Shown: positions 1 through 64,000 of the stretch, in pieces
How the letters are laid out: each line of letters starts with the position of its first letter
Position numbering within the stretch: position 1 is the first letter of the stretch
Assembly (NCBI RefSeq): GCF_018918325.1
Contig: NZ_JAHLQH010000053.1
Coordinates: 23,165-87,164, forward strand
DNA length: 64,000 bases
Direction of reading: 5' to 3'
Source: Clostridium sp. MSJ-8
Lineage (GTDB): Bacteria > Bacillota > Clostridia > Clostridiales > Clostridiaceae
Notes under the pieces: generated by a model
What the model was told of the DNA's origin: nothing
The model's database searches: none
The model's input: the letters and a program-made list of their open reading frames with translations, nothing else
Translations under genes and position numbers: made by a program

Positions 1-1
1 G

Positions 2-1309
2 ACCCAAAAAGAAGCCATTAAAGCACTTAATAAAGAACTTCATTTAGATGAAGCGAAAAAACCCTTGAAGATAGCTGTTGGTGATAAAGTTAATACTTAT
101 GATTATAATGATATAGAATTATCTTGTGATTTAAACAAAGCTGTAAATAAAGCTATTAGATATGGAAAAGAAAAAAACATATTTAAAAGAAGTTCTATGA
201 TATCAAAAGGATGTAAGAAAGAGATTGATGTTTCAATAACATATAATGGCGCAAAATTAAAAGAATTAGAAGCTAAGATTATGGAAGATGTCAATATAGA
301 GGCTACTAATGCTAAAATAACAATTAATAATGGAAATATCACAATTACTCCAGAACAAGTAGGATATAAAATAAGTGCAAAAAAACTGCATGACGAATTA
401 ATTACTAAATTAACAAAACATATGAATAGTTCAGTAATGAAAATAAGTTTAAAGAAGACTAACCCTACAGTTAAAGAAGCAGATTTAAAGAAGATAAAAT
501 CTACACCTATGTCAACATATACAACATATTATGGTGCTTCTACAGCTGATAGAGCTGAAAATGTACAAATAGCTGCATCATTAGTAAATGGAACAGTACT
601 TATGCCTAATGAAGAATTTAGTTATAGTGAAGTTTCACAAAGAGGAAGAGGACAGTATAAAAATGCTGCAGTATATGTTAATAATAAAGTTGAACAAGCA
701 GAAGCAGGAGGAATATGTCAAGTATCTTCAACCTTATATAATGCTGTTATGAGAGCTAACATAAGGTCTACTCAAAGAACTAATCACTCACTTCCAGTTT
801 CTTATGTGCCTAAAGGCTTAGATGCTACTGTTTCATGGGGATATTTAGATTATAAATTTAAAAATCCATATGATTTTCCTGTATATTTAGAAGCAATTGC
901 ATCAGGTGGAGCTTTAACAATAAATGTTTATGGAGATATTTCAGCATTAAAAGGAATAACATATGATTTAACTAGTAATGTATTAGAAACAATACAGCCA
1001 GAAACAGTATATGAAGATGATGCAAATTTAAATGAAGGAGTAGAGGTAGTAGAACAAGGTGGACAAGTAGGATATAAAGTTGAATCTTATATAATAGGGT
1101 ATAAAGATGGAAAGGAAGTATCAAAAGAGCTTATAGCAAATGATACATATGCTGTTACTAATCAAATAGTTAAGAGAGGAACTAGAAAACCAGAAGTAAC
1201 TACTAAAGAAGAGCAAGCAGTACCGGAAGACAATACTTCAGAGAAAACAGAAGAAAATAATGATTCAAATGAACAGAAGCCGCAAGAAGAATCAGAAAAT
1301 GAGCAATAA
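2..1309 (+). CDS. VanW family protein, N-terminus outside the window
   Basis: The frame is open from base 2, so the start lies upstream and only the last 435 residues are visible. The first part (to about residue 120) has the look of a peptidoglycan-binding YoaR-type domain. The VanW domain follows, with the family core around TYYGASTADRAENVQIAA, the segment GTVLMPNEEFSYSEVSQRGRG and the motif GGICQVSSTLYNAVMRA. The C-terminal 45 residues are a Glu/Asn-rich low-complexity tail. VanW proteins are envelope proteins of poorly defined function, first noted in vancomycin-resistance clusters; there is no van cluster here, so no resistance role is inferred. An internal TTG at position 65 is not the start. 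Confidence 0.85.
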   Translation, partial: TQKEAIKALNKELHLDEAKKPLKIAVGDKVNTYDYNDIELSCDLNKAVNKAIRYGKEKNIFKRSSMISKGCKKEIDVSITYNGAKLKELEAKIMEDVNIEATNAKITINNGNITITPEQVGYKISAKKLHDELITKLTKHMNSSVMKISLKKTNPTVKEADLKKIKSTPMSTYTTYYGASTADRAENVQIAASLVNGTVLMPNEEFSYSEVSQRGRGQYKNAAVYVNNKVEQAEAGGICQVSSTLYNAVMRANIRSTQRTNHSLPVSYVPKGLDATVSWGYLDYKFKNPYDFPVYLEAIASGGALTINVYGDISALKGITYDLTSNVLETIQPETVYEDDANLNEGVEVVEQGGQVGYKVESYIIGYKDGKEVSKELIANDTYAVTNQIVKRGTRKPEVTTKEEQAVPEDNTSEKTEENNDSNEQKPQEESENEQ

Positions 1310-1408
1310 ATGTAACAAAGCATTTTTTATAGATATTTATTTTTTATCTGAAATGTAGTATTATTTTTAGTAATGAATTTATGTCTATATACAATGGAGG
1401 CTGGAAAA

Positions 1409-1870
1409 ATGAATTTTAATATAGTTTTATATCAACCAGAGATACCACAGAATACTGGCAATATAGCTAGAACTTGTGTATTAACTGATTGCAAATTGCA
1501 TCTTATAAAACCATTAGGATTTGAATTAGATGAAAAACATTTAAAAAGAGCAGGGTTAGATTATTGGAAATATCTTGATCTTGAAGTTCATGAAAGCTAT
1601 GAAGATTTTATGAAAAAATACGGAAACAATAAGATATATCTAGCATCTACTCATGGCAGTGAGTTCTATGATGAGATAGAATTTAAACAAGGCGACTTTA
1701 TAATGTTTGGTAGAGAAACATGTGGTGTTCCAGAAGATGTACATAATGCTTGTGAAAACATGAGAGTTCCTATGATTAAGAGCAGTGATAGAAGTCTTAA
1801 TTTATCTAATACGGTAGCAATTATAGCTTATGAAGCATTAAAGCAAATAGGATTTCCTAATATGAAGTAA
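1409..1870 (+). CDS. trmL: tRNA (cytidine(34)-2'-O)-methyltransferase TrmL
   Basis: A 153-residue SPOUT-class methyltransferase of the TrmL/YibK type, which 2'-O-methylates the wobble nucleotide of tRNA-Leu isoacceptors using SAM. The sequence opens with IVLYQPEIPQNTGNIART, typical of the family, and ends with the trefoil-knot SAM site: the segment IMFGRETCGVPEDV followed by MIKSSDRSLNLSNTVAI. The length is that of YibK. An in-frame ATG at 1373 exists, but GGAGG at 1396-1400 sits 8 bases before the ATG at 1409, and the family starts at that point. It lies between vanW and degV and is probably transcribed separately from the first gene. Confidence 0.92.
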   Translation: MNFNIVLYQPEIPQNTGNIARTCVLTDCKLHLIKPLGFELDEKHLKRAGLDYWKYLDLEVHESYEDFMKKYGNNKIYLASTHGSEFYDEIEFKQGDFIMFGRETCGVPEDVHNACENMRVPMIKSSDRSLNLSNTVAIIAYEALKQIGFPNMK

Positions 1871-1881
1871 TCAGGAATAGG

Positions 1882-2733
1882 ATGGTGAATATGGAAAAGA
1901 TCAAGATAATAACAGATAGTTCAGCAGATATGCCTAAAGAAATATTTAGAGAACTGGATATAGAGGTATTACCACTTTTGATAAATTTTGGCGAGAAGAG
2001 CTATCTAGATGGAGTAGATATAACTATAGATGAATTATTTAAGAGAATAGATGAAGGAGATGTATTCCCCAATACTTCACAAGTAACACCAGTTAGATTT
2101 CAAGAGGCATTCAAAAAATATTTAGATGAAGGATATAAGATTATATCTATACATTTATCATCAAATATGAGTGGAACATATCAATCAGCATGTATGGCAA
2201 AAGAACTTCTAGAAAGTGATGATATATATGTTATAGATTCACAAACAGTAACAGCAGGGTTAGCACTTCTAGCTTATAGAGCAGCTAAATTAAGAGATAA
2301 AGGCATGAGTATAGAAGAGATAGTTAGTGATTTAGAAGAGATGAAAGGAAAAATATCTGAATCATTATGTTTTGAATCATTAGATAATCTTATAAAAGGT
2401 GGAAGAATATCTAAGACTGTAGGTGTAGTTACAGGAATGCTTGGGATAAAACTCATATTATATGTAAAAGATGGTTTAATGGCTGTAAAAGATAAAGTAA
2501 GAGGAAATAAGAAAGCAGTTAAGAGGATAATAAAAGATATAGAAGATTTAGTTCCTATTGAGGATATGCCTGTTGTATTAATAAATGTTAATTATGATGA
2601 AGTATGCAACGAATTAAGAAAATATCTACAAGACAACAATATTTTTACTATAGAAACGAAGGTTGGATGCACTGTCGGGATTCATTCTGGAAATAATGCT
2701 ACAGGAGTATTTTTCTTTGCTAAAAATATGTGA
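1882..2733 (+). CDS. DegV family protein (fatty-acid binding)
   Basis: A 283-residue DegV protein. Family members bind one fatty acid and can present it to the kinase FakA; no fakA lies beside it here, so the partner is unknown. Visible family features are the N-terminal IKIITDSSADMPKE, the TSQVTP segment, the SSNMSGTYQSA fatty-acid-binding loop, the segment CFESLDNLIKGGRIS and a C-terminal HSGNNATGVFF. The start could be ATG 1882 or ATG 1891, since both have a purine-rich site nearby; family alignments would favour the shorter form. It begins 12 bases after trmL and is probably co-transcribed with it. Confidence 0.9.
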   Translation: MVNMEKIKIITDSSADMPKEIFRELDIEVLPLLINFGEKSYLDGVDITIDELFKRIDEGDVFPNTSQVTPVRFQEAFKKYLDEGYKIISIHLSSNMSGTYQSACMAKELLESDDIYVIDSQTVTAGLALLAYRAAKLRDKGMSIEEIVSDLEEMKGKISESLCFESLDNLIKGGRISKTVGVVTGMLGIKLILYVKDGLMAVKDKVRGNKKAVKRIIKDIEDLVPIEDMPVVLINVNYDEVCNELRKYLQDNNIFTIETKVGCTVGIHSGNNATGVFFFAKNM

Positions 2734-2822
2734 AAATTGAGAATTTAAAATTGAGAATTGAGAATTTAGAAGGTATAATTTTAAATTTTTAATTCTCAAT
2801 TCTTAATTTAAAAGGTATAATA
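2734..2822 (+). repeat. AT-rich direct/inverted repeat built on ATTGAGAATT
   Basis: Directly after degV the unit ATTGAGAATT recurs about three times on the + strand (2736-2768). It is answered by an imperfect inverted copy, AATTCTCAATTCTTAATT, at about 2789-2808, giving a possible long hairpin. AAGGTATAAT occurs at both ends as a short direct repeat. It could serve as a terminator for degV, although no clean T-run follows, or be a small palindromic intergenic element. Confidence 0.5.
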
Positions 2823-2909
2823 TAAAATAAGTACATGAATAAAAATAACAGAAAGTAGGAACAATATTTGTGTATTTGAATAAAAAATAAAAAAAAATTA
2901 TAGAAACAC

Positions 2910-2938
2910 TTTAAAAGTTATAAAATCTGTTTTATAAT
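2910..2938 (+). promoter_or_regulatory. putative promoter of the cggR-gapA operon
   Basis: TATAAT at 2933-2938 is a perfect -10 box. A weak -35 (TTTAAA, 2910-2915) lies 17 bases upstream. Transcription would start near 2945, directly before the CggR operator, as in the known roadblock arrangement of Bacillus. Confidence 0.55.
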
Positions 2939-2947
2939 AATAGATGT

Positions 2948-2982
2948 GGGACATTTAGAGATTTAGTGGGACATTGTTAGAC
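2948..2982 (+). promoter_or_regulatory. CggR operator
   Basis: Two copies of GGGAC-N6-AGA(T/C) occur as direct repeats: GGGAC at 2948-2952 with AGAT at 2959-2962, and GGGAC at 2968-2972 with AGAC at 2979-2982. The half-site spacings (6 and 5 bases between elements) equal those I recall for the Bacillus subtilis operator CGGGAC-N6-TGTC-N4-CGGGAC-N6-TGTC. The position just after the -10 box and before cggR fits autorepression relieved by fructose-1,6-bisphosphate. Confidence 0.8.
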
Positions 2983-2999
2983 CAAAGGGGTGTTTAAAC

Positions 3000-4037
3000 T
3001 TGCAGGAAATATTAAAACTAGAAATGAAGATAGTTCCTGAACTTATAGAGTTATTAGATAAGAGGTATAACATTCTAAGGACTATTTATTATAAGCAACC
3101 TATAGGAAGACGTGTATTAGCTACTGATCTTAATTTAGGTGAGAGAATAGTTAGAACAGAGATTAACTTTCTTAAGTCTCAAGGTCTTATACAGATTAAT
3201 ACGCCAGGTATGACAGTAACTGAGAGTGGAGAAGAATTAGTTAATAGTCTAAGGGGCTTTATATATGAAATAAAAGGCCTTTCAGATATGGAACACAAGG
3301 TTAAAGAATTACTTAACATTGAAAAAGTAATAATAGTACCGGGAGATGCAGACGAGAATCCCACAATATTAAAAGACTTAGGCAAGGCTTGTGCGAATTA
3401 CCTTAAAGATGTTATTAGAGATAAAGATATAATAGCTATAACAGGTGGAAGTACACTTAAGGAAGTTGTAGAAGCTTTTAAACCTAATAATAGTTATCAA
3501 GATATCCTTGTAGTACCAGCAAGAGGTGGTATGGGGAGAAAAGTAGAAACACAAGCTAATACTTTAGCAGCTTCTTTTGCAAAGAAGTTAAAAGGTAACT
3601 ATAAGATGCTTCATATACCAGATAATTTATCTTTGGATTTAATAGATACTTTGATTAAACAAAAAGATATAAAAGAGGTTATTGACTATATTCATAAATC
3701 TGATATATTAATTTATGGAATAGGTAATGCTCTTAAGATGGCAGAGAAGAGGGGAGCATCAAGAGAAGAAGTAGAGAGACTTGTTGAATTACATGCTGTT
3801 GGAGAAGCTTTTGGATGTTATTTCAATAAGGATTCAGAAGTGGTTTCACAGAATGCAGCTATAGGTATAAACTTCTTAGAAGCAAAAAATATAAGAAGAC
3901 AAGTAGCTGTAGCAGGAGGAATGAGCAAGGCAGATGCAGTTATTTCTACTCAACTTAATAATACACATGGTGTCTTAGTAACAGATGAAGCTATAGGTAG
4001 AGAAATAATTTCTAGATTATCTAAAGACACTAATTAA
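3000..4037 (+). CDS. cggR: central glycolytic genes repressor CggR
   Basis: A 345-residue SorC/DeoR-family repressor. Residues 1-70 form a winged helix-turn-helix (segment LATDLNLGERIVRTEINFLKSQGLI). The rest is the sugar-phosphate-binding SorC domain, with ITGGSTLKEVVEAF, VVPARGGMG and the C-terminal AVAGGMSKADAVIS. It is predicted to block the gapA operon and to release DNA when fructose-1,6-bisphosphate is high. The TTG start is supported by AAAGGGG at 2984-2990, nine bases upstream. It is the first gene of the operon and precedes gapA by 67 bases, the usual Firmicute order. Confidence 0.95.
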   Translation: MQEILKLEMKIVPELIELLDKRYNILRTIYYKQPIGRRVLATDLNLGERIVRTEINFLKSQGLIQINTPGMTVTESGEELVNSLRGFIYEIKGLSDMEHKVKELLNIEKVIIVPGDADENPTILKDLGKACANYLKDVIRDKDIIAITGGSTLKEVVEAFKPNNSYQDILVVPARGGMGRKVETQANTLAASFAKKLKGNYKMLHIPDNLSLDLIDTLIKQKDIKEVIDYIHKSDILIYGIGNALKMAEKRGASREEVERLVELHAVGEAFGCYFNKDSEVVSQNAAIGINFLEAKNIRRQVAVAGGMSKADAVISTQLNNTHGVLVTDEAIGREIISRLSKDTN

Positions 4038-4104
4038 TTAATTTCGTTATAAAATTTATTTTTATAAAATAAAAAACAACTATCTTTTTAGGAGGTAATT
4101 ATTA

Positions 4105-5121
4105 ATGGCAAATGTAAAAGTAGCAATTAATGGTTTTGGACGTATAGGACGTCTAGCATTCAGACAAATGTTCGGAGCAGAAGGTTATGAAGTAGTTGCA
4201 ATCAACGACTTAACAAGCCCTAAGATGTTAGCTCACTTATTAAAATATGATTCAGCTCAAGGTAAATATGCTTTAGCTGACAAAGTAACAGCTGGTGAAG
4301 ATTCAATCACAGTTGATGGAAAAGAAATCAAGATTTATGCAAAAGCTGACGCTAAGGAACTTCCATGGGGAGAAATCGGAGTAGACGTAGTATTAGAATG
4401 TACTGGATTCTACACTTCAAAAGCAAAAGCTGAAGCTCATATAGCTGCAGGTGCTAAGAAAGTTGTTATTTCAGCTCCAGCTGGAAATGACCTTCCAACA
4501 ATTGTTTACAGCGTAAATGAAAATACATTAAAAGCAACTGATACAGTTATCTCAGCTGCATCATGTACAACTAACTGTTTAGCTCCAATGGCTAACACAT
4601 TAAACAACTTAGCTAAGATCAAGAAAGGATACATGACTACTATCCATGCTTACACTGGAGATCAAATGACTCTTGATGGACCTCAAAGAAAAGGTGATTT
4701 AAGAAGAGCTAGAGCTGCAGCTGTTAACATAGTACCAAACTCAACTGGTGCTGCAAAAGCTATCGGATTAGTTATCCCTGAATTAAAAGGTGTATTAGAC
4801 GGATGTGCTCAAAGAGTTCCAGTTCCAACTGGTTCATTAACTCAATTAGTAGCTGTTGTTGATGGAAAAGTTACAGAAGAACAAGTTAACGCTGCTATGA
4901 AAGCTGCTGCTTCTGATTCATTCGGATACACTGAAGAAGAATTAGTTTCTTCAGATATCGTAGGAATTACTTACGGTTCATTATTCGATGCAACTCAAAC
5001 AAAAGTTATGGATATGGGAGATGGAACAACTTTAGTTAAAGTTGTATCATGGTACGACAACGAAAATTCATACACTAGCCAAATGGTTAGAACTATAAAA
5101 TACTTCGCTGAATTAGCTTAA
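4105..5121 (+). CDS. gapA: glyceraldehyde-3-phosphate dehydrogenase (NAD, glycolytic)
   Basis: A 338-residue enzyme that oxidises and phosphorylates glyceraldehyde-3-phosphate to 1,3-bisphosphoglycerate in the cytoplasm. The N-terminal Rossmann motif is INGFGRIGR. The catalytic Cys154 sits in [12 protein letters not shown], and the phosphate-binding and catalytic regions ([35 protein letters not shown]) are complete. A strong AGGAGGT site precedes the ATG. Codon use is visibly more optimised (many GTT, AAC and TTC codons) than in neighbouring genes, as expected for a highly expressed gene. Confidence 0.98.
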
Positions 5122-5162
5122 TTTAGTGAATTGGATTTTGATTGCTTTAATATATTTTAGCA

Positions 5163-5218
5163 GTCTTATAAGATCCTAAAGGAAGAAGGGTCTGGTCTCT
5201 AAGGCATACTTATAAGAC
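5163..5218 (+). promoter_or_regulatory. 10-bp inverted repeat that can compete with the gapA-pgk terminator
   Basis: GTCTTATAAG (5163-5172) and CTTATAAGAC (5209-5218) are exact reverse complements and can form a 10-bp stem around the left arm of the terminator hairpin. The right arm shares AGAC (5215-5218) with that terminator, so the two structures exclude each other. This is the layout of an antiterminator/terminator pair or of an RNA-processing site; which one is inference. Confidence 0.5.
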
Positions 5219-5231
5219 CGGGCTCTTTTTT
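5188..5231 (+). terminator. intrinsic terminator-like hairpin between gapA and pgk
   Basis: GGGTCTGGTCT (5188-5198) pairs, with some G-U pairs, with AGACCGGGCTC (5215-5225). Six T residues follow (5226-5231). It lies inside the glycolytic operon and would lower pgk-tpiA expression relative to gapA unless the alternative stem forms. Confidence 0.65.
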
Positions 5232-5262
5232 GTAAAATAATTAAATTTTTGAGGTGAAAAGA

Positions 5263-6456
5263 ATGGGCTATAATAAAAAGACTATAGAAGATATAGATGT
5301 TAAAGGTAAAAGAGTTTTAGTTAGATGCGATTTTAACGTTCCATTAAAAGATGGAGTTATAACTGATATAAACAGATTAAACGGTGCTCTACCAACTATT
5401 CAATATTTAATTAAGAATGGAGCAAAAGTTATATTATGTTCACATATGGGTAAACCAAAGGGTGAACCAAAGCCAGAATTATCTTTAGCACCAGTTGCAA
5501 AGAAATTAAGCGAAATGTTAGGAAAAGAAGTAGTTTTTGCTGCAGATGATAATGTTGTAGGAGAAAATGCTAAAAAAGCTGTTGCTGCTATGAAAGATGG
5601 AGATGTAGTATTATTAGAAAATACTAGATACAGAAAAGAAGAAACTAAGAATGGAGAAGAATTCTCTAAAGAATTAGCTTCACTTGCTGAGGTATTTGTA
5701 AATGATGCATTTGGTACTGCTCACAGAGCTCACTGTTCAACAGTAGGTGTTACAAATTACTTAGATACAGCTGCATGTGGATACTTAATTCAAAAAGAAT
5801 TAAAATTCTTAGGAGAAGCTGTAAACAATCCAGTTAGACCTTTCGTTGCAATATTAGGTGGATCAAAAGTATCTGATAAGATCAACGTTATTAACAACTT
5901 ATTAGAAAAAGTTGATACATTAATAATCGGTGGTGGAATGGCTTATACATTCTTAAAGGCTCAAGGATATGAAATAGGAACTTCATTATGTGAAGATGAC
6001 AAGATGGATTATGCTAAAGAAATGATGGCAAAGGCTAAAGAAAAAGGAGTTAAGTTCTTATTACCAGTAGATCACAGAGTTGCTGCTGAATTCAAAGATG
6101 TAGCTGCTACAGTTACTGATGATGAAAATATTCCAGCTGGAAACATGGGATTAGATATCGGACCAAAGACAGAAAAATTATATGCTGATGCTGTTAAAGA
6201 AGCTAAGACTGTTATCTGGAATGGACCAATGGGAGTATTCGAATTCGAAAACTTCAACAAAGGAACTATTGCAGTAGCAAAAGCTATGGCTGATTCTGAT
6301 GCTACAACAGTTATCGGTGGAGGAGACTCAGCTGCTGCTGTTAATACATTAGGATTTGGAGACAAGATGACTCACATCTCAACTGGTGGTGGAGCTTCAC
6401 TTGAATTCTTAGAAGGTAAAGTATTACCAGGTATAGATGCATTAAATGATAAATAA
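5263..6456 (+). CDS. pgk: phosphoglycerate kinase
   Basis: A 397-residue two-domain kinase that makes ATP from 1,3-bisphosphoglycerate. The N-terminal substrate domain has [19 protein letters not shown] and ENTRYRKEE. The C-terminal nucleotide domain has [21 protein letters not shown] and the GGGDSAAA and [14 protein letters not shown] loops. GAGGTG at 5251-5256 places the start at ATG 5263 rather than at the in-frame GTG 5254, which is itself part of the ribosome site. It is separated from gapA by the double hairpin and from tpiA by 20 bases. Confidence 0.97.
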
Positions 6457-6476
6457 TTTATAGAGGTGAATTAATA

Positions 6477-7226
6477 ATGACAAGAAGAGCTGTTATTGCT
6501 GGAAACTGGAAAATGAATAAAACTCCAGAAGAAGCTGCTAAAGTAATAAATGAATTAAAACCATTAGTAAAGGATGCTACTTGTGAAGTAGTTATTTGTC
6601 CTACATTTGTATGTTTAGATGCTGCTATAAAAGCTGCTGCTGGTTCTAACATAAAAATAGGTGCTCAAAATATGCACTTTGAAGAAAGTGGAGCATTTAC
6701 AGGAGAAGTTGCTCCAGGAATGTTAGAAGCTATGGGAGTAGATTATGTTGTATTAGGACATAGTGAAAGAAGAGAATACTTCAACGAAACAGATGAAGCA
6801 TTAAATAAAAAAGTAAAGAAAGCTTTTGAACACAACCTAATTCCTATATTATGTTGTGGAGAAACTCTTGAAGAAAGAGAAAATGGAACAACTAATCAAA
6901 AAGTTGGTTACCAAATAAAATCAGATTTATTCGGATTAACTAAAGAACAAGCAGAAAAAGTTATTATAGCTTATGAACCAATCTGGGCTATAGGAACTGG
7001 AAAAACTGCTACTAAAGAACAAGCAAACGAAACAATAGCTGCTATAAGAAGCGTTGTTGCTGAAATGTTTGGTCAAGAAGTAGCTGATAAAGTAAGAATC
7101 CAATATGGTGGATCAGTTAAACCTAATACAATAGCTGATCAAATGGCTATGTCTGATATAGATGGAGCATTAGTTGGAGGAGCTAGTTTAGTAGCTGATG
7201 ACTTCTCTAAAATAGTAAATTACTAG
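6477..7226 (+). CDS. tpiA: triosephosphate isomerase
   Basis: A 249-residue TIM barrel interconverting dihydroxyacetone phosphate and glyceraldehyde-3-phosphate. The N-terminal GNWKMNK holds the catalytic Lys, GHSERRE the catalytic His, and [12 protein letters not shown] the catalytic Glu and the flexible loop. The phosphate loop YGGSVKP and the C-terminal GALVGGASL are present. AGAGGTGA precedes the ATG. It is the last gene of the operon; gpmI and eno, which often follow in relatives, are not here. Confidence 0.97.
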
Positions 7227-7248
7227 AATTAATATAATTTAAGATTAA

Positions 7249-7291
7249 AGGTGTATATCTATTATTGTATATGGATATACATCTTTTTTTT
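7249..7291 (+). terminator. intrinsic terminator after tpiA
   Basis: GTGTATATC (7251-7259) pairs with GATATACAT (7274-7282), closed by one G-U pair, and is followed by a run of eight T residues. It ends the glycolytic operon. Confidence 0.85.
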
Positions 7292-7380
7292 ATCTTCAGC
7301 AAATTATATTTTGTTCTTATTGAACTTTCGAAATAATATATTTTAAAGAGGTTTTAGAAAAATATAAAAGAGGTGCTAGA

Positions 7381-8052
7381 TTGAGATATACCAGGTATGA
7401 TTATAATAAGAGTAGAAAGTTTAATAAAGGAGTATTACAAATGATAATGGTTTTTATTATGGCAGTAGTTATTGGAGTAGTATTATTCAAATTTTTTTCA
7501 AGTGAAATTGAAGGTACTATATTAGTAAATAACAATATTAATGAAAATCAAAAAATAGATAAATCTTCATTGATGATAAAATCTTTTCAATGTGGAGTAT
7601 ATTCTACTGAGGATAGTGCAAAAATTGCAAGAGAAGCTATTCCTCAAAGTATAAATTCAATGATAATTCATGAAGATAATTATTATAAAATAATAGTTGG
7701 ATTTTATGAAGAAAATAGTGATATAGAGAAAAAACTTCAAGAACATAAGATAGACAATTATGAGATAGAATATGAATTACCAATGAAAAAAGAAACAGAT
7801 AAGAAGAGAAATGAAGTAGTAAAAGCATATATGAAGATTATTGAAAAAATATCTCAGGATAATGTAGAAGATATAGATTCAACAGAATTAAAAAAATGGA
7901 TAAAAGATAATTGTAATGGATATGAAGATGAAGTCGATATTGTTAAGTTGGAGAAGTTTACAGATGAATTACCTGATAAGATAAAAAAGGATAATATACC
8001 ACAAATAATGACTAATATATATAATTGTTTACAAAAGTTCAAAAAAAATTAA
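7381..8052 (+). CDS. membrane-anchored SPOR-like protein
   Basis: A 223-residue protein with a basic N-terminus, one membrane helix at about residues 20-37 (MIMVFIMAVVIGVVLFKFF region) and an outside domain. Residues 60-120 resemble a SPOR (peptidoglycan-binding) repeat: a strand with FQCGVYSTEDSAK, then SMIIHEDNYYKIIVGFYEE. The last 90 residues are helical and charged, without a recognised fold. SPOR domains bind denuded glycan at division sites, and the position just ahead of maf-mreBCD fits an envelope role, but this is inferred from weak similarity. TTG start with AGAGGTG eight bases upstream. Confidence 0.6.
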   Translation: MRYTRYDYNKSRKFNKGVLQMIMVFIMAVVIGVVLFKFFSSEIEGTILVNNNINENQKIDKSSLMIKSFQCGVYSTEDSAKIAREAIPQSINSMIIHEDNYYKIIVGFYEENSDIEKKLQEHKIDNYEIEYELPMKKETDKKRNEVVKAYMKIIEKISQDNVEDIDSTELKKWIKDNCNGYEDEVDIVKLEKFTDELPDKIKKDNIPQIMTNIYNCLQKFKKN

Positions 8053-8106
8053 TTCTTAAAAATTAATTAAAAAAAGATATAATTGTTTAAAGCAACTTGT
8101 TTAAGA

Positions 8107-8164
8107 CATTATTTAATGATAAACTATATTAGGTATGAAAAATATAGTTTATCATTAAATGATG
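8107..8164. repeat. 24-bp near-perfect inverted repeat
   Basis: The arms 8107-8130 and 8141-8164 are reverse complements with one mismatch and a 10-base loop. No T-run follows on the + strand. It lies between the SPOR-like gene and maf. It may be a transcript-end structure, an operator, or a small mobile palindrome. Confidence 0.7.
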
Positions 8165-8240
8165 TTATTAGACAGCTATTATTTGATTTTAATATAATAT
8201 TATTTAATGAATTTATAAAACCTTATAGGTAGGATGTGAT

Positions 8241-8816
8241 GTGTTGAATTGTATTTTAGCTTCAGCGTCGCCTAGAAGAAAAGAATTGCTTAAGAGAATT
8301 ATAGATGAATTTCAAGTTGTTACAAGCGATTTTGATGAGAAGTCAGTTCGATTTGATTCATCTGTTGAAGAATATGTAGAAGAATTAGCTTATGGAAAGG
8401 CTAGAAATGTATTAAGTAAGGCAACGGAAGATTCAATAATAATAGCAGCAGATACTATAGTAGTTATAGAGGGTAAGATATTGGGTAAACCTAAAGACGA
8501 TTTAGATGCATATAAAATGCTACAATTACTTAGTGACAATGTTCATGAGGTATATACAGGTATTGTTGTGATAAATACGTATAATAATAAAGTGCTTAAA
8601 TCGGTAGAGAAAACAAAAGTTAAGTTTTCCAAGTTAAATGAAGAAGATATAAGAGGATATATAGAAACAGGCGAACCAATGGACAAAGCGGCAGCATACG
8701 GAATACAAGGTAAAGGTGGCGTTTTTGTAGAAAAGATAGAAGGATGCTTCTATAATGTTGTTGGATTACCATTAAACAGATTAAGAAAAATGTTATTAGA
8801 GATAGTAGAAGATTAG
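8241..8816 (+). CDS. maf: Maf nucleotide pyrophosphatase (house-cleaning NTPase)
   Basis: A 191-residue Maf protein, hydrolysing dTTP, UTP or modified nucleotides to the monophosphate. Family marks are the N-terminal ILASASPRRKELL, the ADTIVVIEGKILGKP segment with the catalytic Asp, HEVYTGI, and the C-terminal AAAYGIQGKGGVFVEKIEGCFYNVVGLP. Overproduction of Maf blocks septation in Bacillus, and the gene commonly precedes the mre genes, as here. Start GTG 8241, or TTG 8244 directly after; AGGATGTGAT is the ribosome site. Confidence 0.93.
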   Translation: MLNCILASASPRRKELLKRIIDEFQVVTSDFDEKSVRFDSSVEEYVEELAYGKARNVLSKATEDSIIIAADTIVVIEGKILGKPKDDLDAYKMLQLLSDNVHEVYTGIVVINTYNNKVLKSVEKTKVKFSKLNEEDIRGYIETGEPMDKAAAYGIQGKGGVFVEKIEGCFYNVVGLPLNRLRKMLLEIVED

Positions 8817-8825
8817 TTTTATTAA

Positions 8826-9881
<1,056 letters not shown>

Positions 9882-9883
9882 TA

Positions 9884-10729
9884 ATGAAGTTTTTTAAGAA
9901 TAAACTGACAGTAACTGTAATAGTTCTGTCAGTTACATTTTTAGTTTTAATAGGTATTTCTGCTAGCAGGAATATAAAAGGACTAGAAGGAAGTGCAGGC
10001 AACGCTTTAAGTCCTATTCAGAAGGTGGCTTATGGAATTAACAGAGGAGTAAAAGATTTTGTTGATTTCTTCTTGAATTTTTCTAGTGTAAGAGATGAAA
10101 ATCAAGATTTAAAAGAAGAAAATAATGAATTAAAAGATAAACTTTCTGAGTACTCAGATTTAGCACAAGAAAATGAAAAGTTAAAAGCTTTATTAGATTT
10201 TCAGGAACAAAGATCAGAATATAATTATATATCGACTAATATTATAGGTACTAGAGGCAGTATACTAGAGGGATATATATTAGATAAAGGTTCTAAAGAT
10301 GGTGTTAAGAAGGATATGGTAGTTGTATCAGCTGAAGGATTAGTAGGAAAGATAACTAGTGTAGCTAAGAATTGGTGTGTAGTAGAATGTATAATTAATG
10401 AAAATATTGCGGTAAGTGTTATGCCTGAATCTACAAGAGAAAAGACAGGTATATTACAAGGATATACAGATAGTAACACTAATGAAAACTTAACTAAAAT
10501 TAATTATTTACCAATGGATTCGAAGATAAAAAAAGGAGATGTAATTCTTACATCTGGATTAGGTGCAGTATATCCAAAAGAGATAAGAGTTGGCGAAGTA
10601 GTATCAGTTGAAGAAGATAAAGTTCAATTTATGAAGACTGCAATTGTAAAGCCTTATGTTGATTTTGATACATTAGAAGATTTAATGATAATTGTACCAA
10701 AAGATACTAGAGAAATTGAATATAATTAG
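9884..10729 (+). CDS. mreC: rod shape-determining protein MreC
   Basis: A 281-residue membrane-anchored scaffold linking MreB to PBP2 and RodA. The N-terminal helix is at residues 7-26. A coiled coil runs from about 65 to 105 (RDENQDLKEENNELKDKL), and the beta-rich MreC domain follows (GYILDKGSKDGVKKDMVVV, then DVILTSGLGAVYPKEIRVGEV). It starts three bases after mreB stops, so translation is probably coupled. Confidence 0.95.
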   Translation: MKFFKNKLTVTVIVLSVTFLVLIGISASRNIKGLEGSAGNALSPIQKVAYGINRGVKDFVDFFLNFSSVRDENQDLKEENNELKDKLSEYSDLAQENEKLKALLDFQEQRSEYNYISTNIIGTRGSILEGYILDKGSKDGVKKDMVVVSAEGLVGKITSVAKNWCVVECIINENIAVSVMPESTREKTGILQGYTDSNTNENLTKINYLPMDSKIKKGDVILTSGLGAVYPKEIRVGEVVSVEEDKVQFMKTAIVKPYVDFDTLEDLMIIVPKDTREIEYN

Positions 10730-10739
10730 AGGTGTTAAT

Positions 10740-11240
10740 ATGAAAAAAAGATATATAGTTATAATATCAATAATACTTCTTATATTAGATACTTCTTTAT
10801 GCCCATTTATTAGTATAAAGGGTGCTTATCCTAGTTTGCTATTTGTTTTTGCTGTTTCATATGCAGTTATAAATGGACCAACAAAAGGAATTGGAATTGG
10901 AATATTTTCTGGTGCGCTACAAGATATATTTTTTAGTCAAAGCTTTGGAATTAATATATTAACTAACCTTATAATATGTTACATCGTTGGAGTAATTGGG
11001 GAAGGTATATTGAGAGAGAAGAAACTAATTCCATTGATTTCGGTTTTGGTAAGTAGCATTGTTAAGGTTTTACTTGTATATGTAATTATGAGATCTTTAT
11101 TTGATTATAATAATGATCTTGGAGTAGCGATACCTTATGCAATATATAATTCAGTAATTACATTGCTTATATATAATAAGATATACCAACTGTGTAATGA
11201 AAAAGAAGATAAGTATTCATGGAAATTTGGCAAGAATTAA
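10740..11240 (+). CDS. mreD: rod shape-determining protein MreD
   Basis: A 166-residue membrane protein with about five helices, without charged loops of note. It starts KKRYIVIISIILLILD and holds GIGIFSGALQDIFFSQSFGIN, the best conserved region of MreD. The start is ATG 10740, ten bases after mreC, with TTAGAGGTG upstream; a longer frame back to 10692 would overlap mreC and lacks a ribosome site. It is the third member of the elongasome operon. Confidence 0.9.
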   Translation: MKKRYIVIISIILLILDTSLCPFISIKGAYPSLLFVFAVSYAVINGPTKGIGIGIFSGALQDIFFSQSFGINILTNLIICYIVGVIGEGILREKKLIPLISVLVSSIVKVLLVYVIMRSLFDYNNDLGVAIPYAIYNSVITLLIYNKIYQLCNEKEDKYSWKFGKN

Positions 11241-11269
11241 TATGTGCAATTGATGGGAGATATTAAAAA

Positions 11270-14104
11270 ATGATAGTTAACAAGCCTAAAAAAAAGAAAA
11301 AGATATCAAGATATTCTATATTATTAGGTATCATGGTAGCTGTTTTTACAATAATATCATTAAAATTAATATACATACAGATTTATAAACACGATGATTA
11401 TGAGCAAAAGGCTAACAATACAGCTACAAAATTTGTTTCTGAAAAAGCTCCAAGAGGAGAGATATTAGATCAAAATGGCAATGTATTAGCAACTAATGAG
11501 CAAACATATGCATTGACATATACAAAAACTGATGAAGCAGATAAAGCTTTTTATGACACTATGGATATAATATTTTCTATTTTAAATGAAAATGGAGAAA
11601 GTGTCGAAGATGATTTAAAATTAAAAATAGATGAAAATAATAATTGGTATATTGATTATGATAATACTGATGCTGACTTAATTAAAAGTGAAGATATACG
11701 TTTCAAGAGAGATAGAGGTTTAAACGAACAAGTTGAAAAAAAACTTAAGTATAACACTGAAAATGAAGATTTGACAGATGAACAAATTGATAAAGTTAAT
11801 GATAAATTATATGAAATTACACCAGAAGAAGTGTTCTACTATTTAGTAAAATCGTATAACATAATAGATGTAATTAAACCTTCGGAAAAGGAAGCTAAAC
11901 AGTATGCAAAAATGAGTGGAAAAAAATTAACTCAAATTTTGTTAGATAAAGGATATACATACCAGAAATTAAGAGATTATATAGTTATAAAAGATGCCTT
12001 AAAAATGAAGAGCTTTCAAGGTTATAAGTCTGTAACTATAAAGAAAAACTTAAATAAAGATGCAGCAGATATAATTCTTCAAAAGCTTAATAACCTTCCA
12101 GGAATAGATGTTACACTTGAACCTACAAGAAAATATCCATATGGAACATTAGCTTCATCGGTTATTGGATATTTATCATCAATTAGTGAGACTAATAAAG
12201 AGGAATATGAACTTAGAGGATATGATGCATCTACAGATACTGTTGGTGTAGCGGGAATAGAAAGCGCTTTTGAAGAACAATTAAGAGGAGTTACAGGTGG
12301 TACAACTGTAAAAGTTAATTCATCTGGTAGAGTTACTCAAGAATTGTTTAAGTTAGAAGCATATCCGGGCAATAATATTAACTTAACAATAGATAAAAAT
12401 TTACAATATGTTGCCACAACAGCTCTTCAAAATACAATGAATGATATTGTATCAGCTGGAGAGTACAAAAATGCTAATAGAGGTGCAGTTGTTGTAATGG
12501 AAGTTAATACTGGAAGAATATTGGCGTTAGTTTCATTACCAGAATATGATCCAAATAATTTTTCAGTAGAAGGAAAAATATCAGATGAAGAGAAGAAAGC
12601 ATATTTTTCTCCTGATTTAGAGACATTTGGAACACAATTTATTCAATCTAGAGGCTTAAATAAAACAATAGATGATTTATTCCCTAAAGATGAGAATGGT
12701 AACAGAGAAGATATATATGATATATACCCAAGACCATTTTATAATTATGCAACACAAGGTTTGATTCCACCAGGTTCAACATTTAAACCATTAACTGCAA
12801 TAGCAGGACTTGAGAGTGGTGTTGTTACACCTAGTGAAACTATTTATGATACTGGTGTATTTGATATACATCCAGAGTTATTTACAACTGAAACAGCACC
12901 AAAGTATCATGTGGCATATGGAAATGTTGACGTAGCTAGAGCAATAGAAGTATCTTGTAACTTCTTCTTCTACGAAGTAGCATATAGAATGTATCAACAA
13001 GCACCAGATAAAGTAGAAGGATTAAATGCACTTGCAAGTTTTGCATGGAGATTTGGATTAGGAGTTGATCCAAATGGAGATCAAAGGGCAAGTACAGGAA
13101 TAGAAATATCAGAAAACTTTGGTCAAGTTTACAACTATACATCTTATAAGAATACAATGGCAAGTTTAGTTAAGTATAATTTAAACTCATATTTAGAGAG
13201 TGGTTCATTAAGAGGATATTCATTTGTTCCATTTGATTTTTCTGCTAGAGATGATGATTCAGAAGAATTAAAAGATGCTAAGGTATCATTGAAGGATAAG
13301 ATAATTAATAGATTAAAGAGTGTTGATCCTAATAATGTTTCAGCATTAGGAAATAGTGATGAATTTGCAAAAAAATTAATATCAGATATAAAAAAAATAA
13401 TGGATAATTCAGAGTTATATAAGCAAAATGTATCTGAATATGAATCTTCACATAATACAAAAGTAGATCTAGACAATGAAGCTACAAAGATAGCAAATGC
13501 TATTGCATTATATGTGGTTTATGATGTAACTTCAGAAATGACTTCTGCAGCTCAAGAAGTTTATGCTGCTATAGGACAGGGTACAAATACTTTTACGCCA
13601 CTTCAATTAGCTCAATATGTTTCTACATTAGCTAATGGAGGAACTAGATATAAAGCACATTTAGTTGATAAAATAACAAACCCTGAAGGAGAAGTTATTC
13701 AAGAGTATGGAAGTGAAGTACTAGATAAAATTGATTTAGATGAAAACAATCTAAAAGCTGTAATAGAAGGTATGAAACGAGTTACACAAGATGATTCAGG
13801 TACAGCCTTCACTACATTTAGTAATTTTCCAATTACAATAGCTGGTAAAACAGGTACAGCCGATTTTAAAGATGAACAGTATGATTTGGGAAGAGCACCA
13901 TATGCAACATTTATAAGTTTTGCACCAGCAGATGATCCTAAGATAGCAGTAGCAACTGTTGTTTATGATGGAGGACATGGTGGAAGTGCTGCTCCAGTAG
14001 CAAAAGCAGTATATGAGTATTATTTCAAGGATCAGATATTAGAAGCTAATCCAGGATATCAATTTTATGATTATGTACTTAATACTCCTGCAGATAATAA
14101 ATAG
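11270..14104 (+). CDS. mrdA: penicillin-binding protein 2 (class B transpeptidase)
   Basis: A 944-residue elongation-specific transpeptidase that crosslinks new peptidoglycan with RodA. There is one N-terminal membrane helix (about 15-37), a dimerisation domain beginning with EKAPRGEILDQNGNVLATN, and the transpeptidase domain. Its active-site Ser503 lies in GSTFKP, Ser562 in SCN, and Lys860 in AGKTGTAD. About 300 residues separate SCN from KTG, longer than in E. coli PBP2 (633 residues), because of a charged insertion around residues 640-740. Such long forms are known in clostridia. Confidence 0.94.
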   Translation: MIVNKPKKKKKISRYSILLGIMVAVFTIISLKLIYIQIYKHDDYEQKANNTATKFVSEKAPRGEILDQNGNVLATNEQTYALTYTKTDEADKAFYDTMDIIFSILNENGESVEDDLKLKIDENNNWYIDYDNTDADLIKSEDIRFKRDRGLNEQVEKKLKYNTENEDLTDEQIDKVNDKLYEITPEEVFYYLVKSYNIIDVIKPSEKEAKQYAKMSGKKLTQILLDKGYTYQKLRDYIVIKDALKMKSFQGYKSVTIKKNLNKDAADIILQKLNNLPGIDVTLEPTRKYPYGTLASSVIGYLSSISETNKEEYELRGYDASTDTVGVAGIESAFEEQLRGVTGGTTVKVNSSGRVTQELFKLEAYPGNNINLTIDKNLQYVATTALQNTMNDIVSAGEYKNANRGAVVVMEVNTGRILALVSLPEYDPNNFSVEGKISDEEKKAYFSPDLETFGTQFIQSRGLNKTIDDLFPKDENGNREDIYDIYPRPFYNYATQGLIPPGSTFKPLTAIAGLESGVVTPSETIYDTGVFDIHPELFTTETAPKYHVAYGNVDVARAIEVSCNFFFYEVAYRMYQQAPDKVEGLNALASFAWRFGLGVDPNGDQRASTGIEISENFGQVYNYTSYKNTMASLVKYNLNSYLESGSLRGYSFVPFDFSARDDDSEELKDAKVSLKDKIINRLKSVDPNNVSALGNSDEFAKKLISDIKKIMDNSELYKQNVSEYESSHNTKVDLDNEATKIANAIALYVVYDVTSEMTSAAQEVYAAIGQGTNTFTPLQLAQYVSTLANGGTRYKAHLVDKITNPEGEVIQEYGSEVLDKIDLDENNLKAVIEGMKRVTQDDSGTAFTTFSNFPITIAGKTGTADFKDEQYDLGRAPYATFISFAPADDPKIAVATVVYDGGHGGSAAPVAKAVYEYYFKDQILEANPGYQFYDYVLNTPADNK

Positions 14105-14110
14105 TTAATG

Positions 14111-14166
14111 AAAAGCAATATTATTATTTATAAAGGTTAATCTTTATAGATAAATATTGCTTTTTA
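14111..14166 (+). terminator. intrinsic terminator after mrdA
   Basis: AAAGCAATATT (from 14112) pairs with AATATTGCTTT (ending 14163). The stem continues through TATAAAG/CTTTATA around a short loop, and a T-run follows. It separates the mre operon from the min genes. Confidence 0.8.
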
Positions 14167-14187
14167 CTTTTTTAATGTAAGGTTTAA

Positions 14188-14196
14188 TGGTATAAT
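14188..14196 (+). promoter_or_regulatory. extended -10 promoter of minCDE
   Basis: TGGTATAAT (14188-14196) is a perfect extended -10 element; no good -35 box is seen. The position is 72 bases before minC. Confidence 0.5.
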
Positions 14197-14267
14197 TGTA
14201 AAGAAAAGTCTGATTTAATGTATAAATTTTTAAAAAAAGTATAAAGGGTTGGTGAGGGGGAATCCCA

Positions 14268-14915
14268 ATGAAGGATAAAGGTATAATTATAAAAGGCAAT
14301 AAGGATGGGGTAAATATTCTTATTGATATGGATAAATATAACAGTTTTGATGATATGTTAATTATATTAATCCAGAAGTTATCAAGAAGTAAGACATTCT
14401 ATGAGGAATCAACTATATACATAACTACAAGATTATCTGAATTTTTAAAGGAAGATATTGAACGATTAAGAACAGTATTGTTTGAAGACATAAAAGTCAA
14501 AGAGATTATATTTGAAGATGTTGATTCAAATGATGAACAAGAAGTCAGCGAAAATACAGGTTTTTCTGGAATTAATGAAGGTAGAACAAAATTTATAAGA
14601 AAAACTATTAGGGGTGGACAAAAAATACAATATTCAGGTAACCTAGTAATAATAGGCGATATAAATAGTGGCGCAGAAGTGTATGCAGGTGGTAATATTA
14701 TTGTATTAGGGAATATAAAAGGCAACGTATTTGCAGGAGTTGAGAATAATAGGGAAGCTATTGTAGCAGCATTTTCTTTGCAACCAGAGATACTTAAGAT
14801 TGGTGATATTATAACTATGTCACCAGATGCAGAGAAACCTTTGTATCCAGAAGTTGCAAAGGTAAAGGATAATGTTATAATTGTAGAACCTTATCTAAAT
14901 AATAAATATATATAA
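14268..14915 (+). CDS. minC: septum site-determining protein MinC
   Basis: A 215-residue FtsZ-assembly inhibitor. The N-terminal half (IIIKGNKDGVNILIDMD start) is the FtsZ-binding domain. The C-terminal half, from about residue 115, is the beta-helical MinD-binding domain with IRGGQKIQYSGNLVIIGDIN, SGAEVYAGGNIIVLGNIKGNVFAG and a PEILKIGD segment. It is first of minCDE, with minD 23 bases downstream. Confidence 0.94.
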   Translation: MKDKGIIIKGNKDGVNILIDMDKYNSFDDMLIILIQKLSRSKTFYEESTIYITTRLSEFLKEDIERLRTVLFEDIKVKEIIFEDVDSNDEQEVSENTGFSGINEGRTKFIRKTIRGGQKIQYSGNLVIIGDINSGAEVYAGGNIIVLGNIKGNVFAGVENNREAIVAAFSLQPEILKIGDIITMSPDAEKPLYPEVAKVKDNVIIVEPYLNNKYI

Positions 14916-14938
14916 AAAAATTGGAGGTATTCAGAAAA

Positions 14939-15736
14939 ATGGGTGTGTCTATTGTTATTACGTCAGGAAAAGGTGGAGTTGGTAAAACAACTACAACAGC
15001 AAATATAGGAACTGCTTTAGCAGCATTAGGAAATAAGGTAGTAGTTATAGATGGTGATACAGGATTAAGAAACTTAGATGTTTTAATGGGATTAGAAAAT
15101 AGAATTATATATACTATTTTCGATGTTGTGGAAGGTAGATGTAGACTTAAACAAGCTTTAATAAAGGACAAGAAATTCCAAAATCTATGTTTATTACCTA
15201 CTGCACAAACAAAGGATAAAGATGATTTAAGTGCAGAGGATATGTTGAAAATAGTAAATGAATTAAAAGAAGAATTTGATTACGTATTAATAGATTGTCC
15301 TGCTGGTATTGAACAAGGATTTGAGAATTCTGTAGCAGGTGCAGATAGAGCTCTTGTTGTGGTAAATCCAGAAATAACATCAGTAAGAGATGCAGATAGA
15401 GTTATAGGTAAGCTTGATGCAAAAGGTTTAGATGATCATGCAGTAATAGTTAACAGATTAAATTATGAAATGACTCAAAGTGGAGATATGTTAGATGTAA
15501 ATGATATAATAGAAACTTTATCTGTAAAACTTATAGGGGTTGTACCTCAAGATAATAATGTAACTGTATGTACAAATAAAGGAGAACCTATAGTTTTAGA
15601 AGAGGATGCATATGCAGGAAAGGCATTTAGAAATATAGCAAAAAGAATTACAGGAGAAGAAGTTCCATTTATGGATTTAAGCACAAATTCAGGTGGATTT
15701 ATAAATTCAATTAAGAAGTTATTTGGCCGCAAATAA
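14939..15736 (+). CDS. minD: septum site-determining ATPase MinD
   Basis: A 265-residue deviant Walker ATPase that carries MinC to the membrane. Walker A is SGKGGVGKTTTTANI with the signature Lys; VIDGDTGLRNLDVLMGLE and VLIDCPAGIE are the switch and Walker B regions. The last 15 residues (GGFINSIKKLFGRK) form the amphipathic membrane-targeting helix. The start is ATG 14939 with GGAGGT upstream; a TTG at 14921 in the same frame belongs to the ribosome-site region. Confidence 0.97.
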   Translation: MGVSIVITSGKGGVGKTTTTANIGTALAALGNKVVVIDGDTGLRNLDVLMGLENRIIYTIFDVVEGRCRLKQALIKDKKFQNLCLLPTAQTKDKDDLSAEDMLKIVNELKEEFDYVLIDCPAGIEQGFENSVAGADRALVVVNPEITSVRDADRVIGKLDAKGLDDHAVIVNRLNYEMTQSGDMLDVNDIIETLSVKLIGVVPQDNNVTVCTNKGEPIVLEEDAYAGKAFRNIAKRITGEEVPFMDLSTNSGGFINSIKKLFGRK

Positions 15737-15750
15737 GGGGGAGAGTATTT

Positions 15751-16017
15751 ATGGGATTTTTTAATTTTGGTGGTAAACCAAAACCAAAGGATGTAGCAAA
15801 AGATAGATTAAGATTAATACTTATCAATGATAGAGGCGATATTCCACCCGAGACAGTAGATAAGATTAGAGAGGAGATATTGCAGGTAATATCTAAATAT
15901 ATAGAGATATCAGATGATGATGTTGAGATATCAGTTACTAAAAGTGAAGAAATGCAGGGAGATGCTAATTCTGCAATATCATGCAACATACCTATAAAAG
16001 GTGTAAAAGGAAGATAA
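15751..16017 (+). CDS. minE: cell division topological specificity factor MinE
   Basis: An 88-residue MinE, which stimulates MinD ATPase and makes the Min system oscillate. The N-terminal amphipathic segment is MGFFNFG. The anti-MinCD helix follows (KDVAKDRLRLILINDRGDIPP), and the C-terminal topological domain has VISKYIEISDDDVEIS. The stop is followed by a hairpin. Having MinE and no DivIVA nearby points to the oscillating form of the system, as in many clostridia. Confidence 0.95.
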   Translation: MGFFNFGGKPKPKDVAKDRLRLILINDRGDIPPETVDKIREEILQVISKYIEISDDDVEISVTKSEEMQGDANSAISCNIPIKGVKGR

Positions 16018-16019
16018 CG

Positions 16020-16068
16020 ATAAGCTGTTTTAAGATAAATTAAATTTTATTTTAAGCAGCTTATTTTA
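16020..16068 (+). terminator. probable terminator after minE
   Basis: ATAAGCTG (16020-16027) pairs with CAGCTTAT (16057-16064), followed by a short T-rich tract. The internal part of the stem is imperfect. Confidence 0.6.
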
Positions 16069-16165
16069 TGGAATATAGTTATTAAGAATTTCTTATTATA
16101 TGTTTTATAATATGGTGAAATAATTTTGTATAATATATAATAAAGAGAGTATAGGAGGTGATTTT

Positions 16166-17317
16166 TTGCTTAAGAATCTTAAAATAGAAAATAAATTATT
16201 AAAAGAGATGGACAGTGGTTTAATAGTTACTATGGTTCTTATAATCTTTTATGGAATTTTAAATATATATATTGCAACAAAAGGTGGAGCTAGTGATTAT
16301 GGTAGTTTTTACTTTGTAAAAAAACAAGTAGGAGCTTTTGTGTTGTCAATGATTGTATTTTATATATTTATAGCAATAGATTATCATACAATTATGAGAT
16401 ATGTTCCTATAGTATATTGGCTTTCTATTGTATTGCTTATTACAGTATGGATTCCAGGAATTGGAGTTAGGGTAAATGGCGCAAGAGGATGGATTAATCT
16501 TAGAGTTATGTATTTCCAACCGGCAGAACTTGCAAAGTTTGGGATAATTCTTATGTTGGCCAAAATTATCAATGAAATGGAAGAAGAAGAAAATATTAAT
16601 ACAATAAAAAACTTAGGTAAATTATTATTCTATGCAGCTATTCCTATGATTTTAATTGTTATTCAACCAGATATGGGAATGACTATGGTATGTTTCTTCA
16701 TAGTACTAGGAATTCTATACATAGCAGGACTTGATAGAAGAATAATAATAGGTGGTGTTGTAACACTTGCAGTAGCAATTGTTATAGCGTGGAATACAGG
16801 AATAATTCAACCTTATCAGAAAGCAAGAATTATATCTATATTTAATCCAGATGAAACTGATACTACAGATGCTTATCAATTGAATCAATCACTTATAGGG
16901 ATAGGTTCTGGTGGATTATCAGGAATAAGAGTATCACTTGAAGAAAGTGTTTCACCTGGATATGCAGGAACTCATGTACCAGAAGTACAAACAGATTTCA
17001 TATTTGCAGCTATAGCAGAGCAATGGGGACTTATAGGATCTATACTCCTTCTTGTTTTATATGGAATACTTATTAAGAAGATGATAAATATTGCAAAGAA
17101 AGCAAGAGATAGGTTTGGGTCTCTTATATGTGTAGGAATGATTGCATACTTTATATTTGCAATTGCTCAAAATATTGGCATGACTATAGGTCTTATGCCT
17201 ATTACAGGTATTACATTACCACTAGTAAGTTATGGAGGTAGTTCTCTTCTAACAACAGTTATGGCAGTAGCTTTAGTTGTTAATATAGGAATGAGAAAGC
17301 AAAGGATATTTTTCTAG
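16166..17317 (+). CDS. rodA: RodA peptidoglycan glycosyltransferase (SEDS family)
   Basis: A 383-residue SEDS protein with about ten membrane helices that polymerises lipid II glycan and pairs with PBP2. Conserved features are the GARGWINLRVMYFQPAELAKF loop, VIQPDMGMTM and the C-terminal PLVSYGGSSLL. The start is TTG 16166 with AGGAGGTGAT six bases upstream. FtsW and SpoVE are close relatives; assignment to RodA rests on its place beside mreBCD-pbp2-minCDE. Confidence 0.9.
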   Translation: MLKNLKIENKLLKEMDSGLIVTMVLIIFYGILNIYIATKGGASDYGSFYFVKKQVGAFVLSMIVFYIFIAIDYHTIMRYVPIVYWLSIVLLITVWIPGIGVRVNGARGWINLRVMYFQPAELAKFGIILMLAKIINEMEEEENINTIKNLGKLLFYAAIPMILIVIQPDMGMTMVCFFIVLGILYIAGLDRRIIIGGVVTLAVAIVIAWNTGIIQPYQKARIISIFNPDETDTTDAYQLNQSLIGIGSGGLSGIRVSLEESVSPGYAGTHVPEVQTDFIFAAIAEQWGLIGSILLLVLYGILIKKMINIAKKARDRFGSLICVGMIAYFIFAIAQNIGMTIGLMPITGITLPLVSYGGSSLLTTVMAVALVVNIGMRKQRIFF

Positions 17318-17332
17318 AGAATGTATATTAAA

Positions 17333-17386
17333 AATCAGTTTATCCAAAAGCAATAAATTGCATTTGGATAAACTGATTCTTTTTTT
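17333..17386 (+). terminator. strong intrinsic terminator after rodA
   Basis: A 16-bp perfect stem (17333-17348 with 17363-17378) has an inner mini-stem GCAAT/ATTGC in the loop. Seven T residues follow. Confidence 0.92.
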
Positions 17387-17444
17387 GAATAAAAATATAT
17401 ATGATTTAATATAATTAATTGTAATAATTAATGGAGCGATTATA

Positions 17445-18179
17445 ATGGGAAGTTATAGAGAACAATATGAAAAATACTATAATAATATAACTAGAAATCC
17501 ACAATATAATAGAAATAAGCTTATACAAAATAGTAATAATAAATATAAAGAAGAACCACATAAGCCTAATGGCAAAATATCTAAGCAATTAGTTGGGGCT
17601 ATAGTTTTAATTGGTGCATTAAAGATATTAGGAACAGTAAAGATAGAAGGGGCACAAGGCATATATGTAGCGACAAAAGAGATGGTTGAGAGTAATTTGG
17701 AAATTGTAGAAACAATGGCTTCAGTAGATGATGGAAATGTGACAAGTATAAAAGAGAAGACAATAGATGCAATAGATAAAGCTAAAGTAAAGGTAATAGG
17801 TGGAAAGACTCTAAAACAAATTATCAAAGAAGAATATATATTACCTATATCTGGAGGAGAGTATTCGAATTTGCCAGATAATAAAGAAGGCATAATTATA
17901 AGAACTACAGGAGTGACAGATGTAATTGCTAGTTTTAATGGAATAGTAACAGATGTAGATAAGTCTGATGACGGTTATCACATAATACTAAAACATAATA
18001 ATGGTGTTGAGACATATTATGGATTATTGTCAGAGGTAAGTTTAAATGAAGGTGATAAAGTTGATAAAGGAGAAATTATTGGTAAAACAAGTGATATAGG
18101 AAATAATAGCTATGGAATTGTTTTTAAAATTATATATATGGGAATAGAAAAAAATCCAATAAGCCTTATGAGTTGTTAG
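17445..18179 (+). CDS. SpoIVFA-like protein with degenerate M23/LytM domain
   Basis: A 244-residue protein with a charged N-terminal tail, one membrane helix at about 50-62 and a C-terminal M23-type (LytM) beta domain (GIVTDVDKSDDGYHIILKHN, then GDKVDKGEIIGKTSD). The zinc ligands of active M23 enzymes (HxxxD and HxH) are missing, as in SpoIVFA, the inhibitor/anchor of the SpoIVFB protease. The downstream SpoIVFB-like gene starts three bases after its stop, which supports this reading. Predicted site of action is the mother-cell side of the forespore membranes. Sequence similarity to Bacillus SpoIVFA is weak. Confidence 0.7.
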   Translation: MGSYREQYEKYYNNITRNPQYNRNKLIQNSNNKYKEEPHKPNGKISKQLVGAIVLIGALKILGTVKIEGAQGIYVATKEMVESNLEIVETMASVDDGNVTSIKEKTIDAIDKAKVKVIGGKTLKQIIKEEYILPISGGEYSNLPDNKEGIIIRTTGVTDVIASFNGIVTDVDKSDDGYHIILKHNNGVETYYGLLSEVSLNEGDKVDKGEIIGKTSDIGNNSYGIVFKIIYMGIEKNPISLMSC

Positions 18180-18182
18180 ATT

Positions 18183-19046
18183 ATGAAGAAGAAAATTATT
18201 ATAATATTAGAACTTATGATAATGGTAGTTATATGTACATGGCATAAAAACTTACTTATAGGAATTATGTGGATTATACTACATGAATTTGCACATATAT
18301 TGATGTGTAAAAAATATAAAGTTAAGATATATGCTATGAAATTGTATGTTACTGGGACAAAAGCAGAGATATATGGAATAGATGAGATCACGGATAATCA
18401 AAAAATTTTAATATATATAATTGGTCCAACACTTAATTTTGTCCTTTCAATAATATTATGGTTTATATCAAATAAGACTCAAAACATATATATAATACAA
18501 AGTATTTACATTAATCTTGGAATAGGAATATGTAATCTTATACCAGCATATCCCTTGGATGGAGCAAAAATATATGAGATTTTATTGAATAAAAAATATC
18601 TATATAAAAAATCAAAAAATATATTGATAAATATTAGTTATGGCGTATCTATTGTGCTATTAGTTTTATTTATTATAACAGTTTATATACATAATTTGAA
18701 TATAAGTTTATTATTCACATCTATTCTTATTTTTTATTCTACATTTTTGGAAAAGAAAAATATTATGTACATTATAATAAGTAATATATTTAGTAAGAAA
18801 AGAAGATTGCAGAATAGAGAATATATAGAAAATAGGAATATTTCTATATATTATAAAATATCTTTAGTAAAAGCTTTGAGTTTGTTAGATAAGAATAGAT
18901 TCAATTTTTTTTATGTTTTAGATGAGAACTTAAAAGTTATTTCTGTAGTATATGAAAATGAACTTATTGATATACTTGGACAATATGGAAATATTACTTT
19001 TTATGAATATTTTCAAAAAGAGAACCTTTTAAGAAAAAGAGAATAA
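18183..19046 (+). CDS. spoIVFB: site-2 (M50) intramembrane metalloprotease, SpoIVFB-like
   Basis: A 287-residue polytopic protease of nearly the same length as Bacillus SpoIVFB (288). His34, Glu35 and His38 form the HEFAH zinc motif inside the second membrane segment. Asp126, in NLIPAYPLDGAKI, supplies the third ligand. The C-terminal 90 residues are soluble and CBS-like. Its expected role is intramembrane cleavage of pro-sigma-K during sporulation. It is tightly coupled to the SpoIVFA-like gene upstream. Confidence 0.88.
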   Translation: MKKKIIIILELMIMVVICTWHKNLLIGIMWIILHEFAHILMCKKYKVKIYAMKLYVTGTKAEIYGIDEITDNQKILIYIIGPTLNFVLSIILWFISNKTQNIYIIQSIYINLGIGICNLIPAYPLDGAKIYEILLNKKYLYKKSKNILINISYGVSIVLLVLFIITVYIHNLNISLLFTSILIFYSTFLEKKNIMYIIISNIFSKKRRLQNREYIENRNISIYYKISLVKALSLLDKNRFNFFYVLDENLKVISVVYENELIDILGQYGNITFYEYFQKENLLRKRE

Positions 19047-19085
19047 AATAAAATGAAGAGCTAAAATAGATTGGGAGATTAATAT

Positions 19086-19319
19086 ATGGCAAATCCTTAT
19101 GAATTAATTGCTAAGATTCAACAAAGAATGCAAGATCCTGTATTCGCATCTCAGTTTAATTCCTTAATTCAAAAGTTAAATAGTATTCCTGGATTACAAC
19201 AAGAAGTTATGAGAATAGCAAAGATAGAGGATCCTAATAAAAGGCAGAAAGCTATTAATAGACTTCCACCTAAGGTAAAATCAACAGTAGAAGAAATGAT
19301 GAGATTACTTAATAGCTAA
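19086..19319 (+). CDS. small conserved protein of unknown function
   Basis: A 77-residue soluble, helical protein beginning MANPYELIAKIQQRMQDP, without Cys or membrane segments. The regular hydrophobic spacing (FNSLIQKLNSIPGLQQEV, VEEMMRLLNS) suggests a helical bundle. GGGAG lies nine bases before the ATG. It follows spoIVFB by 40 bases and may share its transcript. I recognise the type as a clostridial conserved protein but know no function. Confidence 0.7.
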   Translation: MANPYELIAKIQQRMQDPVFASQFNSLIQKLNSIPGLQQEVMRIAKIEDPNKRQKAINRLPPKVKSTVEEMMRLLNS

Positions 19320-19348
19320 ATTAAGTACTTCTAATTGTTATAAAAATA

Positions 19349-19426
19349 AGTAAAGATCCATAAATGCTATAAACTTGCTATAGTTTAGATAGCAGAGCAT
19401 TTTTGATGGAATCTTTACTATTTTTT
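19349..19426 (+). terminator. large branched hairpin with T-run
   Basis: AGTAAAGAT(C)CAT at 19349-19361 pairs with ATGG(A)ATCTTTACT (ending 19419), and AATGCT (19363-19368) pairs with AGCATT (19396-19401). Inside is a second stem, GCTAT/ATAGC with AAAC/GTTT. Six T residues follow. It ends the preceding operon just before the RiPP promoter. Confidence 0.75.
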
Positions 19427-19486
19427 ATAAAAAATAGTCTGACTTAACATAATAAATTAAAGGAATATTTACGTTTACATATTTTG

Positions 19487-19515
19487 TTGACATATGTAGT
19501 CTATTGGATTAAAAT
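19487..19515 (+). promoter_or_regulatory. promoter of the RiPP locus
   Basis: TTGACA (19487-19492) and TAAAAT (19510-19515) are separated by 17 bases, a near-consensus sigma-A promoter. The start would be near 19522, about 57 bases ahead of the first precursor gene. Confidence 0.8.
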
Positions 19516-19531
19516 GAGGTTAGTGAGAATA

Positions 19532-19573
19532 ATGGATAAAATTGTATTAATGCGTATTATCGAAAGGGGGTGA
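19532..19573 (+). CDS. possible 13-codon upstream ORF
   Basis: ATG 19532 opens a 13-codon frame (MDKIVLMRIIERG) ending at TGA 19571-19573, five bases before the first precursor ATG. Its ribosome-site context (GTGAGAATAATGGA) is a near copy of the context of precursor 1 (GTGAGAATAATGGA at 19572-19583), so it may be a relic of a duplicated start region. Its last codons form the GGGGGTGA ribosome site of the precursor. Translation is unproven. Confidence 0.25.
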   Translation: MDKIVLMRIIERG

Positions 19574-19578
19574 GAATA

Positions 19579-19725
19579 ATGGAAAAAGATGAAAAGATAA
19601 TAGATGAGTTATTTGAGGAATTAACAGAAGAAACTCAATTAGCTTCAGATGCATCATGTGGAGGCGGAATATGTTCTGCATGTCATTGCAATTTTACAAC
19701 TCCTTGGAGCAGCTATGGATGGTAA
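19579..19725 (+). CDS. RiPP precursor peptide, copy 1
   Basis: A 48-residue peptide. Residues 1-25 are an acidic leader: MEKDEKIIDELFEELTEE, then TQLASDA. The core begins at Ser26/Cys27 and holds Cys27, Gly28-30, Cys32, Cys35, Cys37, then Phe39-Thr-Thr-Pro, Trp43-Ser-Ser and Tyr46-Gly-Trp48 at the end. The ribosome site GGGGGTGA is very strong. The downstream genes (four radical SAM enzymes and a C39 exporter) identify it as their substrate by context. Cys plus aromatic content allows thioether (sactipeptide or ranthipeptide) or aromatic carbon-carbon crosslinks. No canonical Gly-Gly cleavage motif is present. I know no named family that it matches. Confidence 0.88.
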   Translation: MEKDEKIIDELFEELTEETQLASDASCGGGICSACHCNFTTPWSSYGW

Positions 19726-19765
19726 AGGGTACATAGATGAAAGGATTGAAAAGAGGTGAAAATAT

Positions 19766-19912
19766 ATGGAAAAGGACGAAAAAATAATAGACGAGCTATT
19801 TGAGGAATTAACAGAAGAAACTCAATTAGCTTCAGATGCATCATGTGGAGGCGGAATATGTTCTGCATGTCATTGCAATTTTACAACTCCTTGGAGTAGT
19901 TATGGTTGGTAA
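19766..19912 (+). CDS. RiPP precursor peptide, copy 2 (identical product)
   Basis: It encodes exactly the same 48 residues as copy 1. The two genes differ at eight bases, all synonymous: five in codons 3, 4, 6, 9 and 11, and three in codons 44, 45 and 47. About 100 bases in between are identical. AAAGAGGTGAAA gives a good ribosome site. The spacer of 40 bases between copies holds no terminator, so both are probably on one mRNA. Perfect protein conservation with silent changes at the ends suggests selection on the peptide together with gene conversion of the middle. Confidence 0.88.
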   Translation: MEKDEKIIDELFEELTEETQLASDASCGGGICSACHCNFTTPWSSYGW

Positions 19913-19936
19913 TAAGTAATACCAAATAAATAAAAT

Positions 19937-19982
19937 GGGTTATTATAAAATTTTATTGAAAATAAGTTTTATAATAACCTTT
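19937..19982 (+). terminator. stem-loop between precursors and maturases, probably leaky
   Basis: GGTTATTATAAAA (19938-19950) and TTTTATAATAACC (19967-19979) form a perfect 13-bp stem, extended by one G-U pair. Only a weak tract (TTTAATTT) follows. Such structures often protect an abundant precursor mRNA and reduce read-through to the enzymes. Confidence 0.7.
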
Positions 19983-20032
19983 AATTTAAGTTAGTAATAG
20001 TATTTTTTTAGGAAGTGTTAAAGAGGTATTTT

Positions 20033-21250
20033 ATGATTGAAGTATATAACAATTTCATACATTATACAGATAAAAAAAATAATAGATTTGTTATTAAAAA
20101 AGAAAATTATAAGGATGTTTTAAATTATATTAGTAAGGGATTTTATAGTCCTTATATAGAAGAGTTAAAAAAAATAAATGTAAATATACAAGATGAAATT
20201 TTTAGAGATAAAAGTAAGTTAATTAAAGCAATGAAATTGTCACTTGATTGTATAGAATATTCGTTACCAATACCTAATACTTTTAATATTGAATTAACTA
20301 CTAAATGTCCCTTAAGATGTCCACAATGTTATTGTTATCTTGATTGTGGTAAAAATATAGACTTAGAAATTGCAAAAAAGTATATTATTGAAGCAGGAAA
20401 ATTGGGAATTAATTATGTTAATTTAAGTGGAGGAGAAACTTTAGCATATCCCTATTTAAAAGAGATAATTGCTTGTTGTAAGGAAAATGAGGTAAAACCT
20501 TCAATTGCTATAAGTGGGTGGAACTTTTCAAAAGAATTATTAAGTGAATTGATTGATAATGGAATTGAATATATATTTGTATCACTTAATGGATCTACAG
20601 AAGAAATAAATTCTAAGAGCAGAGATGGATATGGATATGCCATTAATGCATTAAAGATATTAAAAAACAGTAATTTTCATGGATATTTTATAAATTGGGT
20701 TGCGCATAATGATAATATAAAGGATTTTCATAATATGGTTAGACTGGCTAAATATTATAGAGCTAAGGGGATATGTATATTAAGTGCCAAACCTGATTCA
20801 AATGACGAAATGAAAACTAAACCTACAATTGATAATTTTAAAGCGTTAGGAGATTATATAAAAACGTTTAAAGATGATAGTTTAGAGCTTTCAATAGAAA
20901 ATTGTTATAGTTCATTAAGGTTTTATGTTTATGGAGATAAGATAATTAGAAGTAGCTGCTTAGCTGGAAAGACTAATTTTTCTATATCTGTAAATGGAAG
21001 ATTTACAGCATGTAGGCATATTGAGCATGAGGAAGAGTTTGATAGTATAAAAGATTATTGGAAAAATTCAAGTTTCTTATATAAGTTAAGAAGAAGTTTT
21101 GCAAATCCAAAAGAACCGTGTTTAAGTTGTGAATATAATAAGAAATGCACTCCGTGTGCTGCTGTAAATTATAGAATATACAAGAAACTATTTAAGGGAA
21201 ATGAATTTTGCTATGTTAGTAAATTAAAGATGGAGGCACCAAATGAATAA
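20033..21250 (+). CDS. radical SAM/SPASM peptide maturase 1 (PqqE-like)
   Basis: A 405-residue enzyme. Residues 1-85 precede the radical SAM core and may be a leader-binding element. Cys92, Cys96 and Cys99 (CPLRCPQC) bind the SAM [4Fe-4S] cluster, and LSGGETLAYP is the SAM-binding turn. The C-terminal SPASM domain has GRFTAC and a CLSCEYNKKCTPC cluster plus a final Cys, so it should carry auxiliary Fe-S clusters. The start is ATG 20033 (AAAGAGG six bases upstream) rather than GTG 20015. It overlaps the next gene by eight bases. Predicted to modify the precursor core; the reaction is not deducible from sequence. Confidence 0.88.
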   Translation: MIEVYNNFIHYTDKKNNRFVIKKENYKDVLNYISKGFYSPYIEELKKINVNIQDEIFRDKSKLIKAMKLSLDCIEYSLPIPNTFNIELTTKCPLRCPQCYCYLDCGKNIDLEIAKKYIIEAGKLGINYVNLSGGETLAYPYLKEIIACCKENEVKPSIAISGWNFSKELLSELIDNGIEYIFVSLNGSTEEINSKSRDGYGYAINALKILKNSNFHGYFINWVAHNDNIKDFHNMVRLAKYYRAKGICILSAKPDSNDEMKTKPTIDNFKALGDYIKTFKDDSLELSIENCYSSLRFYVYGDKIIRSSCLAGKTNFSISVNGRFTACRHIEHEEEFDSIKDYWKNSSFLYKLRRSFANPKEPCLSCEYNKKCTPCAAVNYRIYKKLFKGNEFCYVSKLKMEAPNE

Positions 21251-22319
21251 AATAGTTACATGTAATGAGAATACATCTGGAATTGCGTTACAATTACACA
21301 TAACTGGAAGATGTAATCAAAAATGCAAACATTGTTATCATAATGAATATTTAAATGAACCTATGAAATTAGAAGATATTAGATTAATTATTGAACAATA
21401 TAAAGAATTAATTTCTAAGTATAATGACAATAAAAAAATTAAAGAAATAGGACATATAAGTGTAACAGGTGGGGAACCTTTTATTAGAAATGATTTTATG
21501 GATATACTAAAAATATTTTGCGACAATAGAGAATATTTTAAATTTTCAATTTTGACAAATGGCAGTTTTATTACAGAAGAAGTAGCTAAGAAATTAATAT
21601 CATATGGAGTTAATGATGTTCAAGTTAGTATTGATGGTAGTATGAAAACACATGATTTTATTAGAGGAGAAGGAAATTTTAATCAAACATTTAAAGCAAT
21701 TGATATTTTAGTTAAGTATAAAATTCCTACTATAGTTTCATTTACAGCTAATAAGTTTAATTATATGGAATTTGAAGAAGTGGCTAGATGTTGTGAAAAA
21801 CATAGAGTTAATATATTGTGGTCAGATAGATTAGTACCTATAGGCAACGGAAAGAAAATGTATGATCAGTGTTTATCACCAACGGAAACATTAGAATATT
21901 TTAAAATTATGAAAAAAGTTCAAGATGATTTTAGAAAAAGAAAATCATTAACATACATCTCTATTGATAGGGCACTTCAGTTTATTGTTACAAAACAAAT
22001 CCCTCATAGATGCGTAGCAGGGGATTCCTTAATAACTATAGATGAATTTGGGAACTTATTGCCATGTAGAAGAATGCCAATAAAATGTGGAAATGTATTA
22101 AAAGATAATTTATCTAATTTATATTTCAATAGTGAAATAATGAATGAATTAAGAACAAGAAAAGTTTCGAGCGAGTGTTCAAAGTGTAGATTTCAGAAGA
22201 CATGTAATGGTGGTGCTAAGTGCATTTCTTATGCAATAAATAATGATTTTAACAAAGCAGAACCGTTTTGTCCATTAATATATTATAAAAGAAATAATAA
22301 TATTAGAAATTTACAATAA
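21243..22319 (+). CDS. radical SAM/SPASM peptide maturase 2
   Basis: A 358-residue enzyme whose radical SAM motif begins almost at the N-terminus: Cys24, Cys28, Cys31 in GRCNQKCKHCYHNEY. SVTGGEPF is the SAM-binding turn. The SPASM region holds GNLLPCRRMPIKCGNV, CSKCRFQKTC and NGGAKC. There is no N-terminal recognition domain, so it may depend on a partner or a separate element to bind the leader. ATGGAGGC within the end of maturase 1 is its ribosome site, and the genes overlap, so translation is coupled. It is a close paralogue of the following gene. Confidence 0.88.
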   Translation: MNKIVTCNENTSGIALQLHITGRCNQKCKHCYHNEYLNEPMKLEDIRLIIEQYKELISKYNDNKKIKEIGHISVTGGEPFIRNDFMDILKIFCDNREYFKFSILTNGSFITEEVAKKLISYGVNDVQVSIDGSMKTHDFIRGEGNFNQTFKAIDILVKYKIPTIVSFTANKFNYMEFEEVARCCEKHRVNILWSDRLVPIGNGKKMYDQCLSPTETLEYFKIMKKVQDDFRKRKSLTYISIDRALQFIVTKQIPHRCVAGDSLITIDEFGNLLPCRRMPIKCGNVLKDNLSNLYFNSEIMNELRTRKVSSECSKCRFQKTCNGGAKCISYAINNDFNKAEPFCPLIYYKRNNNIRNLQ

Positions 22320-22351
22320 GAATAAGCTATATAAAGTTATGGAGGATAAAT

Positions 22352-23410
22352 ATGAATAAAACTGTAATAACTAGTTTAAAGTCACAGTTATTGATGCAAT
22401 TACATGTGACAGGACGCTGTAATCAAAAGTGTAAGCACTGTTATCATAATGAATATGTTGATGAGCCTTTAACATTGGATAGTATAAGAAATATAATAAA
22501 TCAATATGTAGAATTGCTAGATAAGTATAATAAAGTAAAGAATATTAATTGTATGGGGCATATTAATGTAACTGGAGGAGAACCTTTTGTTAGAAAAGAT
22601 TTTTTCGATATTTTAGAAATGTTTTATGAAAATAGAAGATACTTTTCTTTTGGAGTATTAACAAATGGAAGTTATATAACAGATGAAAATGCAAAATTGT
22701 TAAAAGAGTTAGGTGTTAGTAATGTTCAAGTTAGTATTGATGGTGACAAGGAAATTCATGATTATATAAGAGGTCAAGGAAACTATGATCAGACATTTGA
22801 AGCTGTAGATAAATTAAGAAAAAACAATATAAGAACTACTGTTTCATTTACAGCTAGTAAATTAAATTACAAGAAGTTCCCAGATGTTGCTAAGGCTTGT
22901 AAAGAACATGATGTCTCAAGGCTATGGTCAGATAGGATTGTACCCATAGGTAATGGAAGTATGCTGAAAGAGCAATGTCTAAGTGCACCAGAGTGTTTAG
23001 AATTATTTAAGATTATGAAGGAAGAACAAGACAAAGCTCTTGCTGAAAATTCTAATACAGAAATATTTATAAAGAGGGCTTTACAATTTATTGTGACTAA
23101 AAAAGATATATATGGTTGTAGTGCAGGTGATACAGCACTTACAATAGATGAATATGGTAATATTCTTCCATGTAGAAGAATGCCAATAAAATGTGGCAAT
23201 GTGTTAAAAGAAAATTTAAGCGATGTTTATTTTAATAGTGAAATTATGAATGATTTAAGAAAAAAAGAAGTATGCAAAGAATGCGAACAATGTAGATTTA
23301 GAAATAATTGTAATGGAGGAGCAAAATGTATTTCTTATGCAATTAATAAAGATTATAAAATAGCAGATCCATTTTGTCCTTTAATTTTTTATAGAAGAAA
23401 TAAAAATTAG
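22352..23410 (+). CDS. radical SAM/SPASM peptide maturase 3 (paralogue of maturase 2)
   Basis: A 352-residue enzyme, collinear with maturase 2 over its full length and by eye well over half identical. Shared blocks include GRCNQKCKHCYHNEY (Cys23, Cys27, Cys30), NVQVSIDG versus DVQVSIDG, LPCRRMPIKCGNVLK and NGGAKCISYAIN. It arose by tandem duplication and has diverged most around residues 220-250. Both copies keep all cluster Cys, so both should be active, perhaps on different positions of the core. TGGAGG lies before the ATG. Confidence 0.88.
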   Translation: MNKTVITSLKSQLLMQLHVTGRCNQKCKHCYHNEYVDEPLTLDSIRNIINQYVELLDKYNKVKNINCMGHINVTGGEPFVRKDFFDILEMFYENRRYFSFGVLTNGSYITDENAKLLKELGVSNVQVSIDGDKEIHDYIRGQGNYDQTFEAVDKLRKNNIRTTVSFTASKLNYKKFPDVAKACKEHDVSRLWSDRIVPIGNGSMLKEQCLSAPECLELFKIMKEEQDKALAENSNTEIFIKRALQFIVTKKDIYGCSAGDTALTIDEYGNILPCRRMPIKCGNVLKENLSDVYFNSEIMNDLRKKEVCKECEQCRFRNNCNGGAKCISYAINKDYKIADPFCPLIFYRRNKN

Positions 23411-23419
23411 GAGGAAAAT

Positions 23420-25186
23420 ATGTTTACTGTTAATGTTTTGGAGAGAAGAGATAATAAAATTTTATATATTAAAGAAATTAATAATAGTATATTGATCAAT
23501 AAAGATGAAAAATTAAAAGAAGGAATATATCAATTATCAGTTGATGAAATATTAGAAATAATAAAAAGAAATGCTAGTGCTGAATATGATAAATTTAATA
23601 AAATAATAATGAATTATATTTCTAAAAGTAATATCAAAATGGATACACCTCCAAAGGATTATTCAGTATATATTTTATGTATGCATCCATCAAGAAATTG
23701 TAATTTGTCATGTAAATATTGTTTCGCAAAAGAAGGAGAAAAATATTTACCTAAAGAAGGCATAGATATTAAAACTGCCCAGAAAGCTATAGATTTTTTA
23801 GTTGATGATTATGGAAGAAAAGGTATAAAGTATCAAGTAGATATATCAGGTTCAGGAGAACCATTATTGAAATTTGATTTTATAAAGAAATTAGAAGAAT
23901 ATTGTGAAGAGAAAAGTAATGAAACGGGAAAAGAAATAAAAATAACATTTCCAACTAATGCTACATTATTAAATGATGAAATGGTTAATTATTTTAATAA
24001 TGAGTCTAATATTCTAATAGGAATAAGTTTAGATGGTAATGCAAGACAATCTGCTAATAGACTTCTTCAAGATGGACGTGATGCTTATAGTAGTATAGTA
24101 AAAGGTGCAAAATTATTAAATAGACCTTTTGGTATTGCTGTTACAATAACACACATAAATGAAGATGTTGATGAAGTGTATGATCATTTGTATAATGAAT
24201 TTCCTAAAGCAGATTCTATAAGCATGCAATTTGTTAGAAATTATGATCTAGATTCAAACATATCTTTTTATAAGATAGACATAGATAACGTAATATATCA
24301 TTATGAAAAATTAGTAGATAGATTGTTTATGAAAATTAATAATTCTGATTATGAGTATGTATTGAAATTATTAAGAGGTGCAGATACATTTGGAAAATAT
24401 ATTTATAGATGTTTAAATAGGGGAGTTATAAGAAATCAGAGATGTGGAGCAGGAAAAGGAACAATATGTGTTGATGATAATGGAGATATATATTCATGTA
24501 GTGTAGCAAATGGTGATGAATATTTCAAAATAGGTAGCATACAAGAAGGAATTGATGAGGAAAAACAATTAAAATTTAAAAAAGCAAATGTTAATGAAAG
24601 TGTATCTTGTAGAAAGTGTTGGGGAGCATACATTTGTGGAGGAGAATGTTTAGTAAAAGCATATTTAAGTAATAAAAATATATATGAACCTAATAAAAAA
24701 ATATGTGAACTTAAGTTAAGATTAATTGAAATTGCAGTATACTTTGTTGAAAAACTAAAGCATGATAATATTGAAGCGTATAATTATTTGAGAAAGTTTA
24801 AAGTTGATAGCACTAGAGACGACACAAGCTTATGGGTTATTCATAAGTATTTAAAAAGCAGGAATATATATGTTACTTATAAGGAATTAATGAATAATGC
24901 CAAAAGAACATCATATGGATTTAGAGCTAATGACTTAGTTGACTATGTGAAAAAATATGATGAAAATTTACATGTAATAAAAATTAATAATGTAGATGAA
25001 TATTCTAATATTACATATCCAGCAATAGCATATGTTAATAAAAATAAATATTACTATCAGTATTTATTTATAAATGATATGAGAGATGGAAATATAGAAT
25101 TAATAGATATAAAAAATGATAATGTAATAAAAGTTCCAATTAAATATTTTTGTGAGGAAATTTCTAACATTATTATGTTTAGTTAG
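23420..25186 (+). CDS. radical SAM maturase 4 with C-terminal C39-like domain
   Basis: A 588-residue protein. Residues 1-88 are a distinct N-terminal region. The radical SAM core starts at Cys94, Cys98, Cys101 (CNLSCKYCF), with DISGSGEPLL as the SAM turn. The SPASM-type C-rich region is at about 340-430 (CGAGKGTIC, YSCSVANG, CRKCWGAYICGGEC). Residues 463-588 match, by eye, the pattern of a C39 peptidase such as that of the next gene: a helix with IHKYLKSRNIYVTYKEL, then YPAIAYVNKNKYYYQYLFI, then IELIDIKNDNVIKVPIKYF. The catalytic Cys and His are absent. This would make it a binding rather than a cleaving module. It begins nine bases after maturase 3. Confidence 0.82.
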   Translation: MFTVNVLERRDNKILYIKEINNSILINKDEKLKEGIYQLSVDEILEIIKRNASAEYDKFNKIIMNYISKSNIKMDTPPKDYSVYILCMHPSRNCNLSCKYCFAKEGEKYLPKEGIDIKTAQKAIDFLVDDYGRKGIKYQVDISGSGEPLLKFDFIKKLEEYCEEKSNETGKEIKITFPTNATLLNDEMVNYFNNESNILIGISLDGNARQSANRLLQDGRDAYSSIVKGAKLLNRPFGIAVTITHINEDVDEVYDHLYNEFPKADSISMQFVRNYDLDSNISFYKIDIDNVIYHYEKLVDRLFMKINNSDYEYVLKLLRGADTFGKYIYRCLNRGVIRNQRCGAGKGTICVDDNGDIYSCSVANGDEYFKIGSIQEGIDEEKQLKFKKANVNESVSCRKCWGAYICGGECLVKAYLSNKNIYEPNKKICELKLRLIEIAVYFVEKLKHDNIEAYNYLRKFKVDSTRDDTSLWVIHKYLKSRNIYVTYKELMNNAKRTSYGFRANDLVDYVKKYDENLHVIKINNVDEYSNITYPAIAYVNKNKYYYQYLFINDMRDGNIELIDIKNDNVIKVPIKYFCEEISNIIMFS

Positions 25187-25228
25187 TTTTTTTACTACAA
25201 ATACAAATTAATTTAAAGGTGAAGAATA

Positions 25229-27382
25229 ATGAAATTATCTAAAAAATATCCATATGTTAAACAAATGGATGATAATGATTGTGGGCCAGCATGTTTAGCA
25301 ACAGTCTTGAAGTATTATAAGTATAAAATATCTATAACAAGACTAAGAGAAATATGCAAAACAGATATTAACGGTACAACTATGTTAGGCTTAATTAAAG
25401 CAGCGCAAAAGTTAGGCTTTTCTGCAAAGGGGGTTAATGGAAAAGGGATAAAAGCATTAAAAAGTAATTTTCCAAAGCCCGCTATAGCACATGTTATATA
25501 TGGTGATGGAGTAAGGCATTATGTTGTTTTGTATGAAGTAACAGATAGTAAAGTTATAGTTGCTGATACTGGCAGAGGTATTATTACTTATAGCATAGAG
25601 GAATTCTTAAAAATATGGAGTGGTAAACTAATATTTTTAATTCCTCCAAGTGAATTTAAAGAGAATGAATATAAAAATCCGTATATAAGATTTGTAAAGC
25701 TGATAAGTATGCAGAAGAAATTAATTATATCAATTTTTTTTGCATCTTTATTTATAGCTATACTGGGTATTTTAGGGAGTTTTTATTATAAGATATTAAT
25801 AGATAATGTTATACCTAATAATTTATATAATAAGTTAAAATTTGTTTCTATAACTATGATATGTATTGTATCGCTAAAGACAATTATTGAATTATTACGT
25901 AATATACTACTATTATTTATTTCCAAGAATATAGATGTTCAATTATTATTAGGATATTATAGCCATATATTAAAATTACCTATGGAATTCTTTGAATCAA
26001 GAGATGTAGGAAGCATAATTTCAAGGTTTAATGATGGTGTAAAAATAAGAGATGCAATAAGTTCAACTGCTGTAACTGTATTTCTTGATACTCTTATGGC
26101 TGTTGTAGGAGGAATAATATTATATAGGTTGAGCGGAATAATGTTCTTTGTTTGTTTTATACCGATAGTAATTTATTTGTTCCTAGTTGTTAAATTCAAA
26201 TCTAAAATAGAAGAAAGCAATAGAGATGTTATGGAAAATAATTCAAAAGTAACTTCTTATTTAGTGGAATCCATTGAAGGAGTTGAAGTTATTAAATCCT
26301 ATAATTCAGAAGAATATAATGTAAGAAAATTTAAAAAAAGATTTAATTACTATATGGAGTCTTTGTTTAAAAATGGTTTTATTCTAAACATTCTAGAATC
26401 CTTAAAGGGAATAACAAAAGTTGTATTTGGAATTTGTATACTATGGTTAGGAGCATATTTAACTCTTAAAGGTCAGGTAACAGTAGGAACATTTATTAGT
26501 TTTAATGCTTTATTGGCATATTTTATTGAGCCTATAGAAAGAGTAATTAATTTGCAATCTCAGATACAAAGTGCAATGGTAGCTGCTGATAGATTAGGGC
26601 AAATATTAGATTTACAAATTGAAAGTTATAAAAATGATAGGAAGAGTTTGTCTTTGGCAGGAGATATTATTTTTGAAAATATTACATTTAGATATGGATT
26701 TAGAAGAATTATTTTACAAGATTTCAATTTACATATAAAGAATAAAGAAAGAATAGCACTAGTTGGGGAAAGTGGTTCTGGAAAAACTACCATAGTAAAA
26801 ATTCTTATGAAATTTTATGAAATTGAAAAAGGTAAAATTACAATAAATTCTAATGATTTAGTGGATATTTCACCAAGACAATTACGAAATCGAATTGCAT
26901 ATATATCTCAAGAATCTTATTTTTTCTCTGGAACAATTAGAGAAAATTTATTAATAGGAAATAATGATGCTAGTGAAGAAGATATGGTAAATATATGCAA
27001 GAAGGTATTTATTCATGATTATATTATGAGTCTTCCAAAAAAATATGATAATGTTTTATCAGAAAAAGCTATGAACTTATCAGGGGGACAAAGACAAAGA
27101 CTAGCTATTGCAAGAGCTTTGTTGAAAAAACCTGATATATTGATTATGGATGAGGCTACATCAAATTTAGATTCTATAACAGAGAAGGCTTTAGAAAAAA
27201 CTATTAATGAATGTACTAATGGTATAACAACAATAATAATAGCACATAGATTAAGTACAATAAAAAATTGTGACAGAATCTTTGTAATTGAAGATGGACA
27301 AATTATAGAAGAAGGATCTCATGAAGAGTTATTAAATAATAAAGGTGAATATTGCTATATGTGGAATAAGCAATTTTCATAA
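25229..27382 (+). CDS. C39-peptidase ABC exporter (PCAT) for the modified peptide
   Basis: A 717-residue half-transporter. The C39 peptidase (1-145) has Cys18 in DDNDCGPACL, His97 in RHYVVL and Asp113 in VADTGRG, all intact. A five- to six-helix ABC membrane domain spans about 165-450. The nucleotide-binding domain has Walker A GESGSGKTT (Lys519), signature LSGGQRQRLAIARAL, Walker B ILIMDEATSNLD and the switch His in IIIAHRLSTI. It should remove the leader of the precursor and export the product. It is the last gene of the locus; no immunity gene or regulator is seen before the next promoter. Confidence 0.94.
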   Translation: MKLSKKYPYVKQMDDNDCGPACLATVLKYYKYKISITRLREICKTDINGTTMLGLIKAAQKLGFSAKGVNGKGIKALKSNFPKPAIAHVIYGDGVRHYVVLYEVTDSKVIVADTGRGIITYSIEEFLKIWSGKLIFLIPPSEFKENEYKNPYIRFVKLISMQKKLIISIFFASLFIAILGILGSFYYKILIDNVIPNNLYNKLKFVSITMICIVSLKTIIELLRNILLLFISKNIDVQLLLGYYSHILKLPMEFFESRDVGSIISRFNDGVKIRDAISSTAVTVFLDTLMAVVGGIILYRLSGIMFFVCFIPIVIYLFLVVKFKSKIEESNRDVMENNSKVTSYLVESIEGVEVIKSYNSEEYNVRKFKKRFNYYMESLFKNGFILNILESLKGITKVVFGICILWLGAYLTLKGQVTVGTFISFNALLAYFIEPIERVINLQSQIQSAMVAADRLGQILDLQIESYKNDRKSLSLAGDIIFENITFRYGFRRIILQDFNLHIKNKERIALVGESGSGKTTIVKILMKFYEIEKGKITINSNDLVDISPRQLRNRIAYISQESYFFSGTIRENLLIGNNDASEEDMVNICKKVFIHDYIMSLPKKYDNVLSEKAMNLSGGQRQRLAIARALLKKPDILIMDEATSNLDSITEKALEKTINECTNGITTIIIAHRLSTIKNCDRIFVIEDGQIIEEGSHEELLNNKGEYCYMWNKQFS

Positions 27383-27434
27383 AATAATAACGTTTTAAAG
27401 AAATAATATCATTCTATTTTAAATGTATTTTTTA

Positions 27435-27463
27435 CTGACATAATTTATTTGATATGATAAAAT
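27435..27463 (+). promoter_or_regulatory. putative promoter upstream of the B12-type radical SAM gene
   Basis: CTGACA (27435-27440) and TAAAAT (27458-27463) lie 17 bases apart. Downstream, at about 27516-27557, the transcript can form a hairpin (TTCACATTA with TAATGTGAA, extended by TAGACAT/ATGTTTA). The leader is therefore about 105 bases long and structured. Confidence 0.5.
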
Positions 27464-27574
27464 GTAATGATGAAATATTAGAAATAAAATTATGAAGGGA
27501 GATTACTTAGATAGTAGACATTTCACATTATTATATGTAATGTGAATTTATCTATGTTTAGGTAGCAGATTTTT

Positions 27575-29443
27575 ATGAATAAAATAACAGATGATATTTT
27601 GTGTAGAGTAGAGAAACCTTCTAGGTATATAGGTGGAGAGCTTAATGAAGTAATCAAGGACATGGGTTCAGTTGACGTTAGATATGCTTTTTGTTTCCCA
27701 GATGTATATGAAGTAGGAATGTCACATTTAGGAACTAGAATTTTATATCATACGATTAATCAGAGAGATGATGCGTATTGCGAGAGAGTGTTTGCACCAT
27801 GGCCTGATATGGAAAAAGAACTTAGAGATAATAATATATCATTATATTCATTAGAAACTAAGACTCCCCTTAATGAGTTTGATATGATAGGATTTACATT
27901 ACAATATGAGATGAGTTATACAAATATATTGAACATGTTAGATATGTCAGGAATCAAAATAAGAGCTAAGGATAGAGGAAATGACGATCCTATAATTATG
28001 GCAGGAGGCCCTTGTGCATATAATCCAGAACCTTTATATGGAGTTATAGACTTCTTTCAATTAGGTGAAGGAGAAGAGATGATGAATGATGTCATCGATG
28101 TTTATATTAAACATAAAAAAAGTGGCAAATGGAATAAAGAAGCATACCTTAGAGAAATATCACATATAAGAGGTATATATGTTCCATCATTATATGATGT
28201 TTCTTATAATGATGATGGTACTATTAAGGAATTTAAACCCAAATATGATGATGTACCTCAAAAGGTAAGAAAGAGAATAATAGAGAATTTTGATCAAGTT
28301 GATTTTCCAACTGATATTATAGTTCCTTATACTGATATAGTACATGATAGAGTTGTATTAGAAACATTTAGAGGATGTACTAATGGATGTAGATTCTGTC
28401 AAGCAGGAATGATATATAGACCAGTTAGAGAAAAGTCAAGAGAAACTCTTGTTAAGCAAGCTAGAGAAATGATAAATAATTCAGGATATCAAGAAATATC
28501 ATTATCATCATTAAGTACATGTGATTATTCTGATATACAAGGCCTTATTAAGGATCTTATGGAAGAGCATAGTGCAAATAAAGTAGCTGTAGCTTTGCCA
28601 TCAATAAGAGTAGATGCTTTTTCAGTAGATTTAATTAAGGAAATTCAGAAAGTAAAGAAAACTGGATTAACATTTGCACCAGAAGCAGGATCTCAAAGAA
28701 TGAGAGATATAATTAATAAAGGATTAACAGAAGAAAGAATATTAGAAGCAGCTAAAAGTGCATTTGAAGCAGGATGGAGTACAATTAAATTATACTTTAT
28801 TATAGGACTTCCATATGAAGAATTATCTGATTGTAGTGCTATAGGTGAATTAGCACATAAGATTCAAGATCAATATTTTGAAACACCTAAAAATATACGT
28901 AAAAAAGGATTAAAGATTACAGTTAGTACTTCTATATTAGTTCCAAAACCATTTACACCATTCCAATGGGCGAAGATGACTAGAATAGATGAAGTTGATG
29001 ATAAGATAAATGCAGTAAAAGAATCGATTCATTCAAGAAGTATTATATATAACTATCATGAACAAAAAACCTCATATATGGAAGCTGTTTTTGCAAGAGG
29101 AGATAGAAAATTATGTGATGTGTTAATAAAAGCTTTTGAAAAAGGCGCAAAATTTGACGGATGGTCAGAATATTTTGATTTTGATATATGGAGAGAAGCG
29201 TTAGAAGAATGTAATGTTTCAGGAGATTTCTATGCATATAGAGAAAGAGATTATGATGAGATACTTCCATGGGACTTTATAGATATAGGAGTTAATAGAA
29301 AGTATCTTCAGAATGAAAATGAAAAAGCTAAAAGGGCAGAATTAACACAAAATTGTCGTAAGGGATGTACAGGATGCGGCATAAACGTTAACTTTAAGGA
29401 GGCAAAATGTTTTGAAGGTGCGATACTTAATCAAATTCACTAA
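27575..29443 (+). CDS. TIGR03960-type radical SAM protein with B12-binding-like N-terminus
   Basis: A 622-residue protein conserved in clostridia. Residues 1-230 resemble a B12-binding/YgiQ-type domain (FCFPDVYEVGMSHLGTRILY, FAPWPDMEKELR, QLGEGEEMMNDV). The radical SAM cluster motif is in RGCTNGCRFCQAG, about residue 270. A C-terminal Cys-rich end (CRKGCTGCGINVNFKEAKC) could hold another cluster. Its substrate is unknown. Its partner is the overlapping DUF2344 gene, an arrangement widely seen next to RNase G. It is not obviously part of the RiPP locus, because that ends with the exporter and a new promoter follows. Confidence 0.88.
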   Translation: MNKITDDILCRVEKPSRYIGGELNEVIKDMGSVDVRYAFCFPDVYEVGMSHLGTRILYHTINQRDDAYCERVFAPWPDMEKELRDNNISLYSLETKTPLNEFDMIGFTLQYEMSYTNILNMLDMSGIKIRAKDRGNDDPIIMAGGPCAYNPEPLYGVIDFFQLGEGEEMMNDVIDVYIKHKKSGKWNKEAYLREISHIRGIYVPSLYDVSYNDDGTIKEFKPKYDDVPQKVRKRIIENFDQVDFPTDIIVPYTDIVHDRVVLETFRGCTNGCRFCQAGMIYRPVREKSRETLVKQAREMINNSGYQEISLSSLSTCDYSDIQGLIKDLMEEHSANKVAVALPSIRVDAFSVDLIKEIQKVKKTGLTFAPEAGSQRMRDIINKGLTEERILEAAKSAFEAGWSTIKLYFIIGLPYEELSDCSAIGELAHKIQDQYFETPKNIRKKGLKITVSTSILVPKPFTPFQWAKMTRIDEVDDKINAVKESIHSRSIIYNYHEQKTSYMEAVFARGDRKLCDVLIKAFEKGAKFDGWSEYFDFDIWREALEECNVSGDFYAYRERDYDEILPWDFIDIGVNRKYLQNENEKAKRAELTQNCRKGCTGCGINVNFKEAKCFEGAILNQIH

Positions 29444-30119
29444 AGAAAGTAATATCAAATTCATAGCACATCTTGATTTGATGAGAACAATACAAAAAGT
29501 AATAAGAAGAACAGATCTTCCTGTTGAATATTCAAAGGGATTTAATCCACATATAGAAATGTCTATAGCACAACCTCTATCAGTAGGGGTATACTCTTCA
29601 GGAGAATATATGGATTTGATTTTAGAAGAGGATATTAATGAACAAGAAGTAATAGATAAGTTAAATGCTAAGACAGCATCAGGAATCAAATTCTTGTTAG
29701 CAAAGAAATTCTATATAATAGAGAATGAGAGAAGATTACCACAATCTATGGCATTGATAGATGCTTGCAGATATACAATTATGATAAAATATGAAAATGT
29801 AGATAATCTAGAAGATCAGATGGAGGAATTATTAAATAACCCTGATTGGACTACTATAAAGAAGAGTAAGAAAGGTGAAAGAGAATTAAATATTAGACCT
29901 TTAATATTTGATTTTAAGTATTGGATTAAAGACAATAATTTGGTAATTAACACTCAATTAAGATCTGGAAGTAAGGAACATTTATCAGCAGATGTAGTTG
30001 TTAGATATATAAAAGAAAAAACTACTAATGTAAATAATAAAGCTTTTGTAGATATAAGAAGAGAAGAAATGTATTTTTATAAAGAGGATAAATTATTACC
30101 ATTATATGAGATAAAGTAG
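29412..30119 (+). CDS. TIGR03936/DUF2344 radical SAM-associated protein
   Basis: A 235-residue DUF2344 protein beginning KVRYLIKFTKESNIKFIAHLDLM and holding YSKGFNPHIEMSIAQPLSVG, the family hallmark. The TTG start overlaps the previous gene by 32 bases and is served by AAGGAGGCA within it, so the two are translated together. In many genomes the two proteins are adjacent or fused. A tRNA or rRNA modification role has been suspected, but I know no demonstrated activity. Confidence 0.88.
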   Translation: MKVRYLIKFTKESNIKFIAHLDLMRTIQKVIRRTDLPVEYSKGFNPHIEMSIAQPLSVGVYSSGEYMDLILEEDINEQEVIDKLNAKTASGIKFLLAKKFYIIENERRLPQSMALIDACRYTIMIKYENVDNLEDQMEELLNNPDWTTIKKSKKGERELNIRPLIFDFKYWIKDNNLVINTQLRSGSKEHLSADVVVRYIKEKTTNVNNKAFVDIRREEMYFYKEDKLLPLYEIK

Positions 30120-30131
30120 GTGTATTCTTAA

Positions 30132-31568
30132 ATGAGGGAAATAATAGTTGAGAGAAGTTCAGAGATACTTAGAATAGCAATTAGACATAAAGGAAAGCTT
30201 CAAGAGATAATAGTTGAAGAAGAAAAAAATGGCCCTATAGCTGGAGAGATATATAAAGGAAGAATAAGAAATATAGTAGGAGCTACTAATTCTGTGTTTG
30301 TAGATATAGGTTCAGACAAAGATGTATATCTATATTATAGCAATGAACTAAAGAAACAGAATATAAAAAAAGGCGATGAAGTAATAGCAGAAATAGTCAA
30401 AGAACCCTTAGGAGAAAAAGGTGCTAAGGCTACTACAAATTATGCTCTTCCATCAAAAAATTTAATATTAGAAAGCAAAGGGCAAGGAATAGAATTCTCT
30501 AAAAGATTCAAAGATGAAGTAAAAAAAGAGATAATATCTGCAGAATTAGGTGAAATAGATGGTGCTAAGCTTATAGTAAGAACTAATGCATCAGATGTAA
30601 GTATAGATGAATTGTTGTATGAAAGAAAGATTCTTGAAGAGGAATATTTAGAAATTAAGAGAAAAGAAAAATATTCTGGTAAGATAGGAAAGGTATATGG
30701 AGATAATCTTGCATTAAGTAAGGTCTTAAGAGATAAGATAGATTTAGAGCCTACAAGAGTTATTGTTGATACTGAAGAGGATTATGAATTTGCAAGAGCA
30801 TATCTTAAGAATCAAGATAATGTAAAGATAGTATTATTTGATGAAGAAATAGGTATATTTGATAATTATGATATTGATAGAGAATTAATTAAACTAAGAC
30901 ATAATAAGGTAGTTCTTCCTTGTGGTGGGTCAATTATAATTGAAAAAACTGAAGCGATGTATGTAATAGATGTAAATAGTGGAAGAAATATAAAGGAACG
31001 TAATTTTGAAAAAACTATTTTAGAAACTAATTTAGAAGCAGCAAGAGAAATAGGAAAACAGATATTATTGCGTAATCTTAGTGGAATAATTGTTATAGAT
31101 TTCATAGATCCAAGAGAAAAAGCACATAAAGCGCAAATAATGCGTGAATTAAAAGAATCATTACAAGATGATATTGGGAATATAATGATATTTCCATTTA
31201 CTGATTTAAATTTAGTTCAGATATCTAGAAAAAGAAGAGGTAAGAGTATATATGAGTATATGGAAGAAGAATGTCCATTATGTAAAGGCAATAGTAGACT
31301 TCTTAAATTATCTTATATAGAAGAACTTATTTGTAATGAGATAAAAAAATATTCTAGTCAAAATGGTATTAATAAATTCCTTATAGAGCTAGAAGAGTGT
31401 TATGAGGAAAGAGTTAAAGGTGATATAGTATTATTTCTTCAGAATATAGATGCTTTAGATAAAGAAATATACATCAATTATATAAGAGGTGTAGATGGGT
31501 ATAGAGTGGAGCCTCTTATATTTCAAAACCAACAGAAAAATATAGAAAAGTACAAAATAATTTTATAA
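30132..31568 (+). CDS. rng: ribonuclease E/G family protein
   Basis: A 478-residue RNase G-type endonuclease. An S1 domain at 37-110 (GEIYKGRIRNIVGATNSVFVDIG) is followed by the RNase H-like and catalytic DNase I-like domain, with YVIDVNSGRN and IVIDFIDPREKAHK giving the Mg-binding Asp residues. The zinc-link CPLCKG follows at about residue 380. It processes rRNA and degrades mRNA. It starts 12 bases after the DUF2344 gene and is the last of a three-gene operon. The rplU-rpmA genes often found next are not here. Confidence 0.93.
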   Translation: MREIIVERSSEILRIAIRHKGKLQEIIVEEEKNGPIAGEIYKGRIRNIVGATNSVFVDIGSDKDVYLYYSNELKKQNIKKGDEVIAEIVKEPLGEKGAKATTNYALPSKNLILESKGQGIEFSKRFKDEVKKEIISAELGEIDGAKLIVRTNASDVSIDELLYERKILEEEYLEIKRKEKYSGKIGKVYGDNLALSKVLRDKIDLEPTRVIVDTEEDYEFARAYLKNQDNVKIVLFDEEIGIFDNYDIDRELIKLRHNKVVLPCGGSIIIEKTEAMYVIDVNSGRNIKERNFEKTILETNLEAAREIGKQILLRNLSGIIVIDFIDPREKAHKAQIMRELKESLQDDIGNIMIFPFTDLNLVQISRKRRGKSIYEYMEEECPLCKGNSRLLKLSYIEELICNEIKKYSSQNGINKFLIELEECYEERVKGDIVLFLQNIDALDKEIYINYIRGVDGYRVEPLIFQNQQKNIEKYKIIL

Positions 31569-31664
31569 TTCTATTTTAATTTATTAAGCTACCTTTAAGG
31601 TTCGTTTTATATTATATGTACAATAAACATTATTGTGATAGAAATATAGAGGATGTGATATAAA

Positions 31665-33281
31665 TTGAAACGAAAAAGGGTACTTATAGTAATATTATTT
31701 ATAGGATTAATTACAGCTATATTAGGAACAATTTGTTATAGTAAATTAAAAAAGGATACTAAGCTAGAAGAGACAATTAACATAAAAGAAGAACGTGCAA
31801 GAATAAAGGAAATTTATACAGAAGAATATCAACAAACAGTTAGTAACAAGTTAGATAAAGAAAAAAGTATAGGAGATTTCGATGAAGAAAATATGTTCAT
31901 TGTTTCTAATCCATATGGAACTAATACTTTATCACTTTATGTGTATTTCAAAACAGATGTAGCTGCAATGATATCTTATAAAGTATCTGTAGAGGATGAG
32001 GATATAGCAGATTTTGAAGCTATACCAACAGGTGAAGATACTGCTACAAATGAACATGAATTTCAAGTTATTGGACTTGTACCTAATTGTACCAATAAAG
32101 TAACATTTACAATCAAGTACAAAGACGGAAGCAAAAAAATTAGCACTTATAATTATAATCCTGGGTCAACACTTGGTGATGAAGAAACTAAACTTTCGGT
32201 GACAGAGGTTCAGAAAAATTGTGAAGAAGAATTAAGTGATGGATTATATGTTATTTTGGGAAATGACAGTGATGATTTAGATTTTATGTACTACTATGAC
32301 AATAATGGTGTCTTAAGAGGTGAGATACCTATTATAGGGTATCGTAGTCATAGAATTCTGTTTCAAGATAACATGATGTATTATAGTATTTCCACTACAA
32401 AGATTGCAGCTGTTGATGGTCTAGGAAAGGTACAAAAAGTCTATGATACAGGAAAATATAAATTACATCATGATTATTCATTTGATGATGATGGCAATAT
32501 TGTGGTATTAGCAACAGATACTGAAAGCGATACTGTAGAAGATAGAATTATTCGTATAGATAAGGATACAGAAGAAATAATAGATGTTTTTGATTTAGCT
32601 GAGGTATTTGGAGAATACAAAGAAAAATTTACAGATTCAGATACAGATGATTTAGATTGGATGCATATAAATACATTACAGTGGATTGGAAATGAAACAG
32701 TAATATTAAGTTCAAGAGAGACATCCTCTATTATTAAAATCTCTAATTTATTTACAGAGCCAAAGATTGATTATATAATTGGAGAAGAAAATTTCTGGAA
32801 TACAACTGGATATGAAGAACTAGTTCTTAAAAAAGATGAAAGTAAAGGAGATTTTTCGGGAACAGGTGGACAACATACTGTTACTTATGAAGAATCTGAT
32901 GAATTATCAGAAAATCAATATTATTTATATATGTTTGATAATAATTTAGGAATTAGTGAATCAAGAAGTTATGATTGGACTCAAATTGAGGGCATTGCTA
33001 CATCAATAACTGAAGATTCTAATTCATATTATTATAAATATTTAGTAGATGAAAATAAAAAAACATATACATTAGTAGAGTCATTTTCAGTTCCATTTTC
33101 ACCATATGTAAGTAGTGCACAAGAATATGAAGGTAATATAATAATTGATTCAGGAATGCAAGGTATATTTGGAGAATATGATAATAATGGTAATTTATTA
33201 AGACAGTATAGTATGAAATTATCTGATCGTTTTATATATAGAGTTTATAAATATGATTTTAAAGGAATACTGTTTAGCTAG
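31665..33281 (+). CDS. aryl-sulfate sulfotransferase
   Basis: A 538-residue protein with an N-terminal signal/anchor helix (residues 5-25). An N-terminal beta domain (about 60-165) is followed by a beta-propeller of the ASST type, which moves sulfate from one phenolic sulfate ester to another phenol without PAPS. Candidate catalytic residues fit the family: His in LDWMHINTLQWIG, Arg in ILSSRETSSIIKI and His in GTGGQHTVTYEE, with HHDYSFDDDGNIVVLATD as another conserved block. Extracytoplasmic. TTG start with AGAGGATGTGAT upstream. Single gene, with a perfect terminator after it. Confidence 0.85.
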   Translation: MKRKRVLIVILFIGLITAILGTICYSKLKKDTKLEETINIKEERARIKEIYTEEYQQTVSNKLDKEKSIGDFDEENMFIVSNPYGTNTLSLYVYFKTDVAAMISYKVSVEDEDIADFEAIPTGEDTATNEHEFQVIGLVPNCTNKVTFTIKYKDGSKKISTYNYNPGSTLGDEETKLSVTEVQKNCEEELSDGLYVILGNDSDDLDFMYYYDNNGVLRGEIPIIGYRSHRILFQDNMMYYSISTTKIAAVDGLGKVQKVYDTGKYKLHHDYSFDDDGNIVVLATDTESDTVEDRIIRIDKDTEEIIDVFDLAEVFGEYKEKFTDSDTDDLDWMHINTLQWIGNETVILSSRETSSIIKISNLFTEPKIDYIIGEENFWNTTGYEELVLKKDESKGDFSGTGGQHTVTYEESDELSENQYYLYMFDNNLGISESRSYDWTQIEGIATSITEDSNSYYYKYLVDENKKTYTLVESFSVPFSPYVSSAQEYEGNIIIDSGMQGIFGEYDNNGNLLRQYSMKLSDRFIYRVYKYDFKGILFS

Positions 33282-33286
33282 TTTAG

Positions 33287-33333
33287 AAAAAATATTTTAT
33301 AATCTTTAATTTAAAGATTATAAAATATTTTTT
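33287..33333 (+). terminator. intrinsic terminator after the sulfotransferase gene
   Basis: A perfect 21-bp stem (33287-33307 with 33313-33333) around a five-base loop ends in T6; the A-run on the other side makes it bidirectional. Confidence 0.9.
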
Positions 33334-33423
33334 AACGTATAGGAAAGTTTATAGAATTCAAAACTGTGGATAAGTAGCTTAAACCTAGCATTTATTTTAA
33401 ATATTAATAAAAATAGAAAAATA

Positions 33424-33452
33424 TTGACATAATATAAGAACTGAGGTATAAC
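33424..33452 (+). promoter_or_regulatory. promoter of the Rrf2 regulator gene
   Basis: TTGACA (33424-33429) and TATAAC (33447-33452) are separated by 17 bases. The 5' leader to ATG 33558 is about 100 bases. Confidence 0.7.
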
Positions 33453-33557
33453 TTAAACATAGTATTTTAGTAGGAAAACAGTAAAATATAATAATATTGC
33501 TTGAAATTCCAATTAATATATACATTTTATATAATATACACAGGCGGTGAGAGTAGA

Positions 33558-33995
33558 ATGAAGATATCAACTAAGGGGAGATATGCTTTAAGACTAATGC
33601 TAGATTTAGCAGAAGGAAATCCAGATGAATATATCAAAATAAAAGATATATCGAAGAGACAAGGAATATCAGATAAATATTTGGAACAAATTGTAACTGT
33701 ACTAAGTAGAGCGGGATATGTTAGAAGCGTTAGAGGGGCAAATGGTGGATATAAACTTGCCAAAGATCCTAAGGATTATACAGTTGGGATGATTTTAAGA
33801 TTAACAGAAGGAAGCTTAGCACCTGTTGATTGTTTGAAGTATGATGACAATGATTGTAGTAGATTTGATACTTGTGCAACAGTAGAAGTGTGGAGAAAGA
33901 TGGATGAAGCTATATCTAATGTTATAGATAGCTATACACTTGAAGATTTGGTTAGTATTCAAAAGAACAAAGAAAAACTAAAAATAGTAAAGTAA
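33558..33995 (+). CDS. Rrf2 family transcriptional regulator (IscR-like)
   Basis: A 145-residue Rrf2 protein. The winged helix-turn-helix occupies the first 65 residues (MKISTKGRYALRLMLDLAE, ISDKYLEQIVTVLSRAGYVRSVRGANGGY). Cys92, Cys100 and Cys106 lie in the cluster loop and resemble the [2Fe-2S] ligands of IscR. The start is ATG 33558 with GGCGGTGA upstream; a longer frame from 33501 lacks a ribosome site. Rrf2/IscR genes often precede cysteine desulfurase genes, but here the gene stands alone with its own promoter and terminator, so its targets are elsewhere. Confidence 0.92.
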   Translation: MKISTKGRYALRLMLDLAEGNPDEYIKIKDISKRQGISDKYLEQIVTVLSRAGYVRSVRGANGGYKLAKDPKDYTVGMILRLTEGSLAPVDCLKYDDNDCSRFDTCATVEVWRKMDEAISNVIDSYTLEDLVSIQKNKEKLKIVK

Positions 33996-34020
33996 TTGTA
34001 TAATTATTATGTTAAAGTAG

Positions 34021-34056
34021 AAGTTACTAAGATAACATTATCTTAGTAACTTTTTT
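34021..34056 (+). terminator. intrinsic terminator after the Rrf2 gene
   Basis: AAGTTACTAAGATAA (34021-34035) and its exact complement (34038-34052) form a 15-bp stem with T6 after it. Confidence 0.9.
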
Positions 34057-34194
34057 ACTCTTTAGGAAATTATATTTTGTTTGTAGTTGATAGATATAGA
34101 GATAAATAATGTTAGAGCATACTACCTAGTATCATTCTATTTTAATTTTATTCTTTCAGTGGTATAGTATAATGTGAATAAGTAGGTGGAAATG

Positions 34195-36882
34195 ATGAAA
34201 AAACTAAAATTAATAATTATATTTATAGTAATTATAATATTACTTACTATTGGAGCTTTTTTTGGTATTAAAATATTTCAAAATAATGATGAAAAAGTTA
34301 CATTAAGGACTAAAAATGATTGTGTTACTGTTAATGTTGATGAATATATGAATAAAGACAAATTTTTAAAATCTATTAAGATAATAGAGAAAGATCAAAA
34401 AGGAAAAGAAAAGGAATTTACCTTAGAGGATTGTGATATAGATTTTGAATCATATGGATGGATTACTGTAAATAATAATAAATTGTGCATTAATAAGAAA
34501 GGCATACATAAGTTAAGGGCAACAAAAGATGGAGGTTTTGTAGAAGTAATATTTTTATCGAAAAAATTGTCTGAAAAAAATTATGTAATATATGAAGAAA
34601 ATTTTGATGAAGTGCAAGAGGGGTTATTACCAAACGGGTGGAGTAAGTTTAAAAATACTATGACATATAGTGCTTATGTATCTAATGGAGAATTTATACT
34701 AAATAGTTTGGGATTAAATGAGGCAAAAGGAATATCTCTTCCTAGTTATTTAAGTTATTTTAGTAATTATTCTATAACAGCTGATGTGACTATGGAGGAA
34801 GCTGATGAAGGTTCTAAATGGTTTGGAGTTATGTTTAGAGTTAAGGATTTTTATAAAAAACAATATTATCAAATGACTGTTAGGAAAGATTTGTCGCTAA
34901 ATAATGGTATTGAATTTGCTTCTTGTTCAAAAGATAAATGGAATATAATTGATTATGATTCTTATAATATGAAACTTGATAATGATAAAAAGCATAAAAT
35001 AACAATAAAAGCTTATAATAATTGCATTCAAGAGTATATTGATGGAGAACTTATCATTAATTATAATAATGCACAAGTTTATAATAAAGGTGGAATAGGA
35101 ATTCAATGTAAAGGTGCAAAGATAAAATTAGATAATATAAAGGTTATATATCAAGGAGAAAAATTATCTAAAAAAGATTCTGATAAATATGTAGATGTTC
35201 AAGAAATAACAGATAAGATAAGTACTGCACCAACAAGTTGTATAGAAGTTAAGCATAAAGAAGATATGGAAATATTGATAGAAGACTTACTTCCAGCTAA
35301 CATATTAGCTAATATAAATAATAATTGTAAAGTTGTTGATGAAGATGGAAATGAAATATATACATTAGATGAATTTTTTAACGCTATATCAAATAAGATA
35401 ATTCCAGTTTTATCAATTAATGATATGGGGGCAGCACAAGCTGTTATAAATTATTTACAGGAAAATAAAATAACTGATGTTACAATAATGTCTGAAGATT
35501 CTAATATAATTAAATATATTAGAGATGAGTATCCTATTATAAGAGGTATGCTTAAAATTAATGACAGCCAAAAATTATCTCAAGCTAGAAGAAAAGAGAT
35601 ATTGATGAATGCAAATGAATGTAATGCAAAAATTATATATTTTAATGAAGAAGTATTAGATAAAGATACAGTTACATATTTTCAAAAAAGATTAGCTACT
35701 GTATGGGTGAATACTACAAATGATGCGACATTAGAAGATGATATATATAAACTTATTAGCATTGGAGTAAATGGAATTAAAACATGTGATTTTAATACAT
35801 TAGTAAAGTGTTATAACAATTATGATGAAGATACATTGGTTAGAACACCATTTATAATAGGTCATAGAGGAATTCCGTCTATTGCTCCTGAAAATACATT
35901 AGATAGTTTTAGATTAGCATATGAAAATGGTGCAGATATAATCGAAAGCGATGTGTATATAACAAGAGATAATCAAATAGTTATAATGCATGATGATACA
36001 TTAACTAGAACTACTGATGGAACTGGGTATGTAGAAAATTATACACTAGCAGAACTTAGGAAGCTTAATGCTAATATGCAGTTTATAGATCAATATCCTA
36101 AAGAAAAAATTCCTACATTAAAGGAGTATCTTGAGGAATTTAAAGATAAAGACGTAGTTCATTTCATTGAAATTAAAAGTGAAAGACCAGAAATAATAAT
36201 AAAATTAAAGCAAATGATAAAAGAAGAAGGAATGGAAGATCAAGTTGTTCTAATATCTTTTGATAAAACTCAACTACAGAGAGTTAATAAATTAATGCCG
36301 TGGGCTTCAGTTGGAATATTAAGTCGTATACTTGCAAGTACTGACATAGGGCAATCATTATACTATATATTTACTACAACTCAAGCTATAAGTTCTACAT
36401 TTAATCCTAGTTTTAGTTGTATGAACTCAGAAACATTAGAAGCATTAAAACATAGAGGAATGACTGTATGGCCATGGACATATAATAACTATGCGGATTT
36501 TAAAAAACATTTTAAAATGGGTATATATGGAATGACCACTAATTATTCTAATTGGGCAAAGGATTTTATAAGATATGTGCCAATTACAGATAAAGAAATA
36601 GATATAAATGTATGGGAAGAAAAGAAAATAGATGCTAAAGGAATTAATTATTTAGGTGAGAGTGTAAATATTGATTATGATATAATTCCAATACAGAAAA
36701 AGAATACTATATTGATTGATGGAAATGTTATAACTGGATATAGTAAAGGTGATATAAGGGTTATGATAAGAGCTAAAGTTAAATTTGATAAGAAGTATGA
36801 TTCTCATGATGCAAAAGAAGATAATTTTTATTATATATATAGTGAACCTATTATTATTCATGTTCATGATAATCAAAATTAA
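34195..36882 (+). CDS. membrane-anchored multidomain glycerophosphodiester phosphodiesterase
   Basis: An 895-residue protein. A signal-anchor helix is at about 5-25, then a beta domain (30-130). A concanavalin-like jelly roll (about 135-320) shows FGVMFRVKDFYKKQYYQMTV and GGIGIQCKGAKIKLDNIKV. A linker domain (330-540) looks like a degenerate phosphodiesterase or barrel half. The GDPD barrel runs from IIGHRGIPSIAPENTL (His557) with ESDVYITRDNQIVIMHDDTLTR to about residue 790, and a beta-rich C-terminus follows. It should hydrolyse glycerophosphodiesters or teichoic/lipid headgroups outside the cell. Of three possible starts, ATG 34195 has the best spacing to AGGTGG. Confidence 0.85.
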   Translation: MKKLKLIIIFIVIIILLTIGAFFGIKIFQNNDEKVTLRTKNDCVTVNVDEYMNKDKFLKSIKIIEKDQKGKEKEFTLEDCDIDFESYGWITVNNNKLCINKKGIHKLRATKDGGFVEVIFLSKKLSEKNYVIYEENFDEVQEGLLPNGWSKFKNTMTYSAYVSNGEFILNSLGLNEAKGISLPSYLSYFSNYSITADVTMEEADEGSKWFGVMFRVKDFYKKQYYQMTVRKDLSLNNGIEFASCSKDKWNIIDYDSYNMKLDNDKKHKITIKAYNNCIQEYIDGELIINYNNAQVYNKGGIGIQCKGAKIKLDNIKVIYQGEKLSKKDSDKYVDVQEITDKISTAPTSCIEVKHKEDMEILIEDLLPANILANINNNCKVVDEDGNEIYTLDEFFNAISNKIIPVLSINDMGAAQAVINYLQENKITDVTIMSEDSNIIKYIRDEYPIIRGMLKINDSQKLSQARRKEILMNANECNAKIIYFNEEVLDKDTVTYFQKRLATVWVNTTNDATLEDDIYKLISIGVNGIKTCDFNTLVKCYNNYDEDTLVRTPFIIGHRGIPSIAPENTLDSFRLAYENGADIIESDVYITRDNQIVIMHDDTLTRTTDGTGYVENYTLAELRKLNANMQFIDQYPKEKIPTLKEYLEEFKDKDVVHFIEIKSERPEIIIKLKQMIKEEGMEDQVVLISFDKTQLQRVNKLMPWASVGILSRILASTDIGQSLYYIFTTTQAISSTFNPSFSCMNSETLEALKHRGMTVWPWTYNNYADFKKHFKMGIYGMTTNYSNWAKDFIRYVPITDKEIDINVWEEKKIDAKGINYLGESVNIDYDIIPIQKKNTILIDGNVITGYSKGDIRVMIRAKVKFDKKYDSHDAKEDNFYYIYSEPIIIHVHDNQN

Positions 36883-36914
36883 AAAAGATTTAATAAGCTT
36901 GTTTTAAAAAAGTA

Positions 36915-36943
36915 TTGCAATAATTTAATAAAATAAATATTAT
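36915..36943 (+). promoter_or_regulatory. putative promoter of the SEC-C gene
   Basis: TTGCAA (36915-36920) and TATTAT (36938-36943) lie 17 bases apart, about 45 bases ahead of the ATG. Confidence 0.5.
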
Positions 36944-36989
36944 AATTATAGTTCAATACGTATATACAATAAAGATAAGGAGACAATTG

Positions 36990-38132
36990 ATGAAAGATAG
37001 ATATTATTATGAAAAAGAGATAGAAAGATGTTATTTTGAATACATTGAAGAACAATTTATAAAGGTAAAAGAAGATATAGACTACACATCAATTAGAGAA
37101 TTAGTATCAACATTAAAAAAAGAAATAATAATAGATATGTGTAAGCAACTAGAAATAAAGGGATATTCAAAATTAACAAAAGACAAACTTATAGACTTTT
37201 TAGTTGATGGAATATGTAATAATAAAGAAAAAATACTAAAGAGATTATCATATAAGGAATTATTATTTTTAGATGATATTATCAAATATGAAAAAAATAA
37301 ATTTGAATTTGACTTGGAAAAATTATCTGTAATTGGCTCATTAGCATCGCTTGGAATAGTGTATAGGATAAAAGATAAAGATAATAAATATATTGTAGTG
37401 CCTAATGAATTAAAATCAGCTATAAAAAATATATTGCAAGATAAAGAATATATTGAATATATTAGAGAAGTATCTGAGGGTACTTATTATTTAGATGGTT
37501 TAATGGCTCATTATGGTGTTATATCTGGTAGTGATATATATAAAATATTAGATGAAGTAAAGCCTAAGGTATTAAAAGAAGGATATATGGAATTCTATTG
37601 TGATTATATATTTAGAAGTTATGAAGTTTTTACAGATGCAGGATATTTAATACATCCTTATGCATTTGCACCAGAAGATATTATAAGTGAGATTCATGTG
37701 AGAAAGAATATAAATTATGATTTTAATAATATTGATTATTTTGTATCTTTAGGAAAAGATTATTCGTTTGAATATAGAGAGAAAGTTACAGATGTATCTA
37801 GACTTCTTAAAGCTAAAAATGTAGATGACGATAGAATATGTAATATAATTAAGAAATTAGTTTATTATATTAAGAATGATATGGGTGCTATGTCATTAGT
37901 TGAGATGTTACAAAATAACAATATAGAGATAGGGGAATCGGAAGATGAACTAGTAAATGCTATTGCTGGTGTAATTAATAATACACCTATGTGGATATTA
38001 AAAGGATTAACTAGCATTGAATTGGATCGAATGAGAAAGACAACAATAGTTAAAGAAAAGACTCCAGGTAGAAATGAACCATGTCCATGTGGAAGTGGCA
38101 AGAAATATAAAAAATGTTGTGGTAAAAATTAA
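36990..38132 (+). CDS. SEC-C zinc-motif protein of unknown function
   Basis: A 380-residue cytoplasmic protein. The C-terminus is a complete SEC-C zinc finger ([18 protein letters not shown]), as at the end of SecA. Residues 25-75 resemble a Rho-N/SAP-like helical fold ([38 protein letters not shown]). The middle is helical without a known domain. The SEC-C finger binds zinc and can contact ribosomes or SecB; whether it does so here is unknown. The start is ATG 36990 behind AAGGAGA; TTG 36987 is directly before it. Confidence 0.78.
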
Positions 38133-38159
38133 ATAGTATAAAAAAACATATAAAAAAGC

Positions 38160-38196
38160 AATCTATTCTTTTCTACAAGGATAGATTCTTTTTTTT
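38160..38196 (+). terminator. intrinsic terminator after the SEC-C gene
   Basis: AATCTAT-CTT pairs with AAG-ATAGATT (one mismatch), followed by eight T residues. Confidence 0.85.
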
Positions 38197-38291
38197 ACAT
38201 TTATACAATAAAATATTTAACGTGAATATCAAATTTCTCTAAAAATAGTCTATAAAATTAGAATTCAAAAAAAATAAACAAAATTAAGTCG

Positions 38292-38310
38292 AATGTGAAG
38301 GAAATGTGAA
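38292..38310 (+). promoter_or_regulatory. direct repeat AATGTGAA, possible regulator site
   Basis: AATGTGAA occurs at 38292-38299 and 38303-38310, 11 bases apart, so both copies face the same side of the helix. They lie in the 380-base AT-rich stretch ahead of the fibre operon, about 150 bases upstream of its putative promoter. The rest of that stretch shows no gene. Confidence 0.35.
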
Positions 38311-38460
38311 TTGAAAAAGAAGAGGAAATATATTTTTTTTTGAAAACATTTTTAGAAATAAACTTGTAAGAATGTTGGATAATTAAGGGATAGAACATAA
38401 TGAAGTTATAGAATGATTTAAAAAGAAAAAAGTTTACAGTAAGAAATTGTAAAGAAATTA

Positions 38461-38489
38461 TTGAAAAAATATGAATATGATGTTAATAT
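38461..38489 (+). promoter_or_regulatory. putative promoter of the surface-fibre operon
   Basis: TTGAAA (38461-38466) and TAATAT (38484-38489) with a 17-base spacer, about 90 bases before the first gene. Confidence 0.45.
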
Positions 38490-38577
38490 ATTTATATAAA
38501 ATAAATAAGGGAAAATATTCTATGAAATAATATATTTGGATTTATATAATAACTAATTTTTGAAAGGGGAATTTAGA

Positions 38578-41139
38578 ATGGGCAAGAAATCTGAAGGTAT
38601 AAAAAAAGAATGTAGCAGAGCCAAATTATATGTTGGTATATTTTTATCTGTTATGCTTATTGCTATGTTAGCTATAGAATTTATTCCAAGGGGTGTAGTT
38701 GCACATAGTGAAAGTACAATAGTTAAAGATGATAGTGGTAAAGAGATGTTTACTGTTCCGGCAACATTTTATGATTATAGAAGCGATAGTGAATTATATA
38801 GTAGTGATGGAAAGATAAATAATTGTGAGAATGATAAATTTGATCATTATGCATTTGAGGAGTTTAATGAATATATTGCTGATTATTATAAGAATAATAA
38901 TATGAGTGTTCCATTATATTTTGGGGATTTTTGCAATTATGATGAAGATAATAAAGGTGCCGACTTAACAAAAGGAGTACCAGGTTCAGCAACTTATGAT
39001 TTTAAGTGGGTAGCCAATAGAGCTAATAGAAATGATTATTCAGCAGCTGTTGCAGGATTAGTTGATAGTAACTTAACTAATGGAAATATATCTAAAGATG
39101 GCGTTGCATTACCATATTTTAATGAAGAATATTTAACATCAACTAAGGTAAATGGTCGTTCAATAGGTACTGCTGTAACATCAGTAATGCCATTTAGATT
39201 AACAGAAGATAATGGTGTTCAATATTATGAATTTAACAGTAATGGTGGGAAAGATAACATATGGTTTGATAATGGACAATTAAAATATTCAAGTAATGCT
39301 GATAAACATGGCGTATGGAATGCTATATATGCAATGACTGGACAAGGAAAGGCTCAAGGAGTAACAGATGGTATTGGTTTCTTCCCATTTAATAATAGAG
39401 AAGTAGAAGGAACTAATGATGATAGAAGTTTATTGAATTTTGGATTTGGGGTAAAGATGGATATAAACTTCAAAGTTCCTAGAGGTGGAGTTGTAAAAGA
39501 TAACAATGGCAATAGTCAAGATGTAGTATTTGATTTTGAAGGTGATGACGATGTTTGGGTATTCGTTGATGGTAAGCTTGTACTAGACCTTGGAGGTCAA
39601 CATAAAGGTAGTAAAGGTAGTATTAATTTCAATAGTAACAAACTATATAGTATTGCAAATTCTGTAATTACTAATGTAAATGATGACTTAAATCAAGGTG
39701 CTACTTATAATAAACAAGTTAGTTTATCAGATTTAGGATTAGATTTTACTGATCCTACTGAAGAACATAAAATAACAATGTATTATATGGAACGTGGTAT
39801 GATTGAGTCTAATATGAAGGTTAAATTTAACTTTATTAACACAGATACATTAGCATTAGAGAAGAATGTTGATACATCAAATGTTAATAGTGCATTAGTA
39901 AACGAAGTAAAAGATATAGCTTCAAATGATGACTTTGATTTTACTATAGAAAAGAAAGAAGGTAGTGAATTAAAGCCTGTTGCTAACAAAAATTATATTA
40001 TGAGTGGAAGTGAAAACTCTGATAATTTAATAACAGATGCTAATGGTAAGCTTACATTAAAGGATGGGCAACAAGCAGAATTTATAGCAGAGTTTAAGAA
40101 AAATGATATTTTAAGAATTTGTGAGGGGGACAATGATAAATATACAACTAATGCAGTTATATATAGTGGTGATAATGTAATAAAAACAATAGATGGTAAA
40201 GATACAGGAGAATTTACATTCTCAACAGATAATGCTAGGGATGTATTTAAGAAGATAATATATACAAACAAAATAAATACTGGATCAATAAATATTAATA
40301 AGAAACTTTCACAATATGCAGAAGATAATATTAATGGTTCAGGTGATGTGGTCTTCTCTTTCCAAGTTAAGCTTAAAAATATTTGGGGAAATAACAATGG
40401 AAGTGAGTATACAGCTTATCCAGTTAAATATACAGTGGGTGGAAAGACTAAGACTGCAAAAGATGGAATAGTAAAGATTAAAGCAGGTGAAACAGCAAGT
40501 ATTACAGGAATTCCAGTTGGTACAAGCTATACAATAGAAGAAATAAATATACCAGAAGGATATGAACTTGCAGAAAGTAATAATACTGAAGGAACTGTAA
40601 CAGCAGATAGTAGTAGTAAGAATGTAATGTTTTTAAATGGAACTACTAAATACAACCTAATATTACAGAAAACTATAGACAATAAATACTATAAATCAGA
40701 TGATAAATTTAGTAACAATGAAACATACGAAGATTTAACTAGTTGTAATCAAAGTTTCTTGTTTACTATTAACCAATATGATTTAAGCGGTAATTATGTA
40801 AAGACATTCTATGAAGTAATAAGCTTCGATAAGAATGATGGATTAACTAAACAAAGAGTTATAAGTGATTTACCAGCAGGATATTATGAAGTAATAGAAG
40901 ATACTTCATGGTCATGGAAGTATAAGTTTAAAAATGTAACTGTTACACCGAAAGCAGAACAAACTGAAGTTAAATATGATAGGAAAAATGCAAAAGTAAG
41001 TAAAGTTTATTTAGGATATAAGATAAAAACAACACCAGTAGTTGAATTTAAAAATGCATTGAAGTATACAAATAAAACACATGATGAGACACCTGAAGGA
41101 GATACAGATATAGAAACTAATACATTAAAAAACAATTAG
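38578..41139 (+). CDS. fibro-slime domain surface protein with SpaA-like repeats
   Basis: An 853-residue exported protein. A signal helix lies at about 12-33 (LYVGIFLSVMLIAMLAIEF). A fibro-slime/PA14-like domain (about 50-425) has the signature FDFEGDDDVWVFVDGKLVLD followed by LGGQHKG. Then come three Ig-like modules of SpaA/Cna-B type (about 425-830), with INKKLSQYAEDNINGSGDVVFSF, a PVGTSYTIEEINIPEGYEL loop and a final DLPAGYYEVIEDTSW. Such modules often form isopeptide bonds. No LPXTG motif or C-terminal helix is present, so it is not sortase-anchored by itself. The start is ATG 38578 behind GAAAGGGG. It is first in an operon with sipW, and presumably a fibre component or adhesin. Confidence 0.85.
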   Translation: MGKKSEGIKKECSRAKLYVGIFLSVMLIAMLAIEFIPRGVVAHSESTIVKDDSGKEMFTVPATFYDYRSDSELYSSDGKINNCENDKFDHYAFEEFNEYIADYYKNNNMSVPLYFGDFCNYDEDNKGADLTKGVPGSATYDFKWVANRANRNDYSAAVAGLVDSNLTNGNISKDGVALPYFNEEYLTSTKVNGRSIGTAVTSVMPFRLTEDNGVQYYEFNSNGGKDNIWFDNGQLKYSSNADKHGVWNAIYAMTGQGKAQGVTDGIGFFPFNNREVEGTNDDRSLLNFGFGVKMDINFKVPRGGVVKDNNGNSQDVVFDFEGDDDVWVFVDGKLVLDLGGQHKGSKGSINFNSNKLYSIANSVITNVNDDLNQGATYNKQVSLSDLGLDFTDPTEEHKITMYYMERGMIESNMKVKFNFINTDTLALEKNVDTSNVNSALVNEVKDIASNDDFDFTIEKKEGSELKPVANKNYIMSGSENSDNLITDANGKLTLKDGQQAEFIAEFKKNDILRICEGDNDKYTTNAVIYSGDNVIKTIDGKDTGEFTFSTDNARDVFKKIIYTNKINTGSININKKLSQYAEDNINGSGDVVFSFQVKLKNIWGNNNGSEYTAYPVKYTVGGKTKTAKDGIVKIKAGETASITGIPVGTSYTIEEINIPEGYELAESNNTEGTVTADSSSKNVMFLNGTTKYNLILQKTIDNKYYKSDDKFSNNETYEDLTSCNQSFLFTINQYDLSGNYVKTFYEVISFDKNDGLTKQRVISDLPAGYYEVIEDTSWSWKYKFKNVTVTPKAEQTEVKYDRKNAKVSKVYLGYKIKTTPVVEFKNALKYTNKTHDETPEGDTDIETNTLKNN

Positions 41140-41148
41140 GTGATTAAG

Positions 41149-41637
41149 ATGAAAGCAATTAATGTAATATCAAAAATCTTAAAATATATAGTAATAATAA
41201 TAGTAATAGCTATGATAACAACGTTAGTTATACCCAAGTTTATTGGATATACACCTTACACAGTTATAACTGGAAGTATGGAACCTAAGTATCATGTAGG
41301 CTGTGTAACTTATGTAAAGCCAGTGGCTTTTGACGAATTAAAAGATGGAGATGTTATTACCTTCACTACAGGATCACTTACAGTGACTCATAGAATAGTG
41401 AGCGTAGATAAAGAAAATCAAACTGTAATAACCAAAGGAGATGCCAATAACACAGAAGATGGTTCAATTTCTTATGGCAATATAAGAGGAAGAGCAACTA
41501 ATTTCTCAATACCATATTTGGGATATGCAATTGTATGGGTTAGTACAGTAAAAGGCAAAATTTTATTATTAGTTATATTAGCTGGTTTGTCTGCTGCAAG
41601 CGCTATATTAAAGTCTCTTGCAAGTGAACAAAAGTAA
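41149..41637 (+). CDS. sipW: SipW-type (ER-type) signal peptidase I
   Basis: A 162-residue membrane protease with N- and C-terminal helices. Ser43 lies in VITGSMEPKY, and His81 in LTVTHRIVSV replaces the Lys of ordinary bacterial signal peptidases, which defines the SipW/archaeal type; GDANNTEDG is the third conserved box. In Bacillus SipW processes TasA and TapA; here its substrates should be the four proteins encoded next, which carry the matching signal peptides. The start is ATG 41149 using AGGTGATT that overlaps the end of the previous gene. Confidence 0.93.
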   Translation: MKAINVISKILKYIVIIIVIAMITTLVIPKFIGYTPYTVITGSMEPKYHVGCVTYVKPVAFDELKDGDVITFTTGSLTVTHRIVSVDKENQTVITKGDANNTEDGSISYGNIRGRATNFSIPYLGYAIVWVSTVKGKILLLVILAGLSAASAILKSLASEQK

Positions 41638-41669
41638 GCTCATATATAAATATGAAAAGAGGTGATTTG

Positions 41670-42242
41670 ATGATTAAAAAGCACAAGATAGCAATAAGTG
41701 TTGTAGGAATACTTATTATATCAGCAGCAGTGTTTGGATGTGTAAAAAACAACACGTTTGCATTCTTATCTCAGAACACTGAACAAAGACAAAATGATTT
41801 TTCACCAAAGAAATATACTGATGTTGAGATAGAAGAACCTAATGGAAATTCTTACATCATTGGTGTTGATGGAAAACTAGATCAAGAAAAAAAGGTAACA
41901 TTTAATAATCCGGATAAAAGCAATAAAAATGAATATATAAGAGCTAAAGTGGTAGCCATTATAAGAAATGAAGATGGAAGTAATGCAGGAGAATGTCCAG
42001 ACTTAAGCATACAATATTCATTAGATTACAATTGGGTTGAGAAGAATGGATATTATTATTACACTGATGTAGTTATACCTGGAAAGGGTACATCAGAGTT
42101 ATTTTATGATATATCAGTTAAACAGAGTACTTTAGATACTCTAAAACCAGGACAATATATTGAAGTAAATGTTATAGCAGATTCAATTGAATCAACTAAA
42201 GTGATGGAAGCATGGGGACTTGATCCTAGTAAATTAAGTTAA
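41670..42242 (+). CDS. SipW-dependent TasA/BsaA-like protein 1
   Basis: A 190-residue exported protein. The signal segment is a helix at about 5-24, then NNTFAFLSQNT, the A-x-L-(S/T) motif of SipW substrates. The mature part is a beta-sandwich type like TasA/camelysin (VEIEEPNG start, YIRAKVVAIIRNED, PGKGTSELFYDISV). It is shorter than the next two. A Cys in VFGCVKN just before the cleavage region looks like a weak lipobox, but there is no clear lipoprotein context. The start is ATG 41670 behind AAAGAGGTGA. Perhaps a minor or capping subunit. Confidence 0.78.
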   Translation: MIKKHKIAISVVGILIISAAVFGCVKNNTFAFLSQNTEQRQNDFSPKKYTDVEIEEPNGNSYIIGVDGKLDQEKKVTFNNPDKSNKNEYIRAKVVAIIRNEDGSNAGECPDLSIQYSLDYNWVEKNGYYYYTDVVIPGKGTSELFYDISVKQSTLDTLKPGQYIEVNVIADSIESTKVMEAWGLDPSKLS

Positions 42243-42314
42243 AATTTTAAATTAAAAATATATTATTAACAGATTATTAAATTAAGTAAAGTTATTTTTA
42301 GGAGGTAATTATAC

Positions 42315-43076
42315 ATGAAAAAGGCAAAGAAAAAGATAGCAATGATAATAGCTACAATAGCAGTAGTAGCAGTAAGTTTTGGAGCAACTTATGCATTCTT
42401 AACAGATCAAACTAAAGAGGTACAAAATGAATTTACTCCAAATGATAATATTAAGGTTGAAATAGAAGAACCAAACTGGGATGGCGATGAAGATGGTGAT
42501 GGACATTATGGTAAGAAAGATGCAGAAAACTATACAGCTGCACAATTAATTGAAAAAGACCCTTACCTTGTAAATGCATCAACTGCAGCTAATCATACAG
42601 ACGAATATGTAGCAATGGAATTACATTATGAAATAAAAGGTACTGATGGAAGTATGCATGAAGTAACATATGCAGAATTCAATAAGTTAGCAACAGTTTA
42701 CTATAAAGGTACAGAAGGATTTAATAGTGATTGGAAAGCATTAGCTGATTATGAAAATGGAGAAAATGATAGATTCTATTACGGAGATTTAACTGTATTA
42801 GAAAAAGATGCTAAGACTTCTCCAATATTTGATGAAGTAAAGATTAATCCAGCATTAACATTAAATCAATACGATGCAGAAGGTAACGTTGTTTTAGATG
42901 AATCAGGAAATCCTGTAGAAGCTAAATTAACTTTAACAGATATAAATGGAAACTCATTTACAACTAAAGGAATGCCTGAATTCCAAATCAAAGTTAAAGG
43001 TTTTGCAGTACAAGCTGATAATATAGAAATATCAGAAGCTAAAACTGAATTATTAAACTTAATGAAAGCAAACTAG
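42315..43076 (+). CDS. SipW-dependent TasA/BsaA-like fibre protein 2
   Basis: A 253-residue protein with a lysine-rich N-terminus, a hydrophobic helix, and SFGATYAFLTDQTKEVQNEF, the typical SipW cleavage context. The mature chain begins IKVEIEEPNWDGDEDGDGHY. Conserved TasA-like pieces are DEYVAMELHYEI and a closing EFQIKVKGFAVQADNI. The AGGAGGT site is strong and codon use is regular, so high expression is likely; it is the best candidate for the major fibre subunit. Assignment to the TasA/camelysin superfamily is by motif and gene context. Confidence 0.85.
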   Translation: MKKAKKKIAMIIATIAVVAVSFGATYAFLTDQTKEVQNEFTPNDNIKVEIEEPNWDGDEDGDGHYGKKDAENYTAAQLIEKDPYLVNASTAANHTDEYVAMELHYEIKGTDGSMHEVTYAEFNKLATVYYKGTEGFNSDWKALADYENGENDRFYYGDLTVLEKDAKTSPIFDEVKINPALTLNQYDAEGNVVLDESGNPVEAKLTLTDINGNSFTTKGMPEFQIKVKGFAVQADNIEISEAKTELLNLMKAN

Positions 43077-43108
43077 ATTAGAGAGTTATTGAAGTAGGAG
43101 GAAAAGTT

Positions 43109-43801
43109 ATGATAAATAAAGATAGTAAATTAAAGAAGATATTAAAAGGAACAGCTGCATTAGCTGTAGTTGCAGGAATAACTATAGGAGCTACTTATGC
43201 TTTCTTAAGTGATAAGACAGAAGAGAAAGTAAATACATTTAAAGCATCATCAGATATAGAATTAGAATTAACAGAACCTAATTGGGATCAAACAGGAGAA
43301 GCTAGTCACTTTGCGCCAGGTTCAGAAATTCCTAAGGACCCAACAGTTACTGTTCCAGAATCAAGTTCACAAGATGAATATGTTGCAGCAACAGTTAAAT
43401 ATTATGTTGATTTAAATGGTGATAAGAAATATACAGCTAATGAAGAAATAAGCTATGATGAATTCACATCAACTTATGCAACAATATCAGGATATAACAC
43501 AACAGATTGGACTCCAAATGCAGATAAATCAATTTATTATTTTGGTACTTCTGCAACAGATCCACAAGGATTAAATGTATTTAAGAAGGGAAATGACTCT
43601 GTAATATTTGAAAAAGTAACAGTTAATAAGAATATTCCAACTTATACTGAAGATACAACAGCATATAAAAAGGGAACTCCAATTGCATTTAGAATAGATG
43701 TTAAAGCATATGGTGTACAAGATAGTTTAACAAAGGATCAAGGATATCAAGCATTAAACTTAATGATAGAAGGAAAAGATCCAAACTCAGTTATAAAATA
43801 A
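43109..43801 (+). CDS. SipW-dependent TasA/BsaA-like fibre protein 3
   Basis: A 230-residue paralogue of the preceding protein: signal GITIGATYAFLSDKTEEKVN, mature start DIELELTEPNWDQTG, then DEYVAATVKYYVD and FRIDVKAYGVQDSL near the end. The two share the framework but differ in the middle. It begins 32 bases after its neighbour with TAGGAGGAAA upstream. Being a diverged copy beside the likely major subunit, it may be a second fibre subunit or an assembly partner. Confidence 0.85.
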   Translation: MINKDSKLKKILKGTAALAVVAGITIGATYAFLSDKTEEKVNTFKASSDIELELTEPNWDQTGEASHFAPGSEIPKDPTVTVPESSSQDEYVAATVKYYVDLNGDKKYTANEEISYDEFTSTYATISGYNTTDWTPNADKSIYYFGTSATDPQGLNVFKKGNDSVIFEKVTVNKNIPTYTEDTTAYKKGTPIAFRIDVKAYGVQDSLTKDQGYQALNLMIEGKDPNSVIK

Positions 43802-43855
43802 TATGAATTCCTTAAAGATAAATGATTAACTATTGCAGGAAGTGGGGTGAGTTAA

Positions 43856-45187
43856 GTGAGTTTAAAAAAGAAGATATGTGTGGCAATATTATCAATATGT
43901 CTAGTGGGAATGATAACAATTGGAACTACTTATGCAATATTTTTTGCAAAGATTTCAACTACTAATGTTATAACAATAGGTAATATAGATATTGAGCTTA
44001 TAGATATTTATACAAGACCTGATAGTGTAGCACCTGGAGAAACAGTTTCTAAGATTGTATCCGCTAAGAATGTGGGTGACAATGATGCTTATGTAAGAAT
44101 AAAATTAAAAAAGACATGGACAAAGGATAATAAAGTTTTAGAAGACTTAAGCACTGATGATATACAAATTAATTTTCCTAATCCTCAAGATTGGATAGAT
44201 GGAGGAGATGGTTATTATTATTACCAGAAGCCATTGGCACCTGGGGAAACAGCTCCAGACTTATTAGATTCATTTAAGCTATCTCTTAATTATACAGATA
44301 AGGGAATAGAAGATCTTGAAGGTAATATAATTGTTAGTGCAGAAGCTATTCAATCTAAGAATTTTACTCCTACTGTTAATGATAATGGAATGATAACAGG
44401 ATGGGGAGATGTAGTTATATCAGAAAAGAAGAATGGTGATGCTGAAAAACAAGTATCATCTGATGAAGAAAGTAATGTATCATTCTTGAATGAAGCTGAT
44501 AAGTTCATTACACTTCCAGGAGAAGATTTATTCTTAAACTTTAAAGGATTAATGCCAGGAGACGACGCAGAACAAAAAATTAAGGTATCTAATAAGGATA
44601 AAGAGGATATATATTTATATATGTATGCTGATCAAACTTCATTAGAGAAATTCAATTCAGAATCAGATAAAGATATATCTGATCAATTGATTAACGCATG
44701 TACAATAACAGTTACAGCAAATCATAAAGATGGAACATCAGAAGTTATATATGAAGGACCAGTTAAGGGACAAAGTACAGAGTACGATATGACTGTAGAA
44801 GATTCAATTTTCTTAGGTAAATATAAACAAGATGAAGAAGATACATTAGATATTAAATTACATGTTCCAGAAGAGTGGGATGTTGGAAATGTTGAAGGAA
44901 AGATAGATTGGATATTTGATTGTGTAAAACTTGATGATTCAGAAGTACCAGATATACCAAAGACAGATGATCCTAAGGAACCAAATAAACCAAATGATTC
45001 TAATACACCACCAAGTAATTCAGAGGATACATCTAAGACATTACAGTTATTTGATGCAGCTGTTAAACAGTTGAAGACAGGAGATACTTCTGCTAAGGTA
45101 TTTACAACATTTGCAATAATAGCAATATTATCTGCAGGAGCAATAGTAGTTATATCAATAAAGGAAAGAAAACAAAAAAATCAATAA
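43856..45187 (+). CDS. SipW-dependent TasA-like protein 4 with C-terminal membrane anchor
   Basis: A 443-residue protein. The signal is ITIGTTYAIFFAKISTTNVI. The first beta domain (30-160) has the TasA-like DAYVRIKLKKTW, and a second repeats the design at about 225-370. A Pro/Asn-rich spacer (PNKPNDSNTPPSNSED) follows. The tail has LKTGD at 406-410, then a hydrophobic helix (VFTTFAIIAILSAGAIVVIS) and a basic end (KERKQKNQ), the shape of a cell-wall sorting signal lacking the Pro of LPXTG. It could tether the fibre to the cell. GTG start with GTGGGGTGAG. Confidence 0.82.
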   Translation: MSLKKKICVAILSICLVGMITIGTTYAIFFAKISTTNVITIGNIDIELIDIYTRPDSVAPGETVSKIVSAKNVGDNDAYVRIKLKKTWTKDNKVLEDLSTDDIQINFPNPQDWIDGGDGYYYYQKPLAPGETAPDLLDSFKLSLNYTDKGIEDLEGNIIVSAEAIQSKNFTPTVNDNGMITGWGDVVISEKKNGDAEKQVSSDEESNVSFLNEADKFITLPGEDLFLNFKGLMPGDDAEQKIKVSNKDKEDIYLYMYADQTSLEKFNSESDKDISDQLINACTITVTANHKDGTSEVIYEGPVKGQSTEYDMTVEDSIFLGKYKQDEEDTLDIKLHVPEEWDVGNVEGKIDWIFDCVKLDDSEVPDIPKTDDPKEPNKPNDSNTPPSNSEDTSKTLQLFDAAVKQLKTGDTSAKVFTTFAIIAILSAGAIVVISIKERKQKNQ

Positions 45188-45194
45188 AATTACT

Positions 45195-45229
45195 AAAAAA
45201 ACAATGTAGTTAAGCTACATTGTTTTTTT
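45195..45229. terminator. bidirectional terminator between the fibre operon and ilvB
   Basis: A7CAATGTAG (45195-45209) pairs with CTACATTGT7 (45215-45229) around a five-base loop. It serves both converging transcripts. Confidence 0.92.
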
Positions 45230-45267
45230 AGTTAAATAAAATATATTTATTACTACATTAACAAAGG

Positions 45268-46923
45268 TTAATTTTTATTAATACCTATCATATCTAAATT
45301 AGAAGCACCTGGAGATACCATAGGATATACATTATCGTTAGAATCAACAGGTATAGTTATTACGCATGGTCCTGGTGTTTTTAATATTTCTTCAAGATTT
45401 GTATTTGCATCTAATTTATATCCTTGTATTCCAAACCCTTTTGCTATTTGTGTAAAGTCAGGGTTAGTAATAAAACTAGATGCTATAAAGTGGCTATTAT
45501 AGAATAATTCTTGTTGTTGTTTTACTAGTCCAAGTCTCTCATTAACAAATATAAAAAGTTTGATATTAAGATTATAGTCTGCGCAAGTTGCAAGTTCTTG
45601 AATATTCATAAGTATAGATCCATCACCACTAAAGCAAAGAATGGTTTTATTAGGATTAACTAATGCGGCACCTATTGCTGCAGGAAGTCCAAATCCCATA
45701 GTTCCAAGTCCGCCAGAAGTAAGAAGAGTTCTAGGTTTATTAATAGGATAATGTTGAGCAACCCACATTTGATGTTGACCAACATCTGTTGTTATTATTG
45801 AATCTTTAGGAACTATAGAAGAAACTTTTTTTATTACATTAACTGCATGTAATGGATCATTGAATTTTTGATATGAATATTTTGATTTCATATTTTCAAT
45901 ATAATCAATCCAATCATTTCTATCAACATATTCAACATATGGCATAGCCTCTTCTAGAAAATATTTTACAGAAGTAGATAATTCCATATTTGAATTTCTC
46001 AATTTATTTATTTCTGAAGGATCTATATCAACATGGATAATTGTTGCATCAGGACAGAATGATTGAATATTTCCAGTAGCTCTATCATCAAATCTTACAC
46101 CTAATGCTAATATTAAATCTGCTTCATTCATTATATAATTTGTATATGGTGCACCATGCATTCCTAACATTCCTAAATTTAACTTGTAGTCCGAAGGAAC
46201 AGCTCCTAATCCCATAAGAGTAAGGGCAACAGGAATATTACTTTTTTCTGAGAATTCTTTTAATTGTGATGCAGCATTTCCAAGTATTATGCCTCCACCT
46301 GCATATATAACAGGTTTACTAGAATTATTTAAAAGTTTACATATATTTTTTATATCAGATATATCTATAGATTCAATTTTTGATTCTTCTGAAGAAACAT
46401 CAGGCAAAGAATCTACATCAATAATTTCAGTTTGTATATTCTTCGGTATATCTATAAGAACAGGGCCTGGTCTGCCACTTGCAGCAATTCGAAAAGCTTC
46501 TGGAATAACAGTGAATAATTCATGTACATCTCTAATTAGATAATTATGTTTACATATTGGTAGTGAAAGACCAAATGTATCTACTTCTTGGAATGCATCT
46601 GTTCCTATTGCAGAAAGAGGAACTTGACCTGTTATTGCTACTAATGGAATAGAATCTAATTTGGCATCAGCTATTCCAGTAAGTAAATTAGTTACTCCAG
46701 GGCCTGAAGTTGCAAAACATACACCTACACTATTAGTAGAACGAGATATTCCTTGTGCAATAAAAGCTGCTCCTTGTTCATGCCTAGCTAGAATATGCTT
46801 TATATTACTTTTGGATAGTGCATCATATATTGGCAAATTAAATCCTCCAGGAATTCCAGCAATGTATTTCACATTTTCTGCTTCTAAAAGTTTAATAACT
46901 ATTTCAGCACCTGATAATTTCAT
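45268..46923 (-). CDS. ilvB: acetolactate synthase large subunit
   Basis: A 551-residue thiamine-diphosphate enzyme condensing pyruvate (or pyruvate and 2-oxobutyrate) in branched-chain amino-acid synthesis. The catalytic Glu is in LARHEQGAAFIAQG. GVRFDDRATG and GQVPLSAIGTDAFQE mark the FAD-containing biosynthetic type rather than the catabolic AlsS. The ThDP motif is GDGSILMNIQELATCADYNL. AGGGAGG precedes the ATG. No ilvN regulatory subunit or other ilv genes flank it. A leader hairpin with a T-run lies upstream. Confidence 0.93.
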   Translation of the reverse strand: MKLSGAEIVIKLLEAENVKYIAGIPGGFNLPIYDALSKSNIKHILARHEQGAAFIAQGISRSTNSVGVCFATSGPGVTNLLTGIADAKLDSIPLVAITGQVPLSAIGTDAFQEVDTFGLSLPICKHNYLIRDVHELFTVIPEAFRIAASGRPGPVLIDIPKNIQTEIIDVDSLPDVSSEESKIESIDISDIKNICKLLNNSSKPVIYAGGGIILGNAASQLKEFSEKSNIPVALTLMGLGAVPSDYKLNLGMLGMHGAPYTNYIMNEADLILALGVRFDDRATGNIQSFCPDATIIHVDIDPSEINKLRNSNMELSTSVKYFLEEAMPYVEYVDRNDWIDYIENMKSKYSYQKFNDPLHAVNVIKKVSSIVPKDSIITTDVGQHQMWVAQHYPINKPRTLLTSGGLGTMGFGLPAAIGAALVNPNKTILCFSGDGSILMNIQELATCADYNLNIKLFIFVNERLGLVKQQQELFYNSHFIASSFITNPDFTQIAKGFGIQGYKLDANTNLEEILKTPGPCVITIPVDSNDNVYPMVSPGASNLDMIGINKN

Positions 46924-46962
46924 AATAAAACCTCCCTAAAAACAATACAAAATTGTGATTAG

Positions 46963-46993
46963 AAAAAAACGTCCTATACAAAAATATAGGACG
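46963..46993 (-). terminator. leader attenuator hairpin upstream of ilvB
   Basis: On the minus strand CGTCCTATA and TATAGGACG form a perfect 9-bp stem followed by seven T residues, 40 bases before the ilvB start and inside its transcript. An outer GATTAG/CTAATC pair brackets it. No T-box sequence is visible. It may be an attenuator whose sensor I cannot identify. Confidence 0.7.
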
Positions 46994-47041
46994 AAGAGAA
47001 AACTCCTAATCGCAGTATATACTATATTTGTCTATACATAT

Positions 47042-47070
47042 ATTATATGTTAATTGTAGTATATAATCAA
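47042..47070 (-). promoter_or_regulatory. promoter of ilvB
   Basis: On the minus strand TTGATT (47070-47065) and TATAAT (47047-47042) lie 17 bases apart. The leader to the ATG is about 110 bases. The -35 and -10 boxes sit just past the stop codon of the upstream minus-strand gene. Confidence 0.7.
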
Positions 47071-47080
47071 TAATAGAAAA

Positions 47081-47503
47081 TTATGTGCGCATTTTGAATT
47101 CATGCTTGCAGCGCTTACATGTAACTATTATTTTTTTCTTGCCACGAGGAAGTCTTAGTTTTTGATTGCAATTAGGACATCTAACTATTTTATATTTAAA
47201 TTTATCCTTTATTAATATTCCTGCTTTTTTGAAAGCAATAGTAATGTTGTATAAACTAGAATTAGGAATATTAGGTAGACGTTTATTAAATCTAAATAGT
47301 ATTTTGTTATTTACAAAATTAGTAAATTTATTTAATTCATTATATCTTTTGTAAGTATTTTTTGAAAATGCACGAAAAAGAACATATATCATTAATAATG
47401 CACTTATAATTCTAGTGTAAGGAAATATATTCAATATGCAGCATAGAATTAATAAAAAAATAGAAAGTAAATCAAAACCATATGTGTTGTATAAAAATTT
47501 CAT
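47081..47503 (-). CDS. small membrane protein with C-terminal zinc ribbon
   Basis: A 140-residue protein. One or two membrane helices fill residues 10-45 (LLSIFLLILCCILNIF and IISALLMIYVLFRAF). A basic middle follows, then a C-terminal zinc ribbon with CPNC and CKRC (about 108-134). The minus-strand sequence AGGAGG stands eight bases before ATG 47503 and only two before ATG 47509, so the shorter form is chosen. Similar proteins occur in clostridia; function unknown. Confidence 0.7.
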   Translation of the reverse strand: MKFLYNTYGFDLLSIFLLILCCILNIFPYTRIISALLMIYVLFRAFSKNTYKRYNELNKFTNFVNNKILFRFNKRLPNIPNSSLYNITIAFKKAGILIKDKFKYKIVRCPNCNQKLRLPRGKKKIIVTCKRCKHEFKMRT

Positions 47504-47630
47504 AATCATAGCCTCCTAAAAATATTTTAGCATAAAAATAAAAGATATTTATTAAGAAAAAATTTTTTTATGGAGAATGAATTATGATATTATATATATG
47601 TGGAAATAAATGAGAGTGAGGGTGGTTGAG

Positions 47631-49067
47631 ATGGTAAATGGAACAATAATGCAATACTTTGAATGGTATCTGCCAAATGATTCTACCTTATGGAGAAAAG
47701 TAAAAAAGGAAGCCAAAAATCTAAAGAATATTGGAATAACGGCAGTATGGTTACCTCCAGCATATAAGGGAAGTGAAGGAGTTAATGATGTTGGGTATAC
47801 AGTTTATGACTTATATGATTTAGGAGAATTTGATCAAAAAGGTTCTATACCTACAAAGTATGGTAGTAAAGATGAATACATAGCTGCAATAAAGGAATTA
47901 AAAGAACAAGGAATAGACATATATGCTGATGTTTCATTAGATCATAAGATGGGAGCGGATGAAACAGAGATGGTATTAGCTTTTGAAGATGATCCTAATA
48001 ATAGGAATATACAAATATCATCTCGTGAACTTATAGAAGCATGGACTAAGTTTACATTTCCAGGAAGGAATAATAAATATTCTAGTTTCAAATGGAATTG
48101 GACTCATTTTGATGGAGTAGATTGGGACGAAAAAAGTAAAAGGAATTCTTTATTTAAATTTGAAAGTAAAGATTGGAATACTGGTGTAGATTTAGAATTT
48201 GGTAATTTTGATTACCTTATGGGAGCTGATATAGATACAAGTAATGAAGAAGTAATTGAAGAAGTAGGCAAATGGGGAAAGTGGTATGTAGATTTAACTG
48301 ATGTTGATGGCTTTAGATTAGATGCTGCTAAGCATATAAGCTATAATTTTTTAGTGGATTGGATAGAGAAACTTAGAAAAGAAACTGGGAAAGAACTATT
48401 TACAGTAGCTGAATATTGGAATGCAGATACTAACATATTAAATAAGTATTTAGATACTATAAGTGAAACTTTTTCTTTATTTGATGTTCCTCTTCATTAT
48501 CATTTCTTTGATGCATCTAAGCAGAAAGATAGATATGATTTAAGAAATATATTCAAAAATACGGTTGTAGAAAGTCATCCAATAAATGCAGTAACTTTTG
48601 TTGATAATCATGATACTCAACCTGGACAAGCGTTAGAATCGTGGATAGAACCATGGTTTAAGCCTTTAGCTTATTCATTAATATTATTAAGAGAAAGTGG
48701 GTATCCTTGCGTATTTTATGGCGATTATTATGGAATATCACATAATAATATTGGTTCTATAAAGAATATAATAGATATTATAATGGAAATAAGAACGAAA
48801 AATTCTTATGGAAAACAGATTGATTATTTTGATAATCCTAATATTATAGGATGGACGCGAGAAGGCATAGACGGAAGAAATGGAGTAGCAGTAGTTATGT
48901 CTAATAATTATGATGGAGAAAAATATATGAGCATAGGTAAACAATATGCAGGTGTAGCATTTAAGGACGTAACCCAAAATATAGAAGATAATATTATAAT
49001 TGATGATAATGGTTTCGGTATTTTTAAGACAAGAGGACAAAAAGTAAGTATATGGGTTGAAGCATAA
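47631..49067 (+). CDS. cytoplasmic alpha-amylase (GH13)
   Basis: A 478-residue alpha-amylase of the intracellular AmyA type. It opens VNGTIMQYFEWYLPNDS without a signal peptide, so it should act on glycogen or maltodextrins inside the cell. GH13 regions: DVSLDHKMG (region I), VDGFRLDAAKH with the nucleophile Asp (II), FTVAEYWN with the acid/base Glu (III) and FVDNHDTQPG (IV). The start is ATG 47631 with GTGAGGGTGG upstream; ATG 47610 is in frame but badly placed. Monocistronic. Confidence 0.93.
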   Translation: MVNGTIMQYFEWYLPNDSTLWRKVKKEAKNLKNIGITAVWLPPAYKGSEGVNDVGYTVYDLYDLGEFDQKGSIPTKYGSKDEYIAAIKELKEQGIDIYADVSLDHKMGADETEMVLAFEDDPNNRNIQISSRELIEAWTKFTFPGRNNKYSSFKWNWTHFDGVDWDEKSKRNSLFKFESKDWNTGVDLEFGNFDYLMGADIDTSNEEVIEEVGKWGKWYVDLTDVDGFRLDAAKHISYNFLVDWIEKLRKETGKELFTVAEYWNADTNILNKYLDTISETFSLFDVPLHYHFFDASKQKDRYDLRNIFKNTVVESHPINAVTFVDNHDTQPGQALESWIEPWFKPLAYSLILLRESGYPCVFYGDYYGISHNNIGSIKNIIDIIMEIRTKNSYGKQIDYFDNPNIIGWTREGIDGRNGVAVVMSNNYDGEKYMSIGKQYAGVAFKDVTQNIEDNIIIDDNGFGIFKTRGQKVSIWVEA

Positions 49068-49152
49068 AGATTAATATTATATTTCCTAATGATTAGTATC
49101 AATATTATGTGTTTTCATAAATTATATAATTTCATTAAGTATTTCTAAATGT

Positions 49153-49233
49153 AAAAAAATTAAGGTAGCTAAATGTTGTAAATTCACTAAAGTTTAAATA
49201 GTACAAAATTTTAAATGCTAACTTAATTTTTTT
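49153..49233. terminator. bidirectional terminator between amylase and permease genes
   Basis: A7TTAAG-TAGC (from 49153) pairs with GCTA-CTTAAT7 (ending 49233), with about 45 bases in the loop. It fits the two converging genes. Confidence 0.6.
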
Positions 49234-49248
49234 ACTCTATAAATAAGT

Positions 49249-50574
49249 TTAATAATTTTTATTTTTGCATCTATAGAATACTATTGCACCTATTACTATA
49301 GTTATAAATATAGCAAAATACAAAAATATAATTGGGTTTGATAAACTACCAGTTAAAACTATAATAGATCCAATAATAGCCATAATAGGATTAAACTTGC
49401 CTTTAAAGAATCCCTTAATTGTACCTCTAAATGATAATTTTATAACTTGAATATATAGAACTATATATACTATGTAACTAAATATTACAGCTATTTCAGA
49501 TACATCGGAATTAGGTAATAAATCAAATTTAATTGATATGTAGTGTACAAAGGTCCATATAATTGTCATTATAAAACTAAAAAATGTTGAATGAATAGAT
49601 AATCCGTATTTTTCATTAGTAGTAGAATAAATATTTGAAAAAGGAATCATATTCTTTGTGCCTAATATATGAGGCATTCTTATAGAACCAAGGATTATCC
49701 CATTTAATGTTCCTAGAACAGATATAATAACAAATATTAGGATTATTTTAGAACCAAAACTACCTAATAGATTATTAGCAGCATAGGATACATGAGCATC
49801 ACCTAGAGCCATAATATTTTCTGGACCTACGTACATACTTATACCTACAAAATAAGCAATATATATAATAAGTATAGAAATAGGAGCTATAATAAGTGCA
49901 ATAGGTAGATTTTTTTTAGGATTTTCTATTTCATCACTTATAGAAGTGGATACAATCCAACCATCAAATGCAAAGGCAACAGGAGCAATAGCTGTTAACC
50001 AACTATATGATTTAATATGAGCTATGTCTGCAAGTTCTATACTTGAATAATCTCCATAGATTACACCAAATATTGCTATAAGAAAAAGAGGTAGTAGTTT
50101 AATGACTGTAGATAGGTTTTGAAGAATTCCTCCTAATTTTGATGAGAGATAATTAATTGAAAAATCAATAGCTAATATTATTATGGATAAAAGTATTTGA
50201 CCTTCTAGAGATAATTCTACATTAAATAATTGACATAAATATATTACTGATACCCAAGAAACAACAGAGAGTAGTGTGGGATAATATAGTAAAGATAAAA
50301 ACCAACCAATAGCACATGCAATAGAATGATATGAGTGTTCTTCTATGTATCCTATGATTCCTCCTGAATTATTACTACGCGATGCAAGTTCAGCTATACT
50401 TAAACCTCCAAATATTATACATATAGCAGCTATGCAGAAAATAAGTACTCCCAAAGTAATACTTCCATCAGTTGCAACTAGTATATTGTCGCTTTTGAAG
50501 AAAATTCCAGATCCAATAACAATACCTACAATCATCCCAATGGTAGTAAATAAGTTATATTTAACTTTCGACAA
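49249..50574 (-). CDS. APC family amino-acid permease
   Basis: A 441-residue transporter with twelve predicted helices. It opens YNLFTTIGMIVGIVIGSGIFF, the helix-1 substrate-binding motif GSG(I/V)F of the APC superfamily, and holds AIAPVAFAFDGWIVSTSISDEI in helix 6, as in the SteT/LAT-like branch. Substrate not predictable. TTG start at 50574, minus strand, behind AAAGGATGG. Divergent from the YtxH gene with 175 bases between. Confidence 0.9.
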   Translation of the reverse strand: MSKVKYNLFTTIGMIVGIVIGSGIFFKSDNILVATDGSITLGVLIFCIAAICIIFGGLSIAELASRSNNSGGIIGYIEEHSYHSIACAIGWFLSLLYYPTLLSVVSWVSVIYLCQLFNVELSLEGQILLSIIILAIDFSINYLSSKLGGILQNLSTVIKLLPLFLIAIFGVIYGDYSSIELADIAHIKSYSWLTAIAPVAFAFDGWIVSTSISDEIENPKKNLPIALIIAPISILIIYIAYFVGISMYVGPENIMALGDAHVSYAANNLLGSFGSKIILIFVIISVLGTLNGIILGSIRMPHILGTKNMIPFSNIYSTTNEKYGLSIHSTFFSFIMTIIWTFVHYISIKFDLLPNSDVSEIAVIFSYIVYIVLYIQVIKLSFRGTIKGFFKGKFNPIMAIIGSIIVLTGSLSNPIIFLYFAIFITIVIGAIVFYRCKNKNY

Positions 50575-50748
50575 GATAATCCATCCTTTCGTATTTATAT
50601 TTAATATAATTATAAATATATCATAAAAAAGAAAAAAGGACTACTTTCACATTAATAAAATATTAATAAAATATAATATAATATATATAAGTTTTGATTT
50701 ACTTATATAGTATAATTAATGTATATAGAGAATGAGGAGGTATTTTGT

Positions 50749-51123
50749 ATGAGAATAGCTAAGATTATTGAAGAAAAGAAAAAAGCTCAAAAAAGAAAGG
50801 AAAGGAAAAAGGTAGCAAAAGTAGCAGGAACTACAGCAGTTATAGGAGCTACTGTTGGAGCGTTAACAGGAGTACTTACAGCTCCTAAGTCTGGTAAAGA
50901 GACAAGAGAAGATTTAGCTAAAGTAGCTAAGAAAACAAAAGAAGGAGCAAAAGAAAAAGGTAAAGAAATAAAGGACAATGTTTCTAATAAAGTAGAACAA
51001 GGTAAAAGTAATTTAGGGGAAGCTAAAGAAAAAATATCTGAATATTTAGCAAGTAAAAAAAATAAAGAAATTCAAAATGAAGAAGTAGAAGAAACATCTA
51101 CAGAGGAAATTGAAGAAGAGTAA
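50749..51123 (+). CDS. YtxH domain protein
   Basis: A 124-residue protein. A basic start (MRIAKIIEEKKKAQKRKERK) leads into a Gly/Ala-rich helix (GTTAVIGATVGALTGVLTAPKSGKETREDL), the YtxH core. The rest is a charged coiled coil of KEKGKEIKDN type and an acidic end. YtxH proteins are membrane-associated and stress-linked in Bacillus; the molecular role is unclear. The start is ATG 50749 behind GAGGAGG. It is paired with a DUF948 gene 20 bases downstream, a common pair. Confidence 0.87.
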   Translation: MRIAKIIEEKKKAQKRKERKKVAKVAGTTAVIGATVGALTGVLTAPKSGKETREDLAKVAKKTKEGAKEKGKEIKDNVSNKVEQGKSNLGEAKEKISEYLASKKNKEIQNEEVEETSTEEIEEE

Positions 51124-51142
51124 TTAAGGTGGTAAGGTAAAT

Positions 51143-51478
51143 ATGTATATCTCTGTTTCAGATTTATTATGGGGAATATTCTGGATACTTATAGCAGTAG
51201 CTGTAGTTATATTGATTATTGCCTTGATAAAAATAATAAAATTAGTAGGAAATATAAATAGTTTAATAGAAGATAATAAAAAAAATGTAGACAAGTTATG
51301 TCGGGATCTTCCCACAATCTCTAATAATGTTAGTGAGATAACTGACAATATTAAAGATGTAAGTGAGGTAGTAACAGAGACTACAGCAGATGTGTTAGTT
51401 GCTAAAGACAAAGTATCTGATACTATTACAACAGTAAAAGATATAGTAAGTATTGTAAAAGATATTTTCTTTAAGTAA
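51143..51478 (+). CDS. DUF948 membrane protein
   Basis: A 111-residue protein: one membrane helix (residues 7-29, LLWGIFWILIAVAVVILIIALI) followed by an amphipathic coiled region with regular hydrophobic and Asn/Asp positions (NNVSEITDNIKDVSEVV). This is the DUF948 layout (YtxG-like), usually beside ytxH as here. Probably an envelope or stress protein. Confidence 0.85.
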   Translation: MYISVSDLLWGIFWILIAVAVVILIIALIKIIKLVGNINSLIEDNKKNVDKLCRDLPTISNNVSEITDNIKDVSEVVTETTADVLVAKDKVSDTITTVKDIVSIVKDIFFK

Positions 51479-51491
51479 AAAACTATTTTTT

Positions 51492-51517
51492 AAGTGGTTG
51501 AAAAACCACTTTTTTTT
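51492..51517 (+). terminator. intrinsic terminator after the YtxH/DUF948 pair
   Basis: AAGTGGTT (51492-51499) pairs with AACCACTT (51504-51511), followed by a T-run to 51517. Confidence 0.9.
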
Positions 51518-51571
51518 ATAAGATTAATATGTATAATAGTTAGTATAGTTTATAAATGAGGTGATATAGTA

Positions 51572-51874
51572 ATGATAAAACATATTGTATTATGGAAAGT
51601 AAAAGAATTACACGAAGGAAAAGATAAAAAATTTATTACAAAAAAAATGAAAGATGATTTAGAAGGATTAGTAGGACAAATTGATGTGATAAAATCATTA
51701 AACGTGGGTATAGACATATCTGGAAATGACAATAATTATGATGTATGCTTAGTTTCAGAATTTAATGATATGAATGATCTTAAGGCATATGCTACAGATC
51801 CAAGACATCTAGAAGTAGGAAAGTACATTAAGGAAGTAGCTATTAGTAGAGTAGCAACAGACTTTGAAATTTAG
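51572..51874 (+). CDS. Dabb family protein (stress-responsive A/B barrel)
   Basis: A 100-residue dimeric alpha/beta-barrel protein. It opens IKHIVLWKVKELHEGKDKK and shows DVCLVSEFNDMNDLKAYATDPRHLEV, the Dabb signature. Members vary in role, from stress proteins to polyketide cyclases; nothing here narrows it. GAGGTGAT precedes the ATG. The PAP2 gene begins directly after it. Confidence 0.88.
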   Translation: MIKHIVLWKVKELHEGKDKKFITKKMKDDLEGLVGQIDVIKSLNVGIDISGNDNNYDVCLVSEFNDMNDLKAYATDPRHLEVGKYIKEVAISRVATDFEI

Positions 51875-51883
51875 GTGATTAAA

Positions 51884-52417
51884 GTGGGGGTTATTCAGAG
51901 TTTTGATTTTAGTATATTAGATTATATAAGAGAGAATTTGTCAAATTCACTTTTAGATAATGTTATGCCGCTTTTTACTCATTTGGGGGATGCAGGTATT
52001 ATATGGATAATAATTACTGTGTATTTATTGATTATAAAGAAATATAGAAAATATGGTGTGATAATGTTACTAGCGCTTGGTTTAGATGTACTAGTGTGTA
52101 ATGTATTACTTAAGGAACTTGTAGGAAGAGCAAGACCTTTTGAAGTTAGACCATATATAGATATTATAATTAATAAACCTAAAGATCCATCGTTTCCATC
52201 AGGCCATACAGCAATTGCATTTGCAGCAGCATCAGTATTATGTTACATGGATAGAAGAACAGGAATATTTGCAATAATTATTGCAAGCATCATTGCTTTT
52301 TCTAGATTATATTTATATGTACATTATCCTACCGATGTATTAGCAGGCATAATTGTAGGTATATTATGTGGAGTTGTAGCTATAAAGATATATAAGAAAT
52401 TTATAGGCAAGATATAA
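51884..52417 (+). CDS. PAP2 family membrane phosphatase
   Basis: A 177-residue protein with about five helices. The three acid-phosphatase motifs are complete: KELVGRARP, PSFPSGHTA and SRLYLYVHYPTD. Likely substrates are undecaprenyl diphosphate or phosphatidic acid. AGGTGATT, which includes the stop of the previous gene, serves GTG 51884; GTG 51875 is in frame but is part of that site. Confidence 0.9.
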   Translation: MGVIQSFDFSILDYIRENLSNSLLDNVMPLFTHLGDAGIIWIIITVYLLIIKKYRKYGVIMLLALGLDVLVCNVLLKELVGRARPFEVRPYIDIIINKPKDPSFPSGHTAIAFAAASVLCYMDRRTGIFAIIIASIIAFSRLYLYVHYPTDVLAGIIVGILCGVVAIKIYKKFIGKI

Positions 52418-52427
52418 TTACATAGTT

Positions 52428-52473
52428 CTATGGAAACTGTTGCTATCTTTTTTAGATGGTAGCAGTTTCTATG
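52428..52473 (+). terminator. long hairpin after the PAP2 gene
   Basis: TATGGAAACTGTTGCTATCT pairs with AGATGGTAGCAGTTTCTATG, including a few G-U pairs, around a short T-loop. A T-run after the stem is missing, so termination is uncertain. Confidence 0.5.
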
Positions 52474-52502
52474 ATATCAAAATAAGTTAGGGGAGTTTAT
52501 TT

Positions 52503-53666
52503 ATGAAAGTTAATTGGAATTCTAAATATACAACAATTTCAGTTTATTGCTTCTTGGTTGTAAGTTGTATAATAATTTTCTATCTGTCATTATCACAAAT
52601 AGATGTTGTTTATGCTAAGGTACAAGAAGGAATAGGTGTCTTACAACCATTTTTTATAGGTATAGTTATAGCATATTTATTAAATTTTATAGTTAAATTT
52701 TTAGAAGAAGTAGCCATAAAAAATAAATATATATCAAAAGTTATAAAAAAACCTAAGAGATGGCTTAGCCTATTTATTGCATATAGTATAGCAGTATTTC
52801 TAGTAGCATTATTTATTAGATTTGTATTACCTCAGCTTATAGATAGTATAGTAGGACTTATAAATGATATACCGAGATATATAGATAGTAGTAATGAATT
52901 AATAAGTAAAGCATATAAGAAATTAGATTTAAGTCCTAGAAATCAACAATTGATTAATTCAAATATTAATAAGCTAATTGATTATATTATAAAAACAGCT
53001 ACAGGATTACTTCCTATACTAGGTAATTTATTTAAAACATTAGCATCAAGTGTTTGGAACATTGTTATAGGATTAATAGTTTCAATATATTTACTTATGG
53101 AAAAAGAAAAATTCATAGCACTTAGTAGAAAGGTTACTTATGGCATTATGCCAGTTAAAGCAGCAGAAAAGATAAATGAAGTAGCACATAGAAGTAATGA
53201 TGTATTTGGAAAGTTTTTAACAGGAAAAATCTTTGATTCTTTTATAATAGGGATTTTAACTTTTATTATTTTGGCAATATTTAAAATGCCATATACAACA
53301 CTAGTATCAGTAATAGTAGGTTGTACCAACATAATACCGTTTTTTGGGCCTTTTATAGGTGCAATACCATCATTTTTAATTATAATGTTTGTTGATCCAA
53401 TAAAAGCAATATGGTTTTTAGTAATAATTCTTATAATTCAACAATTAGATGGAAATATAATAGGGCCTAAGATCCTTGGAAATTCTATAGGTATTTCAGC
53501 ATTTTGGATACTATTTGCAATAATGGTTGCTGGAAAGTTTTTAGGACTTGTTGGAATGGTAATAGGTGTACCTATATTTGCTGTTTTTTATACATTGATA
53601 AAAGAGTTTATTGAAGAAAGACTTAAGAAAAAAGGGTTAAAGGTAGAGACCAAAGATTATATGTGA
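52503..53666 (+). CDS. AI-2E family transporter, first copy
   Basis: A 387-residue membrane protein with about eight helices. It has the two hallmarks of the family: GVLQPFFIGIVIAYLLNFIV near the N-terminus and the C-terminal run IIPFFGPFIGAIPSFLII, with QQLDGNIIGPKILGNSIGIS. Named for TqsA (autoinducer-2 exporter), the family also includes Na+/H+ antiporters; the substrate cannot be told. No luxS nearby. Confidence 0.9.
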   Translation: MKVNWNSKYTTISVYCFLVVSCIIIFYLSLSQIDVVYAKVQEGIGVLQPFFIGIVIAYLLNFIVKFLEEVAIKNKYISKVIKKPKRWLSLFIAYSIAVFLVALFIRFVLPQLIDSIVGLINDIPRYIDSSNELISKAYKKLDLSPRNQQLINSNINKLIDYIIKTATGLLPILGNLFKTLASSVWNIVIGLIVSIYLLMEKEKFIALSRKVTYGIMPVKAAEKINEVAHRSNDVFGKFLTGKIFDSFIIGILTFIILAIFKMPYTTLVSVIVGCTNIIPFFGPFIGAIPSFLIIMFVDPIKAIWFLVIILIIQQLDGNIIGPKILGNSIGISAFWILFAIMVAGKFLGLVGMVIGVPIFAVFYTLIKEFIEERLKKKGLKVETKDYM

Positions 53667-53679
53667 GAGGATGGAGAAA

Positions 53680-54882
53680 ATGAAAATATTTAGAGATCCT
53701 AAAAATAAATCAAATTTCTTATTGGCAACATATATAGTTATTTTGGCATATATATTTTTGAATTTAGATAAGATAGGAAAATTATTATTAAATGTAGTTT
53801 CGGTTATTAAACCATTTTTAATAGGTGGAGCAATTGCTTTTGTTTTGAATATATTAATGAAAATATATGAGGAAAAAGTATTTAAGAAATTGTTTGATAA
53901 ATGCAAAAAATTTGATTTGTCAAGATTAACAAGGATAGTTTCATTAATAGCTACTATAATCACTATAATGGCTATAATAATATCAATAATGTTCTTCGTT
54001 GTTCCGCAATTAATAGAAAGTGGTAAAACATTAGGCAACAATATACCTACTTACTTAGAATCATTAGAGGAAATGGTAGGAAAATATTATAAGAATACTA
54101 ATCTTATAAAAAATATATATACACAATTAATAGCAGCTGGAAAGGAAATAATTAAAGTAGCAGGAACACTTACAAGTTCTATAGTTGGCCAGGTTGTAGA
54201 CATAACAGTTGGAATAACATCTACTATAACTACAGCAGTAATTGCACTTATAGTGTCTATATATATACTACTTAGCAAGGAGAGATTAGGTAATCAAGCT
54301 AAAAAGATAATATATGCAGTTTTTAATGAAAAGGTAGCTGATAAAACAATAAAATTATCTCAATTATGTTATGAAAAATTTAGTAAGTTTGTAGGTGGGC
54401 AATGTTTAGAAGCATTGATATTAGGGATACTATGTTTCATATCTATGAGTATATTTAGGATGCCATATCCATTACTTATTAGTACATTGATATGCATAAC
54501 GGCACTTGTCCCTATAGTTGGAGCATTTATAGGGGTTATTCCTTCAGCATTTATAATATTAATGGTAGATCCTATTCAAGCAATATGGTTTATTATACTT
54601 ATCATTGTAATTCAGCAAATAGAAGGACATGTTATATATCCTTTTGTTGTTGGAAGTTCAATAGGATTATCTGCATTATGGGTTCTTTTTGCAATAACAG
54701 TAGGAGGAAAGTTATTTGGAATTATTGGAATGCTTATAGGAGTTCCATTGTTTGGAGTTATATATACATTGATAGGATACTTTACAAACAAAAGGTTAAA
54801 TAAGAAACGAATAAAAGTTGAAAATGGTATTGTGAGTAAGATTGCTAATAATAATAGTACAAAAAATGACAATAAAAAATAA
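53680..54882 (+). CDS. AI-2E family transporter, second copy
   Basis: A 400-residue paralogue of the preceding gene, with VIKPFLIGGAIAFVLNILMK, the central soluble segment around residues 110-160, ALVPIVGAFIGVIPSAFI, QQIEGHVIYPFVVGSSIGLS and a short charged tail. It follows 13 bases after the first copy, so the two may be co-translated and possibly work together. ATG 53680 has AGGATGGAG upstream; ATG 53671 lies too close to it. Confidence 0.9.
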   Translation: MKIFRDPKNKSNFLLATYIVILAYIFLNLDKIGKLLLNVVSVIKPFLIGGAIAFVLNILMKIYEEKVFKKLFDKCKKFDLSRLTRIVSLIATIITIMAIIISIMFFVVPQLIESGKTLGNNIPTYLESLEEMVGKYYKNTNLIKNIYTQLIAAGKEIIKVAGTLTSSIVGQVVDITVGITSTITTAVIALIVSIYILLSKERLGNQAKKIIYAVFNEKVADKTIKLSQLCYEKFSKFVGGQCLEALILGILCFISMSIFRMPYPLLISTLICITALVPIVGAFIGVIPSAFIILMVDPIQAIWFIILIIVIQQIEGHVIYPFVVGSSIGLSALWVLFAITVGGKLFGIIGMLIGVPLFGVIYTLIGYFTNKRLNKKRIKVENGIVSKIANNNSTKNDNKK

Positions 54883-54893
54883 TATAGAATAAA

Positions 54894-54935
54894 AAATAAA
54901 TGCCTGAATATAAATATAAAGGCATTTATTTTTTT
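54894..54935 (+). terminator. intrinsic terminator after the AI-2E pair
   Basis: AATAAATGCCT (54895-54905) pairs with AGGCATTTATT (54920-54930) and a T-run follows. Confidence 0.88.
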
Positions 54936-55030
54936 GCTTTAAATGGGAAATTGTGTTGGATTTCAATCGTTTTACAAGTGTTATTAAGCTATTTTTGTAT
55001 ATATTTGAATGTAAATAGGAGGCAAAAATT

Positions 55031-57610
55031 ATGATTAAAGATATTGTTGACTTACAAAATAATATAGAGAAAGTAAAGAAGGCACAAATAATATATTCAA
55101 ACTATACTCAAGAAAAAGTAGATAAAATATTTAAAGCAGCTGCTAAGGCAGCTAATAATTCAAGAATATATTTAGCTAAAATGGCACAGGAAGAAACTAA
55201 AATGGGAATAATAGAAGATAAAGTTATAAAAAATCATTTTGCTGCAGAATATATATATAATAAATACAAAGATATGAAAACATGTGATGTAATAGAATAT
55301 GATGCGACCTTTGGTATAAAGAAGATAGCAGAACCTATAGGAATAATTGCAGGAATTATTCCTACAACTAACCCAACCTCAACTACTATATTTAAAATAT
55401 TAATTGCCTTAAAGACTAGAAATGGAATAATTATAAGTCCTCATCCTAAAGCTAAAAAATCAACAATAGAAGCAGCAAGAATTATATTAGAAGCAGCAAT
55501 AAAAAATGGTGCTCCAGAAAATATAATTGATTGGATAGATGAACCTTCTATTGAGTTATCTAATATATTGATGCAACAATCAGATATAATACTTGCAACA
55601 GGTGGACCAGCTATGGTAAAGGCTGCATATTCTTCGGGAAAACCAGCTATAGGAGTTGGTTCGGGAAATACACCAGCAATAATAGATGAAACTGCAGATA
55701 TAAAAATGGCAGTTAATTCTATATTGTTATCTAAAACCTTTGATAATGGTATGATATGCGCTTCAGAACAAAGTGTAATAGTTTTAAATTCAATTTATAA
55801 TAATGTGATTAATGAGTTTAAAGAAAGAGGAGCATATATATTAAGTGCAATAGAAATTGATAAGGTGAGAAAAATTATGTTAAATGCAGATTATAGTGTT
55901 AATCCTAATATAGTAGGACAATCTGCTTATAAGATAGCGTGTATTGCAGGAATTGATGTTCCTATAAATACAAAAGTATTGATAGGAGAAGTAGAATTAA
56001 TTAAAGAATCAGAACCATTTGCACATGAAAAGTTATCACCAATATTAGCAATGTATAGGTGTGATAATTATGAAATGGCAATAACTAAAGCAGAACAATT
56101 AATAAAGATAGGAGGAATGGGACATACATCAATATTATATACTAATCAATTAAATAGAAGAGAATTGATAGATAAGTTTGCTTCGAGGATGAAGACTGGA
56201 AGAATACTTATAAATATGCCTGCATCTCAAGGGGCAATTGGAGATTTATATAATTTTAAATTAGAACCATCTCTAACATTAGGATGTGGTTCATGGGGAG
56301 GAAATTCAGTATCTGAGAATGTTGGACCTAAACATTTGATCAATATAAAGAATGTTGCTGAAAGAAGAGAAAATATGTTGTGGTTTAGAACTCCTAATAA
56401 AATATATTTTAAATATGGATCACTACCAATTGCATTAAAGGAATTAAGAGAAAAGAATAAGAAAAAAGCTTTTATAGTAACTGATAATGAATTATCAAAG
56501 CTAGGATATCCTAAAAAGGTTACAAATGTATTAGAATATTTAAATATTGATTATCGAATATTTGATTCTGTGCAACCGGATCCTAAATTATCAATAGTAA
56601 AAGAAGGAGTTAAAGTTATGTCACTTTATGAACCTGATGTTATTATAGCATTAGGTGGAGGGTCTCCTATAGATGCAGCAAAGATCATGTGGGTTATGTA
56701 TGAAAATCCAAATATTAAATTTGAAGATTTATCAATGAGGTTTATGGATATAAGAAAGAGAATATATAAGTTCCCTAATATGGGTGCAATTGCAGAGTTT
56801 GTTGCTATACCGACTTCGGCAGGAACTGGTTCAGAAGTAACTCCATTTGCAGTTATAACTGATGATGAATCGGGTATGAAATACCCAATAGCAGATTATG
56901 AATTAATGCCTAATATGGCAATAGTTGATGCAGAGCTTATGATGAATATGCCAAAGGGTCTTACTGCATGTTCAGGATTTGATGTATTAGTTCATGCTAT
57001 TGAAGCTTATGTATCTACTATGGCTTCAGATTATACTAATGGACTTTCATTACAAGCTATAGAATTGGTATTTAAATATCTACCATTAGCATATAGTGAA
57101 GGTAACAGTAATATAGAAGCTAGGGAAAAGATGGCACATGCATCATGCATTGCTGGATTAGCATTTTCAAATGCCTTCTTAGGATTATGTCATTCAATGG
57201 CCCATAAACTAGGAGCATTTCATCACATTCCGCATGGAATGGCAAATGCATTGGTACTTAATGAAGTTATAAAATTTAATGCTAGTAATAATCCAACAAA
57301 ACAAGCAGCTTTTCCACAATATGTATACCCTGATTCTTTAAGAAGATATGCACAAATAGCTGATTATTTAGACTTAGGGGGAAATAATTGTGAAGAAAAA
57401 ATAGAACTTTTAGTTAATGAGATAGAATTATTAAAAGAAAAGATTAATATGCCTAAGAATATAAAGGAAGTGGGAATAGAAGAAGAAATTTTTTATTCAA
57501 CATTAGATGATATGGCGGAGCAAGCTTTTGACGATCAATGTACACTATCGAATCCAAGATATCCATTGATAAGTGAAATAAAGGATTTATATATTAATTC
57601 TTATCAATAA
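55031..57610 (+). CDS. adhE: bifunctional aldehyde/alcohol dehydrogenase AdhE
   Basis: An 859-residue fusion enzyme that reduces acetyl-CoA (or butyryl-CoA) to the alcohol in two NADH-dependent steps. The aldehyde dehydrogenase half has the catalytic Cys243 in DNGMICASEQS and the NAD region ATGGPAMVKAAYSSGKP. The iron alcohol dehydrogenase half has GGGSPIDAAKIMWVMYE, AIPTSAGTGSEVTPF and the metal-binding His in GLCHSMAHKLGAFHHIPHG. It forms spirosomes in other species. Monocistronic, with AGGAGGC upstream; no Rex-like site was found. Confidence 0.96.
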   Translation: MIKDIVDLQNNIEKVKKAQIIYSNYTQEKVDKIFKAAAKAANNSRIYLAKMAQEETKMGIIEDKVIKNHFAAEYIYNKYKDMKTCDVIEYDATFGIKKIAEPIGIIAGIIPTTNPTSTTIFKILIALKTRNGIIISPHPKAKKSTIEAARIILEAAIKNGAPENIIDWIDEPSIELSNILMQQSDIILATGGPAMVKAAYSSGKPAIGVGSGNTPAIIDETADIKMAVNSILLSKTFDNGMICASEQSVIVLNSIYNNVINEFKERGAYILSAIEIDKVRKIMLNADYSVNPNIVGQSAYKIACIAGIDVPINTKVLIGEVELIKESEPFAHEKLSPILAMYRCDNYEMAITKAEQLIKIGGMGHTSILYTNQLNRRELIDKFASRMKTGRILINMPASQGAIGDLYNFKLEPSLTLGCGSWGGNSVSENVGPKHLINIKNVAERRENMLWFRTPNKIYFKYGSLPIALKELREKNKKKAFIVTDNELSKLGYPKKVTNVLEYLNIDYRIFDSVQPDPKLSIVKEGVKVMSLYEPDVIIALGGGSPIDAAKIMWVMYENPNIKFEDLSMRFMDIRKRIYKFPNMGAIAEFVAIPTSAGTGSEVTPFAVITDDESGMKYPIADYELMPNMAIVDAELMMNMPKGLTACSGFDVLVHAIEAYVSTMASDYTNGLSLQAIELVFKYLPLAYSEGNSNIEAREKMAHASCIAGLAFSNAFLGLCHSMAHKLGAFHHIPHGMANALVLNEVIKFNASNNPTKQAAFPQYVYPDSLRRYAQIADYLDLGGNNCEEKIELLVNEIELLKEKINMPKNIKEVGIEEEIFYSTLDDMAEQAFDDQCTLSNPRYPLISEIKDLYINSYQ

Positions 57611-57629
57611 AAAATATAAGAATTAAAAT

Positions 57630-57693
57630 GCAAAAAACAATATTTTGAAAAATACATATATAAGTGTATTTAAGTCAATAATATTGTTTTTGC
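57630..57693. terminator. bidirectional terminator between adhE and rimI
   Basis: GCAAAAAACAATATT (from 57630) pairs with AATATTGTTTTTGC (ending 57693), with one bulge; a small inner stem (AAATAC/GTATTT) fills the loop. Confidence 0.8.
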
Positions 57694-57711
57694 GATAAAA
57701 ATATATTCTCT

Positions 57712-58149
57712 TTATTTTCTCCACATTATTATAGCATCTTCTTTATTGTCAGGATAATAATGTTTGCGAAGACCTTCTTCTTTAAAACCGAATTTTTTAT
57801 ATAGGTTTTGAGCAATTACATTAGAAGAACGTACTTCTAATGTAAGGGAATTAATAAACCACTTTTCTGAGTTATTTATTAATGACTCAACTAATTTGCT
57901 ACCAATACCACAACCTCTGAATTTTGGATGTACTGCAATATTTGTTATGTGACCTTCATCATAAATAGTCCATAATCCAGCAAAGCCAATTACTTTATTA
58001 TCAACTGAAGCAACAAGATATTTAGCAAGTGGATTAGTAATTTCATTTTTGAAGGAATCTTTACTCCATGTTTCTTTTAAACTTAATGTACTAACTTCTA
58101 GTACATCATCAATATCTTTTTCAGTCATAGGATTAAGAGTTACGTTCAT
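57712..58149 (-). CDS. rimI: [ribosomal protein S18]-alanine N-acetyltransferase
   Basis: A 145-residue GNAT acetyltransferase. The acetyl-CoA loop is VHPKFRGCGIGSKLVESL, and the family-typical C-terminus is LEVRSSNVIAQNLYKKFGF plus GLRKHYYPDNKEDAIIMW. It overlaps the end of tsaB by 17 bases; in Firmicutes rimI, tsaB, tsaE and tsaD are often together. Here tsaD is absent. Confidence 0.93.
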   Translation of the reverse strand: MNVTLNPMTEKDIDDVLEVSTLSLKETWSKDSFKNEITNPLAKYLVASVDNKVIGFAGLWTIYDEGHITNIAVHPKFRGCGIGSKLVESLINNSEKWFINSLTLEVRSSNVIAQNLYKKFGFKEEGLRKHYYPDNKEDAIIMWRK

Positions 58150-58846
58150 TTAATGATAGCCTTCTTTCTAATTCACGTTCTGCTTGAGGTTTCTTTAAAT
58201 AAACAGGTGCAGAATTTGGATCATCATAAATATTGTTTTTAAGGAGTTGCAATCCTAATTCACCTATGGAAGAAGCTCTAACAATAGATAAATGATTAGG
58301 TGCAAATCTAGCATTAGGAATGTTATCTATAATAAAGTCTTTATGTTTAGAAACTGCATCTCCAGTAAATATAACTGGAGAATCTTGTTTTAGTAAGAAA
58401 TTGCAAAGTTCATCTATATTCATAGAAGTAGGCTCTAGTATAGGGGTTATACTAGAGTTAATATATGAATATACACCAGTATATACGTTATCTCTTAATG
58501 CATCCATAATAGGACAAATTAAACCATCAAATGAATTAAGACTAAAAGCTAAAGCATCTAAGGATGAAATACTTATATAAGGTTTGTTTGAACCAAAACT
58601 TAAACCTTTTACTGTTGCCATTCCTATTCTAAGACCTGTAAAAGAACCGGGACCTTTAGATACTACATAACCATCTATATCATCTATTGTAAGATTACAA
58701 TCATTTAATAAATCTTCAATCATAGGCATAAGGACAACTGAATGTTCTCTCTTATTATTTAATACGTATTCTCCAAGTAAATCTGTATCATTTAATATAG
58801 CAACAGTAGCTACTTTAGATGAAGAATCTATACTTAAAACGTTCAT
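58133..58846 (-). CDS. tsaB: tRNA threonylcarbamoyladenosine biosynthesis protein TsaB
   Basis: A 237-residue ASKHA-fold protein that scaffolds TsaD and TsaE in making t6A at position 37 of ANN-decoding tRNAs. Seen: N-terminal MNVLSIDSSSKVATVAIL, VSKGPGSFTGLRIGMATVKG and the C-terminal PVYLKKPQAERE. Its start codon overlaps the stop of tsaE by one base, so translation is coupled. Confidence 0.94.
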   Translation of the reverse strand: MNVLSIDSSSKVATVAILNDTDLLGEYVLNNKREHSVVLMPMIEDLLNDCNLTIDDIDGYVVSKGPGSFTGLRIGMATVKGLSFGSNKPYISISSLDALAFSLNSFDGLICPIMDALRDNVYTGVYSYINSSITPILEPTSMNIDELCNFLLKQDSPVIFTGDAVSKHKDFIIDNIPNARFAPNHLSIVRASSIGELGLQLLKNNIYDDPNSAPVYLKKPQAERELERRLSLNERNS

Positions 58847-59304
58847 TATATCAACTCCTCAATGTAATTAAATCTTTTACCGTATGGTGTTATAGTAATT
58901 TTTCTGTAATTCTCAGATTGTGTTAAATCCTTCTCAATATGAATGTGTAAGAAATCTTTTGGTAGGATATCTTCTATATAGTTTGCCCATTCAATGACAG
59001 AAACAGCATCTGAGAATATGTAATCATCAAATCCAATATTATATACTTCATCAGGATCACTTACTCTATATACATCAAAATGATTAAGTTTTAGTCGTCC
59101 ACTAGTATATTCGTTAACAATGGTAAATGTGGGACTAGTTATAATATCAGAAATATTTAATCCTTTAGCTATACCTTTGGTAATATGAGTTTTTCCAGTT
59201 CCTAAATCGCCAGTCAGACATATTACATCTCCAGCATTAACAAGTTTACCTAATTTTATTCCTAGATTAGTAGTTTCTTCTATATTATTAACAATAAAAA
59301 ACAT
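58846..59304 (-). CDS. tsaE: tRNA threonylcarbamoyladenosine biosynthesis ATPase TsaE
   Basis: A 152-residue P-loop ATPase of the t6A complex. Walker A is TGDLGTGKTHITKG; then SPTFTIVNEY, HFDVYRVSDPDEVYNIGFDDY and VIEWANYIEDILP, all family blocks. The start is ATG 59304 (minus strand) with GAAAGGTGT upstream; the frame extends to 59355 but that part has no ribosome site. First gene of the tsaE-tsaB-rimI operon. Confidence 0.94.
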   Translation of the reverse strand: MFFIVNNIEETTNLGIKLGKLVNAGDVICLTGDLGTGKTHITKGIAKGLNISDIITSPTFTIVNEYTSGRLKLNHFDVYRVSDPDEVYNIGFDDYIFSDAVSVIEWANYIEDILPKDFLHIHIEKDLTQSENYRKITITPYGKRFNYIEELI

Positions 59305-59483
59305 ATTAATACACCTTTCAAAAAAATATATACATATTATATTGTAATCAATCAAAGAAAAAAATGAAAGAGAATAAAATTAATATTTTATACATTGAAA
59401 AAAAATTTACAAAGTAGTAAACTAAAGTTTGTATAAAAAATTTAAAAATGGAAAACATATCTGTAAAATTGGAGGATGAGTCT

Positions 59484-60323
59484 GTGTACAAATACAAGAA
59501 GTATGTTTTTTTATTTATGATTTTAGCACTATTCTTATTTGCAATTATACCTCATGATTCAATTGAGAATACTAGTGCAGCAGAAAATAAATGCTTAAAT
59601 ATATTGACAAGTAATAAAATGCAATATTACATGGTTAAGGAAATAGTTGGAGATAAACATTATATAGGATATTTATTTGATAGTGAAGAATCAGCTGAAG
59701 AATTAGAATATAATAGTAGTTTAATCAATAATGATATTGACTTATATATTTATAGTAGTAGTTATTATGAAGAACAAAATAAGCAAGTAATAAAAAAAAT
59801 GAATTATTTTAGAACAGGTATGATAGATATATCTAGAGGAATAAGAATGAAAAATTATGATCTATCATCAGAAGGAATTAATCCTTATTATTGGACTGGA
59901 GATGAAGAATATAAGATATGCTTATATAACATTAAAAATGCAATTGAGGATAAAGATCCTAAGAATAGAGAATATTATGAAAGTAGATACAACAAAGCTA
60001 TTTCTAACATAAAAAATGATATGATTGATGAAATAAATGATTTGAAGAAAAATTATACTTTTATTGCTGTAGATGATTATTTTGATTATTTATATGAAAG
60101 TATTGGATTAGAATGTATCAAGTGTAAATGTGAAGAGGTTGATAAATTCATAACAGATAATAATTTATCAACAGATGATGTAATAATATTAAGAGATGCT
60201 TCTACTGAGATAGCGCCTGATAATTATGAAGTTGTTACATTACAGAAATATAATGGTGGACTTACAGTACAAGAACTATATGATAATAATATAAGAAATA
60301 TATATAATAAGTTAAAAAAGTAG
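59484..60323 (+). CDS. TroA/ZnuA-like substrate-binding protein without metal ligands
   Basis: A 279-residue exported protein with an N-terminal helix (about 5-23). It follows the plan of cluster A-I metal-binding proteins: a first strand LNILTSNKMQYYMVKEIVGD, NNDIDLYIYSS, NPYYWTGDEEYKICLYNIKNAIEDKDP with the long linking helix, and TFIAVDDYFDYLYESIGLE. In ZnuA the last three blocks carry metal-binding His residues, and here none does (for example NPYYW in place of DPHxW). No ABC transporter genes are near. The start is GTG 59484 behind GGAGGATGAG; an ATG at 59448 lacks such a site. Function unknown; perhaps a sensor or another ligand's carrier. Confidence 0.6.
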   Translation: MYKYKKYVFLFMILALFLFAIIPHDSIENTSAAENKCLNILTSNKMQYYMVKEIVGDKHYIGYLFDSEESAEELEYNSSLINNDIDLYIYSSSYYEEQNKQVIKKMNYFRTGMIDISRGIRMKNYDLSSEGINPYYWTGDEEYKICLYNIKNAIEDKDPKNREYYESRYNKAISNIKNDMIDEINDLKKNYTFIAVDDYFDYLYESIGLECIKCKCEEVDKFITDNNLSTDDVIILRDASTEIAPDNYEVVTLQKYNGGLTVQELYDNNIRNIYNKLKK

Positions 60324-60370
60324 TTGCAGATATTACAAAAGTATAATATAATTACTTTTGTGATTAATAT

Positions 60371-60446
60371 AGGGGTATGGCTCAATTGGTAGAGTAGTGG
60401 TCTCCAAAACCATTGGTTCTGGGTTCGAGTCCTAGTGCCCCTGCCA
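60371..60446 (+). tRNA. tRNA-Trp (anticodon CCA)
   Basis: A 76-base cloverleaf with encoded CCA end. The acceptor stem is AGGGGTA/TGCCCCT (one G-U pair), the anticodon loop CTCCAAA has CCA at the centre on stem GTGGT/ACCAT, and the T loop is GGTTCGAGTCC. Solitary tRNA gene; a terminator follows directly. Confidence 0.95.
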
Positions 60447-60453
60447 GAATGTT

Positions 60454-60491
60454 AAACCACAAGTTTTATTTTTAAAAACTTGTGGTTTTTT
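60454..60491 (+). terminator. intrinsic terminator after tRNA-Trp
   Basis: AAACCACAAGTTTT (60454-60467) pairs with AAAACTTGTGGTTT (60475-60488), followed by more T residues. Confidence 0.92.
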
Positions 60492-60660
60492 CTATATAGG
60501 AAATTATATAAATGAGATTTAAGTTATGAGTTATAGAAAAGATGATAAATATAATTACCACAATTAAATAAAATTCTATTAATAGTGGCACTATATATAC
60601 AAGGAATAATTCAATATAATAATTATATGGAAAGATTATTTTTGGGTAGGTGTTTGAAAA

Positions 60661-61821
60661 TTGGATAAGATGTTAAGACCAGTATGGGCAGAAATAGACT
60701 TAGATGCGTTAGCATATAATGTTAGAAATATAAAAAAGCTAATTGGAGATAAAGAAATGGTAGCGGTTGTTAAGGCTGATGCTTATGGACATGGTGCTAT
60801 AGATATTGTAGAAACATTACAAAAAAATGGTGTATCTAGACTTGCAGTTGCTGTTATAACAGAAGCTATAGAATTAAGAAAGTCAGGAGTGGATATTCCT
60901 ATAATGATTCTTGGGTACACACCAAGTGATTATGGTGAAGAATTAATAAAGTATGATATAGAACAAACAGTTTATGACTTAGAATATGCTAAAAGATTAT
61001 CAGAAATTGCTGAGAAACTTAATAAAAAGGCTAAGATACATATTGCTGTAGATACAGGAATGGGTAGGATAGGATTTTATCCTAATGAGAAAAGTGTAGA
61101 AGATGTAGTGGAGATAAGTAAGCTTAATAATATAGAGATAGAAGGAATGTTTACTCATTATGCAACAGCAGATGAAGAGGATAAGACATATACTTATCAT
61201 CAATTTGAACTATATAATAAATTTAATAAGAGCTTAGAAGATAAGGGAGTAATTATACCTTTTAAACATACATCTAATAGTGGAGCAATTATGGATTTAC
61301 CAGAAACTTATTTAGATGGTGTAAGAGCAGGCATAATATTGTATGGTTATTATCCTTCAGATGAAGTTAATAAAGAGGTATTGCCATTAAAACCTATATT
61401 AACCTTAAAGACAAAGGTATCTCATGTGAAGAAAATGGATAAAGATATGTATGTGAGTTATGGAAGAACATTTAAAACAGAAAGAGAAAGCATTATTGCA
61501 ACAATTCCTATAGGATATGCAGATGGATATTCTAGAAATTTAAGTGGCAAAGTAAAAGTAATTATAAATGGTAAGTTTGCAAAGGTTGTAGGTAGAATAT
61601 GTATGGATCAATGTATGATAGATGTTACTGATATTGATGATGTAAAAGTTGGAGATGAGGTAATATTGATTGGAGAAGATAACGGCATAAAATATAATGC
61701 AGATGATATGGCTAAAGATTTAGGCACAATAAATTATGAAGTTTTATGTATGATTAAGCAAAGAATTCCTAGACTATATATTAAGAATCATAAAAAAATT
61801 AATGTAAGGAATTATATATAG
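60661..61821 (+). CDS. alr: alanine racemase
   Basis: A 386-residue PLP enzyme supplying D-alanine for peptidoglycan. Lys38 in [13 protein letters not shown] binds [28 protein letters not shown], the catalytic Tyr in [10 protein letters not shown] and [13 protein letters not shown] are in the expected order. TTG start with TAGGTG eight bases upstream; ATG 60670 is an alternative. The last 12 residues are a basic tail beyond the family core. Confidence 0.96.
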
Positions 61822-61886
61822 ATATTTTTATGATATAGATATATAATGTATATTATGTTAAGAATATACGAAAGGACGGAAAATGA

Positions 61887-62297
61887 ATGATAGGTTTAGC
61901 AAAGGCATTAGTAATCTTTTTGATATATCTTGTGTTTAATATTGCATTAATATGTATAACTAATTTGGGAAAGGGCAAGCTAGTTAATAATACTATAAAG
62001 TTTTCAATGGTTCATATTTATCCTGTTATAGTAGCGTTATTGCTTATATATATGAAAAGTGCAAGTTTAATGAGTATAGTAAGTGCATTTTTTTATATAG
62101 CAATATCGGTTGTTTCTGTGATGATAATGAAAGCCTATTTTTTAGAAGCAAGATTACTTACATCTCTTAATATAGTTATGGTTAATATTGCTTTTTGGTA
62201 TCCAGAAAAACAATTAATACTAATTATAGTTACATTAGCAATAAGCGCTTTAGGATATTTATTATTAAAATTTCTTAGAGATAAAGCAATATTATAA
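61887..62297 (+). CDS. small polytopic membrane protein, unknown function
   Basis: A 136-residue, very hydrophobic protein with four to five predicted helices (LAKALVIFLIYLVFNIALI, VHIYPVIVALLLIYMK, LMSIVSAFFYIAISVVSV, LILIIVTLAISALGYLLL). There are no Cys, no conserved motif that I recognise, and few charged residues apart from the ends. AAAGGACGG precedes the ATG. It follows alr by 65 bases and could share its transcript. Confidence 0.65.
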   Translation: MIGLAKALVIFLIYLVFNIALICITNLGKGKLVNNTIKFSMVHIYPVIVALLLIYMKSASLMSIVSAFFYIAISVVSVMIMKAYFLEARLLTSLNIVMVNIAFWYPEKQLILIIVTLAISALGYLLLKFLRDKAIL

Positions 62298-62300
62298 ATT

Positions 62301-62360
62301 AAAGACAGGGCTTTTTAAAATATCGCCTTAACTAGGGCTATTTTAAAAAGTCCTGTCTTT
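62301..62360. terminator. long bidirectional terminator
   Basis: A 22-bp stem (62301-62322 with 62339-62360), perfect apart from one G-U pair, lies between two converging genes. The following tract is only moderately T-rich. Confidence 0.75.
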
Positions 62361-62427
62361 ATATATTTACTCTATTAGAAAACTATATAAAATTTAAATC
62401 AACTGTTTTGAAAGTCTTAAATATATT

Positions 62428-63324
62428 TTAATTAAATATAGCATTCCATAATTTGCTGAAGAATTTACCTATCTGAGAGAAGAAGCTTCCAATCTTAGAA
62501 AAAAAGCCTTTAGCTTCATCAGAAGATATTTTATCTTTTAAGTTATTAGATATGTCTTTTAATTGGCTTTTTATACTACTATAGTCAAGATTTAAATCAT
62601 TAATTTTATTCATTAATGACTTTATTTTGTTTATAGTGTCTTCACTAAGCTTATAATTATATTTACTAATGACATCATCTACAATATTATTTACTTCATC
62701 TTCAGTTTTAGGAGATTCCTTTACAACTTTTGTTTTTATTTCATTTATTAAATTAGTTGCATCATCTTGTCCGATTTCATCACCAAGTTCTCCAGTTACA
62801 AATAATTCTTCATTTGCAGCTTCTTTATTATTTTCATCTAATTTTTCACCGTTAGAATTGTTTTCAAAACCTTTTAAGATACCTGTAAGAGCAGCAGTTC
62901 CTGAAACTTTAAATGGTGCAGCTGCAATTACCTTAGCATCTGTAATACCAGCAGTTATAAGTGCGTTTTTTATCATTCCTTCAGTTACCCATGTAAGGTT
63001 GTTAGTAGTAATATCTAAGCCACCAGAATTAGTAGGCTCAACATAAGAACAAGAGATAGATTTTGTACCAAGTTGAGCAGAAGTTGCAACTTTACCTAAA
63101 GCATCATATTCTTCTTGAGAAGTGACCTCTAATATATTAGCATCATTTTGAGTTACTTTAAAATAATCAAGCATTTGTTGCTTTTGTTCATCTGATAAAT
63201 CAGCTCCTAATGTAACTGATATATAAGAATCAGCATAAACAGGTATAGGATTGAATATAGATAAAGAAAATACAAGTATTAGTAACAAATTAGATAATGC
63301 CAATAAGACATTTTTCCTTTTCAT
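62428..63324 (-). CDS. DUF1002 secreted protein
   Basis: A 298-residue protein. The N-terminal signal peptide ends near PIPVYADSY. The DUF1002 body has ISVTLGADLSDEQKQQMLDYF, SISCSYVEPTNSGGL, ITTNNLTWVTEGMIKNALIT and VIAAAPFKVSGTAALTGILKG. The second half is helical, and the end (FFSKIGSFFSQIGKFFSKLW) is a strongly amphipathic helix that could touch membranes. Conserved in spore-forming Firmicutes; function unknown. A divergent single gene next to the rRNA operon. Confidence 0.85.
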   Translation of the reverse strand: MKRKNVLLALSNLLLILVFSLSIFNPIPVYADSYISVTLGADLSDEQKQQMLDYFKVTQNDANILEVTSQEEYDALGKVATSAQLGTKSISCSYVEPTNSGGLDITTNNLTWVTEGMIKNALITAGITDAKVIAAAPFKVSGTAALTGILKGFENNSNGEKLDENNKEAANEELFVTGELGDEIGQDDATNLINEIKTKVVKESPKTEDEVNNIVDDVISKYNYKLSEDTINKIKSLMNKINDLNLDYSSIKSQLKDISNNLKDKISSDEAKGFFSKIGSFFSQIGKFFSKLWNAIFN

Positions 63325-63450
63325 AAATATACACCTATCTTTCTATTTAGTTTTACAAATGAATTATAACATAATTAGATTTTATATAATACATATTGAT
63401 TTGAAGATTATAGTTTGCAATAAAATTCTAAAATAAAATCAAAATAAGTG

Positions 63451-63479
63451 TTGACATTATAGTTGAAGGGTGATATCAT
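63451..63479 (+). promoter_or_regulatory. rRNA operon promoter P1
   Basis: TTGACA (63451-63456), a 17-base spacer, then TATCAT (63474-63479). Confidence 0.8.
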
Positions 63480-63536
63480 AAAACACGTCGCTGAGGCAGA
63501 TAAGTAACAACAAGAAAAAAGTTTCAAAAAAAGTTG

Positions 63537-63565
63537 TTGACAGATACTGAATCAAGTGATAAGAT
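63537..63565 (+). promoter_or_regulatory. rRNA operon promoter P2
   Basis: TTGACA (63537-63542), a 17-base spacer, then TAAGAT (63560-63565), 86 bases after P1. A GTCGC/GCGAC hairpin (63572-63587) lies at the start of its transcript. Confidence 0.85.
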
Positions 63566-63597
63566 AAAGAAGTCGCTTGAGGGCGACGAAGAAAAAT

Positions 63598-63620
63598 TGG
63601 TCTTTGAAAATTGAACAGAA
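63598..63620 (+). promoter_or_regulatory. rRNA leader boxA-like antitermination region
   Basis: TGGTCTTTGAAAATTGAACA is the common Firmicute pre-16S leader sequence that includes a boxA (TCTTTGA). From here to 63799 the leader holds further paired, GC-richer segments (for example around 63675-63750) expected to form the pre-16S processing stem. No gene is seen between 63325 and 63799. Confidence 0.65.
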
Positions 63621-63799
63621 TAATAAATTAAGAACCAGCAATTCTTTATGAGTAAGTTTTAAATAAACTCAGAAGATGCGAGTAGTACGCGAAAACGAGG
63701 AGCGAGGAGCAGAATATGCTAGCGCATTTGAGCACCACAGCGACGAGTTGACAAAGTAATACGAAGCAAATTGTGAGTTTGAGCAATGATTAAACTTTT

Positions 63800-64000
<201 letters not shown>

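What the first reader, a model, noticed from the sequence alone, without database searches (positions are those of the whole stretch)
19487..27382. Compact RiPP locus: two identical precursors, four radical SAM enzymes, a C39 exporter
Seen: a near-consensus promoter, two 48-residue precursor genes, a stem-loop, four consecutive genes each with a CxxxCxxC radical SAM motif and extra Cys clusters, and an ABC exporter with an intact C39 peptidase. Known: this logic (precursor, rSAM/SPASM maturase, C39 exporter) is that of sactipeptides, ranthipeptides and related classes. Inference: four rSAM enzymes for one core is unusually many and suggests several different crosslinks on a short peptide. I cannot assign the precursor to a class I know. 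No immunity gene or regulator is evident, so the product may be a signal rather than an antimicrobial.
Basis: partly seen in the sequence, partly recalled or inferred. Interest (0 to 1): 0.93.

Follow-up and report, generated by a model that had tools for sequence, protein, structure and literature searches.

The report
Peptide-linking cluster with dead peptidase domain
A clostridial gene cluster encodes two identical copies of a small cysteine-rich peptide ending in tryptophan, four radical SAM enzymes and a peptide exporter; one enzyme carries a predicted peptidase-like fold that has lost its catalytic residues and would hold the peptide's leader while the peptide is likely cross-linked before export.

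The parts
19330..19430 (+). strong hairpin after the upstream 77-aa gene, likely end of the upstream transcript
   Evidence: fold z -5.9, 0 of 200 shuffles as good; terminator role inferred
19487..19515 (+). promoter-like site TTGACA-17-TAAAAT
   Evidence: 11 of 12 bases, but number of such sites in the region is as expected by chance
19579..19725 (+). precursor peptide gene, copy 1 (48 aa)
19766..19912 (+). precursor peptide gene, copy 2 (same 48 aa)
   Evidence: family
19937..19980 (+). stem-loop between precursors and enzymes, possibly setting precursor-to-enzyme ratio
   Evidence: function inferred
20033..21250 (+). rSAM1, radical SAM gene with seven Cys in a SPASM-like arrangement; nearest solved structure PqqE
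21243..22319 (+). rSAM2, radical SAM/SPASM, no N-terminal domain
22352..23410 (+). rSAM3, tandem paralogue of rSAM2 (62% identical)
23420..25186 (+). rSAM4, CteB-like radical SAM/SPASM maturase with C-terminal C39-like domain
24809..25183 (+). C39-like domain of rSAM4 (residues 464-588), catalytic Cys and His absent
25229..27382 (+). ABC exporter with active-type N-terminal C39 peptidase
   Evidence: TIGR01193 above cut-off; C18, H97, D113

Best explanation
This is a predicted RiPP cassette in which a 48-residue Cys-rich precursor ending in Trp is likely cross-linked by four radical SAM enzymes and then cleaved and exported by a C39 transporter, and the fourth enzyme carries a predicted C39-like fold without catalytic residues that would hold the precursor's leader. 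Shown: the genes, their motifs, and a precursor family with conserved LFEE and DASCGG and a C-terminal Trp. Inferred: (1) the N-terminal RRE-type part of rSAM4, perhaps also that of rSAM1, reads the LFEEL segment; rSAM2 and rSAM3 have no such part and would depend on it, so the enzymes act as a complex or relay. (2) rSAM4, being CteB-like, makes Cys thioethers; rSAM2/3 act on the Cys/Ser/Gly stretch; rSAM1, nearest to PqqE, works at the invariant C-terminal Trp. (3) The C39-like domain binds the leader near the GG that the exporter's live C39 domain later cuts, keeping the peptide uncut until finished and then handing it on. (4) Cleavage after DASC-GG would release a core of 12-19 residues.
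Against: No chemistry, binding or cleavage was tested. The hydrophobic -4/-7/-12 pattern that C39 domains read is absent relative to the GG in 10 of 10 precursors, and LFEE-to-DASC spacing is 13 or 17 residues, so leader binding by a C39 fold is not the textbook mode. rSAM4 already has an RRE-type N-terminal part, so a second leader-binding domain is not required. Relatives of rSAM1 and rSAM2/3 occur outside such operons. The direct HMM comparison of the C39-like domain with the two exporters alone was weak (probability 19.8%, E 0.0011).
Confidence: 0.5

Rival explanations
1. The C39-like domain of rSAM4 is a docking domain, not a leader binder: it sits on the exporter's membrane part in place of a peptidase domain and tethers the maturation enzymes to the transporter.
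For: Same fold as the exporter's own peptidase domain; rSAM4 has another candidate leader-binding part; no canonical C39-binding pattern in the leader.
Against: No interaction surface was tested; nothing here shows contact with the exporter.
Confidence: 0.22
2. An ordinary thioether-type (ranthipeptide-like) peptide cluster in which rSAM4 does the work, the C39-like domain is a structural leftover, and the other radical SAM enzymes make minor or redundant changes.
For: rSAM4 is clearly CteB-like; rSAM2 and rSAM3 are paralogues.
Against: All four genes are kept in both operons; W472 and Y548 of the C39-like domain are kept in 61 of 62 members, G500 and P534 in 57 of 62, which argues against a leftover.
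Confidence: 0.2
3. The peptide carries an iron-sulfur cluster: its C-x4-C-x2-C stretch resembles a [2Fe-2S] ferredoxin loop.
For: Weak Pfam match to Fer2 (E 6e-4, 20.1 bits, cut-off 21).
Against: Below cut-off; the spacing is lost in relatives: P0128 and P0130 have two Cys in all, P0123 has C-x3-C-x2-C.
Confidence: 0.03

Closest known systems
CteB / SCIFF ranthipeptide maturase (PDB 5wgg; TIGR03974). That 5wgg is CteB is recalled.
   Different: extra C39-like domain; 187.3 bits against a cut-off of 425; a different precursor; three further radical SAM genes
PapB-type ranthipeptide maturase (NF047865)
   Same: related radical SAM/SPASM core (184.7 bits)
   Different: below cut-off 340; no extra domain in the model (covers residues 87-424 of rSAM4)
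Non-catalytic C39-like domain (CLD) of HlyB-type exporters
   Same: C39 fold without catalytic Cys; substrate recruitment there (PMC6363468)
   Different: there on an ABC exporter, here on a radical SAM enzyme; His position lost too
ACGX system radical SAM protein (TIGR04340) and the CSSC-repeat neighbours
   Same: best family of rSAM2 and rSAM3; Cys/Ser/Gly-rich neighbours
   Different: 147.5 and 149.9 bits of 400; those partners are 296-524 aa proteins, not a 48-aa exported-type peptide
Thuricin CD (TrnC/TrnD)
   Same: more than one radical SAM enzyme for small Cys peptides; there shown to act as one complex (PMC12093266 passages)
   Different: two enzymes and two different precursors; no C39-like domain in the passages seen
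PCAT peptide exporters (TIGR01193; ComA, PCAT1, LahT)
   Same: exporter 25229-27382 is a member by score and residues
   Different: leader lacks the usual -4/-7/-12 pattern

Membership tests
Ranthipeptide, SCIFF type | maturase passes TIGR03974 cut-off | tested here: not met
   187.3 vs 425 bits
Ranthipeptide, SCIFF type | thioether between Cys and a non-alpha carbon in the product | not testable with these tools
   needs mass spectrometry or NMR
Ranthipeptide, SCIFF type | precursor matches a named NCBIfam peptide family | tested here: not met
   no family at E 0.001 for the window precursor; best among 10 members E 0.0088, to an oxidoreductase model
PapB-type ranthipeptide | maturase passes NF047865 cut-off | tested here: not met
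   184.7 vs 340 bits
ACGX system (TIGR04340) | radical SAM protein passes cut-off | tested here: not met
   147.5 (rSAM2) and 149.9 (rSAM3) vs 400 bits
PQQ / mycofactocin maturases | rSAM1 passes TIGR02109 or TIGR03962 cut-off | tested here: not met
   76.4 vs 381.35 and 66.9 vs 265 bits
C39 peptidase domain (rSAM4 C-terminus) | C39 fold | tested here: met
C39 peptidase domain (rSAM4 C-terminus) | catalytic Cys and His | tested here: not met
   T469 and Q547 in the window; no Cys and no His at these positions in 62 of 62 (alignment by sequence)
PCAT exporter (25229-27382) | TIGR01193 cut-off and catalytic residues | tested here: met
   658.4 vs 523.85 bits; C18, H97, D113
Double-glycine leader | GG before the core | tested here: met
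   DASCGG in 10 of 10; cleavage there untested
Double-glycine leader | hydrophobic residues at -4, -7 and -12 | tested here: not met
   with GG as -2/-1 the window precursor has S, S, E; none of 10 members has the pattern; rule from PMC10885120 and PMC6363468 passages
Sactipeptide | Cys to alpha-carbon thioether | not testable with these tools
   needs product analysis

The most novel reading that the evidence does not exclude
A new RiPP family in which the maturase has captured the exporter's own peptidase fold, stripped it of catalysis, and uses it to hold the same leader that the exporter later cuts: one recognition fold shared by modification and export, guiding four radical SAM enzymes that build several different cross-links, one of them at an invariant C-terminal tryptophan.
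Probability: 0.3. Interest if true: 0.8.

Novelty: new variant of a known kind. Interest (0 to 1): 0.62.

Why it matters
RiPP enzymes are known to find their substrate mostly through RRE domains (general knowledge). A maturase that carries a dead C39 peptidase would be another way and could explain how modification and export are ordered. The domain is small and can be tested with known C39 leader-binding and cleavage assays. The precursor family (LFEE...DASCGG...W) also gives a search motif for peptides that no NCBIfam model names.

Tried and rejected
L105 is a split, different radical SAM gene; G368 covers model positions 29-463 only and lies in a different cluster. A third precursor-like hit in the own genome (G000:C12, E 0.083, stop inside) was dropped as chance. 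A scan of all 179 loci then held for a loosened precursor motif found it only in the window's own genome and G036. The Fer2 resemblance was rejected. The rSAM1 model (2 sequences, pLDDT 55, pTM 0.50) is too poor for a fold claim; its first 68 residues are not covered by any listed row. Whether rSAM2/3 duplicated before or after the two operons split is undecided (12, 9 and 5 informative columns). The listed Foldseek rows (50 of 1250) show radical SAM chains only; the C39 rows come from the second look.

Paper searches (open-access library only) in whose listings I saw no C39 domain fused to a radical SAM maturase: no paper; 8 papers; 15 of 122 listed; 6 of 7 listed. Passages, not whole papers, were read of PMC10885120, PMC6363468, PMC8102284, PMC12093266, PMC8939145, PMC10352776, PMC11002830. 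One search ('ACGX', 8 of 28 listed) gave nothing relevant; (9 papers) gave the review cited.

Full report
Observation. The locus is as described, with exact coordinates 19579-19725 and 19766-19912 for the precursors, 20033-21250, 21243-22319, 22352-23410 and 23420-25186 for the radical SAM genes, and 25229-27382 for the exporter. Gaps between them are 40, 120, -8, 32, 9 and 42 bases. The two precursor genes give one protein but differ at 8 DNA positions, all silent (about 1.5e-6 by chance). A promoter-like site at 19487 matches 11 of 12 bases, yet the region as a whole has no more such sites than shuffled DNA (67 vs 70.3). A stem-loop lies between precursors and enzymes; the consensus scan does not call it a terminator, but the related operon L005 has a stem-loop at the same place. 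That it keeps precursor expression above that of the enzymes is my inference.

A cassette. In the relative G062 (L181) the 77-aa gene that precedes the cassette is followed after 107 bases by the counterpart of the TIGR03960 gene that here follows the exporter; in the window the same interval is 8,255 bases. Window DNA matches L181 up to 19300 and again from 27560. So about 8.2 kb is inserted here or lost there. In the other genome with the operon (G036, L005) it lies elsewhere, between a chemotaxis-receptor-like gene and ilvC (gene names by my reading of the translations). The precursor was found in 2 of 206 genomes of the family, the window's own and G036, and both have the full set of genes. 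The fused rSAM4 was found in 2 of 225 genomes of the order at E 1e-90. In a sample of 391 genomes of the class only the window's own has it at E 1e-75, besides a partial match without the C39-like domain; in 398 of the phylum only the window's own. These samples overlap. It is rare in assembled genomes.

Precursor family. Two protein searches gave nine database relatives besides the window peptide; one of them, P0123, is the G036 peptide. The ten share L-F-E-E, DASCGG and a final Trp, 10 of 10. P0124 and P0125 are nearly the same peptide, and P0002 comes from a 947-base contig and may be cut short. The stretch after DASCGG is 12-19 residues long with one to four Cys. Conserved front, variable back and fixed end fit a leader and core with cleavage after DASC-GG. 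Against that, the hydrophobic residues that C39 domains read at -4, -7 and -12 (passages of PMC6363468, and PMC10885120) are missing in all ten, and the distance from LFEE to DASC is 13 or 17 residues. The cleavage site is therefore open. P0124 and P0127 have the same longest-contig lengths as the rSAM4 relatives P0008 (11,249) and P0003 (61,460), which suggests shared contigs; I could not fetch them.

The other enzymes. For each radical SAM gene the 25 best NCBIfam families were shown (of 33, 68, 69 and 40); none of the family-level models among them reaches its cut-off, and only the general SPASM domain model TIGR04085 is passed, by rSAM4 (51.9 vs 27 bits). rSAM2 and rSAM3 are tandem paralogues (62% identical) that begin directly at the radical SAM core; their best family is TIGR04340, ACGX, at 147.5 and 149.9 bits of 400. 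In 200 genomes of the family 14 have a match at E 1e-60, which includes the window's own and G036. I read 9 of the 13 places outside the two operons: in 9 of 9 the upstream gene encodes a 296-524 residue protein that ends in repeats such as CSSCSSCSSCGGCGGD, including one in the window's own genome (L217). The precursor's SCGGGICSAC resembles these ends; that rSAM2/3 were recruited from such a system and still act on this kind of sequence is inference. rSAM1 is nearest to PqqE (76.4 of 381.35 bits; E 3e-15 to 6c8v). Its matches at E 1e-60 number 4 of 200 genomes: the window's own, G036, G093 and G201. The last two lack its N-terminal 70 or so residues and sit beside three genes that look like small GTPases (my reading), with no obvious precursor. 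Relatives without the operon count against a closed set of four.

Reading. The most economical account is a RiPP pathway with shared leader recognition: an RRE-type part and a dead C39 domain on rSAM4, and a live C39 domain on the exporter. Radical SAM partners working as one complex have precedent in TrnC/TrnD (PMC12093266 passages). Docking of the dead domain at the exporter is the main rival. A role in signalling is possible: a review reports that disrupting ranthipeptide genes of C. beijerinckii lowered sporulation genes and raised agr expression (PMC8102284 passages). That is a different peptide family, and nothing here tests it. Confidence 0.5 is for the account as a whole; the RiPP reading itself I hold much more firmly than the role of the dead domain.

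Noticed in passing
L217:5453-8010 (own genome, contig C7); also L209-L214, L218, L219: Radical SAM genes related to rSAM2/3 follow directly on genes for 296-524 aa proteins that end in Cys repeats such as CSSCSSCSSCGGCGGD (9 of 9 places read): a second, ACGX-like system in clostridia whose members miss the TIGR04340 cut-off.
   Followed up: partly
L215:4753-8563 and L216:498-4276: Shorter relatives of rSAM1 (43-46% identical) lie beside three adjacent genes that look like small GTPases in two genomes (reading of translations).
   Followed up: no
P0023 and P0032: Two different fused radical SAM-C39-like proteins have the same longest contig length, 50,781 bases, so one locus may hold two.
   Followed up: no
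window 38560-43801: Fibro-slime domain protein (TIGR02148, 51.5 vs 45 bits), a signal peptidase I (TIGR02228, 100.7 vs 51.85) and two related secreted-type proteins without NCBIfam match in a row; looks like a cell-surface fibre locus (inference).
   Followed up: partly
window 19086-19319: 77-aa protein without Pfam or NCBIfam match, found in 13 of 20 relatives searched, all 13 in the window's genus group.
   Followed up: partly
window 19579-19912: The precursor's Cys spacing gives a sub-threshold match to the [2Fe-2S] ferredoxin model Fer2; spacing is not kept in the family.
   Followed up: yes
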